Of a DNA stretch of 51,535 nucleotides, positions 1-51,535 are shown in pieces. The notes beneath the pieces are model-generated. The model was given only the letters and a program-made list of their open reading frames with translations, made no database searches and was not told the DNA's origin. The stretch is from assembly GCA_000989565.1 (NCBI GenBank), contig LBOO01000013.1, forward strand, positions 1 to 51,535. The letters run 5' to 3'. The position numbers and the translations under genes are program-made. The DNA comes from Candidatus Peregrinibacteria bacterium GW2011_GWA2_33_10 (GTDB lineage Bacteria; Patescibacteriota; Gracilibacteria; UBA1369; GWC2-33-13). Every line of letters starts with the position of its first letter. Positions within the stretch are counted from its first letter, which is position 1.

Positions 1-1
1 A

Positions 2-61
2 ATTCAATTGATTGATAATTTGAATAGTGAGTGGGCTGATTTGGCTTTTGATACAGGATAA
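2..61 (+). CDS. 3' end of a truncated upstream gene
   Basis: An open frame enters from the window edge and ends at TAA at 59-61, giving 19 residues that end in ADLAFDTG. The amino-acid composition is ordinary and there is no competing gene, so it is probably the tail of a gene that starts outside the window. It is too short to assign to a family. Confidence 0.3.
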   Translation: MQLIDNLNSEWADLAFDTG

Positions 62-218
62 GGAATAAATTTTGATTCCAAAGATCCCTCTCTTCGTTCT
101 GGATGACATAAATGAAGTTCTGGATGACATATTACCTCAGTGAGTCGTTACTTAAATTTGACTTTTTAAAAAAAGTATTTTATAAAAAGATATAAAAATT
201 TTAATTAAACTTACTATA
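62..218. other. Intergenic region with a 14-bp direct repeat
   Basis: GTTCTGGATGACAT occurs at 96-109 and again at 117-130. The GGATGAC core also follows a CCCGC/GCGGG palindrome inside the 23S gene near 49338-49355, so these may be remnants of one REP-like family. The stretch before the next start is A/T-rich with no Shine-Dalgarno motif. Confidence 0.35.
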
Positions 219-899
219 ATGAGTGAAAAATTTGATAATTTAGGCAGGAGGGAATTTATAAAAAGAGGATTGATAGGCAGTACTTTGCTTGCAGGAGAAT
301 TGACTAATGGGTTCGGGCTTGTTAGGGGTTTTTTGGAAGATTTGTTTGCCGACGAAGCTAAGGAAAACTGGGATCATAAATTTGAAATTCCCGAAAATCA
401 TATTAAAGAGGTGCGCGATTTCTTTACTTTTTTAGATCAACCGATTTCAAATTTGGATATAAAGAAAGCAACTGAATTATTAAATAAATTCAGGACGGAT
501 TGGGACGTGAGTATTTCAAACCCTTTAGGACCTAAAGATTCTAATAAGGATTTAATATTGTTGTCAGGTCCGGAGGAGGGATGGAATTTGGCCACTGGAA
601 AAAAGTTAACTGATAGAGAAAGAAAATTTTTTTTGAAAAAAGAAAATCCACAATCAAATATTTGGCTAGCTTATACAACTTATTATAATCAGATTGAAAA
701 ATTTCGAAGTTTGGGAAGGAAAGATTTGAGAATAGATTTAAATCAAAAAAATGTTCAAACAAATTGGTGTTCAAGCGCTTATGCGTTGTTTCCTTTTTTA
801 AGAGAAGAAAAACCTTCAAAGAGTCAAGAAAAAGAAGAAGATGTTAAGTTTAAATATTGGGATGAAAAGGGAAAAGGGGATATGGAAAAATGGAAATAA
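219..899 (+). CDS. Hypothetical protein with twin-arginine-like signal
   Basis: This 226-residue protein is not a family I recognise. Its N-terminus (residues 9-30) reads GRREFIKRGL followed by a short hydrophobic stretch, which fits a twin-arginine signal of the S/T-R-R-x-F-x-K type, so the protein may be exported folded through the Tat system; no tat gene lies in the window. The rest is charged and hydrophilic with many Lys and Glu, and the last 35 residues are especially so. There is no membrane segment after the signal. The ATG at 219 is chosen because the RR motif follows directly. The upstream 20 bases carry no Shine-Dalgarno motif. It is a lone gene between two intergenic stretches. 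Export is an inference from the motif alone. Confidence 0.6.
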   Translation: MSEKFDNLGRREFIKRGLIGSTLLAGELTNGFGLVRGFLEDLFADEAKENWDHKFEIPENHIKEVRDFFTFLDQPISNLDIKKATELLNKFRTDWDVSISNPLGPKDSNKDLILLSGPEEGWNLATGKKLTDRERKFFLKKENPQSNIWLAYTTYYNQIEKFRSLGRKDLRIDLNQKNVQTNWCSSAYALFPFLREEKPSKSQEKEEDVKFKYWDEKGKGDMEKWK

Positions 900-1087
900 T
901 TTTGGCAATGTGAAATAATTATCGAAAGACTCGCATAGTTAGATTTGTATATTATTTTACAAAAAAAGTTAAAAATCAGTATTTGGATTGAGTAGTATTG
1001 GATCTTTGTATGGCTTTGATGTTATTAGCGAAATATGATAGAGCTTATCTTAGGGATAAGAAACTCTATTTTTTAATTTTTTTAAAA

Positions 1088-2002
1088 ATGTCTGATCTAC
1101 AAAACTTATTAAATTGTTTAAAAACGCAGGTTGGAAAGCCTTATGTTCTTGGGGATGAGGGGCCGGATAGTTTTGATTGTTCGGGGTTGACGCAGAGTGC
1201 GTTTAAAGAGACGTGTAATATTAATCTGCCAAGGGTTTCCACTGATCAATTTTTTGTTGGTGTAGCAGTTGATAAAAATGATTTGCAGGCAGGGGATTTA
1301 ATTTTTTTTGATACCGGTGTTTCGGAAAATAGACCTAATCATGTGGGTGTTGTGATTGGTAATAATAAGATGATAAACGCGAATAGTTATTATTCCGATG
1401 TGCATGAAGAAACTTATTATAGTTCTTATTGGAATAATTGTTATTTTGGAGCTAAAAGGGTTTTAAATTTGGAAGCGGTTTTTAAAGATGTGCCGGTGGA
1501 AAGCGAATTTTATGAGTATATTATGAAATTGTATGAAAAAGGCGTTGTGGAAGGGTATTCTGATGGTACTTTTAAGCCGGAAAATTCAATTAACAGAGCT
1601 GAGGTTTTGAAAATTATTTTGGAGGCTTTTGAGGTTCCAATTGAAGAAATTGGGGAATTACCTTTTTCTGATGTAAAAAAAGAGGATTGGTTTTTTAAAT
1701 ATGTTTTGACGGCTTATAATAAAGGAATTGTTCAAGGTTATCCGGATAATACTTTTAAACCATGGAGTGTGGTGAATCGGGTGGAATGTTTAAAAATGGC
1801 TTTGAATACGGGAGGAGTGAATGTTGCGGGGAATGAAGTAAGTGGATATAAAGATCTGACGAAAGACAAATGGTATTATAATTATGCGGCTTATGCTTTG
1901 AACAATGCTTTGATTAAGCCGGTTTCAGAGGATGTGTTTGGAGCGGGGAAGGAGATGAGGAGGGGAGAGATGTGCAAGGTGGTTGGGAAGATTATGGGAT
2001 GA
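1088..2002 (+). CDS. NlpC/P60 peptidoglycan hydrolase with three SLH domains
   Basis: This is a cell-wall hydrolase of the NlpC/P60 cysteine-peptidase family (304 residues). Residues 1-115 form the catalytic domain: the nucleophile Cys31 sits in DCSGLTQSAF and the His85 in NHVGVVIG. Three S-layer homology domains follow, from about residue 122, each with the usual spacing: one with GYSDGTFKPENSINRAE, one with GYPDNTFKP, and a weaker third. SLH domains normally bind secondary cell-wall polymers, so the enzyme is probably held on the cell surface. No signal peptide is visible at the ATG at 1088. An upstream in-frame TTG at 998 would add 30 residues, including a hydrophobic stretch, but the catalytic domain begins right after 1088. 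The next gene starts about 90 bases downstream. Confidence 0.85.
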   Translation: MSDLQNLLNCLKTQVGKPYVLGDEGPDSFDCSGLTQSAFKETCNINLPRVSTDQFFVGVAVDKNDLQAGDLIFFDTGVSENRPNHVGVVIGNNKMINANSYYSDVHEETYYSSYWNNCYFGAKRVLNLEAVFKDVPVESEFYEYIMKLYEKGVVEGYSDGTFKPENSINRAEVLKIILEAFEVPIEEIGELPFSDVKKEDWFFKYVLTAYNKGIVQGYPDNTFKPWSVVNRVECLKMALNTGGVNVAGNEVSGYKDLTKDKWYYNYAAYALNNALIKPVSEDVFGAGKEMRRGEMCKVVGKIMG

Positions 2003-2059
2003 TAATATAGTTTTGTGATTTTTTCTAAGGTGAAGCTGGTGAGAGGAAATAAAATATTG

Positions 2060-2065
2060 TATAAT
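2060..2065 (+). promoter_or_regulatory. Possible -10 box before the TPR gene
   Basis: TATAAT lies at 2060-2065, but only a weak -35 is visible 17 bases upstream. If it is used, transcription would start near 2072, which excludes the GTG at 2015 and the ATG at 2069 as starts and favours the ATG at 2090. Confidence 0.3.
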
Positions 2066-2089
2066 ATTATGATATATTTATTTTTATTT

Positions 2090-3688
2090 ATGCGAAAAAA
2101 AGGGAAATATATATTGGCGGAGCAGCGATTGGTGTTTGGATTCGGGGAAAGCTGCGGAGATGTTTTTAAGGGAAGCGAATTGAATAAAGAACAGAAAAGA
2201 CAAGAAATCATTACGTCAGCGGAAGAGCAATTGAAAAAGGCAAAAATGAATTTTAAATTGGGACAGTTGGAGAAAACGCAGGATAAAAAGATGGAGTCGC
2301 AAAAAGAGGACTTTGAACCGATTTTGGCGGCTAAAGTGAAAGTTTTGCAATATTTATCTCCGGAATGGAAAGAAAAAGTTTCCGCTGAGGTGAGGGAATA
2401 TTTGATAAATAATGATATCTTGGCAATAAAAAAACTGCCGGAAGGAGATCAGAGGAGAGAGGAGTATAAAGCAAATATTATTGCATTGAAAGAAGAGGGA
2501 TTTATCGATTATTATACGATTGTTATTCATTATGCCGGTAATAAAGAAAAACAAAATCAAAAATTAATCGAGCATGAAAAGTTTGTGAAAAAGACTTTTG
2601 CGGAATTAAAAGAGGAAAAAAAAAAGCCGTTTAAAGATAAGGAAAAAGTGGTTTTGGATAATGAAAATATCTTTCCGGAAGCAAAAAAATATTTACGGAA
2701 GTTAAACCCGAAAAAAATTTACGAACGAGCGATTGAGATTGCTTTTCAGAATATTGTGGTGGGCAGGAAAATTGACGAATTTTATTATAATTATACTTTG
2801 CCGAAAGAAGATCGGTTTGATTGTGATGAAGAAACTTTAATGCTCCAGAAATTGGAGACAGAAGGTGGACTGCAAATCGGAGATTATATAAATAGATTAG
2901 GACATGTATCTTTAAAACTGGATTCCCTTCCGTTGGTCTTGGATACTTATGATATGAAAATTCGATCCATTACGGAGTTTGCGAAAAAAGAAGGATATCC
3001 TAAAGAATATCATGGCAGTTATTATTGGAGGGATAGAGACAATCATTATCTGGCGGAATATGAAGAAGGAGATGATTATCCGAAGAAAATAATCGACTAT
3101 CGTCAGGTTAAAGAGCATCCTTATCTGGTTATGAAGAATGAAAATATTTCAGGATTATTGATAGAACTGGCTGATAATAGAAAAGATAAAGATTTATTTA
3201 AACTTATCTTGGAAATTAATCCCAATGATGCGGATGTGCATAGTAATTACGCGAGTTTATTGACTGAAGAAGGAGATAAAGCCGGGGCGAAGTTGCATTA
3301 TGAAGCGGCTTTACGGATTAATCCCAACAATGCAGAGGCTCATTATAATTACGCGAATTTATTGGATGAAGAAGGAGATAAAGCCGGGGTGAAGTTGCAT
3401 TATGAAGCGGCTTTACGGATTAATCCCAATTATGCGAAGGCGCATAATAATTACGCGAATTTATTGAATGAAGAGGGAGATAAAGCCGGGGCGAAGTTGC
3501 ATTATGAAGCGGCTTTACGGATTAATCCCAATTATGCGAAGGCGCATTATAATTATGCGATTTTATTGGATGGAGAAGGGAATTATAAAGACGTGAGATT
3601 ACATTTGGAGGCATATAAAAATATTTTGGGAAAAGAAGATGAATATTATAAAAATTTCGATCAAGGTTTAAAAAATAAAGGTTTTTAG
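2090..3688 (+). CDS. TPR-repeat protein of unknown function
   Basis: The protein has about 532 residues when started at ATG 2090. The first two thirds are a charged, mostly helical region with no family I recognise. The C-terminal part (DNA about 3200-3600) holds four tetratricopeptide repeats of 34 residues with the pattern LHYEAALRINPN..AHYNYANLL. TPRs form a helical scaffold for protein binding, so a docking role is likely. Three of the repeats are almost identical at the DNA level, which points to recent tandem duplication. In-frame starts at 2015 (GTG) and 2069 (ATG) are possible. There is no signal peptide after 2090, whereas the 2069 start would add a short hydrophobic stretch. Confidence 0.75.
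   Translation: MRKKGKYILAEQRLVFGFGESCGDVFKGSELNKEQKRQEIITSAEEQLKKAKMNFKLGQLEKTQDKKMESQKEDFEPILAAKVKVLQYLSPEWKEKVSAEVREYLINNDILAIKKLPEGDQRREEYKANIIALKEEGFIDYYTIVIHYAGNKEKQNQKLIEHEKFVKKTFAELKEEKKKPFKDKEKVVLDNENIFPEAKKYLRKLNPKKIYERAIEIAFQNIVVGRKIDEFYYNYTLPKEDRFDCDEETLMLQKLETEGGLQIGDYINRLGHVSLKLDSLPLVLDTYDMKIRSITEFAKKEGYPKEYHGSYYWRDRDNHYLAEYEEGDDYPKKIIDYRQVKEHPYLVMKNENISGLLIELADNRKDKDLFKLILEINPNDADVHSNYASLLTEEGDKAGAKLHYEAALRINPNNAEAHYNYANLLDEEGDKAGVKLHYEAALRINPNYAKAHNNYANLLNEEGDKAGAKLHYEAALRINPNYAKAHYNYAILLDGEGNYKDVRLHLEAYKNILGKEDEYYKNFDQGLKNKGF
3222..3570 (+). repeat. Tandem 102-bp repeats encoding TPR units
   Basis: A 102-base unit recurs about three and a third times. The block around GATAAAGCCGGGG through CGGATTAATCCCAA is repeated with only one or two base changes per copy. 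Coding repeats normally diverge at third positions, so this array looks young and its copy number may vary between strains. Confidence 0.85.
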
Positions 3689-3700
3689 TTTATAAAAAAC

Positions 3701-3850
3701 ATGAAAAATATGGAAGATTTATTACTGATAAAAAGAAAAATTAGCAAACGCCAAGATAGATTGAAAACATTGAAAATTTTCAAGAATATTTTGCTGCAAA
3801 AAGTTGGGAAGAAAAGAAGATGCAGCGATAATGATCAAGATTTAAGTTGA
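3701..3850 (+). CDS. Small basic hypothetical protein
   Basis: A 49-codon frame starts at ATG 3701, 13 bases after the TPR gene, and ends at TGA 3848-3850. The product is rich in Lys and Arg (for example LLIKRKISKRQDR) with no cysteine motif or membrane segment. Its position close behind the TPR gene on the same strand suggests co-transcription. No homologue is recognised, so it could also be a chance frame in AT-rich DNA. Confidence 0.3.
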   Translation: MKNMEDLLLIKRKISKRQDRLKTLKIFKNILLQKVGKKRRCSDNDQDLS

Positions 3851-3877
3851 TTAATTCAACAATTTTGAATTTTCAAT

Positions 3878-3906
3878 TTGTTATAAATTGAATTTTATGT
3901 CATAAT
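3878..3906 (+). promoter_or_regulatory. Sigma-70-type promoter for the 3934 gene
   Basis: TTGTTA at 3878-3883 and CATAAT at 3901-3906 are separated by 17 bases. Transcription would start near 3913, leaving a leader of about 20 bases before the ATG at 3934 with no Shine-Dalgarno motif. Confidence 0.5.
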
Positions 3907-3933
3907 ATTAAGATTTAATCTTAATTTATTTTT

Positions 3934-4785
3934 ATGGCAAAAAAACATAATAAAGTTTTGGTTGGTATTATTACCACTATCATTGTTGTCGGATTATTCA
4001 GCTCGGTTTTATACGTGGGCGATAATTCAAATAGAAATCCCGGATCTGCGTCTTTGAAGCCGCAGGGTATAGGTGAAACTCGTGATGTTGTTGCGGATGC
4101 GCTAGATCGTATTTTTCAAGCTTTGCAAAGATTGGAAAAAGTTGAAGCTATTGCAAAAGATATTGATTTGCTACCTTATATAGCCATCTCAGAATCTCGT
4201 CTTCTTGAAGTGAAATCGAAAGGAGAAATTTTAAATAAAATTCAGCAGGACAATTTGGCTTTTAGAATGGAAAGTTTGAATAAAGAAATTAATAGATTTA
4301 ATTTTGAAGATATGAAAAGCCGTTTAAACAATTTTAATGTTTTAAGGAAAAAAGTTTATAATGAACTTTTGGTTTGGAATACACAGAGAGATGAGAGATT
4401 GCCTATAGTTGAGGCAAAAAGAGTGTTGGATATAGTTGCCAATGTTGAAATCGTAAATTCCATTGATTCTGTTAACGCGGCATTTAATGCTTTACAAACA
4501 GGTAATTATCAAGGTGAAGCTATTTTTAATGATAAAATAGCTGCCGGTATTGAATTCATTTTGAAAAAAGCAGGTGCTTTAGGTGTAAATACTCCTAAAG
4601 ATATTAGAAATTTAGTTGATGTTTTTAATAATTTGATTGTTTTGAAAGATTCACAAGGTGGAATTAAAAGAGATGTTTTGGATGTGTTTAAGGCTGAGGA
4701 ATATAATGTAATGCTAAATGATTTAATTATTGTAAAAGAAGCGTTTGAGGAAATTAATGGAGTTATGCCTAATACTCCTATGTGA
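3934..4785 (+). CDS. Signal-anchored coiled-coil hypothetical protein
   Basis: This 283-residue protein starts with a short basic stretch and one hydrophobic segment (about residues 8-27, VLVGIITTIIVVGLF), so it is probably anchored in the membrane with the rest outside. The remainder is helical, with heptad-like stretches around residues 55-150 and no catalytic motif I can name. It has its own promoter upstream and a strong terminator downstream, so it appears to be a single-gene unit. It is probably an envelope or extracellular structural protein, but the function is unknown. Confidence 0.6.
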   Translation: MAKKHNKVLVGIITTIIVVGLFSSVLYVGDNSNRNPGSASLKPQGIGETRDVVADALDRIFQALQRLEKVEAIAKDIDLLPYIAISESRLLEVKSKGEILNKIQQDNLAFRMESLNKEINRFNFEDMKSRLNNFNVLRKKVYNELLVWNTQRDERLPIVEAKRVLDIVANVEIVNSIDSVNAAFNALQTGNYQGEAIFNDKIAAGIEFILKKAGALGVNTPKDIRNLVDVFNNLIVLKDSQGGIKRDVLDVFKAEEYNVMLNDLIIVKEAFEEINGVMPNTPM

Positions 4786-4806
4786 TTAGTTTAAATTTTA
4801 GAAATC

Positions 4807-4831
4807 AGCCCTGCGATGCGGGGCTTTTTTT
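4807..4831. terminator. Rho-independent terminator between converging genes
   Basis: AGCCCTGC at 4807-4814 pairs over 8 bp (one G-T) with GCGGGGCT at 4818-4825, followed by six T. It ends the 3934 gene and lies at the 3' end of the converging gene that finishes at 4830. The GATGCGGGG core resembles the GC palindromes seen elsewhere in the window. Confidence 0.85.
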
Positions 4832-5147
4832 ATTCAAAATTTATTAATACTAAACCGCATACAAGAAAGATTATCCCAATAAACTGAAGTAGAGAGATGG
4901 TTTCTTTGAAAAAATAATAACCTATAAATGTTACGAGAATCGCGGAAAATGAGATCCAAATTATATTCGCAATCGCTACACCGTGATAGAGCAATGATTT
5001 GCAGAAAAATAATCCTGTTAAGCCGAAACCTAAAACAGCTCCCAGCATGTATGGGAAATATTGCGTTAAACTATAATATTTCGCGCTTATTATAGCTGCG
5101 ATATCAAATATTAGAATTAGGATAAGATAGAAATAAAAAGGATTCAT
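4830..5147 (-). CDS. Small multidrug-resistance-like / DMT membrane protein
   Basis: The 105-residue protein has four predicted membrane helices and the size of SMR-type or half-DMT transporters. The last helix pair (FFKETISLLQFIGIIFLVCGLVLI) resembles the EmrE/EamA pattern. The conserved membrane Glu of drug-exporting SMR proteins is not visible in the first helix, which has FDIAAIISAKY instead, so drug export is not assured; lipid or sugar-lipid flipping is an alternative for this fold. Its start codon overlaps the glmS stop (TAATG), so it is translationally coupled to glmS, and a role in envelope precursor handling would fit. Confidence 0.65.
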   Translation of the reverse strand: MNPFYFYLILILIFDIAAIISAKYYSLTQYFPYMLGAVLGFGLTGLFFCKSLLYHGVAIANIIWISFSAILVTFIGYYFFKETISLLQFIGIIFLVCGLVLINFE

Positions 5148-6922
5148 TATTTTACGGTTACGCTTTTGGCCAGATTCCTGGGCATGTCAGGGTTGTTTTT
5201 ACGCAATACCGCAAGTTTGTAAGCGAGTATTTGGATTGGAATTATGTTTACGATAGGGGACGCATCGCCGGCATCAGGTGTTTTTAGCCAATAATCAAAT
5301 ATTTCGTTATTGTCGGGAGAGACTCCGATTATATATCCACCGCGAGCTTTTATTTCCATTGCGTTTGAGAGAATTTCATTTTTTGTTTCATCGTTGGCTA
5401 TAATGGCAATGCAAGGTGTTCCTTCTGAAATTAAAGCTATGGGGCCGTGTTTTAATTCTCCTCCGGCAAAACCTTCGGCATGAATGTAAGAGACTTCCTG
5501 AAGTTTGATCGCAGCTTCCAATGCCATTGGATAATTTAAGGATTTTCCAATTACATACATGCTTTCCACGTCTTTTATTTTGTTTGCCAATGTTTCAATA
5601 TGCTCTTCGTAGCGCGGGTTGATCATGTCATTGATTTGGGCGGCGGTATTTATTAAAAGTTGTTTTCCTTCTTGTAATTTGTCAGCGCAGGCATAAGCTA
5701 AAAGTGTGAGGATCGCGAGTTGAGAAGTGGTTGCTTTTGTTGATGCTACGGCTTTTTCAGGTCCGGCTTTTACAGGTAGAACGATGTCGGACATTCGCGC
5801 CATTGTGGAGGTTTCAACGTTTACTATTGAAACAAGTTTCACTCCTTTTTCTTTAGCTATTTCCATAGCTTCCAAAGTATCCGCTGTTTCGCCACTTTGA
5901 GAAACAGCGATCATTAACGTGCGATCAGTTAAAAAATGATGATAACTTGGAAATTCCGAGCCGAATGTGAAATTTACATGTTTTTTGGCAACTTGAGAGA
6001 AAATATAAGATGCAGCGTGGCATACTTTTCCCGCTGTTCCGCAGCCAACCAAAAAAGTTCCATAAGCGGATTTTATTGCTTGAGCGACTTCTTTTATTTT
6101 TTCTTCATCCTGATTTATCGCTCTGCTTAATGTATCTTTTTGTTCAAAAATTTCTTTAATCATGAAGTGCGGATGATCGCCTTTTTCAGCCATTTCTTCA
6201 TGCCAATCTATTTCTATTACACGTTTTTCGATAGATTTAAAATTTTGAATATCGTAAAATTTTAATTCATCATTTACAATTACCATTTGATTGTCATCCA
6301 AGTACATTACTTTGTTTGTATACTTTAAAAATGCCGGAATATCCGAGGCGATAAAATATTCTTTTTTTTCATCGTTCAGTCCGACAATCAGAGGAGAGCC
6401 TTTTCTGGCCGCGATAATTTTGTCTTCTTTGTCGTATATGGCGATTATTGCAAATCTTCCGTTTATTTTTTCCAAGGTTTTATGAAATGCCTTTTCAAAT
6501 CCAAGACTCATGTTTTCTTCAATCAAGTGAACGATAATTTCAGTATCTGTTTCTGACGCGAATTTATGACCTTTTTTTTGTAAATCTTTTTTTATCTCCA
6601 AATAATTTTCGATTATTCCATTATGAATTACAGCAATGCTTTTATCTTCGCTTGAATGCGGGTGAGCATTGGCTCTTGTTACTCCTCCGTGCGTCGCCCA
6701 TCTTGTATGTCCTATAGCTAAATGATTTTCCGTATCTTTTAAACTATCCAAATCTATTTCGCTGATTTTTCCTATTTCTTTATGAATTTCAATTTCATTA
6801 TTTCTATTTTTAAATGCAATTCCCCATGAATCGTAACCGCGGTATTCAAGTTTCTTTAAACCGTTGATAACAATGTGAGCTGCGTTTTTTTGAGGCCCTT
6901 TATAGGCAAATATTCCGCACAT
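5147..6922 (-). CDS. glmS: Glucosamine-6-phosphate synthase (isomerising)
   Basis: GlmS makes glucosamine 6-phosphate from fructose 6-phosphate and glutamine, the entry step to UDP-GlcNAc and peptidoglycan. The 591-residue protein begins MCGIFAYKG, with Cys2 as the glutaminase nucleophile, followed by HTRWATHG and the class-II amidotransferase domain to about residue 235. Two SIS sugar-isomerase domains follow, with SQSGETADT, STKATTSQ and HGPIALI, and it ends in LAKSVTVK, the conserved C-terminal catalytic tail. The length is close to the usual 600-610. The start has no Shine-Dalgarno motif. The gene is upstream of and coupled to the SMR-like gene. I see no glmS ribozyme upstream. Confidence 0.97.
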   Translation of the reverse strand: MCGIFAYKGPQKNAAHIVINGLKKLEYRGYDSWGIAFKNRNNEIEIHKEIGKISEIDLDSLKDTENHLAIGHTRWATHGGVTRANAHPHSSEDKSIAVIHNGIIENYLEIKKDLQKKGHKFASETDTEIIVHLIEENMSLGFEKAFHKTLEKINGRFAIIAIYDKEDKIIAARKGSPLIVGLNDEKKEYFIASDIPAFLKYTNKVMYLDDNQMVIVNDELKFYDIQNFKSIEKRVIEIDWHEEMAEKGDHPHFMIKEIFEQKDTLSRAINQDEEKIKEVAQAIKSAYGTFLVGCGTAGKVCHAASYIFSQVAKKHVNFTFGSEFPSYHHFLTDRTLMIAVSQSGETADTLEAMEIAKEKGVKLVSIVNVETSTMARMSDIVLPVKAGPEKAVASTKATTSQLAILTLLAYACADKLQEGKQLLINTAAQINDMINPRYEEHIETLANKIKDVESMYVIGKSLNYPMALEAAIKLQEVSYIHAEGFAGGELKHGPIALISEGTPCIAIIANDETKNEILSNAMEIKARGGYIIGVSPDNNEIFDYWLKTPDAGDASPIVNIIPIQILAYKLAVLRKNNPDMPRNLAKSVTVK

Positions 6923-7017
6923 GAGGAAAAGGTTAAATGTTCTCTTTATACGAGGCTGACTATAGCATAAGCGATAGGGTGGTGGAAATACGAAATAATT
7001 ATTTTTTTAAATAAAAA

Positions 7018-7161
7018 AATTTATGATGAGTTGTCAAAGCATAAAGATGATATTTTGAGCGAAAGATTAATAGCTGTATTTGATTTTAGAAAAAGTCAGG
7101 CTGATATTAATTTATAGAAAAAAGTGGATGATATGCTAAAAATTTTTAAAGATTATATTTA
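7018..7161 (+). pseudogene. Possible degraded gene remnant
   Basis: Between glmS and the M24 peptidase gene one plus-strand frame reads like protein (ELSKHKDDILSERL, then AVFDFRKSQADINL), is interrupted by TAG near 7117, and continues as VDDMLKIFKDYI to TAA at 7159-7161. The composition is protein-like rather than random, but no family is recognised and no start is visible. It may be a decayed gene tail. Confidence 0.25.
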
Positions 7162-7162
7162 A

Positions 7163-8239
7163 TTAATTGAATGTAAATTTTTTAGCTTTCGTCAAATTCA
7201 AATTACCGTTTTTAGTGATTAGTATCATATCCTCAATTCTAACCCCGAATTCGTTTTCGATATAAATTCCCGGTTCGACTGTTACTACCATATTTTCCTG
7301 TAATTTGATGTTTTTTTTCTTTTTGAAATTTGGGGATAGATTCGGGAGTTCGTGGATGTCGATGCCAACTCCGTGGCCGGTTGAGTGCGTGAAATTATCT
7401 TTGAATCCGGCTTTTTCAATAATTTTTCGAGCAATTGAATCGGCTTTTTGGCCGGTTATTCCGGGTTTTATATTTTTGATGGCTTCATTTTGGGCTTTCA
7501 ACACTGTTTCATAAACTTTTTTTTGTTTTTCTGAAGGAGTTTTTGTGAATAGAGTTCTAGTCATATCTGAGCAATAACCCTGATATTTGAAACCAAAATC
7601 AAGGAGAACGATATCATTATTTTTTAGTTTTGTATTATCGCATAAATGGTGAGGGATGCTTGTGTTCTTGCCGAAAGCGACGATTGGTGGAAAGGAAATG
7701 TTTTCCGCTCCAAGCTTTCTTCCCATAAATTCGATTTTAAAGGCAATTTCCATTTCCGAGATACCGGGTTTTAATTCTTTTTTTATTTCAGTTAGTACTT
7801 TTTTCGCTATATTTTGCGCTTTTTTAATTTTTTCGATTTCATCAGGTTTTTTAATCAAACGCATTTTTTCAATAAAATCCGGATTCGGTTTTAATTTTAT
7901 ATTTGTAAGTTTAAAGTCTTTTTGTGTTTTTTTTATAAATTTAGATAATTTTTTATATTCGTTAAATGTAAGATGATTGGATTCAAAATTAATTTCAGAA
8001 ATTTTTTCTTTTTTAAATATTTTTGCTAATTTGTTTTCTAATTTATCTTTTAAATCATGAATTTGAATAGAAAAGTTGTTTTTCTTTTTTGGAATTAAAA
8101 CTTTAGCTTCACTTAAATATCTTTGATCTGTAAATAGGTGAATTTTGCGGTCAGCTAAAATGATAAAGGCGTTTGAGCCTTGGAATCCGGTTAGGTAGAA
8201 GATGTTTCCCGGGGATGTGATGTAGTGGGAGAGTGGCAT
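7163..8239 (-). CDS. M24-family aminopeptidase (Xaa-Pro peptidase type)
   Basis: This metallopeptidase of the pita-bread fold probably removes N-terminal residues next to proline from peptides in the cytoplasm. The 358-residue protein has a creatinase-like N-terminal domain (about 1-120) and a catalytic domain with the expected metal ligands: Asp in DFGFKYQGYCSDMTRT, His in STGHGVGIDIHELP, and Glu in VEPGIYIENEFG and GVRIED. The length fits PepQ/PepP-type enzymes rather than methionine aminopeptidase. It lies downstream of ruvA across an inverted repeat at 8249-8328. No Shine-Dalgarno motif precedes the start. Confidence 0.92.
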   Translation of the reverse strand: MPLSHYITSPGNIFYLTGFQGSNAFIILADRKIHLFTDQRYLSEAKVLIPKKKNNFSIQIHDLKDKLENKLAKIFKKEKISEINFESNHLTFNEYKKLSKFIKKTQKDFKLTNIKLKPNPDFIEKMRLIKKPDEIEKIKKAQNIAKKVLTEIKKELKPGISEMEIAFKIEFMGRKLGAENISFPPIVAFGKNTSIPHHLCDNTKLKNNDIVLLDFGFKYQGYCSDMTRTLFTKTPSEKQKKVYETVLKAQNEAIKNIKPGITGQKADSIARKIIEKAGFKDNFTHSTGHGVGIDIHELPNLSPNFKKKKNIKLQENMVVTVEPGIYIENEFGVRIEDMILITKNGNLNLTKAKKFTFN

Positions 8240-8248
8240 GGGGGAGAG

Positions 8249-8328
8249 TGGTAATACGTAATCCGTAATACGTAATCTCTTTTAAATTCATTTTACGAAT
8301 TACGGATTACGTATTACGGATTACGACT
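8249..8328. repeat. GTAATNCG-type inverted repeat
   Basis: TAATACGTAATCCGTAAT at 8252-8269 is matched by its exact 18-bp reverse complement at 8299-8316, and both arms extend with further TACGTAAT/ATTACGGATTACG units. The arms are built from a 7-8-base unit (CGTAATN). A second member of the family lies at 25533-25626. It sits between ruvA and the M24 peptidase gene, where it would form a hairpin in a shared transcript. Confidence 0.85.
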
Positions 8329-8332
8329 CTAT

Positions 8333-18218: not shown

Positions 18219-18939
18219 ATGTTTATAGACACTCACGCACATTTGGATTTTCCTCAATTGGCTTCAAATTTGGAGCAGGTTTTAGCTGATGCAAAAGACG
18301 CGCGTGTAGAGAAGATTGTGAATGTGGGTTGTAATATTGGAAGCAGTAAAAAAACTTTGGAACTTGCTTCCAAATATTCTTTTGTTGCTAACCAAACATC
18401 ACCAACTTTTCCAATGCGAAAATGGATGTTATGTCTACCTGCACCTAAGGGGGTAACTTTATCATTTCCAAATAATCTTAATCTATCTGTAAATGCATAA
18501 GTTCTAAGACTATCCATAAATGCTTCATCCCTCTTTATTTCTGGTTTCAATTCTTGAAAATATTCAAATGGGTCCATATCCAATATAGCCTCCTTCATTA
18601 TTTTATAAATATATGGTTGTTTTTCATTGCTTCGCTTCAACTCTGAATTTCGCTTTCAAGGTGTGGGATAAAGGTTATTTTACTTCTTTTACAGGGATTG
18701 TCACTTATCCTAATGCCGGGGATTTAAGGGAAGTGGTTAGAAATGCGCCTTTGGATAAGATTATGATTGAAACTGATTGTCCTTTTTTAGCGCCTCAAAA
18801 ATTTCGAGGAAAAACCAATATGCCGGCTTATGTTGTTGAAAATGCCTTTGAAATCAGTAAAATCAGGAATTTAAATGTTTTAGATTTGGAAAAGTTTTTA
18901 GAAAGAAATTCAATCAGATTTTTTAATCTCACTTCATGA
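18219..18939 (+). pseudogene. tatD: TatD-family metal-dependent hydrolase, middle replaced by foreign DNA
   Basis: TatD enzymes are TIM-barrel metal-dependent nucleases, usually about 255 residues. The N-terminal 56 codons (18219-18386: MFIDTHAHLD with the HxH metal site, to LELASKYSFV) and the C-terminal part (from about 18616: VVFHCF, then FTSFTGIVTYPNAGDL, IETDCPFLAP, and the end at 18939) are intact. Between them, about 225 bases of unrelated sequence replace the roughly 95 residues that should hold the GxHP and metal-binding Glu/His region. The reading frame does not cross the insert. The gene cannot make a working TatD as written. Its 3' end overlaps the stop of the next minus-strand gene. 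It may be real gene damage or a chimeric join. Confidence 0.85.
18388..18598 (-). pseudogene. Foreign gene 5' fragment inside tatD
   Basis: On the minus strand an open frame runs through the insert and reads MDPFEYFQELKPEIKRDEAF and onward to FRIGKVGDVWLA, then crosses into antisense tatD. I do not recognise the family. AAGGAGG (18595-18589) sits 5 bases before TTG 18583 and 11 bases before ATG 18577. This is a perfect Shine-Dalgarno motif, unlike the starts of the resident genes, so the fragment looks as if it came from an organism with normal anti-SD ribosomes. Only the first ~65 codons are present. Confidence 0.5.
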
Positions 18940-21222
18940 GTATAGATTTGCCAGTTTTATGTTGTGCAAGGTCGCCATGAATGAATTTCTGAATTCATTG
19001 GTTTTTTCTTGGATTTCTTTTGAATAGGCCAGTTGTTCATCTGTTTCTCTGGGTTTTAAAGATTTACAAAATTTTCGAAGATTTTTTTCCAAATCAGGGT
19101 ATTCCAATATTTGCTCATACAATTTATCTCTATTTTGTTGTTGTGAAAGAATTTCAATGATATTTTCCAATATAACCGAATATTTATTGTAGTGCGTTTC
19201 TTCGGAATTTAAATGTAAAATTTGATTTCCATGTTCATCAGTAATGTTTTTTTTGTTATAAAGACATATTTTGTGGAGGTTGAAATAAGTTTCAAGTAAA
19301 CCATCCAGATGTTCCGCGAGATTAACAACTCTATGTGTTGATTTATCCTTGTTTTTTTGTTGAATTATGCCCAATTTTCTCCCTATTATTTTATTTTTTC
19401 TGCCCACATATTTATCATGATCCCCTGTTTCATGTTGTTTATTATATTGTTTTATTTGTATTTCCATTGGTTTTAAATCAGTAGTTTTTTCATTTATTTC
19501 ACCGTTAATTGTGAATTTTATTTTCTTTTCTTCTGTTTTTTGAAAAAAGGGAATTGGATCTATTTGTTTGCACATTATTATGAGTTGCGAAAATAGATCT
19601 TTTATTTTTATGGCTGCTTCCATTCTTTTTTCAATTTCACTAATTTCATGATTTTTAGGCGTTCTTTTTTCGCGTTCTTGCTCTTTTCTCCTTTTCAGCA
19701 TATTGATGTAATGATTTAGATTTTTTTTATAAAATGAATTTCTTTCGTTTAAATGTATTTCTTGTTCAAATAAATCAAAAATTTCAGGATTTTGTTCTAT
19801 GAGTTCTTTTAATTCTCCACTGATTTTTAAAATATCCTTTTCATTAAATCCACATCTTAATTTGAGAGTTGTTTTAATTCTATGATATTCATTTGTGCTG
19901 AATGGATTTTTTGATTCTTTGTAAGTGTTTTTATAATTATCGGGTATATTGTTTGATCCCCATAATTCTTCCACAATACCGAAAAGTTCAACAGCGGCTT
20001 GCGTTTTTTCTGAAGTGGATAATTTTTCGAATTTTGATGTGCAGGGAAAATATAATGTGCCGCGTATCAGATCGGTTATGCCATGTATATTATTGATTTC
20101 GTCTTGTATGTATCTTTTGTTTATATATTTAAGCACAACGGAAGGAAGTTGTTTTGTTGTGCCAATAGCGAAAATAGGGCATTCAAATATATCCGTATCA
20201 CTTTTTAAAATTATACCCTCGGAAAACGTCGGAGGTTTTTCAATTAAAGATATGTACTCATTTTTCATCTCTTCTGAAGGCAAATACATCATATCTCCAT
20301 TCTGTACATTATAAATTTTATCAGTTTCCGGATTTTTGATGTTTATTGTGGGGCCTTCGTGAAAAACAAAAGATATTTTTTCGCAGAATTTATTATTTTT
20401 CGGATGCTCGGCAAAACTTTGCAATTCATTTTTTATATGAGTTGTGCTCGCCAATGCCTGAGGGTAATCATAATTCAGTTTAACTTCATTATAAATATTC
20501 ATTAATTGAAGTTTCGCGTAGGATTGGTAATAAAAAGATATTTCCTCTTCATTCGCGGGTAATTTTTTAATTAATATTTGTCGTAAATTTTCCGGAGAAT
20601 ATTCGGCTCTTATTTCGTTATTATTTAGGAATTCGGGAAAAATGTGGTCTATTAATTCATTCGTTTCAAGGCTTAATTCTGATAGATACTCTTTGCTTCT
20701 TTCCTGATATTTTTTTAGTCTTTCTTTTTCTTCCGTTGAAATTTCTATTCCATTTTTGAGATCATCCATTGTCTCTAGTAATTTTCCGTTAGCCGGACAC
20801 CATATTGTATCTATGTTTTTAAACCAGGAATATCCTTCAAAGTGCTTAAAGATTTGGTCAAAAAACTGTTTTTCTTGTTTCTTATTATGTTTCTTTTCGA
20901 CTTTTCTTTTTGATTTTTTGTAACTTTCAGAAATAAGATCAGAAAGTTTAATATTTGCCAAATCTTCAATTAGATTTTTAAAATATTCACAAGCGGATTC
21001 GTATGGATTATTTGTGTTATTGCTTATTATTTTAAAGTTTTCACATACTGCTCTTTGTGTTTGCCTAATAGGTTCTAACATTAATTCTTGTAGAAAAGCG
21101 CTTATTTTAGCCAAAACCATTTCTTTTTCAACCGTTTCCCGTTCTTCCCGATTTCCCATATGGGTTATATATGCTTCTCCCACGGCTGAGTGAGCGATAT
21201 TGTTGTTTGTAGTTTTTTCCAT
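18934..21222 (-). CDS. Large protein with RelA/SpoT-like nucleotidyltransferase motifs
   Basis: This 762-residue protein matches no family I can name with certainty. Residues 351-392 (TTKQLPSVVLKYINK, then NIHGITDLIRGTLYF) resemble the K..S..K and DLxGxR motifs of the ppGpp synthetase fold, with Asp384 at the Mg-binding position. EYHRIKTTLKL (445-455) resembles the GYRSxHTTV strand, and PMEIQIKQYNKQHETG (585-600) resembles the EVQIRT...AE.G motif with Glu587. Between the last two lies an extra charged helical insert of about 130 residues. Residues 1-240 are helical with no signal or membrane segment. It may make a modified nucleotide, but activity is not shown. It has a strong own promoter and a 5' leader of about 190 bases, and diverges from the Nudix gene. 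Confidence 0.5.
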   Translation of the reverse strand: MEKTTNNNIAHSAVGEAYITHMGNREERETVEKEMVLAKISAFLQELMLEPIRQTQRAVCENFKIISNNTNNPYESACEYFKNLIEDLANIKLSDLISESYKKSKRKVEKKHNKKQEKQFFDQIFKHFEGYSWFKNIDTIWCPANGKLLETMDDLKNGIEISTEEKERLKKYQERSKEYLSELSLETNELIDHIFPEFLNNNEIRAEYSPENLRQILIKKLPANEEEISFYYQSYAKLQLMNIYNEVKLNYDYPQALASTTHIKNELQSFAEHPKNNKFCEKISFVFHEGPTINIKNPETDKIYNVQNGDMMYLPSEEMKNEYISLIEKPPTFSEGIILKSDTDIFECPIFAIGTTKQLPSVVLKYINKRYIQDEINNIHGITDLIRGTLYFPCTSKFEKLSTSEKTQAAVELFGIVEELWGSNNIPDNYKNTYKESKNPFSTNEYHRIKTTLKLRCGFNEKDILKISGELKELIEQNPEIFDLFEQEIHLNERNSFYKKNLNHYINMLKRRKEQEREKRTPKNHEISEIEKRMEAAIKIKDLFSQLIIMCKQIDPIPFFQKTEEKKIKFTINGEINEKTTDLKPMEIQIKQYNKQHETGDHDKYVGRKNKIIGRKLGIIQQKNKDKSTHRVVNLAEHLDGLLETYFNLHKICLYNKKNITDEHGNQILHLNSEETHYNKYSVILENIIEILSQQQNRDKLYEQILEYPDLEKNLRKFCKSLKPRETDEQLAYSKEIQEKTNEFRNSFMATLHNIKLANLYS

Positions 21223-21245
21223 AAATAATTACCCGAAGGTGTTTT

Positions 21246-21305
21246 CTTCGAGAGTTATATGATAAGGGGTTTTGATTATATTTTATCCGCAATTCACTCT
21301 CGAAG
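21246..21305 (-). promoter_or_regulatory. Inverted repeat in the 5' leader of the Rel-like gene
   Basis: CTTCGAGAGT (21246-21255) and its exact complement ACTCTCGAAG (21296-21305) flank 40 bases, with a nested GATAA/TTATC pair inside. The repeat lies within the predicted untranslated leader, ending 24 bases before the start codon, so it could form an RNA stem that affects translation or bind a dimeric regulator as DNA. Confidence 0.5.
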
Positions 21306-21417
21306 TTTGAAACTGCCAAAACATGTAAGTATGTATGGTCATATTTACGTGATTTATTAAGCGGTTCTTTAAATTTGAGAGAAATTGTTTCATAATAATT
21401 GTTTTTATCTTAAGGCG

Positions 21418-21445
21418 ATTATATATATAATCTAAAATTTGTCAA
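21418..21445 (-). promoter_or_regulatory. Consensus sigma-70-type promoter for the Rel-like gene
   Basis: On the minus strand TTGACA (21445-21440) and TATAAT (21423-21418) are both perfect, 16 bases apart. The start point would be near 21411, giving a leader of about 190 bases. Confidence 0.75.
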
Positions 21446-21495
21446 CGTTTTTGGTTGAATTTCAGGATTATTGTTTGTTTTAATCTGTTTTTTGT

Positions 21496-21524
21496 TTGAC
21501 AATAATAGCTTTTATTTTTATGTT
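21496..21524 (+). promoter_or_regulatory. Sigma-70-type promoter for the Nudix gene
   Basis: TTGACA at 21496-21501 and TATGTT at 21519-21524 are spaced by 17 bases. The start would be near 21531, 29 bases before the ATG. It is separate from and diverges from the promoter at 21418-21445, with about 50 bases between the two -35 boxes. Confidence 0.65.
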
Positions 21525-21559
21525 TGGTGAAGTTTATTTAAAGTTTTAATATTTTCGTA

Positions 21560-23680
21560 ATGGAGTTGTCGAATCGAGAAAGTTATAAAACAAAAGAGCA
21601 GCATGTGATACGAATTTGTTTGTTTAAGAATATTTTACGAATTCCTGAAGATACTTCTTTAGATAAGATTAATTTTGTTGAGTTTATTTTAGGTCGCAAG
21701 ATAGGAGCTCAAAACGAAGGGCAGGTGACGCCAATTGGTGGAAAGGTGGAAAATGGAGAAAATTGTTGTCAGACAAGAAGGCGTGAAAGTATTGAGGAAA
21801 CAGGAGCTGTTTCTTGTATGCCATGTAATTGCCATGACAGTACAATTGGTCGACAGAAATATACTTTTTTTCATAAACCTAAAAATTTTATAATTAAGAA
21901 CGCATCCGATTACAGTTATTCAGATATATTGCCTTCCATTCATCCTGTAGTGCTTAATCTTGAAGAGGATAAAATGAAAATTTTAGGTTTGAATAATCAG
22001 GAATGGAAAGAATTGGTTCTGAAAAAAGCTCTTACGTTACGAAGAAAAGACGGGACTGAATTTACCATAACTATTTTGGATGCTTTAAATCTTGATCAAG
22101 AAGCGCGGGAGTTGAATTTTGTGGAAGCTGATCAGGCGGAGGTGGAAAAAATTGTACAAGGGATTACTGAAGTTTTTGATAAAAGAGAAATTTTAGCTAA
22201 AAAAAGGATATTATATGTTTTGGTTGATTTAATTTTTGATGGAAAATCAAAAATTGATTTGGGTAATCATGAAAGTTTCGATATAGAAAATTTGATTTTG
22301 GATATAAATGAGGAAAGAACATTAAAAGGCGTTGATAATCTTTATGGGATGGTTGTGCGTTATTTTCATGTTGATGGAAATATGTTGCAGAAGGCTTTGA
22401 ATTTGGTGAATATGCATTTGGAGATGGAATCTTTGAAAGATTCTTATGATAAATTTTCTGAAACGCAAACATGGAATCGAATGGCGACAGTTTTAGAAGG
22501 TTATAAAAATTATACCAGACATGAGATTTTTCAATTGATTAAAAATCCATACTTGACTCAGATGATTCGCGGTTTTTCGAATATTGCTTTGTATGTTCAA
22601 AGACAACTAGATCTGGATCCGGATTTACCAATTCCGGAAATTTTGGAGAATTTACAAAAATTGCCGGATAATTTAGTAGTTAATAATGAATTAGAAAAAA
22701 TTATTGAAGAATGTTGGGGTATTCCGAAAAATCAGTTTATAAAATATAAGAATGAAGCGGATAAATTCAGAAATGAAATTTTGCAGAAATCTATTGTTGA
22801 AGATAGTACTGGGAAAAAACAGGATTTCAGACAACAAGAAAAAGTTACTTCCTCTAAAACGTTTAAAGTTTTATTGGATTTGATATTTTCTAATGAGGAT
22901 GAAAAAACTAAATTTGAAGCGGCTGATTGTATCTCCAATATTAAATTAGCTTATGATGCCGCGTCATATCGTGAGAAGGTCAGACAAGAACCTCATAATT
23001 TAATTGAAGATAATATTTTTAATGGTCTTCAACGTGAGGATAGAGTTCATTTTATTGAACACTATAGATCGATAAAAAGTATTTCGGAAATTATGTCTAA
23101 AATGATGATAAAAGGATGTTCTCCCGATGGAATACGAGATGTGATATATAGGGAAATTTGTTTGGCAAATAAATCAGAGAGAGTTTCCGCAGATGTAGAC
23201 AATTATGTATGGGATGAAAACGGAGAATCGGTTCAGGTAAAGGGTGAAATTAATGATTATGTGGAGGTGTTGGATTTAATGGCTAAGATTCAGGAAAGAG
23301 GAGGGGATAAAGTAAAAATATTTAATTTCCAACCTTCTCCTGAAAATGACAGTATTAATATGATTATTCCGGGTTGTGAAACACGAAGTAATTTATCTAA
23401 ATTTTATATAGCATATGAGATTGAAGGCGCGGAAGCTACAACTGATCGACATTCTGTTTTTAAAAAACATTATATATATGAAGAAATTACAGTGTATTTA
23501 CCTTCTGAAGGCAAGACAGCATATATAAATCGATTGCTTAAAAAAGAAAGTGATCTTAAATACAAAATAGAAAGGAATTTTTATCCGCCTCCGGATATTC
23601 TTGTAAGTTTAATGATGGCGAAGTTTCCTGTTAGGATTTATGGCAAGGAGGTATTGAATTGGTTGAATGGGAATAAATAA
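21560..23680 (+). CDS. Nudix-domain protein with large uncharacterised C-terminus
   Basis: Residues about 15-180 look like a Nudix hydrolase. The Nudix box is G61-x5-E67-x7-R75-E76-x2-E79-E80-x-G82 (GGKVENGENCCQTRRRESIEE), which binds the Mg ions that cleave nucleoside diphosphate-X bonds. The remaining ~520 residues match nothing I recognise; they are soluble, largely helical in the middle, and end in a mixed region with VYLPSEGKTAYINRLLKKE. Typical Nudix enzymes are 130-200 residues, so this is a large fusion. It is transcribed divergently from the Rel-like protein gene, and both have good promoters. A nucleotide-turnover role is plausible; the exact substrate cannot be told from sequence. 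Confidence 0.65.
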   Translation: MELSNRESYKTKEQHVIRICLFKNILRIPEDTSLDKINFVEFILGRKIGAQNEGQVTPIGGKVENGENCCQTRRRESIEETGAVSCMPCNCHDSTIGRQKYTFFHKPKNFIIKNASDYSYSDILPSIHPVVLNLEEDKMKILGLNNQEWKELVLKKALTLRRKDGTEFTITILDALNLDQEARELNFVEADQAEVEKIVQGITEVFDKREILAKKRILYVLVDLIFDGKSKIDLGNHESFDIENLILDINEERTLKGVDNLYGMVVRYFHVDGNMLQKALNLVNMHLEMESLKDSYDKFSETQTWNRMATVLEGYKNYTRHEIFQLIKNPYLTQMIRGFSNIALYVQRQLDLDPDLPIPEILENLQKLPDNLVVNNELEKIIEECWGIPKNQFIKYKNEADKFRNEILQKSIVEDSTGKKQDFRQQEKVTSSKTFKVLLDLIFSNEDEKTKFEAADCISNIKLAYDAASYREKVRQEPHNLIEDNIFNGLQREDRVHFIEHYRSIKSISEIMSKMMIKGCSPDGIRDVIYREICLANKSERVSADVDNYVWDENGESVQVKGEINDYVEVLDLMAKIQERGGDKVKIFNFQPSPENDSINMIIPGCETRSNLSKFYIAYEIEGAEATTDRHSVFKKHYIYEEITVYLPSEGKTAYINRLLKKESDLKYKIERNFYPPPDILVSLMMAKFPVRIYGKEVLNWLNGNK

Positions 23681-23693
23681 AATCAGCGGTTGC

Positions 23694-23722
23694 TGGTCAT
23701 GGTTCGTTAATTTCTATATAAT
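23694..23722 (+). promoter_or_regulatory. Promoter for argS
   Basis: TGGTCA (23694-23699) and a perfect TATAAT (23717-23722) are 17 bases apart, placing the start point about 20 bases before the argS ATG. Confidence 0.5.
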
Positions 23723-23749
23723 TCAATCAAAGAATGTAATTTTTTTATT

Positions 23750-25528
23750 ATGCAATATTTTAGTTTGATTAAGTTTTTATCCAATGAATTGGATTTAAAT
23801 AAGACAGATATCCGCAAGCCGCCAAAATCTGAAATGGGGGATTTGAGTTTGAGAATTCAGGGAAGTTTTGATGAGGTAAAGTCCAAAGCTGATCATATTG
23901 AAGAAAAGTTAAGAAATATTGCTTCGGTTGAGATTATCGGCAATTATATTAATCTGAAATTTAAGGAAGATTTCCTTTTAGAAATGATTTTAAATGTTGG
24001 CAAATATCCGAATGAAGCAGTTAGAGAGGATATTCCAAAAAGTTATTTAATTGAATATAGCGCTCCAAATACAAATAAACCTCTTCATTTAGGTCATGCC
24101 AGAAATAGTGTTCTTGGCATGAGTCTCGCGAATTTATATGAATTTGTCGGAAATAAGGTCAGTAAAGTAAATTTGGTAAATGATCGTGGAATTCATATTT
24201 GTAAATCAATGATGGCTTATATGCTTTTTGGTGATGGAAGAACTCCGGAAACAGAGAAAATTAAAGGTGATCATTTTGTGGGCGATTATTATGTAATGTT
24301 TGAGAAAGAATGTTTAAGGCAGGCGCAGGCGATTTTGGAGGGGAAAGAATTGAAAAAAGAAAATTTTAAAGAGGATGATTGGAAAGAAAAAGTTGAAGAA
24401 GCTAAAGAGGAAACTTTGATTATGCAAAATGCCAGGAATTTGCTGAAAAAATGGGAAAACGGAGAACCTGAAACTATTGGTTTATGGGAGAAAATGAATA
24501 GTTGGGTGGTAGAAGGTATTAATAAAACTTATGATCGTTTTGGATCAAAATTTGATAAATATTATTATGAATCCGAGACTTACAGGTTGGGAAAAGATAT
24601 GATTGAAAAGGGGTTGGAAAGAGGAATTTTAAAAAGGCGGGAGGATTTCGCGGTTTACTGTGATTTGGAAGAATTCGGTTTTGGCAAAAAAGTGCTTTTG
24701 AGGGCGGATGGAACAAGTGTTTATATGACTCAGGATTTGGGAACGACTAAATTGAAATATGAAGATTCGAAGGCGGATAAATTAATTTGGGTTGTGGCTT
24801 CAGAGCAAAAATATCATTTTCAAGTACTTTTTAAAGTTTTGGAACTTTTAGGGTATGAATTTGCGAAAAATTGTTTTCATTATTCTTATGAAATGGTTGA
24901 TTTGCCGACCGGTAGGATGAAATCGAGAGAGGGGACTGTTATTGATTTGGATGATTTGTTGGATGCTTTAAAAGAAAGAGTTTTGGAAATAATTAAAGAG
25001 AGGGAAATGGAAATTAGTGGTAATATTGAAGAAACAGCAGATAATATCGGGAAAGCTGCTTTAAAATATTTTATTTTATCTCATAGGCCGGGTTCAAAAA
25101 TTACATTTGATATTGAAAATTCTTTGGCTTTTGAAGGGAAGACCGGTCCTTATGTTTTATATCAATACGTAAGAGCAGGGAAAATTTTGGAAAAAGCCGT
25201 ATTTTTAAATTTATATGAGAATTTGCAGATTGATAAAATTGATTTATTTGAGCAGGAAGATAAAAAACATATTCATAATTTGCTTATTTCTCTACTTCAA
25301 TTTGCGGATGTTATAAAAGAGTCCGCGGAGGTTATGGATCAAACGAAAATTGCGGATTTGATTTATAATTTGGCGAGATCTTTCAGCAGTTTTTATAATG
25401 ACGTGAATGTTCTAAAAGAGGAAATTCCGGAAAAGAAAGAAATTTTACTTTTTATTGTTTTTGTTTTTAAGAGGTTATTAGGGGTTTGTTTGGATATTTT
25501 GGGGATTGAGAAGGTAGAGGAGATGTAG
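23750..25528 (+). CDS. argS: Arginyl-tRNA synthetase
   Basis: ArgRS charges tRNA-Arg with arginine (class I). The 592-residue protein has a short N-terminal additional domain, then the HIGH-type motif PLHLGHARNSVLG, NLVNDRGIHICKSM, QDLGTTKLKYE, VVASEQKYHFQVLF, and the KMSKS-equivalent region GRMKSREGTVIDLDDL. The C-terminal helical anticodon-binding domain includes GPYVLYQYVRAGKIL. The length is normal. It is followed by an inverted repeat separating it from the converging radA gene. Confidence 0.97.
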   Translation: MQYFSLIKFLSNELDLNKTDIRKPPKSEMGDLSLRIQGSFDEVKSKADHIEEKLRNIASVEIIGNYINLKFKEDFLLEMILNVGKYPNEAVREDIPKSYLIEYSAPNTNKPLHLGHARNSVLGMSLANLYEFVGNKVSKVNLVNDRGIHICKSMMAYMLFGDGRTPETEKIKGDHFVGDYYVMFEKECLRQAQAILEGKELKKENFKEDDWKEKVEEAKEETLIMQNARNLLKKWENGEPETIGLWEKMNSWVVEGINKTYDRFGSKFDKYYYESETYRLGKDMIEKGLERGILKRREDFAVYCDLEEFGFGKKVLLRADGTSVYMTQDLGTTKLKYEDSKADKLIWVVASEQKYHFQVLFKVLELLGYEFAKNCFHYSYEMVDLPTGRMKSREGTVIDLDDLLDALKERVLEIIKEREMEISGNIEETADNIGKAALKYFILSHRPGSKITFDIENSLAFEGKTGPYVLYQYVRAGKILEKAVFLNLYENLQIDKIDLFEQEDKKHIHNLLISLLQFADVIKESAEVMDQTKIADLIYNLARSFSSFYNDVNVLKEEIPEKKEILLFIVFVFKRLLGVCLDILGIEKVEEM

Positions 25529-25532
25529 AGGG

Positions 25533-25626
25533 CGTAATTCGTAATCCGTAATTCGTAATCCGTAAATTGAATCATTTGAATTTTATTCATTTACGTATTA
25601 CGAATTACGGATTACGTATTACGTAT
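25533..25626. repeat. GTAATNCG-type inverted repeat, second copy
   Basis: The left arm is CGTAATTCGTAATCCG repeated twice; the right arm (25589-25626) is built from TTACGTATTACG and ATTACGGATTACG units, so the two arms are largely complementary. It shares its unit with 8249-8328. It lies in the short gap between the converging argS and radA stops and could end transcription from both sides. Confidence 0.85.
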
Positions 25627-26963
25627 TATAAATACCCACTTATCTCTTTAATCGATTTTACCTCAATATAATTTTTAAACTTTTTTCCTTTAACTACCGG
25701 GCCGAAGATTTTGGGGATTTTGAATTTTTGGGCTTCTTGTATTCGTTTTTCTATAAAATTTGGGGTGCGGATTTCGCCGGTTAAACCGATTTCACCTATG
25801 GCCAGAGTATTTGGAGGTAAAATGGTTTTTTTAAATGAGGAGATGATTGCCAAACAAACAGCTAAATCAGCTGCAGGTTCTTTTAATTTAAATCCACTGA
25901 CAACATTTATGTAAACATCTTGATTGCTTAAGTTAAGATTGGCGTGTTTTTGTAAAACAGCGATTAGTAGCTGGAGTCTGTTTACATCAAAACCGCTTGA
26001 CGCACGTTTGGGATAGCCGAAAGGAGTGGTGTTTGTTAAAGCTTGAACTTCAAGTAAAAAAGCGCGATTTCCTTCAATTGCGCAAGTTAAACAGGTGCCG
26101 AAAGAATTTTCAATTTTTTCCTCTAAAAAAAGTCCGGAGGGATTGTTGATTTCTTGTAATCCTTGTTCAGTCATTTCAAATACGCCGGCTTCTTGGGTTG
26201 AACCGAAGCGGTTTTTTATTGCCCGTAAAATTCTGAAATGTTGATATCGGTCACCTTCAAAGTTTAAAACAGTATCAACCAAATGCTCTAAAACTCTCGG
26301 GCCTGCCAATTGGCCTTCTTTAGTAACATGCCCGATTAAAATGATTGGGATTTTATTTTTTTTGGCAAAATTCATTAATTGTTCGGTGCAAAATCTTACT
26401 TGGCTTATGGATCCTGCATTTGAATTCAGATTTTCAGAATAAATAACCTGAATGGAATCTATTATTATTAAACTTGGCTCGTTTTGTTCAATTGTTTTGA
26501 AAATATTCTCCAAATTCACCTCATTTACCAGATAAATTTTGTCGCTTTTTATGTTCAGTCTTTTTGCTCTTGAGGAGATTTGGGATGCGGATTCTTCTCC
26601 GGAGATGTAGATAATTTTATTTAAATTTTCAGATATTTTGTCGCAGATTTGAAGAGTTAATGTTGATTTGCCGATTCCGGGTTCTCCGCCGAGCAAAATA
26701 AGGCTGCCTGCAACGATGCCGCCACCAAGAACCTGATCCAGTTCGGAAATGCCGGTTTTTGTGCGTACAAATTCTTCGTGGGCGTGTGAAAGAGAGGAGA
26801 TGGGGGATGCTTTGCCGCTGCTTAAAGATGGCGTTTTTTCCGTTTTCGTGTTGATCACTTCTTCGACGAAACTGTTCCATGCGTCGCAGGACGGGCAGCG
26901 GCCAAGCCATTTTGTGGATTCTTGCCCGCAGTTTTGGCAGAGGTATATGGTTTTAAGTTTCAT
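25626..26963 (-). CDS. radA: DNA repair protein RadA
   Basis: RadA is a RecA-like ATPase that aids branch migration and repair. The 445-residue protein has the N-terminal zinc finger CQNCG...CPSC (residues about 9-28), the Walker A GGEPGIGKST, ISGEESASQISSRA, the RadA-specific KNRFGS motif, and a C-terminal Lon-protease-like domain with FDVNRLQLLIAVL and PAADLAVCLAI. Length and order are standard. It converges on argS. Confidence 0.97.
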   Translation of the reverse strand: MKLKTIYLCQNCGQESTKWLGRCPSCDAWNSFVEEVINTKTEKTPSLSSGKASPISSLSHAHEEFVRTKTGISELDQVLGGGIVAGSLILLGGEPGIGKSTLTLQICDKISENLNKIIYISGEESASQISSRAKRLNIKSDKIYLVNEVNLENIFKTIEQNEPSLIIIDSIQVIYSENLNSNAGSISQVRFCTEQLMNFAKKNKIPIILIGHVTKEGQLAGPRVLEHLVDTVLNFEGDRYQHFRILRAIKNRFGSTQEAGVFEMTEQGLQEINNPSGLFLEEKIENSFGTCLTCAIEGNRAFLLEVQALTNTTPFGYPKRASSGFDVNRLQLLIAVLQKHANLNLSNQDVYINVVSGFKLKEPAADLAVCLAIISSFKKTILPPNTLAIGEIGLTGEIRTPNFIEKRIQEAQKFKIPKIFGPVVKGKKFKNYIEVKSIKEISGYL

Positions 26964-27030
26964 TTTTGATGATTATGTATGCTTTTTTCGTTATAACGAT
27001 GTTGATCTTACATATCAAAGAATTATTATC

Positions 27031-27046
27031 CCGCAAACGGGACTAA
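27031..27046. repeat. GC palindrome between genes
   Basis: ATCCCGCAAACGGGAC is a short stem (TCCCG/CGGGA) in AT-rich DNA. It resembles the CCCGC/GCGGG palindromes found in the 23S gene and in terminators. It has no T-run in minus-strand orientation, so it does not look like a terminator for radA or for the next gene. Confidence 0.4.
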
Positions 27047-27054
27047 AAAATTTA

Positions 27055-27882
27055 TTAAATTTTATAATTTATATTTGATAAAATTTCTTCATGTATTAAT
27101 CCATTAGAAGCTACAATGTTTTTGGAATCCAAGGTGAATAAATCTCCTTCTTTATTTGAAATTTTGCCTCCGGCTTCTTTCAGAATCAGTGTTGCCGCTG
27201 CGATATCACAGGGGCGAATAACTTCTGTGAAATTCAAATAGCCGTCGAAAGTTCCGGCAGCGATATAGCAAAGAGATAAGGCGATTGAGCCTATAGCGCG
27301 AATTCTTTCGCTAGCGGTTAGAAAGTTTTTTAATATTTTGAGATTTTTTTCTGTTTTTAAATCTTTTTCTTTAGGCATTCCAATGCATAAAAAGCTATGT
27401 TTTAATTTGTTTGAATCAGATACATGCAATTTTTTAATTTCTTCAAATTGAAAAAAATGCTCTTGGTTTCCAAATCGTAAAAACGCGCCTTTGTCTTTTG
27501 AAGCATAAAACAATTCGTGAGTTACGGGGTTATAAACAAGTCCAAATATTACTTCGTTTCTGTAAGCTAAGGCAATTGAAATGCTGAAAATTGGTAGATG
27601 GCGGAAATAATTTCTTGTGCCATCAATAGGATCAATATACCAAGTGTATGGTGAATTTTTGTTTATTATGCCTTTTTCTTCTAAGTTGAAGTTATGTTTT
27701 TTGAATTTTTTTTGAAGGGTATCAAGAATGTTATTTTCTATTTCCAGATCTAAATTCGTACAAATTTCATTGGATTCTTTTATTGAGGAAATTGAAACAT
27801 GACTCCATTTTTCAATAAGGATTTTTCCGTTTTCCGATGCGATTTGGAAACATATTTTTTGAATTTTTTCTAAATCAAGCAT
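27055..27882 (-). CDS. Inositol monophosphatase family phosphatase
   Basis: This Mg-dependent sugar-phosphate phosphatase (275 residues) has the family's metal-binding motifs: Glu in NLEEKGI, IDPIDGTRNYFR, and the C-terminal RPCDIAAATLILKEAGG. Members dephosphorylate inositol phosphate, fructose bisphosphate, histidinol phosphate or PAP; the sequence does not tell which. It starts 3 bases after the pilin-like gene ends, so the two are probably one transcript, though no functional link is obvious. Confidence 0.9.
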   Translation of the reverse strand: MLDLEKIQKICFQIASENGKILIEKWSHVSISSIKESNEICTNLDLEIENNILDTLQKKFKKHNFNLEEKGIINKNSPYTWYIDPIDGTRNYFRHLPIFSISIALAYRNEVIFGLVYNPVTHELFYASKDKGAFLRFGNQEHFFQFEEIKKLHVSDSNKLKHSFLCIGMPKEKDLKTEKNLKILKNFLTASERIRAIGSIALSLCYIAAGTFDGYLNFTEVIRPCDIAAATLILKEAGGKISNKEGDLFTLDSKNIVASNGLIHEEILSNINYKI

Positions 27883-27885
27883 AAA

Positions 27886-28482
27886 TTATAGTGTTGAATA
27901 ACTTATAAAGGCATTGCCATTTGTTGATTTTGTGTCTAAGCCTGTGTCAGAAGTTTCATTGCAATTTTCCAATAAAGAGTCTTGGCCGAAGCAAGATAAA
28001 TTATTGCCTTTGTTGCTTTCCATGAGAGCTCCTAGCATAAATCCTTTTACTTTATTATCTTTCTCATCTTTATTACCTAAAGTCGTAAAAAAATATGAGC
28101 TTTCGTCAATTGTGTTCGTGATACCACAATCAAAATCTTGAGTATATTGAATTTTTCCGGCTTTTACAGGATCGCTAGGTATTGTGCCGCTTAAATAATC
28201 TTTGATAATTTTTCCTGTTATACTATCGTTATTTAAACATTCTGGTAAACCTTTATTATTTTTTGTTGTTCCCGGATAAACACCGTTATCGTTCAAGTAC
28301 ATTTCAATTGCGACGGTTAGGTTGTTGATATTAGCTTTTCTTGCTGTATCTCGAGCTAAATTAGGCGCATTTGTTGTATTCGGTACAACCACAGCTACTG
28401 TCAGAATGGCTTGGGCAGTCAAAATTAAGATAATTTCAATCAAAGCAAAACCTTTTTTCATGTGTTTACGTGTAACAGACAT
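27886..28482 (-). CDS. Type IV pilin-like protein
   Basis: The N-terminus carries a prepilin peptidase site: KKG (ending at residue 11) followed by FALIEIILIL, with Glu at position 5 of the mature chain and a hydrophobic helix to about residue 35. The rest (to residue 198) is a globular, secreted-type domain with paired cysteines (GLPECLN, FDCGIT, LSCFG, ENCNE), as in pseudopilins or minor pilins. The ATG at 28461 (MKKGFALIE) is the more usual start; the ATG at 28482 adds 7 residues. Pilus assembly genes are not in the window. Confidence 0.85.
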   Translation of the reverse strand: MSVTRKHMKKGFALIEIILILTAQAILTVAVVVPNTTNAPNLARDTARKANINNLTVAIEMYLNDNGVYPGTTKNNKGLPECLNNDSITGKIIKDYLSGTIPSDPVKAGKIQYTQDFDCGITNTIDESSYFFTTLGNKDEKDNKVKGFMLGALMESNKGNNLSCFGQDSLLENCNETSDTGLDTKSTNGNAFISYSTL

Positions 28483-28562
28483 AGAATAAATTAGGAATTA
28501 TATATTAAGATATAATTCATAGTCATTTTAAAAACAAGTATAAGTTCGAGGACAAACTTCTC

Positions 28563-28592
28563 TTGAACAATTAGGGGAAAAAATGGTATGTT
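28563..28592 (+). promoter_or_regulatory. Promoter for tRNA-Lys
   Basis: TTGAAC (28563-28568) and TATGTT (28587-28592) are 18 bases apart, about 19 bases upstream of the tRNA. Confidence 0.45.
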
Positions 28593-28610
28593 TTTTTCGG
28601 TTTTTTTTAT

Positions 28611-28686
28611 GGGTTCGTAGCTCAGTTGGTAGAGCGGTCGCCTCTTAAGCGAATGGTCCCGGGTTCGAATCCCGGCGAGCCCACCA
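28611..28686 (+). tRNA. tRNA-Lys (CTT)
   Basis: The cloverleaf is complete: acceptor GGGTTCG pairs with CGAGCCC, the anticodon loop CTCTTAA gives anticodon CTT, and the T arm is CCGGGTTCGAATCCCGG. The 3' CCA is encoded. It is a single-gene unit between the pilin-like gene and an unknown gene. Confidence 0.95.
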
Positions 28687-28791
28687 TTCTTTTTCTAAGT
28701 TAAGTGCTTTTGGTTAATAAAGTATTAATTTGACTTTTTTCCCATTCTAGTATAAAAAATAATACTTTTATTAAACGTATATAAATAAAAT

Positions 28792-29751
28792 ATGGTTGAT
28801 TTAGAAAAAAGAGATAAAGGAAATGATGACAATTTAAAAAGAAAACCGCATGGTTTTGACGCTGTTTTGGGAATTTTAAAAAATATTTATGAGGGTATTA
28901 GAGTTAAATTGTTAAAAGTTGCCCATATTGAGGATGTTTCTCAAGAAGAGGGTGTTGATGAAAAAAGTCAGAAGGATTTTTTAGGTTTTTCAGTGAAAGA
29001 TGTTGAGGAAAAATATATGAGGTATGATGGGAGGAGGAATGCTGATATGGTTAATATGAGCGCTTTATTGTGTGATTTAGAAAAAAGTTTACAAGATTAT
29101 TTAGATTCTTTCGGAGAAATTTCCGATGATTTTTATAAAGAGATTTATCGGTTGAGTTTGGAATATAAAAATTTAAAAGTTGGGCATTGTGAACAATATA
29201 ATTCTGCGAAAGCAGGACTTAAGTACGCTGAACTCGCTGTTTTGATCAAAAATCCTAAATTAATTAAGGATCAAAGAATTATTGAAATTTTAGAGTTAAT
29301 CTCTGATTTACAAAATGCCGTGCCATGGGGATTTCAGATGTTTTCAACATTAAATGAAAATGATGAACGAGTGCTTTATAAGGGAATTACCATGCAAGAG
29401 CATTTGTCCGCTTTTATGAACATGATTAAAAATAAAAAATTATGGGCGGATGAAGTTAGCCATAACAGGGCGGAAATGAGAAGAATTTTTCTTAGCAGTA
29501 TTGCTGAGGCAATCGCCTTAATGACCGAAGAAGATCATGAGTTGACTTATCCTGCCAGATTTAGGGTATTAACAATTTGCGCGGATTATTCTGCGGATAC
29601 TGAATTCGTAGTGAATAATTTATTTTTTACTTTTTTAAAAAAAGAAATCCAATCTTTAAAGAATTCTGCGGAATGGTACCTAAAAATCAGTAAACAGAGA
29701 TCATTTTTTGATAATTTAATTAAACTTTTGGAAGAGAAAGAGAATTTATAA
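28792..29751 (+). CDS. Hypothetical protein, no recognised family
   Basis: This 319-residue protein is soluble, acidic and mostly helical, with no signal peptide or membrane segment. Residues 1-80 are highly charged; the middle carries repeated helices (for example EIIELLELISDLQNAV-like pattern in RIIEILELISDLQNAV) and a segment with LTYPARFRVLTICADYS. I do not recognise a catalytic motif. The end overlaps the converging RND pump gene by 6 bases. It may be specific to this lineage. Confidence 0.55.
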   Translation: MVDLEKRDKGNDDNLKRKPHGFDAVLGILKNIYEGIRVKLLKVAHIEDVSQEEGVDEKSQKDFLGFSVKDVEEKYMRYDGRRNADMVNMSALLCDLEKSLQDYLDSFGEISDDFYKEIYRLSLEYKNLKVGHCEQYNSAKAGLKYAELAVLIKNPKLIKDQRIIEILELISDLQNAVPWGFQMFSTLNENDERVLYKGITMQEHLSAFMNMIKNKKLWADEVSHNRAEMRRIFLSSIAEAIALMTEEDHELTYPARFRVLTICADYSADTEFVVNNLFFTFLKKEIQSLKNSAEWYLKISKQRSFFDNLIKLLEEKENL

Positions 29752-32700
29752 TTTTTTTTCCGCAAACCGCTTATACAACATTGGTACCACAAACAATGTA
29801 AGCACGGTTGAAAAAAGAAGTCCGAATATCATACTGAAGCCTAATGGTCCCCATGTTACATCGGAAATCGCTAGTGGAAATATTCCGGCGACTGTGGTTA
29901 TTGTTGTTAATAATATTGGTTGTAACCTTGAAAGAGCGGCGTTTTTAATAGCTTCTATCATTTCTTGGCCTTTAAGTCGGTTTGAGTTAATTTGATCAAT
30001 TAGAATGATTGCATTATTTACTACTATTCCTGCTAAAGCCACAATTCCGATAAACGCGGGGAAGCTTAATGGTAAGCCAATTAGGGCGAGACCCGGAAAA
30101 ATGGCGATTAAGGCTAGAGGAATTGTCATTAGAATAAATAACGGTTGGCGATAGGAATTGAATTCTAAAATTAGAATCGCAGCAATTAAAAATATTCCTA
30201 TAAATAAGGCTTTGAACATGTCTCCAAAAGATTCCTGAATATCTTCGGCTTCTCCTCCATAATTGATTGTATAGTTTTCCGGAAGATTTAATTTCGCGGT
30301 GTTTTTTTGAAATTCTTTTACAATTTGCGTTACGGTACTTCCTTTAGCCACATCAGCAGTAACTTTGGAGATTTTTTTGCCGTCTTCGTGAGAAATTGAT
30401 GTTACCCCGCTTTTTAATTCTGTTTTGGTGATTGCTGAAAGAGGAACTGAACCTTGAGGTGTTTGAATTGAGAGATTTTGAATCACATTTATATTTGTTT
30501 CGTCCGCCTCATAAGGATTTGCGCTTTGCGGATTTAGATTCAGTCGCACAAATATGTTTATTTCGTCGCTGTTTATTTTTAGTTTTGAAGCATCTAAACC
30601 ATTGATTGAGCTTCTTAACGCTCCGGCAATTTGAATTGGGGTTAATCCAACTTGTGCTGCTTGTTGGCGGTCTATTTTTAAGCTAAATTCCACCGGAGCT
30701 TCTTTAATTGAAGTTTGAATGTTTGTAGCGCCGGATATTTGAGATAATAATTTTTGTCCGCTTTTGGCCAATCTTTCCAATTCATTTAGATCTTCTCCGA
30801 TAAATGTAATATTTACAGGTGATCCTTGTGGTGGACCTGAAGATTCTTGCGAAAGTGTGATTTTTCCTTTTTTTATTTTTTGCACATCACTTCTTAATTC
30901 TTCAATAATTTCTGTACTGGTTTGTTCTCTATTTTCCCGAAGATTAATGGTAAAACTTGCTAAATGACTATTTTGGGATCCTCCTCCTGCGCTTCCTCCG
31001 GCTACTCCAACAGCCGTTACATAGGATTCTATTGGTTTTTTAGTATAAAGAATTTGTTCGACTTCTTGAGCAACTTTATTAGTCTCTTTTAATGTTGTTC
31101 CTGAAGGCATTTCGAGATTAAGCCAGAAATAATCAATATCAATTTGCGGAAACATTATGACTTTTAATAATCCCGAGGCAGGTAGAAATATACTAAAAAC
31201 AAATGAAAGAGCTAGAATTATGGTTAAAAGTTTTTGTTTTTTACGGCTTTCCAAAAAAGAGCAAACCTTTGTTTCGTACCATACGGATGTTTTATCAATA
31301 TATTTTTGAAGTTTTGTTTCTTTATCCTTTTTTCTAGATAAAAAGTGTGAAGCAATCATAGGATTTAATCCCAATGATACAAATAGTGAGCTTGCTAAAA
31401 CTATTGTAACCGTTACCGGTATATTTCGGATAAATTGTCCCATGATTCCTGAAGCGAACATCATTGGAATAAAAGCCGCTACAGTTGTTAAAGTGCCGGA
31501 AATGATTGGCCATTGGTAATCTTTGAGAGTTTTTTTCGCGGCATGTAGGGAGGACATGCCGGATAAAATATTTTTATGGATACTTTCCGTTACTACTATC
31601 GCACTATCAACCAATATACCTAGGGCTAAGATGAGTGAAAATAATGTTAAAAAATTAAGAGTATAACCTAGCATAAGTAAGCCGGCAAAAGACATTAAAA
31701 ATGTTAAAGGCACACTTAAACCGGCTATTATGGATTCTCTCCAGCCTAAAAACAGGAGGAGTAAAATTATTACTATTATGATTGTTTGTATTCCATTTGT
31801 AGATAATGTTCCCAATTGTTCTTTAATGTATTTCGCGTTGTCAGTAACGATATAAACATTATATTTATTTTTCGTTTCTTTGTTTATATTCTGAATTTCT
31901 TTCTTAAGGTTTTCGGCAATGCGAATTACATTACCTCCGCTTTTTTTATAAATTTCCAAGGAAATTGAATCTTGAGATTTTTTACCGTTAATACTTATTC
32001 TGGAATAGTTTTTAGGTTCTTCTAAACTGTCAGAAATTAATGCAATATCTTGTAATAGCACAGGTGTGTTATTTTTTACTGTGATCGGGATGTTTTTGAT
32101 TTCTTCCGCATTGTTTATTGATCCATCAAAGCGAATCGTATATTTTTTATTTTCCTGCTCGATATTGCCCAATGGTATTTTTGCATTATTGGCTTGAATT
32201 GCTTGGGTTATTTGAGCTAGGGAGATATTAAATTGTTCCAACTTTTCTTGATTGGCTATTATTTGAATTTCTCGATTGTACGCTCCAATCATTTTTACAT
32301 CTGAAACATCTTTGGCGGTTTCAAATCTTTTTTCCAATTTTTCCGCGAATTCTTTTAACTTCTCATGTGGAGCATTTGAGGAAATCGAGACTACCAATAT
32401 CGGTATATCGGAAAAATTTACTTCGTTGACTATTGGTTTTTCCACATCGTCCGGTAGTTCCGGGATAGCTTCATCTACGACATCTTTTAACTCTCTTATG
32501 TGGTCGTCGATGTTTTTGTCAGCCTTGAATTGTACGCTAATAATTGAAATGCTTTCACCTGATGTGGAAGTATAGATGTCCAAATCATCCAAATTAGCGA
32601 TTTTTTCTTCGATTTTATCGGTAATCAATTCTTCCACGTCTTTAGGGCTTGCTCCGGGATAAACCGTGGAAACAATGCCTACCGGAATAATAACTTCAGG

Positions 32701-32814
32701 ATTGGCTTCTTTAGGTATTAGAGCGGCTGATCCTAAGCCGAACCCTAAAATTGCCAATAAAAGCAAATATGTGAAGCGAAAATTATCTATAAAAAAATTC
32801 CAAATTTTTTCCAT
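29746..32814 (-). CDS. RND-family efflux transporter (AcrB/MdtB-like)
   Basis: The 1022-residue protein has the full RND layout: a first membrane helix near residue 12, a large periplasmic-type loop, helices 2-6 starting near residue 335, a second large loop, and a C-terminal helix block. Helix 4 reads LILALGILVDSAIVVTES, keeping one of the two proton-relay Asp residues. The hydrophobe/amphiphile family motif PGASPKDVEELITDKIE is present. It lies 11 bases downstream of its adaptor gene. In Gram-negatives such pumps need an outer-membrane channel; none is in the window, and this lineage is thought to lack a classical outer membrane, so it may release lipids or other molecules at the outer face of a single membrane. 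Confidence 0.93.
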   Translation of the reverse strand: MEKIWNFFIDNFRFTYLLLLAILGFGLGSAALIPKEANPEVIIPVGIVSTVYPGASPKDVEELITDKIEEKIANLDDLDIYTSTSGESISIISVQFKADKNIDDHIRELKDVVDEAIPELPDDVEKPIVNEVNFSDIPILVVSISSNAPHEKLKEFAEKLEKRFETAKDVSDVKMIGAYNREIQIIANQEKLEQFNISLAQITQAIQANNAKIPLGNIEQENKKYTIRFDGSINNAEEIKNIPITVKNNTPVLLQDIALISDSLEEPKNYSRISINGKKSQDSISLEIYKKSGGNVIRIAENLKKEIQNINKETKNKYNVYIVTDNAKYIKEQLGTLSTNGIQTIIIVIILLLLFLGWRESIIAGLSVPLTFLMSFAGLLMLGYTLNFLTLFSLILALGILVDSAIVVTESIHKNILSGMSSLHAAKKTLKDYQWPIISGTLTTVAAFIPMMFASGIMGQFIRNIPVTVTIVLASSLFVSLGLNPMIASHFLSRKKDKETKLQKYIDKTSVWYETKVCSFLESRKKQKLLTIILALSFVFSIFLPASGLLKVIMFPQIDIDYFWLNLEMPSGTTLKETNKVAQEVEQILYTKKPIESYVTAVGVAGGSAGGGSQNSHLASFTINLRENREQTSTEIIEELRSDVQKIKKGKITLSQESSGPPQGSPVNITFIGEDLNELERLAKSGQKLLSQISGATNIQTSIKEAPVEFSLKIDRQQAAQVGLTPIQIAGALRSSINGLDASKLKINSDEINIFVRLNLNPQSANPYEADETNINVIQNLSIQTPQGSVPLSAITKTELKSGVTSISHEDGKKISKVTADVAKGSTVTQIVKEFQKNTAKLNLPENYTINYGGEAEDIQESFGDMFKALFIGIFLIAAILILEFNSYRQPLFILMTIPLALIAIFPGLALIGLPLSFPAFIGIVALAGIVVNNAIILIDQINSNRLKGQEMIEAIKNAALSRLQPILLTTITTVAGIFPLAISDVTWGPLGFSMIFGLLFSTVLTLFVVPMLYKRFAEKKL

Positions 32815-32825
32815 GAGATACTACA

Positions 32826-34796
32826 TTAAATTTCCTGTTCGTTACAGGTTGGTAATATTTTATCTTCTTTTTTTAGTCCTTCTAAAATTTCGATATATTG
32901 ACCATAAATCTTGCCAGTTTTAATTTCAATTGTTTTTTTATTATTATTTTCATCCAAGGTGCAGACATAAGATTTGTCTTCTTTTATCAGAAGCGCTGTA
33001 ATCGGAATTTGAATAATATTTATTTTTTCATTTTTCAAAAGCAAATAAACAGTTTCTCCAATGATTAAATTTGATGTTCCTTCATTTACTTGAATTATTA
33101 CTTCAATTTTTTTTGTTGTTTTATCAATAACCGGAGATATATAAATAATTTCTCCGCGAGCATTTTTGTCTTTAATAGTAATTATTTTTTGATCAGAAAA
33201 TAATGGTTTTTCTTTTTCAGAAATATAAGTTTTTATTTCCAATTTATTTTTTTGAACAATTGATGCTATAGGCAATCCGGGACTTACCAATTGGCCGACT
33301 GTTACGGGAAGAGCACTGATTGTTCCTGCGAAAGGGGATTTGATAAACGCTTTATTTAAATTTGACTCTGCAGTGTTTAAATTGGCTTGCGCTTGTGTAA
33401 TTAGAGCTTGCTGCATTTCGATGTCTTCGGCTCTTGCACCTTCTTTGCTCATTTTTATTTGTAGTTTAAGCTGGTCAATATCATTGGCGGCAATTGCCAA
33501 TTGCTCTTGTGTGGCACCATTTTGGGCAATTTTCAGTTGTTGTTTCAGTTGATCAATTTGACTTTGAGCAATAGCAAGGTCTTCTTTTGTTGCTCCGGCT
33601 TTTTTTAAAGTTATTTCTTTTTCTAATGCGTCGGTAGCGGCTTGATTTTGATGAACCATTGATTCAGAAGCTATTAAAGCGGAATTGTTGGCAATAATTT
33701 TTGCGCCTAATTGTTGAACATAATTAATGATGCTAACTATGGCGGTATCAATGGTATTTTGAGAATTAGAAATAGATGTTTTGTAAATTTGTTTTTGAGC
33801 ATCAGTTAATTCTATTCCGTTTAAAGTGGAGACGGCCGCATTGACGATCTCTCCTAATTTGTCGACAAAATTTTCTATTTTATAAATTTCTTCCAACGCT
33901 TTATTTAAAGTTTCCAAAACCTGCTCCGCACTTTTTAGTGTTTTGATTCTTTTTGACAGATCTAATAAAAGTTTGTAACTGGTTACAGATTGTTGGCATT
34001 CTAATGTGATCTCCTGTTGGTTAATTGATTGAATGCTAAGTTGGCAAGTTTGATTACTTGGATATTCAATTGGGTAGATAATATCCTGTAAATATTGATT
34101 TAATACAATTCCTACACTATTAATCGCTATATCCAGACTATCATCTGCGTCTTCCAATAAAGTGTCCAAACCTTCTTTATTTTGTTTGCCGGTATTCTCT
34201 AGACTTTTTTGAGAATCTTCCATTAAAATTCGGGTGTTTTTTAAGCGGGTTTCCAACAAATCAAGTTCTTCTTTTCTAATGCCATTTTTTAATTTTTGAT
34301 AATTTTCTTCAGCTGCTGAAATTTGTGATTTTAAAATTTCAACTTGCTCTTCTCTCGCGCCTTTTTTCAATTCTGAATATCGTTGTCCGGCTGCATTCAA
34401 TTTGGATTCCAGTATTTGTATTTCTTCGATGCGTGCCCCGTTTTGCATTTTTTGCAAAGTTATTTGAGCGGATTGCAAAGAACTTTCTGCTTGTAATGCT
34501 TGTGCGCTTAGAGCTTGGTGTTCGATTTCTGCTATTAATTGATCTTTGATAACCTGCTGACCTTTTTTTACATCTAAAGAAATAATTTTCCCTGAAGTTT
34601 CAGATTTTATTTCTACTTCTGAATTTGATTGCACTGTGCCTAAATATTGAGTTTCTGTTTGGGGTAGAAATTCGTTTACGCTTATTAATGAACTTTCCAG
34701 ATCATTAATTTCAGTTTTTACTATGTCTATAGGCTTTTCACTGCAAGATGAAAGTGTGAGAGAAATTATTACAGACAAAAGGGCTATTTTTCGCAT
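32826..34796 (-). CDS. Membrane fusion / adaptor lipoprotein (HlyD-AcrA type)
   Basis: The 656-residue protein starts with a lipoprotein signal (LTLSSC, Cys18) and has the adaptor order: barrel-sandwich half (SGKIISLDVKKGQQVIKD), a long coiled-coil hairpin, the second lipoyl half (KSPFAGTISALPVTVGQLV), and a beta-barrel domain. The hairpin is unusually long, about 400 residues, and contains repeated units of the type GARIEEIQILESKL, GAREEQVEILKSQI and GIRKEELDLLETRL, with matching units on the return arm (GATKEDLAIAQSQI, GATQEQLAIAANDI, GARAEDIEMQQALI). It is the first gene of a two-gene operon with the RND pump. An extended hairpin could span a thick wall. Confidence 0.9.
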   Translation of the reverse strand: MRKIALLSVIISLTLSSCSEKPIDIVKTEINDLESSLISVNEFLPQTETQYLGTVQSNSEVEIKSETSGKIISLDVKKGQQVIKDQLIAEIEHQALSAQALQAESSLQSAQITLQKMQNGARIEEIQILESKLNAAGQRYSELKKGAREEQVEILKSQISAAEENYQKLKNGIRKEELDLLETRLKNTRILMEDSQKSLENTGKQNKEGLDTLLEDADDSLDIAINSVGIVLNQYLQDIIYPIEYPSNQTCQLSIQSINQQEITLECQQSVTSYKLLLDLSKRIKTLKSAEQVLETLNKALEEIYKIENFVDKLGEIVNAAVSTLNGIELTDAQKQIYKTSISNSQNTIDTAIVSIINYVQQLGAKIIANNSALIASESMVHQNQAATDALEKEITLKKAGATKEDLAIAQSQIDQLKQQLKIAQNGATQEQLAIAANDIDQLKLQIKMSKEGARAEDIEMQQALITQAQANLNTAESNLNKAFIKSPFAGTISALPVTVGQLVSPGLPIASIVQKNKLEIKTYISEKEKPLFSDQKIITIKDKNARGEIIYISPVIDKTTKKIEVIIQVNEGTSNLIIGETVYLLLKNEKINIIQIPITALLIKEDKSYVCTLDENNNKKTIEIKTGKIYGQYIEILEGLKKEDKILPTCNEQEI

Positions 34797-34859
34797 AAAG
34801 CTTGATAGTAATTAATAAATGGTTATTGATTCTATTGATTTTGCGGAAAAAATCAAGCT

Positions 34860-35390
34860 TTATAATTTATTTTTTTTGATTTTCAAATAATAACCGAGCA
34901 AATTAGCACATGGATGCAAAATGCCGAATATTATTATTGATAGAAAAATAAAATAAACCGGCAGAGGGATATAAAAATATAAAAATATATTTACACTTAT
35001 AATCCAGTCCAATTGATCAAAGGGAATCCAACTTTTTCCCGGAGCAATTTCGAATTGTCGCTTAAAAAAACTTTTAACTGCGTCGCCGAAGAGAGTTCCA
35101 AAACCGAATAAAAATCCTAAAATAATGGGATTAATACTTTGATAATTTATATAAGAAATTTCTTTTAAGCGTGGATAGAATTGATATTGTAAAATTGTAA
35201 CTAAAATGGCTATTAAAATGCCGCAAAGAATTCCACGAAACGTTTTATTTTTTCCTAAAATTGGCTTGTCTCTAAATTTTTTATTGAAATCGAGAGGGAA
35301 TGTCAAAAAAGGAATCCATTTAAATAAAATTGGAGCCATATTCGCTAAGGCGGCAGGCAGATAGAAATATAGGATTTTAAATATGGTCAT
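34860..35390 (-). CDS. CDP-archaeol synthase-like (CarS/DUF46) membrane protein
   Basis: This 176-residue membrane protein with about five helices matches the CarS/DUF46 pattern: PAALANMAPILFKW near the start, LGKNKTFRGILCG, and GTLFGDAVKSFFKRQF followed by PGKSWIPFDQLDW. In archaea CarS makes CDP-archaeol from CTP and the diether phosphate; bacterial homologues presumably act on a CTP-activated phospholipid precursor. It overlaps the CDP-alcohol phosphatidyltransferase gene by 4 bases (ATGA), so the two probably act in sequence: one activates the lipid, the other moves it onto an alcohol. Whether the substrate is phosphatidate or an ether lipid cannot be seen. Confidence 0.8.
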   Translation of the reverse strand: MTIFKILYFYLPAALANMAPILFKWIPFLTFPLDFNKKFRDKPILGKNKTFRGILCGILIAILVTILQYQFYPRLKEISYINYQSINPIILGFLFGFGTLFGDAVKSFFKRQFEIAPGKSWIPFDQLDWIISVNIFLYFYIPLPVYFIFLSIIIFGILHPCANLLGYYLKIKKNKL

Positions 35391-35950
35391 TTTAAGATAG
35401 AAAGAAAAGATTTTGTATCTAAATCGGGTTTGTTTTTATCTAATAAAATTATTAAAATTTTGTCAAAACAGTTTAGAGTATAAAGAAGAGCGCTTGTTAA
35501 AAAGAAATAAAATGAGAAGCTAAAAAGTAAAGTATAAATTGTAAAAATAACAAAAAATGCTGATGCGAATTTACCTGAATAATTATGAATTGGATAAAAA
35601 TTTTTATGTTTTAAAAGGCAAATGAAAACATAGATTAAAAAAATAAAAATCGGAGTAAGTGTGATAAATATATAATCTGTAAAAATTTCAGGTTCAAAAA
35701 TGTAAAGGGAATAAAGAATTAAAATGCCTCCGATATAATCTCCGATAGAGTCCAATCGAGCGCCGAAATCGGAAGAATGTTTTAATTTTCGCGCGATGTA
35801 GCCGTCAAGCATATCCAGTGGGGCAATAATTAAAATGGCTATTCCTGTATAAAATTTTTGTTCGGAGAGAACAAGATAGAAAGCGAAGATTGTGAGTAAA
35901 AGGCGGAAGATGGTAATGTAATTGGCGGGGGTGTGTAGTTTTGATTTCAT
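35387..35950 (-). CDS. CDP-alcohol phosphatidyltransferase
   Basis: The 187-residue membrane protein has the family's catalytic signature D-x2-D-G-x2-A-R-x8-G-x3-D-x3-D in DMLDGYIARKLKHSSDFGAR and LDSIGD. Around it are about six hydrophobic helices. Members make phosphatidylglycerol phosphate, phosphatidylserine, phosphatidylinositol and related lipids from CDP-diacylglycerol; the head group here is unknown. It is the first gene of a coupled pair with the CarS-like gene. Confidence 0.9.
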   Translation of the reverse strand: MKSKLHTPANYITIFRLLLTIFAFYLVLSEQKFYTGIAILIIAPLDMLDGYIARKLKHSSDFGARLDSIGDYIGGILILYSLYIFEPEIFTDYIFITLTPIFIFLIYVFICLLKHKNFYPIHNYSGKFASAFFVIFTIYTLLFSFSFYFFLTSALLYTLNCFDKILIILLDKNKPDLDTKSFLSILK

Positions 35951-36175
35951 AAAGAATATTGTTTTTTTTATTTTATATTGAAGGATTAAAATTTACAAAT
36001 AGTAACCATTAACTGAGGTATAGTGTCATTCTTGCCCATCTTCTCGTCATTTATCAATTTTATTTTTTTCTCCAACTATCTAAATTATTTTAGGACCTTG
36101 CAATGCGGGGTTAAAATATTTATTAATTTTTTTTAATTTTTAGGTTAAAATGGACTTGTACTTAAATTTTCTTTT
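35951..36175. other. Divergent intergenic region
   Basis: Between the CDP-alcohol transferase and ftcD starts. TTGCAA near 36099 and TATTAA 17 bases later, or TAAAAT near 36145, are candidate ftcD promoters; none is convincing. A single GCAATGCGGGG half-palindrome of the GC family lies near 36099. Confidence 0.35.
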
Positions 36176-37681
36176 ATGCAAAAAATTATAGAATGTGTCC
36201 CTAATTTCAGTTGTGCTAGAGATGTGAAGGTTTTGGAGCAAATTTTGACTGCAATTAAAAGCGTGAAAAATGTTTCAGTTTTGAATGTTCACAAAGATGA
36301 TGACCATAATCGGAGTGTTGTTACTTTTGTCGGTGAAGTGGAGGATGTTTTTAATGCGGCTTTTGAGGCGGTAAAAACAGCTTCAAAATTAATTAATTTA
36401 AATGATCATAAAGGCATGCATCCGAGGATTGGAGCCACGGATGTTGTGCCGTTTATTCCCATTAAAAACGTTTCTATGAGTGAGTGTGTGAAGTTGGCTT
36501 TGGAATTGGGAGAAAAAATTGGTGAAGAATTGAAAATTCCTGTTTATTTGTATGAAAAAGCAGCGAAAATTAAAGATAGAGAAAATTTGGCAAATATCCG
36601 TAATCATCAATATGAGAAAATTAAAAAAGAAATTGCCAAGAATGATTTCTTCAAACCTGATTTTGGGCCGAGAAAAATGGGTAATGCTGGAGCGATTTGT
36701 GTGGGAGTGCGGGAATTTTTGATTGCTTATAATATTAATTTAAAATCAAATGATTTGATTTTGGCGCAGGAGATTGCCGGAAAAATTAGGCAGTCGAGCG
36801 GAGGATTAAAGGGTGTAAAAGCTTTAGGATTGTATCTAAAGGATCGCGATATTGCTCAGGTTTCGATGAATTTGGTAAATTTTCATAAGAATTCAGTTTA
36901 TGAAGTTTTTAAATTTGTAAAAAAAGAAGCGGATAAACATAATGTGGAAATTTTAGAGAGTGAATTAGTCGGTTTAATACCGCAGGATGGGGTTAATGAT
37001 TTAGTTAAGAAGTTTTTAAAACTTCCAAATTTTAATAATGAAAATATTTTAGAACGCAGAATTGAAAATTGGAAGGAAGAAGATTCAATTAATAATTATT
37101 TACAAAGATTGGCAAGTAAAGAACCGGTTCCCGGTGGAGGAAGTGTTAGCGCTTTGTGCGGGGCATTAGCTTCAGCGCTTTCTTCGATGGTTTCGAATTT
37201 GACTTTGAATAATAAAAAATATTCATTGATTCACAAAAAAATTGCGTTTAATCAAAATAAAATAGAGGAAATAATGGGGAACATGCGCGAATTTATGGAT
37301 AAAGACAGTTTTGCTTATGAAAAGTTCAGCATTGCTTTAAAAATGGATAAAACTAATCCAAAAAGGAAAAAAGAAATGGTAAAAGCTTCGGTTTATGCAG
37401 CGGAAATTCCTTTGCAAATGGCAGATAAGATAATTGAGCTTCTAAAACCAATTTCTTTTTTGGCAAAAAACGGGAATTTAAATGCAATATCGGATATTGG
37501 AATTGCTTTAGAATTAATGATCGTTGCGCTTAAGGGTGCTATTTTAAATATTAAAATTAATATGAAATGGATTGAAAATAAGAAGTCGAACGAGAGATTC
37601 AATAAGAAAATTAAGGAATTTAATGATGTGATAGATAAGGAGATTTTTGAATTAATAGATATTGTAGAAAAAAGAATTTGA
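36176..37681 (+). CDS. ftcD: Bifunctional glutamate formiminotransferase / formimino-THF cyclodeaminase
   Basis: FtcD moves the formimino group from formiminoglutamate (histidine breakdown) to tetrahydrofolate and then releases ammonia to give methenyl-THF. The 501-residue protein has the transferase half at residues 1-290 (IECVPNFSCARD, DHNRSVVTFVG, HPRIGATDVVPFIP) and the cyclodeaminase half from about 310 (EPVPGGGSVSALCGALASAL). The two-domain length is close to the animal and bacterial fused forms. No histidine-breakdown gene is nearby, so in this lineage it may feed one-carbon units to folate. The gene has no Shine-Dalgarno motif and is followed by two tRNA genes. Confidence 0.93.
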   Translation: MQKIIECVPNFSCARDVKVLEQILTAIKSVKNVSVLNVHKDDDHNRSVVTFVGEVEDVFNAAFEAVKTASKLINLNDHKGMHPRIGATDVVPFIPIKNVSMSECVKLALELGEKIGEELKIPVYLYEKAAKIKDRENLANIRNHQYEKIKKEIAKNDFFKPDFGPRKMGNAGAICVGVREFLIAYNINLKSNDLILAQEIAGKIRQSSGGLKGVKALGLYLKDRDIAQVSMNLVNFHKNSVYEVFKFVKKEADKHNVEILESELVGLIPQDGVNDLVKKFLKLPNFNNENILERRIENWKEEDSINNYLQRLASKEPVPGGGSVSALCGALASALSSMVSNLTLNNKKYSLIHKKIAFNQNKIEEIMGNMREFMDKDSFAYEKFSIALKMDKTNPKRKKEMVKASVYAAEIPLQMADKIIELLKPISFLAKNGNLNAISDIGIALELMIVALKGAILNIKINMKWIENKKSNERFNKKIKEFNDVIDKEIFELIDIVEKRI

Positions 37682-37690
37682 TTTTTATCA

Positions 37691-37718
37691 TTTACACTGA
37701 AAATTTTTTTGATATAAT
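37691..37718 (+). promoter_or_regulatory. Promoter for tRNA-Leu and tRNA-Cys
   Basis: TTTACA (37691-37696) and a perfect TATAAT (37713-37718) are 16 bases apart, about 25 bases before tRNA-Leu. Confidence 0.6.
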
Positions 37719-37742
37719 CTTTTTGGTTTGTATAAAATTTAT

Positions 37743-37830
37743 GCCGAGGTGGCGAAATGGTAGACGCGCTGGACTTAAAATCCAGTGGGGCTAAAACCTC
37801 GTGCGGGTTCAAGTCCCGCCCTCGGCACCA
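37743..37830 (+). tRNA. tRNA-Leu (TAA)
   Basis: A class II tRNA with a long variable arm. Acceptor GCCGAGG pairs with CCTCGGC; the anticodon loop CTTAAAA gives anticodon TAA; the T arm is GCGGGTTCAAGTCCCGC. CCA is encoded. Confidence 0.95.
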
Positions 37831-37844
37831 CTTCTAAAAAAATC

Positions 37845-37921
37845 GGCGACGTTGCCAAGTGGTCCAAGGCCGCGGTTTGCAAAACCGCTATTCGTGGGTT
37901 CGAATCCCACCGTCGCCTCCA
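37845..37921 (+). tRNA. tRNA-Cys (GCA)
   Basis: Acceptor GGCGACG pairs with CGTCGCC; anticodon loop TTGCAAA gives GCA; the T arm is GTGGGTTCGAATCCCAC; discriminator T (U73), as usual for Cys, and CCA is encoded. It lies 14 bases after tRNA-Leu and abuts the repeat at 37922. Confidence 0.95.
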
Positions 37922-38049
37922 AAAATCGCATTCTAAAGTGGCATCTATGACTTTTTTTCAAAAAAATTAATCCTCATGCAGACAAACTGCACTCCGGTTA
38001 ATTTTTTTGAAAGAAAAGCCATATCTACCACTTTAGAATGCGATTTTTT
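37922..38049. repeat. MITE-like inverted repeat, family A copy 2
   Basis: Arms of about 48 bases, starting AAAATCGCATTCTAAAGTGG and ending with the matching complement followed by six T, surround a 28-base centre. The inner blocks CATCTATGACTTTTTTT and AAAGAAAAGCCATATCT match the element at 10082-10198, while the outermost 15 bases differ. The element begins directly at the tRNA-Cys 3' end; its hairpin plus T-run could also end tRNA transcription. Confidence 0.8.
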
Positions 38050-38058
38050 GTATTTTGG

Positions 38059-38097
38059 AGGGTGTTGAGAAAGTGCTATTTGCGAGTTTTTGTACTC
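38059..38097. repeat. Half-copy of the family A repeat end
   Basis: GGTGTTGAGAAAGTGCTAT resembles the outer end GTGTTGAAAAAGTACCAT of the element at 10082. No matching right arm is visible, so it looks like a solo or decayed end. Confidence 0.45.
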
Positions 38098-38130
38098 CTT
38101 AGCTTTTGAATAATAAACGTAGCACTAATT

Positions 38131-38694
38131 CTATTTTACCTCAAATGTTTTCAGCATTAACGTTATTTTGGCAATGTTTTCTTGTGGTTCTTCTTTTGCA
38201 TATGTGCCTGTGGCAATATATGCATCTTGCCCTTTTATCAAGTAAGTTTGTTGATAGCGCAATATTGGGGTTTTAACGGTGTCGGCTTTGGCATCAAAAG
38301 TGTAGAGCATTGTTTTTTCGTCTTTACCGTTTATTTTTAGAGTTATTTCTTCTTCTTTGATTTTTTGGAAGAAGGGGAGATTTTTTTGATGAGCCTGTAT
38401 TAATGTTTTTGCATAATCCAAACTGTTTTTTGTGTCGGATGAAGACTCTTTGCTGATGTTTAAATTGGAATAAAAATTATTCGTCGGTGTAGGATTTTGA
38501 AAAGCTGCGATTGTACTTGCGGGTGTTCCTTCAGGTAAATCAGTTATTTTTGTCCATGAAGTGGCATAGCGAATTTGCAGTTCTTCATTTTCAAATAATT
38601 TTCCGGAGTTTACAGGTTGTGCGTCATTTGATCCTCCCATACAACCGGATGAAATAATGGAAATCACGATTAGTAAAACAGATAATTTTTTCAT
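38131..38694 (-). CDS. Lipoprotein, PsbP/DUF1795-like
   Basis: The 187-residue protein has a signal peptide ending in a lipobox-like SSGC (Cys18), so it is probably lipid-anchored on the outer face of the membrane. The mature part has the pattern of PsbP-like domains (NEELQIRYATSWTKI, YSNLNISKE, YQQTYLIKGQDAYIATGTY), which are small antiparallel folds of unknown role in non-photosynthetic bacteria. A CIRCE operator lies about 94 bases upstream, next to a minus-strand TATAAT, so HrcA may control it. The family call is tentative, the lipoprotein call firmer. Confidence 0.7.
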   Translation of the reverse strand: MKKLSVLLIVISIISSGCMGGSNDAQPVNSGKLFENEELQIRYATSWTKITDLPEGTPASTIAAFQNPTPTNNFYSNLNISKESSSDTKNSLDYAKTLIQAHQKNLPFFQKIKEEEITLKINGKDEKTMLYTFDAKADTVKTPILRYQQTYLIKGQDAYIATGTYAKEEPQENIAKITLMLKTFEVK

Positions 38695-38736
38695 TGGAAA
38701 TTTTTAATATTACTTTCCAATTATTTCTTTTTTTTA

Positions 38737-38766
38737 TTGAAAGTCAAATTTTCGTCTTTATATATC
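38737..38766 (+). promoter_or_regulatory. Possible plus-strand promoter before CIRCE
   Basis: TTGAAA (38737-38742) and TATATC (38761-38766), 18 bases apart, would start a transcript near 38773 that carries CIRCE at its 5' end, the usual position of the operator. No clear gene follows for about 250 bases. Confidence 0.3.
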
Positions 38767-38773
38767 GATTTTT

Positions 38774-38779
38774 ATTATA
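38774..38779 (-). promoter_or_regulatory. Possible minus-strand -10 next to CIRCE
   Basis: On the minus strand TATAAT (38779-38774) lies 8 bases from CIRCE, so the operator would cover the spacer and -35 region of a promoter for the lipoprotein gene at 38694. No good -35 is visible, which is common for regulated promoters but weakens the call. Confidence 0.35.
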
Positions 38780-38787
38780 TCTTCTTT

Positions 38788-38814
38788 TTGGCACTCATTG
38801 CGTTAGAGTGCCAA
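38788..38814. promoter_or_regulatory. CIRCE operator (HrcA binding site)
   Basis: TTGGCACTC, 9 bases, GAGTGCCAA: a perfect 9-9-9 inverted repeat matching the CIRCE consensus (TTAGCACTC-N9-GAGTGCTAA) except for the symmetric A-to-G and T-to-C change at position 3 of each arm. CIRCE is the target of the heat-shock repressor HrcA and normally precedes groESL or dnaK. Here neither operon is adjacent. Confidence 0.85.
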
Positions 38815-39060
38815 CAGGTCGATGTCAAGAACTTATCATGAATAATTTTTATGTTCATATAATTGTATCAAAAATTTGTATGTATTTCAATGCTTATTTT
38901 TCAGTTAAACCCGTATTCATAATTTAACATTGCATTTTTAAAACTTTTCAAGCATATTAGGGCAAGATTTTAATATATTTTGGGGGAGAATTTTTATTGA
39001 TTTATGTTTTGATACATGTTAGGATCGCGCCTTCACTTTTAATAAGTAAAAATATTTTCT
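38815..39060. other. Intergenic region downstream of CIRCE
   Basis: Only very short frames are present: a 7-codon frame starting at 38822 and a 29-codon hydrophobic frame at 38838-38927, neither convincing. A promoter for the RimK-like gene is expected near 39000-39040 but nothing clear is seen. Confidence 0.35.
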
Positions 39061-39981
39061 ATGAAAATCGGGATTTTATCTTTTAGCTGGCATGGCAAAA
39101 AAGTGGCGAAGGAAGAAGTTCGCTTAGTTAGAGTCGCTAAAAAGATGGGGCATAAAGCAAGGGTTATACGAGTTTATGATTGTCAGTTATTGTATGATGG
39201 AAAAAATCCGAAAGTTTTATATCAGGGAAAAAAGTTTCCTAAATTTGACATAATCATTCCAAGACCTATGATTTTAATGAATGTGGATTTGCATGTGTCG
39301 ATAATCAAACAATTCCAATTAATGAAAATTCCGGTTGTGAATGGTTATATGCCTGTAATGAGAGCAAAAAACAAGCTTCGAACCATGCAAATTTTAAATC
39401 ATGAAGGAATCGCGGTGCCTACAACCATTGTTTTAAAAGATGATAAATATCTTGAAGATGCGGTAAAAAGAGTCGGAGGGCCTCCGGTTGTAATCAAGAC
39501 TCCTTTTGGATCTTATGGGGCCGGTGTTGTTTTGGCTGAAACTACCATGTCGATCAAATCTGCATGGAGTTTTATTAAAAATAATACTGCCGCGGGGATG
39601 GTGCTTTTGCAAGAGTATATAAAAGACGCTAACGGCTGTGATCTTAGAGTGTTCGTAATTGGTGGCAAAGTTGTGGCTGCGATGGAAAGACAGGCTCAGG
39701 AGGGAGAATTCAGGTCAAATATAGAATTGGGGGGGAAGGGAAGAGGCTTGGTAAAAATAGATCATCAAGTCAAAAAAATGGCTATCAAAGCAACAAAAGT
39801 TTTAGGTTTGCAAGTTGCGGGCGTGGATATAATTATATCAAAAAAAGGCCCTATGGTTATTGAAGTAAATTCAAATCCGGGTTTTAAAGCTTTGGAAAAC
39901 GCGACCGGAATTGATGTTGCTGAAAAAATAATTCAGCACGCAGTGAATTATGCCAAGAGATATAAGGCGCGAAATGGTTAA
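39061..39981 (+). CDS. RimK-family ATP-grasp ligase
   Basis: RimK-type enzymes join an amino acid, often glutamate, to the C-terminus of a protein or a small molecule using ATP. The 306-residue protein has the N-terminal pre-ATP-grasp domain (MKIGILSFSWHGKKVA, RPMILMNVDLHVSIIKQF), MRAKNKLRTMQILNHEGI, the ATP-binding VVIKTPFGSYGAGVVL and LLQEYIKDANGCDLRVFVIG, and the Mg-binding end GPMVIEVNSNPGFKALE. The size equals E. coli RimK. The target (ribosomal S6, a cofactor or a peptide) is unknown. A strong terminator follows. Confidence 0.92.
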   Translation: MKIGILSFSWHGKKVAKEEVRLVRVAKKMGHKARVIRVYDCQLLYDGKNPKVLYQGKKFPKFDIIIPRPMILMNVDLHVSIIKQFQLMKIPVVNGYMPVMRAKNKLRTMQILNHEGIAVPTTIVLKDDKYLEDAVKRVGGPPVVIKTPFGSYGAGVVLAETTMSIKSAWSFIKNNTAAGMVLLQEYIKDANGCDLRVFVIGGKVVAAMERQAQEGEFRSNIELGGKGRGLVKIDHQVKKMAIKATKVLGLQVAGVDIIISKKGPMVIEVNSNPGFKALENATGIDVAEKIIQHAVNYAKRYKARNG

Positions 39982-40002
39982 GTGAATAATATCAAATTAA
40001 AC

Positions 40003-40034
40003 AAAAAACCCTCGGCTTGATTGCCGGGGGTTTT
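40003..40034. terminator. Bidirectional terminator
   Basis: CCCTCGGC (40009-40016) pairs over 8 bp (one G-T) with GCCGGGGG (40023-40030), with an A-run on the left and four T on the right. It ends the RimK-like gene and can serve the converging gene at 40044-40253. Confidence 0.85.
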
Positions 40035-40043
40035 AAAAGTCAT

Positions 40044-40253
40044 TTATTTTTTTTCTTCTTTTTTTAATAGAGGTAGGCCGGTTTTTTTGTTTTCTATCAC
40101 TTTAAATCCTTGAGGAACTTCTTCGAGTGATCCTTCATTGTTTTCTTCTTTGGAAAAGAAGTAGATTCTTTGAATGCGACCGCCTTTAAGCGTCACATCT
40201 TTATTGTATAGATAGTATGTTTGACCTTTAGAATTTTTATAACTATAAGCCAT
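40044..40253 (-). CDS. Small conserved hypothetical protein
   Basis: The 69-residue protein begins MAYSYKNSKGQTYYL, then LKGGRIQRIYFFSKE, then VPQGFKVIENKKTGLPLLKK. I recall very similar short proteins across many bacteria, all of unknown function, with the same YKNSKGxxYYL and ENxKTGLPxLKK ends. It has no signal or membrane segment and is probably a soluble cytoplasmic protein. It has its own terminator. Confidence 0.75.
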   Translation of the reverse strand: MAYSYKNSKGQTYYLYNKDVTLKGGRIQRIYFFSKEENNEGSLEEVPQGFKVIENKKTGLPLLKKEEKK

Positions 40254-40415
40254 ATATAAGGTGGTTAAAGATTAAATATCATAACTTATCTGTACCATAG
40301 AAGCAAATAACAAAAAAAACAATCCACCTCATCAATAAAATATGGTATGATTGTTATTTGTTACCTGTAAGCCAGAAAGTAATTATTTTTTTAAAAAATA
40401 ATTATCAGATCAGGC
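40254..40415. other. Intergenic region with nested inverted repeats
   Basis: CAAATAAC (40304-40311) pairs with GTTATTTG (40353-40360) and ACCATA (near 40294) with TATGGT (near 40342). TAATTATTTTTT at 40380-40391 and its complement at 40393-40404 form a perfect AT palindrome about 11 bases beyond the aminotransferase stop and may end that transcript. No gene is seen. Confidence 0.45.
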
Positions 40416-41945
40416 TTATGAACATAGATATGCTTTTGTGATTTGTGCGGCTTCTTTTATTTTTATCAATGGCGCGTTTACTACAGAAGCACGAACAGTA
40501 TGGCGGTAATCTTCTTCTGCTTTGTCCTGTTCTGAGAAAAAATTTAAAGATGGAATATAAACCACACCTTTTTTTGCGAGATCAATTAACTTTTGTTCAA
40601 TGGGTATATGCTTTTTTTTGCATCCTTGAATTTTATTCAGATCAAATAAAACGTAATAATTGTTTCCTTTGTGAGGCAAGTCAAGAATTTTATAGAAACC
40701 GTCACGATTATTCGCGACGCTATCGCGGTATATTTCACGTTCTTCTTTGCCTAGAATTATATGGCTTATGCCAAGAATTTGCATTGGCGCCGGAACAAAA
40801 GTGGTATGCTGGAATTCACCTTGGCTGCCACCGGGACCTTTTGCCATTATTAAAGCTCGCATTATATCTATATTTTTCCAGAGGTAATCTTTTAAAATAT
40901 TTTCTGTAATATATTTTTGGCCTTCTTTAGCGACTGTAATGTCTCCAAATCTTAAACCTGTGCTTTTTTCGATTTTGGATCTGGAATTGATTCTTATTGT
41001 TCGTTCGGGACAATAATCCAAAATTGTCTTTTTCTTTGGGAAAAACGCACTATAGACCTCATCTGTTATGACAATTGAATTTTTTTCTTTAGCAAAATTT
41101 GAGATTTTTTTTAATATATCTTCGCTTAATGGGAAGCCGGTCGGATTGCTTGGGTCTACAAGCACGATGGCGCGTACTTCACCTTGATAAGTTTTCATCA
41201 TTTCTATTGAACGGGGATTAATTTCTCCGGTAATAGGATCAACGCTTATGGAAATTGTTTTTAAGCCTAAATTTTCACAGGTTTTATTGTATGGTGAATA
41301 AACAGGTGAAATTACCATGACTTTATCGTGCTCACGCAGATAATTAATGCCAATTTTACCCAATAATTTAAAAATTGAGCCGATAGCTTGAGATGCGCCG
41401 TTGGTAAATATGATATCTTTATAATCGATTTTTGTGCTTAAAATTTGTTGATGCCAGTCCGCTACCACTGCGCGGGTAAACGGTTCCCCGAACGGATCGG
41501 TATAATTGCCTCCACTAACCGTGCAATATTTAAAAATATTGTAGAGAACATCGTATTTATCATAGTTTAAATCTTGTTTATTCGTAATTTCGATGATTTT
41601 GTCAATAAAAAAATTTAGGTTTTCAATATTTTCTTTGGTTTTATTTGAAGAATAATTTTCTTTTGTGATTTTTTCAATTTGATTAAAAATTTCGTTTATT
41701 TGATCACGTTTTAAGTAAATAAAACGATCGTCATGAGCATTGAAATAAGAATCCAAAAAGATTAAATAACTAAAAAATTGTCTGCCCTTAATGCTTGGTG
41801 TGAAATTATAACCCGGATCTCCTCGGGATAAATCAATTACATTAGCTTCTCCGACAGCTTCTTTGGAAATTTTTTGTAGATAAGGAAAAATCAAAAAAGG
41901 ATTATCATTTTCCACGGAAAATCCATATTCGTTTTGGGTAAGCAT
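40416..41945 (-). CDS. PLP-dependent aminotransferase, class I/II (aspartate-decarboxylase-like)
   Basis: The 509-residue protein is longer than usual class I aminotransferases because of an N-terminal extension of about 130 residues. The large domain has FTNGASQAIGSIFKLL, DPSNPTGFPLS, IVITDEVYSAFFPKKK, and the PLP-Lys in SRSKIEKSTGLRFGD. Its length and N-terminal RGDPGYNFTP followed by a helical insert recall aspartate aminotransferase / aspartate 4-decarboxylase (AsdA) enzymes of about 530 residues. The substrate is not provable from sequence. It stands alone on the minus strand. Confidence 0.85.
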   Translation of the reverse strand: MLTQNEYGFSVENDNPFLIFPYLQKISKEAVGEANVIDLSRGDPGYNFTPSIKGRQFFSYLIFLDSYFNAHDDRFIYLKRDQINEIFNQIEKITKENYSSNKTKENIENLNFFIDKIIEITNKQDLNYDKYDVLYNIFKYCTVSGGNYTDPFGEPFTRAVVADWHQQILSTKIDYKDIIFTNGASQAIGSIFKLLGKIGINYLREHDKVMVISPVYSPYNKTCENLGLKTISISVDPITGEINPRSIEMMKTYQGEVRAIVLVDPSNPTGFPLSEDILKKISNFAKEKNSIVITDEVYSAFFPKKKTILDYCPERTIRINSRSKIEKSTGLRFGDITVAKEGQKYITENILKDYLWKNIDIMRALIMAKGPGGSQGEFQHTTFVPAPMQILGISHIILGKEEREIYRDSVANNRDGFYKILDLPHKGNNYYVLFDLNKIQGCKKKHIPIEQKLIDLAKKGVVYIPSLNFFSEQDKAEEDYRHTVRASVVNAPLIKIKEAAQITKAYLCS

Positions 41946-42023
41946 AGAATTAGGGTAAATTGCATTTTAAGAGTCAGCTCTATGATAAAGAAATGGAAAT
42001 GATTGTCAAATTTGAGTAATTTT

Positions 42024-42821
42024 TTACGATGCACTCATTACAAGATATCCAACTCCGAATGGTCCTTCGTAACTTATTTTGTTTTTTTTGAAAGGCATGT
42101 TTTCTATTATGCCCAAAAATGTACAGATTGATCTTAATCCGCATTCACCGGCTTCATCGCAGAAAAAGGGATCAAGGTTTAAGATTCTTTCTGTTTCATT
42201 TTGTTCCAGCATCTCAATCAGCAGATTATCGAATTTTTTACCTAAAGAGCTATATCCGGCGGGTGCGTTAGGAGTTAATCTATGAGATAAATCGCCGGAA
42301 GCAATGAATACAATGTTTCGAGGATCTTTTTCTATTGTTTCACTTAAAATTTTTCCAAATTCATAATGCTTTTTATTGCTTTCCAAAGAGATATTTATGG
42401 TAAGGATGGAAGTTTTTTTGTTTAAAGCTCTTTCAAGATAATATAGCGGAACCAATGCCCCGTGGTCTAAAGAATTGTCAGCAATGCCTTGGATTTTTAA
42501 ATTAGCATTGATACAATTATTTATTAATGTTAATCCAAAATCGTTATCATTTATAAATTGAAAAACCGGTTCAAATAAGCCAAAATCAGCAAAGCTGCCT
42601 ATCAGAGTTCCATCACTTGGAATACGTAAAGAAATGGCATGCGGATAGATAATTCCGTGAGGAGAAATAATTATTATTAAATCAGGATTTTTTTCTGAAG
42701 CTTCCAAGCTTACATTTAACATTGCATTGACTGTTTTTTGACAATATTGTATTTGGTCTTGTCCGATTTCCGGAATTATTATAGGCGGATGAGGTGAGAT
42801 AAAGGCATATTTTAAAGGCAT
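42024..42821 (-). CDS. Memo-like protein (AmmeMemoRadiSam protein B)
   Basis: The 265-residue protein belongs to the class III extradiol dioxygenase fold shared with human MEMO1. It has AFISPHPPIIIPEIG near the N-terminus, DLIIIISPHGIIYPHA, SLDHGALVPLYYL, and IVFIASGDLSHRLTPNAPAGYS, the His and Asp residues that surround the metal pocket. In prokaryotes it often occurs with an AMMECR1 gene and a radical SAM gene. The AMMECR1 gene is divergent at 42955, but no radical SAM gene is in the window. The biochemical role is not settled. Confidence 0.88.
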   Translation of the reverse strand: MPLKYAFISPHPPIIIPEIGQDQIQYCQKTVNAMLNVSLEASEKNPDLIIIISPHGIIYPHAISLRIPSDGTLIGSFADFGLFEPVFQFINDNDFGLTLINNCINANLKIQGIADNSLDHGALVPLYYLERALNKKTSILTINISLESNKKHYEFGKILSETIEKDPRNIVFIASGDLSHRLTPNAPAGYSSLGKKFDNLLIEMLEQNETERILNLDPFFCDEAGECGLRSICTFLGIIENMPFKKNKISYEGPFGVGYLVMSAS

Positions 42822-42954
42822 ATTTAAAGGTGAAATTTATATAATCATATAAGCAGCACTTTATCAAAAAAGCAAATTGCCATATTTAATGATTTTTTAA
42901 TATTTTTTTAATAATTTTATGATATTTTTTATCTGTTATTTTTTAATTTTTTAT

Positions 42955-43476
42955 ATGCACACTTTTTGTAAGTTGGCTCGCTATGCTGTAAAGAAGTTTT
43001 TAGAAGACAATAGAATAGTTGAAGTCGCGGGGTCTGTTTTTCCACAATTGAAAGCTGTTAAAAAAGCTTGTTTTGTTTCAATTCATAATAAAATTGATCA
43101 CAGTTTAAGAGGGTGCATAGGAACTGTTTCTCCGTGGTATGAAAGTTTGGGTGATGAAATTGTGAATAATGCTGTTGCTGCGGCAACGGAAGATTCTCGT
43201 TTTTCGCCAATTATTTCACCTTATCAATTAAAAGATATTTATTTTTCAGTGGATGTTTTGAATCAGCCTGAAAATTGTGAAGTTAAGGATTTAGATCCTA
43301 AAAAATATGGTGTTATTGTAAATGATGATTATGGATCAAGGGGGGTGTTATTGCCTGATTTGGAAGGGGTGGATACTGTTTCGCAGCAGCTACAAATCGC
43401 TTGCGAGAAGGCGGGGATTGATTTTTCAAAAGGGGATTATAAAATACAGAGATTTACTGTGGAGAGGTATGTGTAG
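42955..43476 (+). CDS. AMMECR1-domain protein (AmmeMemoRadiSam protein A)
   Basis: The protein (173 residues from ATG 42955) has the AMMECR1 signature LRGCIGTVSPW (near residue 58), preceded by ACFVSIHN and followed by AVAAATEDSRFSPI, the usual layout. An in-frame ATG at 42919 would add a hydrophobic stretch MIFFICYFLIFY that other members lack, so 42955 is preferred. It is divergent from the Memo-like gene, with about 130 bases between the starts. Its molecular role is unknown. Confidence 0.88.
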   Translation: MHTFCKLARYAVKKFLEDNRIVEVAGSVFPQLKAVKKACFVSIHNKIDHSLRGCIGTVSPWYESLGDEIVNNAVAAATEDSRFSPIISPYQLKDIYFSVDVLNQPENCEVKDLDPKKYGVIVNDDYGSRGVLLPDLEGVDTVSQQLQIACEKAGIDFSKGDYKIQRFTVERYV

Positions 43477-43572
43477 ATTTAGAAATTTGCGAATGGCCGC
43501 CGGCAGTAAATTATTGATACAAAATTTATATTTATGTATACTTTTACCCAGAATTATTATTAACAAATCAGA

Positions 43573-44235
43573 ATGAATAATTTTAATCCATTTGGAGATT
43601 CGGCGTCTTCCAAAAATCAAACCACGGGTGGTAATTTTAAGCCGATCAAAGATACTATTTTAGTTCCTACTGTTATTGAAAAAACGCATGAGGGAGAGAG
43701 AGCTTATGATATTTATTCGAGACTTTTAAAAGATAGAATCATTTTTTTAGGTTCAGGGATTAATGATCAGGTAGCCAACAGTATTGTGGCTCAACTTTTA
43801 TTTTTGGATAATGAAAACCCAAATAAAGATATAACCATGTATATTCAGAGTCCCGGTGGGCATGTAACAGCAGGGTTGGCCATTTATGACACTATGCAGC
43901 ATGTAAAATGTGATGTGGCTACGATTTGTGTGGGTATCGCGGCTTCGATGGGGGCAATATTGTTAACCGGTGGAGCTAAAGGTAAAAGATTTGCTTTACC
44001 GAATTCGGAAGTTTTGATTCATCAGCCTTTAGGTGGGGTTGAAGGGCAAGCGAGTGATATTCATATTCATGCGAATCATATAATACGCACAAAACAGACA
44101 CTTAATGAGATTATTGTTAAGCATACGGGACAGAAGTTTTCGAAAGTGGAAAAAGATACTGACAGAGATTATTTTATGTCTGCGGAAGAAGCTTTAAAAT
44201 ATGGATTAATCGATAAAGTTATAGCTAAAAAATAA
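43573..44235 (+). CDS. clpP: ATP-dependent Clp protease proteolytic subunit
   Basis: ClpP is the barrel-shaped serine protease that degrades proteins unfolded by ClpX or ClpA/C. The 220-residue protein has the catalytic triad: Ser in [11 protein letters not shown], His in VLIHQPLGG, and Asp in [26 protein letters not shown] and [16 protein letters not shown] are standard. It has an Asn/Gln-rich N-terminal stretch of about 25 residues before [12 protein letters not shown]. Its stop is 16 bases before the -35 of the 16S promoter. Confidence 0.97.
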
Positions 44236-44251
44236 TTATGATAAAAAAGTA

Positions 44252-44279
44252 TTGACTTTAAATTAATTACTGATAAAAT
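44252..44279 (+). promoter_or_regulatory. 16S rRNA promoter
   Basis: TTGACT (44252-44257) and TAAAAT (44274-44279), 16 bases apart, lie about 175 bases before the mature 16S 5' end. Confidence 0.6.
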
Positions 44280-44335
44280 TTTTTTTGCTATGAAAAATAT
44301 TTCAGACACTTTTATGTCGATGCGATGAAATAAAA

Positions 44336-44347
44336 TGTTCTTTAACA
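44336..44347 (+). promoter_or_regulatory. boxA-like antitermination site
   Basis: TGTTCTTTAACA matches the rRNA boxA (TGCTCTTTAACA) at 11 of 12 positions. boxA binds the NusB/NusE complex that lets polymerase read through rRNA genes. It lies between the promoter and the processing stem. Confidence 0.75.
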
Positions 44348-44351
44348 TTTA

Positions 44352-44366
44352 GGATGCAATAGGGAA
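44352..44366 (+). ncRNA. 5' arm of the pre-16S processing stem
   Basis: GGATGCAATAGGGAA pairs with TTCCCTATTGCATTC at 45940-45954 (15 bp with one G-T). Such stems around 16S are cut by RNase III. They bracket the 16S gene and so set an outer limit for its 3' end. Confidence 0.85.
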
Positions 44367-44453
44367 AACCTAATTATTTGTTTTTATCTTTTATAGATAC
44401 TAACATTTTCTAATGTGGAATGTTTTAATTTATTTAAAACTTCCTCGTTATTT

Positions 44454-45939
<1,486 letters not shown>

Positions 45940-45954
45940 TTCCCTATTGCATTC
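45940..45954 (+). ncRNA. 3' arm of the pre-16S processing stem
   Basis: TTCCCTATTGCATTC is the complement of 44352-44366. It begins 27 bases after the C1496 equivalent at 45912, where E. coli has 46 bases to the mature 3' end. Confidence 0.85.
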
Positions 45955-45971
45955 TGAGTGTTAGAGTAAAA

Positions 45972-46000
45972 AGCTCACTTTTATAAAAGTGAGCTTTTTT
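45972..46000 (+). terminator. Terminator of the 16S unit
   Basis: AGCTCACTTTT (45972-45982) pairs with AAAAGTGAGCT (45985-45995) and is followed by T-residues. No tRNA, 23S or 5S gene follows on this transcript, so the 16S gene ends here. Confidence 0.9.
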
Positions 46001-46010
46001 GTTTACTGAC

Positions 46011-46072
46011 GGTGTTTGAAAAAGCACTATAAGAAAAACCAAATATGTCACTTTTTAAACATTCGCAGTTTT
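46011..46072. repeat. Short family A inverted repeat
   Basis: GGTGTTTGAAAAAGCACTAT on the left is matched by GTCACTTTTTAAACATT on the right. The outer end is the same as in the element at 10082. The centre is only about 25 bases, so it may be an internally deleted copy. It lies between the 16S terminator and the HIT gene. Confidence 0.6.
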
Positions 46073-46101
46073 TATTGTCGCGTTGATTAATTCAATCTTT
46101 T

Positions 46102-46416
46102 TTAATATCCCATTAAATGTAAATGGATGTGGAAAATTTCCTGTCCACCATCCGCACCTACATTGTATAATAGTTTATATCCTTTAGAGTTCAGCTTTTT
46201 TGCTGTTTGATTAGCAAGAAGAACTGAATCAGCAATAATATTTTTGTTTTTTTCTGTTATTTCAGAAACCATGGAAATATGTTTTTTTGGTAGTATCAAA
46301 AGATGATGCTTTGCTTTTGGGTTAATATCATGTATAACCATATAATTATCATCTTCATATTCGATATTTGCAGGGATTTCTTTGTTAATGATTTTGCAAA
46401 ATAGGCAATTAGGCAT
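46102..46416 (-). CDS. HIT-family nucleotide hydrolase
   Basis: HIT proteins cleave nucleoside phosphoramidates or dinucleoside polyphosphates. The 104-residue protein has CLFCKIINKEIP, KAKHHLLILPKKH, and the catalytic triad motif HIHLHLMGY at the very end. It stops right after the triad, a few residues earlier than many members, but is otherwise complete. It is on the opposite strand to the rRNA genes, inside the space that normally separates 16S and 23S. Confidence 0.93.
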   Translation of the reverse strand: MPNCLFCKIINKEIPANIEYEDDNYMVIHDINPKAKHHLLILPKKHISMVSEITEKNKNIIADSVLLANQTAKKLNSKGYKLLYNVGADGGQEIFHIHLHLMGY

Positions 46417-46497
46417 TAGATAAGGATTAAAAATTTTATTATACTTAAATTAATTGAGAAAATTCGAAATTGCAAATTCACATGCGTTGAATTAAAA

Positions 46498-46529
46498 AAA
46501 GACGTTAGAACTTCAGTTTTAACGTCTTT
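46498..46529 (-). terminator. Terminator of the sigma-4/HARE gene
   Basis: AAAGACGTTA (46498-46507) and TAACGTCTTT (46520-46529) form a 10-bp stem. On the minus strand it is followed by a T-run (46500-46494), about 25 bases after the stop of the gene at 46555. Confidence 0.85.
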
Positions 46530-46554
46530 CCGGTGTATGTTTTTTATAGTTAAT

Positions 46555-47655
46555 TTATGCCTCTTCTTTCAATGTATATACAGCTCTTCCAACTCTGACA
46601 AATTTTGGATTCTTTTGTAGATTTAGAGAGATAGTGCCTTTCTTTACCTTTCTTTGTTTTAATACGCCTTTCATTATTTGCTTTTTAGTTAACGGGCTTT
46701 TCTTTTTTAATAACATTTCAATAACGTCAGCAACAGTTCCTTCTTTATAACCCCATTCTTTAAGCGCGTAAAGTCCGCGTCCTACAAGTACGAAGTTTTT
46801 GCAGCGTATTAATTCGTTATGAACCGCTTGGTTGGTTACTTGCTTTTTATCAAATCCAACCGAGGAGATTTTGTCCGCGATTTCAATAAAATGTAACGGT
46901 CTTTGTGCCTCTTTCAAGATGATGTGAGCTTTATCGCGAATGCTTTTTGGATTTATATGTCTCCATCTGCTTAAACCAATGCCGGCTTTGGTATACTTTA
47001 GATTTTTATCCGCTTTTAATGCGGACCGTATATATTCCATGTCATAAATATATCCTTTTTCTTTTAATGCAAGTTCAATATCTTTAATTATTTTTTCCTC
47101 ATTAATCACGTCCTTATTTTGTTCCAGCAATTTGTGCGCTTGAGATAAGACATTTTTTAATTGATTTTTTCTTTCTTTCTCCATAAACCAAAAATCATAT
47201 AGATCGTTTGATTTTGAATTTTTCTCAATTTCAGGATCAATATGTAGCGCAAGGAGAATGATGTTTTTATCCACTATGGAGCTTTGATTGATTTGTTTGG
47301 TTATCAGACTTACAAGTTCGTTTTCGATTATTAATCCACCATGATTTTTTAATGTTTCTCTGGCTAAAATATTAATATTCTTCAGTTGTGTATTATCAAT
47401 GGTTCTTCTTAGTTTGTTTAAGGCTATTTTTTCAATCTGTCTAACTCTTTCGCGAGTAACATTGAATTGTTTTCCTATTTTTTCCAAAGTTTGTTTTGGC
47501 TGATTGTTCAAGCTGAATCTTTTTATAATAACATCTTTTTCTTTGTTGGTTAAAACAAGAAAAAGATCTTCAACAATATGTGTAAGATTTATGTCTTGAG
47601 TTTGGGTTGTACTTTGAGGATTCGCGCTATTGTAAATTGGTGAATTTTGGTACAT
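46555..47655 (-). CDS. Sigma-70 region 4 plus HARE-HTH domain regulator
   Basis: The 366-residue protein has a sigma-70 region 4 helix-turn-helix at about residues 30-88 (LTNKEKDVIIKRFSL, then IGKQFNVTRERVRQIEKIAL), but no region 2, so it cannot work as a normal sigma factor. Near residues 240-300 there is a HARE-HTH-type winged helix (RPLHFIEIADKISSVGF, VLVGRGLYALKEWGY), the fold of the RNA polymerase delta subunit. A second similar segment (KKSPLTKKQIMKGVL...VGRAVYTLKEE) ends the protein. It probably binds RNA polymerase and promoter DNA as a general regulator. The gene is bounded by its own terminator. Confidence 0.82.
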   Translation of the reverse strand: MYQNSPIYNSANPQSTTQTQDINLTHIVEDLFLVLTNKEKDVIIKRFSLNNQPKQTLEKIGKQFNVTRERVRQIEKIALNKLRRTIDNTQLKNINILARETLKNHGGLIIENELVSLITKQINQSSIVDKNIILLALHIDPEIEKNSKSNDLYDFWFMEKERKNQLKNVLSQAHKLLEQNKDVINEEKIIKDIELALKEKGYIYDMEYIRSALKADKNLKYTKAGIGLSRWRHINPKSIRDKAHIILKEAQRPLHFIEIADKISSVGFDKKQVTNQAVHNELIRCKNFVLVGRGLYALKEWGYKEGTVADVIEMLLKKKSPLTKKQIMKGVLKQRKVKKGTISLNLQKNPKFVRVGRAVYTLKEEA

Positions 47656-47822
47656 TTATTTTTTTAATTTTAAAATATATTTTTTATTAATTATTTGGAC
47701 AATATTCTTATAAGAAGATATTAATTTGTTTAACAAAAGTCAAGTCTCTTATACAAATTTTCGAACAAAATTTATTAATTTGGATTGTTATAATAAAAAT
47801 TTTTTATAAAAAAGTCAATACT
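47656..47822. other. AT-rich intergenic region
   Basis: No gene is seen. It should hold the promoter for the 46555-47655 gene. TTGACT on the minus strand near 47742-47747 and a TATAAG-like box near 47713-47718 are possible elements. Confidence 0.3.
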
Positions 47823-48062
47823 TTAAAAAAATTTTCCAAATAAAGAGAAAAATATTTTTTGCAAGCTTCCAATCATATATAAAAAAGATAATATTGAGAT
47901 GCCCAAACCTATTAATGGTAAGATCTCCCATGTACCTCCGCGGCCAAGATATTTTTCAGCAAAATATATATTGCCAATCCAATCTTTTAAACGCGCTCTA
48001 TAATATAGAATAAGAAAGCCGGTTGGAATTCCGATTAATCCAATAATAATTCTATTTAGCAT
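47823..48062 (-). CDS. Small two-helix membrane protein
   Basis: The 79-residue protein has two membrane helices: IIIGLIGIPTGFLILYYRA at the N-terminus and ILPLIGLGISILSFLYMIG near residue 60, joined by a short soluble loop with WIGNIYFAEKYLGRGGTWE. No catalytic motif is present. Its position upstream of the sigma-4/HARE gene on the same strand does not reveal a function. Confidence 0.6.
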   Translation of the reverse strand: MLNRIIIGLIGIPTGFLILYYRARLKDWIGNIYFAEKYLGRGGTWEILPLIGLGISILSFLYMIGSLQKIFFSLFGKFF

Positions 48063-48133
48063 ATTAATTTGTTATTGATGTATTTTAATTTTATAAAGAG
48101 ATTTGGAGGGAATGCAAGGGGAGTAATTTCTTA

Positions 48134-48162
48134 TTGACACCGGAAATGAATTTTAATAAACT
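48134..48162 (+). promoter_or_regulatory. Promoter for tRNA-Ala/tRNA-Ile
   Basis: TTGACA (48134-48139) and TAAACT (48157-48162) are 17 bases apart. Transcription would start near 48169, 19 bases before tRNA-Ala, confirming that these tRNAs are not read from the 16S promoter. Confidence 0.65.
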
Positions 48163-48187
48163 TTGCTTTGTGTGTAATTTGAAGTTT

Positions 48188-48264
48188 GGGGCTGTAGCTC
48201 AGTTGGCTAGAGCGCCGCGTTTGCACCGCGGAGGCCAAGGGTTCGACTCCCTTCAGCTCCACCA
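48188..48264 (+). tRNA. tRNA-Ala (TGC)
   Basis: Acceptor GGGGCTG pairs with CAGCTCC (one G-T); the anticodon loop TTTGCAC gives TGC; CCA is encoded. With tRNA-Ile it forms the pair usually found in the 16S-23S spacer. Confidence 0.95.
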
Positions 48265-48294
48265 TTCTTTGCGCAGCGGAGAATGCCATTCGTA

Positions 48295-48309
48295 TCCCGT
48301 ATTGCGGGA
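48295..48309. repeat. GC palindrome of the REP-like family
   Basis: TCCCGTATTGCGGGA lies between tRNA-Ala and tRNA-Ile and resembles the palindromes inside the 23S gene. Confidence 0.5.
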
Positions 48310-48346
48310 GAAGAGGGGCAACTAAGATTGAAATTTATACTTAAAT

Positions 48347-48423
48347 GGGCAATTAGCTCAGGTGGTTAGAGCGCGTCGCTGATAACGACGAGGTCGGTGG
48401 TTCAAGTCCACCATTGCCCACCA
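48347..48423 (+). tRNA. tRNA-Ile (GAT)
   Basis: Acceptor GGGCAAT pairs with ATTGCCC; the anticodon loop CTGATAA gives GAT; the T arm is GGTGGTTCAAGTCCACC; CCA is encoded. Confidence 0.95.
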
Positions 48424-48455
48424 GTAAGAGATTTAAATAAAAAGTATAAAAAGCC

Positions 48456-48484
48456 TTGACTTGTGAATTAGGATTGAGTATTCT
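48456..48484 (+). promoter_or_regulatory. Promoter for 23S rRNA
   Basis: TTGACT (48456-48461) and TATTCT (48479-48484) are 17 bases apart, about 235 bases before the mature 23S 5' end. It is the same -35 sequence as in the 16S promoter. The leader up to 48725 contains no gene. Confidence 0.6.
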
Positions 48485-48877
48485 CTTTACTGCTTATGAC
48501 AATTGAATTTGAAATTGTATTTGCCCCGGAGTCTGGATAACCATCCGTTATATATAGATTCAGGTTTAAGGGCATGTACAATAATGTGCCTTTTTCATTT
48601 GTTATGTAAAATTGCTCGTTGAAAATCAGGTTTATATATTGTCTTAAATTTAAGAGAATGAACAAAGAATAATTAGTATTTGATTTTGAAATTGCTAGTT
48701 AAATGAAGTTAGATATTGTATTAAATAAGTTACTTATAAAAGCATATAGTGGATGCCTTGACCTAAAATCTCGACGAAGGACGTGGCTAGCTGCGATAAG
48801 TCTCGGTGAGCTGCTAAGCAAGCTTTGACCCGGGAATTTCCGAATGGGGTAACCCCTCCAAATAAACTTTGGAGACT

Positions 48878-48892
48878 TCCCGCCTAGCGGGA
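48878..48892 (+). repeat. REP-like palindrome in 23S, copy 1
   Basis: TCCCGCCTAGCGGGA at a 23S loop tip; it shares its core with the copy at 49461. Confidence 0.6.
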
Positions 48893-49262
48893 GGGGAAAA
48901 GTTGGTGAACTGAAACATCTCAGTAACCAGTGAAAAGAAAGCAAAAGCGATTCCCTTAGTAGTGGCGAGCGAACGGGGAACAGTCTAAACCATAAAGATG
49001 CAATTGGCTGCAGCCTTAGTCTTTATGGGGTTGCAAGATATTATTGTTGCATTCCTGCATGAATGCTCATTTTGGATTATTTATTAGTCGAATAATTCTG
49101 GAAAGAATAGCGATACAGGGTAATAGCCCCGTAGATAAAAATAATTAATCTCAAATGTATTTTATCTTAAGTAGGGTCGGACACGAGAAATCCGGCTTGA
49201 ATCCGGCAGGACCACCTGCCAAGACTAAATAGATTTTAGGATCGATAGTGAACTAGTACCGC

Positions 49263-49294
<32 letters not shown>

Positions 49295-49337
49295 GATGAA
49301 ATAGTATCTGAAACTGTATGCTTAAAAGGTGTCGGAG

Positions 49338-49355
49338 TCCCGCATTGCGGGATGA
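49338..49355 (+). repeat. REP-like palindrome in 23S, copy 2
   Basis: TCCCGCATTGCGGGATGA is followed by CGG; the GGATGAC end recurs near 96-130. Confidence 0.6.
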
Positions 49356-49460
49356 CGGCGTACTTTTTGTAGAACGGGCCAACAAGTTAGCTGTATGGGG
49401 TTTGGTTAAGGGAGTAACACCCGGAGCCAAAGTGAAAGCGAGGATGAATAATCCGTTTTT

Positions 49461-49473
49461 CCCGCCTAGCGGG
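49461..49473 (+). repeat. REP-like palindrome in 23S, copy 3
   Basis: CCCGCCTAGCGGG, flanked by T5 and A7 that extend the palindrome to about 23 bases. Confidence 0.6.
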
Positions 49474-50059
49474 AAAAAAATCTCATGCACTAGACCCGAA
49501 ACCGAGTGAGCTATCCATGGGCAGGTTGAACCTGTCGTAAAAGACGGGGGAGGACCGAACGCACCGCTCTGAAAAGGCTAGGGCCTTCAACAAGGTACCA
49601 AACCTTATTAAACTTCCAATACTCGTAAAATTTAAACAGGAGTTAGACTGTGACAGCTAAGTGCCATAGTCAAAAGGGAAACAGCCCAGATTGTTATCTA
49701 AGGTCCCAAATTAAGTTTTAGTGGTAAAGGAGGTGGGATTACATAGACAACCAGGAGGTTGGCTTAGAGGCAGCCATTCCTTTAAAGAGTGCGTAACAGC
49801 TCACTGGTCGATTGTGATCCTGCGCCGAAAATCCAACGGGGCTAAAGCTTAAACCGAAGGTGCAAATGTTCCGCTTTGCGGAGCGTGGTAGAAGAGCATT
49901 CCTGTCAGCGTTGAAGTTTCGATGTAAGTCGGGATGGAGTGGCAGGAAGAGAGAATGTTGGCATAAGTAACGTTAGTCCGATGAAAACTCGGACCACCGA
50001 AAGCCCAAGGTTTCCCAAGCAACGTCAATCGACTTGGGGTTAGTCGGGCCTAAGGTCAA

Positions 50060-50075
50060 CCCCGCTAAGCGGGGG
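50060..50075 (+). repeat. REP-like palindrome in 23S, copy 4
   Basis: ACCCCGCTAAGCGGGG, a 6-bp GC stem with a 3-4-base loop. Confidence 0.55.
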
Positions 50076-50328
50076 CAGCCGATGGATATCAGGTTAATAT
50101 TCCTGAACAATATATATTTCGACCAATCTGTGATCAGTAAAAATTTTTTTGAATTGATTGAAGTGAGTTTCTCATTTCATGATAGGATAATTGATTGGAG
50201 CTCTTCACGGGTAGCTAAGGGGGGACGCAACGGGATAGTGAGAGCGTGTTATTGATTTCACGTGCAATAAGTAAGTTTATATCCTAATAATGTAAATCAG
50301 TTAGGATTCGCGAGCTTAAATGCAAAAT

Positions 50329-50346
50329 GCCCCGCAATTGCGGGGT
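50329..50346 (+). repeat. REP-like palindrome in 23S, copy 5
   Basis: GCCCCGCAATTGCGGGGT, a perfect palindrome in its core. Confidence 0.6.
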
Positions 50347-50670
50347 GATTCTTGTGGCTTCTGTTGCCAAGAAAATCCTCGTAGCGAGAAATATATGTTT
50401 CCGTACCGCAAACCAACACCGGTGGGTAGGTTGAGTATACTAAGGTGATCGAGACAACTATGCTTAAGGAACTCGGCAAAACAGCGTCCGTAACTTCGGA
50501 ATAAGGACTCCCAGCATTGATTTATTAATGTTGGGCGCAGCGAAAGAACTCGCGCAACTGTTTACCAAAAACACAGGTCTCTGCAAAACCGAAAGGTTAT
50601 GTATAGGGGCTGACACCTGCCCAGTGCCAGAAGGTCACGAGGAGAAGTTCACGCTTTGAATCTAAGCCCT

Positions 50671-50722
<52 letters not shown>

Positions 50723-50973
50723 AGGTAAGTTCTGACCCGCACGAATGGTGTAATGGTGTGAGTACTGTCTCAAGCATAGACTCGGTGAAATTACAATATC
50801 GGTAAAAATGCCGATTAACTGCGGCAAGACGAAAAGACCCCGTGCAGCTTCACTACAGCTTGACATTGGGTTAGGATATATTATGTGCAGGATAGGTGGG
50901 AGGCGTTGAAGCTCTGACGCAAGTCGGGGTGGAGCCATCCTTGAGATACCACCCTTAATATATTTTGACTCTA

Positions 50974-50990
50974 ACCCCGCATTGCGGGGG
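50974..50990 (+). repeat. REP-like palindrome in 23S, copy 6
   Basis: ACCCCGCATTGCGGGGG; the CCCGCATTGCGGG core is identical to copy 2, 1.6 kb away in a different helix. Confidence 0.6.
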
Positions 50991-51100
50991 ACATTGTTTG
51001 GTGGGTAGTTTAACTGGGGCGGTTGCCTCCTAAAGAGTAACGGAGGCGCGCGAAGGTTCCCTAGGCCTGGATGGAAATCAGGTCGATAGTGTATTCGCAT

Positions 51101-51136
<36 letters not shown>

Positions 51137-51255
51137 GCTCGAAAGAGGGCGAAAGTGATCCGGTATCTCCACGTGGGTGGGGTATCGCTCAACGGATAAA
51201 AGTTACGCCGGGGATAACAGGCTTATAGCGTCCAATAGTTCACATAGACGACGCT

Positions 51256-51295
<40 letters not shown>

Positions 51296-51299
51296 GAGA

Positions 51300-51374
<75 letters not shown>

Positions 51375-51411
51375 CCTCTATCTGTCGCAGTTGTAGGAAA
51401 TTTGAGAAGAC

Positions 51412-51454
<43 letters not shown>

Positions 51455-51535
51455 AATCTGTTGTCTTATCAAAGGCATGGCAGAGTAGCTATGTTCGGAA
51501 TGGATAACCGCTGAAAGCATCTAAGCGGGAAACCA

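Follow-up and report, generated by a model that had tools for sequence, protein, structure and literature searches.

Results

Gene organization of the locus

The window, i.e. the whole stretch of DNA analysed (51,535 nt of contig LBOO01000013.1 of Candidatus Peregrinibacteria bacterium GW2011_GWA2_33_10), contains two large ORFs placed back to back, as reported in a preliminary description of this sequence: P1 (positions 18934..21222, minus strand; 762 aa) and P2 (21560..23680, plus strand; 706 aa). P1 encodes a divergent RelA/SpoT-superfamily protein, a member of the family designated here as X (evidence: the ORF, blastp similarity to a relative in genome G066, and matches of the family profile to Rel structures in the PDB), while P2 (evidence: the ORF, PHROG and Pfam) comprises an N-terminal Nudix box and approx. 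520 residues without relatives. One flank of the slot occupied by P1 is formed by tatD (18198..18939, plus strand), which is broken in this assembly. P2 is directly followed, in the same orientation and 69 nt after its stop codon, by argS (23750..25528, plus strand; the sole copy found in the genome), beyond which lies radA (25626..26963, minus strand). The host genome (1.26 Mb, 86.8% complete) carries three ordinary RelA_SpoT genes elsewhere.

The divergent promoters noted previously are also present in the shared intergenic region. P1 is preceded by a perfect sigma-70-like sequence, TTGACA-16-TATAAT (21445-21418, minus strand), with a leader of approx. 190 nt, and P2 by the sigma-70-like sequence TTGACA-17-TATGTT (21496-21524, plus strand); the total of promoter-like sites in the whole stretch (29) is not above that in shuffled sequences (26.4, sd 5.9).

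All of the Rel/SpoT-like motifs attributed to P1 were found in the proposed order, i.e. K357-x3-S361-x3-K365, D384-L-I-R-G, H447-R-I-K-T-T and E587-I-Q-I ... H-E-T-G, the last two lying approx. 132 residues apart. The catalytic (SYNTH-like) region, as delimited by the span of the A3 and A5 profiles (see below), corresponds to approx. residues 340-635 (19318..20205, minus strand, as are all of its parts) and includes (i) a donor triphosphate clamp, T355-x-K357-x3-S361-x3-K365 (20116..20160), equivalent to R64/K66/S70/K74 of FaRel2, (ii) the Mg-binding D384 together with the D+5 position, at which T389 replaces Arg (20056..20073), (iii) the acceptor-side Y446-x3-K450, canonically Y-x3-H (19873..19887), (iv) an insert of approx. 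120 residues between the Y-x3-K and E-x-Q blocks, predicted with low confidence to form a helical hairpin (19489..19854), and (v) the block P-M-E587-I-Q589-I ... H602-x-x-Y605 (19408..19470). None of 5000 shuffled versions of P1 contained the combined motif pattern, whereas 10 of 433 ORFs of at least 250 aa did (two canonical Rel genes of the host genome, six syntenic relatives and two copies of the window gene); this is a check of specificity and not an unbiased test, because the pattern was written after the relatives had been seen.

Taken alone, P1 yielded no convincing family in Pfam, NCBIfam, PADLOC or PHROG, and no match in the PDB. AlphaFold2 modelling with an alignment containing one relative did not produce a confident structure (pLDDT 35.9; block means of 37-67 for residues 481-550 and 50-67 for residues 501-550).

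Identification of the X family

A protein search of 89 genomes of the same order revealed a relative of P1 in one other genome (G066; 25% identity, blastp 5e-16), and a search of named genomes with the P1/G066 alignment placed a relative in Candidatus Peregrinibacteria RIFOXYA2_FULL_41_18, of the same GTDB order. The G066 gene is located between radA and tatD, like P1, with the difference that in the window P2 and argS intervene. The term X is used below for the proteins occupying this radA–X–tatD slot, a syntenic arrangement retained across Peregrinibacteria, and for their relatives found with profiles.

Some match to radA was present in all 89 genomes of the order, above the curated cut-off in 70 of them, the rest being fragments or RecA-like genes, and 60 radA neighbourhoods were examined. 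Of these, 12 (G066 among them) encode between radA and tatD (slot 1) a large protein of 438-857 aa whose motifs follow the same order, and the window brings the number of slot-1 loci to 13. In 9 of the 13, X comes immediately after radA in the same orientation, with a gap of 12-92 nt, and in 11 it adjoins the 3′ end of tatD (within 100 nt) or overlaps it. X lies on the opposite strand in G082, and in G007 and G008 another gene is placed between. In many genomes (e.g. most of those examined in families f9, f11 and f14) tatD adjoins radA without X. Slot 1 showed no partner gene shared among its loci. Two large ORFs in the slot in family f16 (G084 and G086) do not have the motifs and were excluded, as was, from the counts, an ORF of G087 that is truncated at the end of its contig and scored 0.0094.

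A profile of the 13 slot-1 catalytic domains (A3) was used to search 353 genomes of the class, of which 63 matched, with ordinary Rel genes among them as weak partial matches. Examination of 31 further loci added 30 X candidates, the remaining one (L148) being a canonical Rel that was dropped; L008, judged by eye to be SecA-like (27% over 103 residues), was also dropped. The candidate members number 43, from 38 of the 89 genomes of the order and 5 elsewhere in the class, with approx. one copy per genome. In 18 of the 31 loci X adjoins a member of one gene cluster (slot 2), identified with Pfam (L122) as threonyl-tRNA synthetase (class II, ThrRS/AlaRS SAD domain), and at L122 this thrS is followed by recF-like, PrsW-like and uvrA genes. 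In 11 of the 31 loci X has beside it, upstream and on the same strand, a gene for a protein of 950-1324 aa (or truncated by the end of the contig) that gave no convincing match in Pfam; in part of slot 2 a neighbour of 1200-1320 aa is present. In an even sample of 379 genomes of the phylum, the matches beyond the class were short and partial, resembling those that canonical Rel gives. No matches to P1 or P2 were obtained in phages or plasmids, the few pattern matches in viral contigs included zero confirmed relatives, and no mobile or defence genes were recognised as neighbours of X.

Relationship of X to RelA/SpoT enzymes

A further profile (A5) was built from 35 X domains, excluding L132, L141, L146, L147 and L149 (no aligned Glu block), L134 and L145; the G046 fragment (L133) was left out of A4 and A5. 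Compared with the entire PDB, A5 matched 19 chains at E<=1, and all 19 are pyrophosphokinases of the RelA/SpoT superfamily, the best matches being 7oiw (4e-7) and 1vj7 (2.2e-6). A3 gave two PDB matches only, both to Rel proteins (E 0.067 and 0.13), and scored canonical Rel proteins as low as 1.1e-8. In hhalign comparisons, A5 aligned in register with 32 canonical Rel domains of the order (97.6%, E 3.2e-12); the four main small groups gave low values against Rel (0.7-44%), with the aligned stretches in the expected register, and a decisive result came from the pooled profile only. Pfam RelA_SpoT was recovered at E<=0.01 for 12 of 42 members (P1 not among them), every other family for at most one, and L123 exceeds the curated RelA_SpoT cut-off (30.7 vs 27 bits).

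The Rel-type nature proposed for P1 is therefore supported through its relatives (the 35-member profile against the PDB, hhalign, and L123 above the Pfam cut-off). When P1 and G066 were both withheld from training, the profile detected them among 977 ORFs (1.6e-7 and 7.7e-12, respectively), while P1 scored 0.013 when only P1 was omitted and 0.39 when its whole subgroup was omitted (G066, 4e-8); the placement of P1 itself leans on G066 and the subgroup, because its leave-out scores weaken.

At least one canonical RSH gene is present in 87 of the 89 genomes of the order, and X is therefore additional to it. X is a previously unnamed, fast-evolving branch of RelA/SpoT enzymes that is retained beside DNA-repair genes in tiny, uncultured bacteria; titles and abstract openings of the literature on RelA, ppGpp or alarmones in Peregrinibacteria, the Candidate Phyla Radiation, Patescibacteria and Gracilibacteria mention no such family.

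Active-site residues

The roles of FaRel2 residues, as given in the accessible part of PMC11782079, served as a map for X in an alignment of 35 X and 32 canonical domains (10 of the latter without the C-terminal block). The positions of K66, D90 and E145 are each invariant in X (35/35), and the corresponding K357, D384 and E587 of P1 are invariant across the 42 full-length X proteins, an invariance that is inflated because these motifs were in part the means by which members were recognised. Asp384 and Glu587, which the preliminary description had put forward for the active site, are the correct residues. Mostly kept are K74 (31/35), S70 (25/35), Q147 (28/35), an aromatic residue or His at the Y128 position (34/35), and the H (31/35) and Y (32/35) of the H-x2-Y block. 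Several positions around the acceptor and the adenine differ: Arg occupies the R64 position in 13 of 35 X domains and the R95 (D+5) position in 20 of 35, compared with 32/32 canonical domains (a new Arg at D+3 is frequent, 22/35); His at Y+4 is present in 10 of 35, and the Arg of E-x-Q-x-R in 2 of 35, compared with all 22 canonical proteins having that block. An equivalent of the RxKD-Y acceptor segment could not be made out in X. Judged from these alignments, the phosphate and metal side of X is kept and the acceptor side is remodelled.

These data bear on the possibility that X is a secondary (p)ppGpp synthetase making the ordinary product, with a sequence that is only relaxed. It is favoured by the retention of the K66, S70, K74, D90, E145 and Q147 positions, and by members (the L123 group) which retain Y-x3-H and score above or close to the RelA_SpoT cut-off. 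Against this, the E-x-Q-x-R arginine and the Y+4 histidine are as rare as described above, the acceptor segment is unrecognisable and a canonical Rel is already present, and we consider the proposal unlikely.

In P1 itself K357, S361, K365, D384, Y446, K450, E587 and Q589 are present, but neither of the two arginines that stack on adenine in FaRel2 is (R64 corresponds, by spacing, to T355, and R95 to T389), and the protein could be inactive or use a different donor. The stronger view, that P1 differs from the rest of the family in being a regulator without catalytic activity, would account for these two replacements and for the change of His to K450, but all three family-invariant residues are retained, which leaves it a slim chance.

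Architecture and divergence of X

The X proteins (438-916 aa) have large N-terminal parts which, when five subgroups were compared with hhalign, proved unrelated to one another and to the HD domain. The HDxxED motif was absent from the six N-termini checked, no HD hydrolase, TGS or ACT domain was found in P1 or X, and no secretion-linked Pfam domain was detected in 42 X proteins scanned.

Mean pairwise identity among the 13 slot-1 genomes is 51.5% for radA (78 pairs), 42.9% for tatD (66 pairs, without the broken gene of the window) and 23.8% for X (78 pairs), and whole X proteins do not exceed the level of shuffled X sequences (23.2%, 40 pairs). Among alignable pairs X mostly evolves faster than its neighbours: its dN/dS is 0.21 in G043/G044 (thrS, 0.05; recF, 0.08; PrsW-like gene, 0.07) and 0.23 in G043/G045 (neighbours, 0.06 and 0.06; dS above 1). 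A contrary pair is G032/G033 (X, 0.07 with dS saturated; thrS, 0.29; recF, 0.11), and G041/G042 gave 0.13 for X, without a neighbour comparison. Values for X are below 1 throughout, indicating purifying selection; these ratios point to accelerated divergence, with positive selection not demonstrated.

A constant catalytic core under unrelated N-terminal halves, the faster evolution relative to neighbours in G043/G044 and the acceptor-side changes would fit a CapRel-like immune sensor and effector (a fused toxSAS), whose variable domains sense phage and whose SYNTH domain attaches pyrophosphate to tRNA or produces toxic alarmones. However, X occupies fixed positions beside radA or thrS/recF/uvrA at approx. 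one copy per genome, P1 has no PADLOC match, the neighbours include no recognised mobile or defence genes, and dN/dS stays below 1 and is not elevated for X in G032/G033. We regard an immune role as decidedly doubtful.

The P2 protein and its association with P1

The Nudix box follows the consensus GX5EX7REUXEEXGU. P2 contains, as first noticed, a clean and full box, GKVENGENCCQTRRRESIEETG, at residues 61-82 (21740..21805, plus strand), and shares this complete motif with MutT/Nudix hydrolases, but differs from them in falling below the curated cut-offs of Pfam (16.9 vs 21.1 bits) and NCBIfam (YtkD, 16.4 vs 154.4) and in its approx. 520 residues without relatives, which had also been remarked on previously. 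Its profile matches are weak (PHROG MutT/NUDIX, 5.2e-4; Pfam NUDIX, 6.4e-3), and the AlphaFold2 model of residues 1-190 has a pLDDT of 32. Apart from itself, P2 found in the 89 genomes of the order one Nudix protein of 147 aa, over 68 residues, and it has no relatives in the 353 genomes of the class besides the host's own.

The preliminary description had proposed that P1 makes an alarmone which the Nudix domain of P2 destroys, the two forming a signalling pair, a toxin-antitoxin pair or a defence module. The divergent promoters and the genuine Rel-like and Nudix motifs agree with such a two-gene unit, and there is a precedent in a ppGpp-degrading Nudix enzyme of Thermus thermophilus, described in the part of PMC3153485 available to us. 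Co-occurrence of the two families was looked for in relatives and is absent. Among ORFs of the 31 slot-2 and scattered X loci and of the searched radA neighbourhoods, a Nudix box was found only in P2 and in the 147-aa protein itself, and 20 argS neighbourhoods (from 82 genomes with argS) contained neither P2 nor a Nudix box. Neither the make-and-break pair nor the toxin-antitoxin pair or defence module is supported, given this absence and the lack of class relatives of P2, and the pairing is rejected on the very ground, missing co-occurrence, that the preliminary description had itself chosen. We consider the two-gene unit highly improbable. P2 is moreover co-oriented with argS, only 69 nt away, and P2-argS occupies the exact site where the radA-X adjacency is broken. 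P2 looks like a chance neighbour of P1 rather than its partner, and this one genome suggests that P2-argS entered as an insertion separating radA from P1, giving the divergent layout.

Discussion

Taking the results together, we favour, as a probable reading of the sequence, that P1 is a pyrophosphotransferase of the X branch of RSH enzymes acting on a non-canonical acceptor, and that P2 is an unrelated Nudix-box protein. P1 would represent, at this locus, a hypervariable branch of RSH synthetases that is present in Peregrinibacteria and some other members of the class, and the HD hydrolase and TGS/ACT domains typical of long RSHs would have disappeared from it. Because P1 has preserved the parts that handle the donor triphosphate and Mg2+, it most likely moves pyrophosphate from an NTP to an acceptor hydroxyl; because its adenine-stacking and acceptor-side residues are altered, this acceptor is unlikely to be plain GDP/GTP. 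The large, mutually unrelated N-terminal halves probably serve in regulation or targeting. In the past P1 and radA were probably transcribed together; the inserted P2-argS would have separated them, leaving P1 its own promoter. Homology, synteny, residue conservation and the missing co-occurrence are what the data show, and the activity, the acceptor, the N-terminal role and this history are deduced from them.

X has the order and spacing of K-x3-S-x3-K, D, aromatic-x3-[H/K], E-x-Q and H-x2-Y seen in the RelA_SpoT synthetase domain (PF04607; long RSHs; 7oiw, 1vj7), but it differs from long RSHs (Rel/RelA/SpoT) in that no HD, TGS or other RSH domains were found, and from PF04607 proteins in the change of several acceptor-side and adenine-stacking residues, with whole-protein identity near background. 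The small alarmone synthetases RelP and RelQ (YwaC, YjbM; PDB matches of 1.2e-5 to 2.2e-4) are likewise synthetases without a hydrolase, whereas X proteins, at 438-916 aa, carry large N-terminal extras and P1 has its insert inside the domain. To the extent covered by the available part of PMC3153485, divRel is a catch-all of unassigned divergent small synthetases. The toxSAS enzymes FaRel2, Tas1 and CapRel belong to the same superfamily (PDB matches to FaRel2-type and Tas1 structures of 0.24-0.31), and X shares with them an altered acceptor side; in contrast to them, it has no recognised antitoxin partner and occupies fixed chromosomal slots. The exported alarmone synthetases, as presented in the accessible portion of PMC12691689, resemble X in being large and in combining a SYNTH domain with variable N-termini, but no secretion-linked Pfam domain was found in the 42 X proteins scanned.

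The proximity of radA, recF and uvrA raises the thought that X belongs to the DNA-repair toolkit of these ultra-small bacteria and is not an alarmone synthetase but an RSH-fold pyrophosphotransferase that caps nucleic-acid 3′ ends or modifies a repair-linked nucleotide. We know of no description of the RSH fold being used for 3′-end capping in DNA repair, and give this idea very little weight.

With P1 read as an X-branch enzyme, the locus illustrates how what looks like a plausible two-gene module can be no more than an insertion accident. A large branch of the RSH synthetase fold is almost invisible to single-sequence annotation (12 of 42 members with Pfam at E<=0.01), yet it is kept in fixed genomic slots across a class of reduced bacteria that already have an ordinary Rel. 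If active on a new acceptor, X would extend the reactions of the alarmone/toxSAS superfamily by one.

The slot of P1 and the rRNA region in the window

The gene for P1, the 762-aa divergent RelA/SpoT-superfamily protein, is preceded by a leader of approx. 190 nt (21223-21411, minus strand), which contains a terminator-like hairpin (21252-21232, minus strand) and may act as an attenuator.

Alignment with a relative revealed that the flanking tatD gene (18198-18939) is broken: residues 15-77 of the relative's TatD align to 18198-18386 and residues 169-254 to 18613-18870, while the middle of the gene is replaced by 226 nt of unrelated sequence. This piece had no Pfam match, and no second copy of it was found in the genome. 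The interruption represents either an assembly error or a real replacement.

The rRNA genes of the window (region 44454-51535) are spaced apart: the 16S gene (44454-45857) is separated from tRNA-Ala/Ile/23S (from 48188) by two genes on the opposite strand. One of these (46102-46416) encodes a protein with a HIT domain, the other (46555-47655) a Sigma70_r4 plus HARE-HTH protein.

X loci in other genomes

In family f3 of genomes, a 405-418-aa gene adjoins radA/X in the same slot (L025, L032, L049 and L050); by eye, these genes resemble each other across the genomes. The X-like genes of L145 and L146 are readable only if TGA is read as a residue, and TGA seems to be reassigned in their source genomes, which are class members.

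In 11 loci (L119, L120, L122, L123, L125, L130, L132, L136, L137, L138 and L139), X is preceded on its own strand by a gene for a protein of 950-1324 aa (or contig-cut). This protein gave no convincing Pfam match and is possibly an operon partner of X in slot 2, the slot beside thrS.
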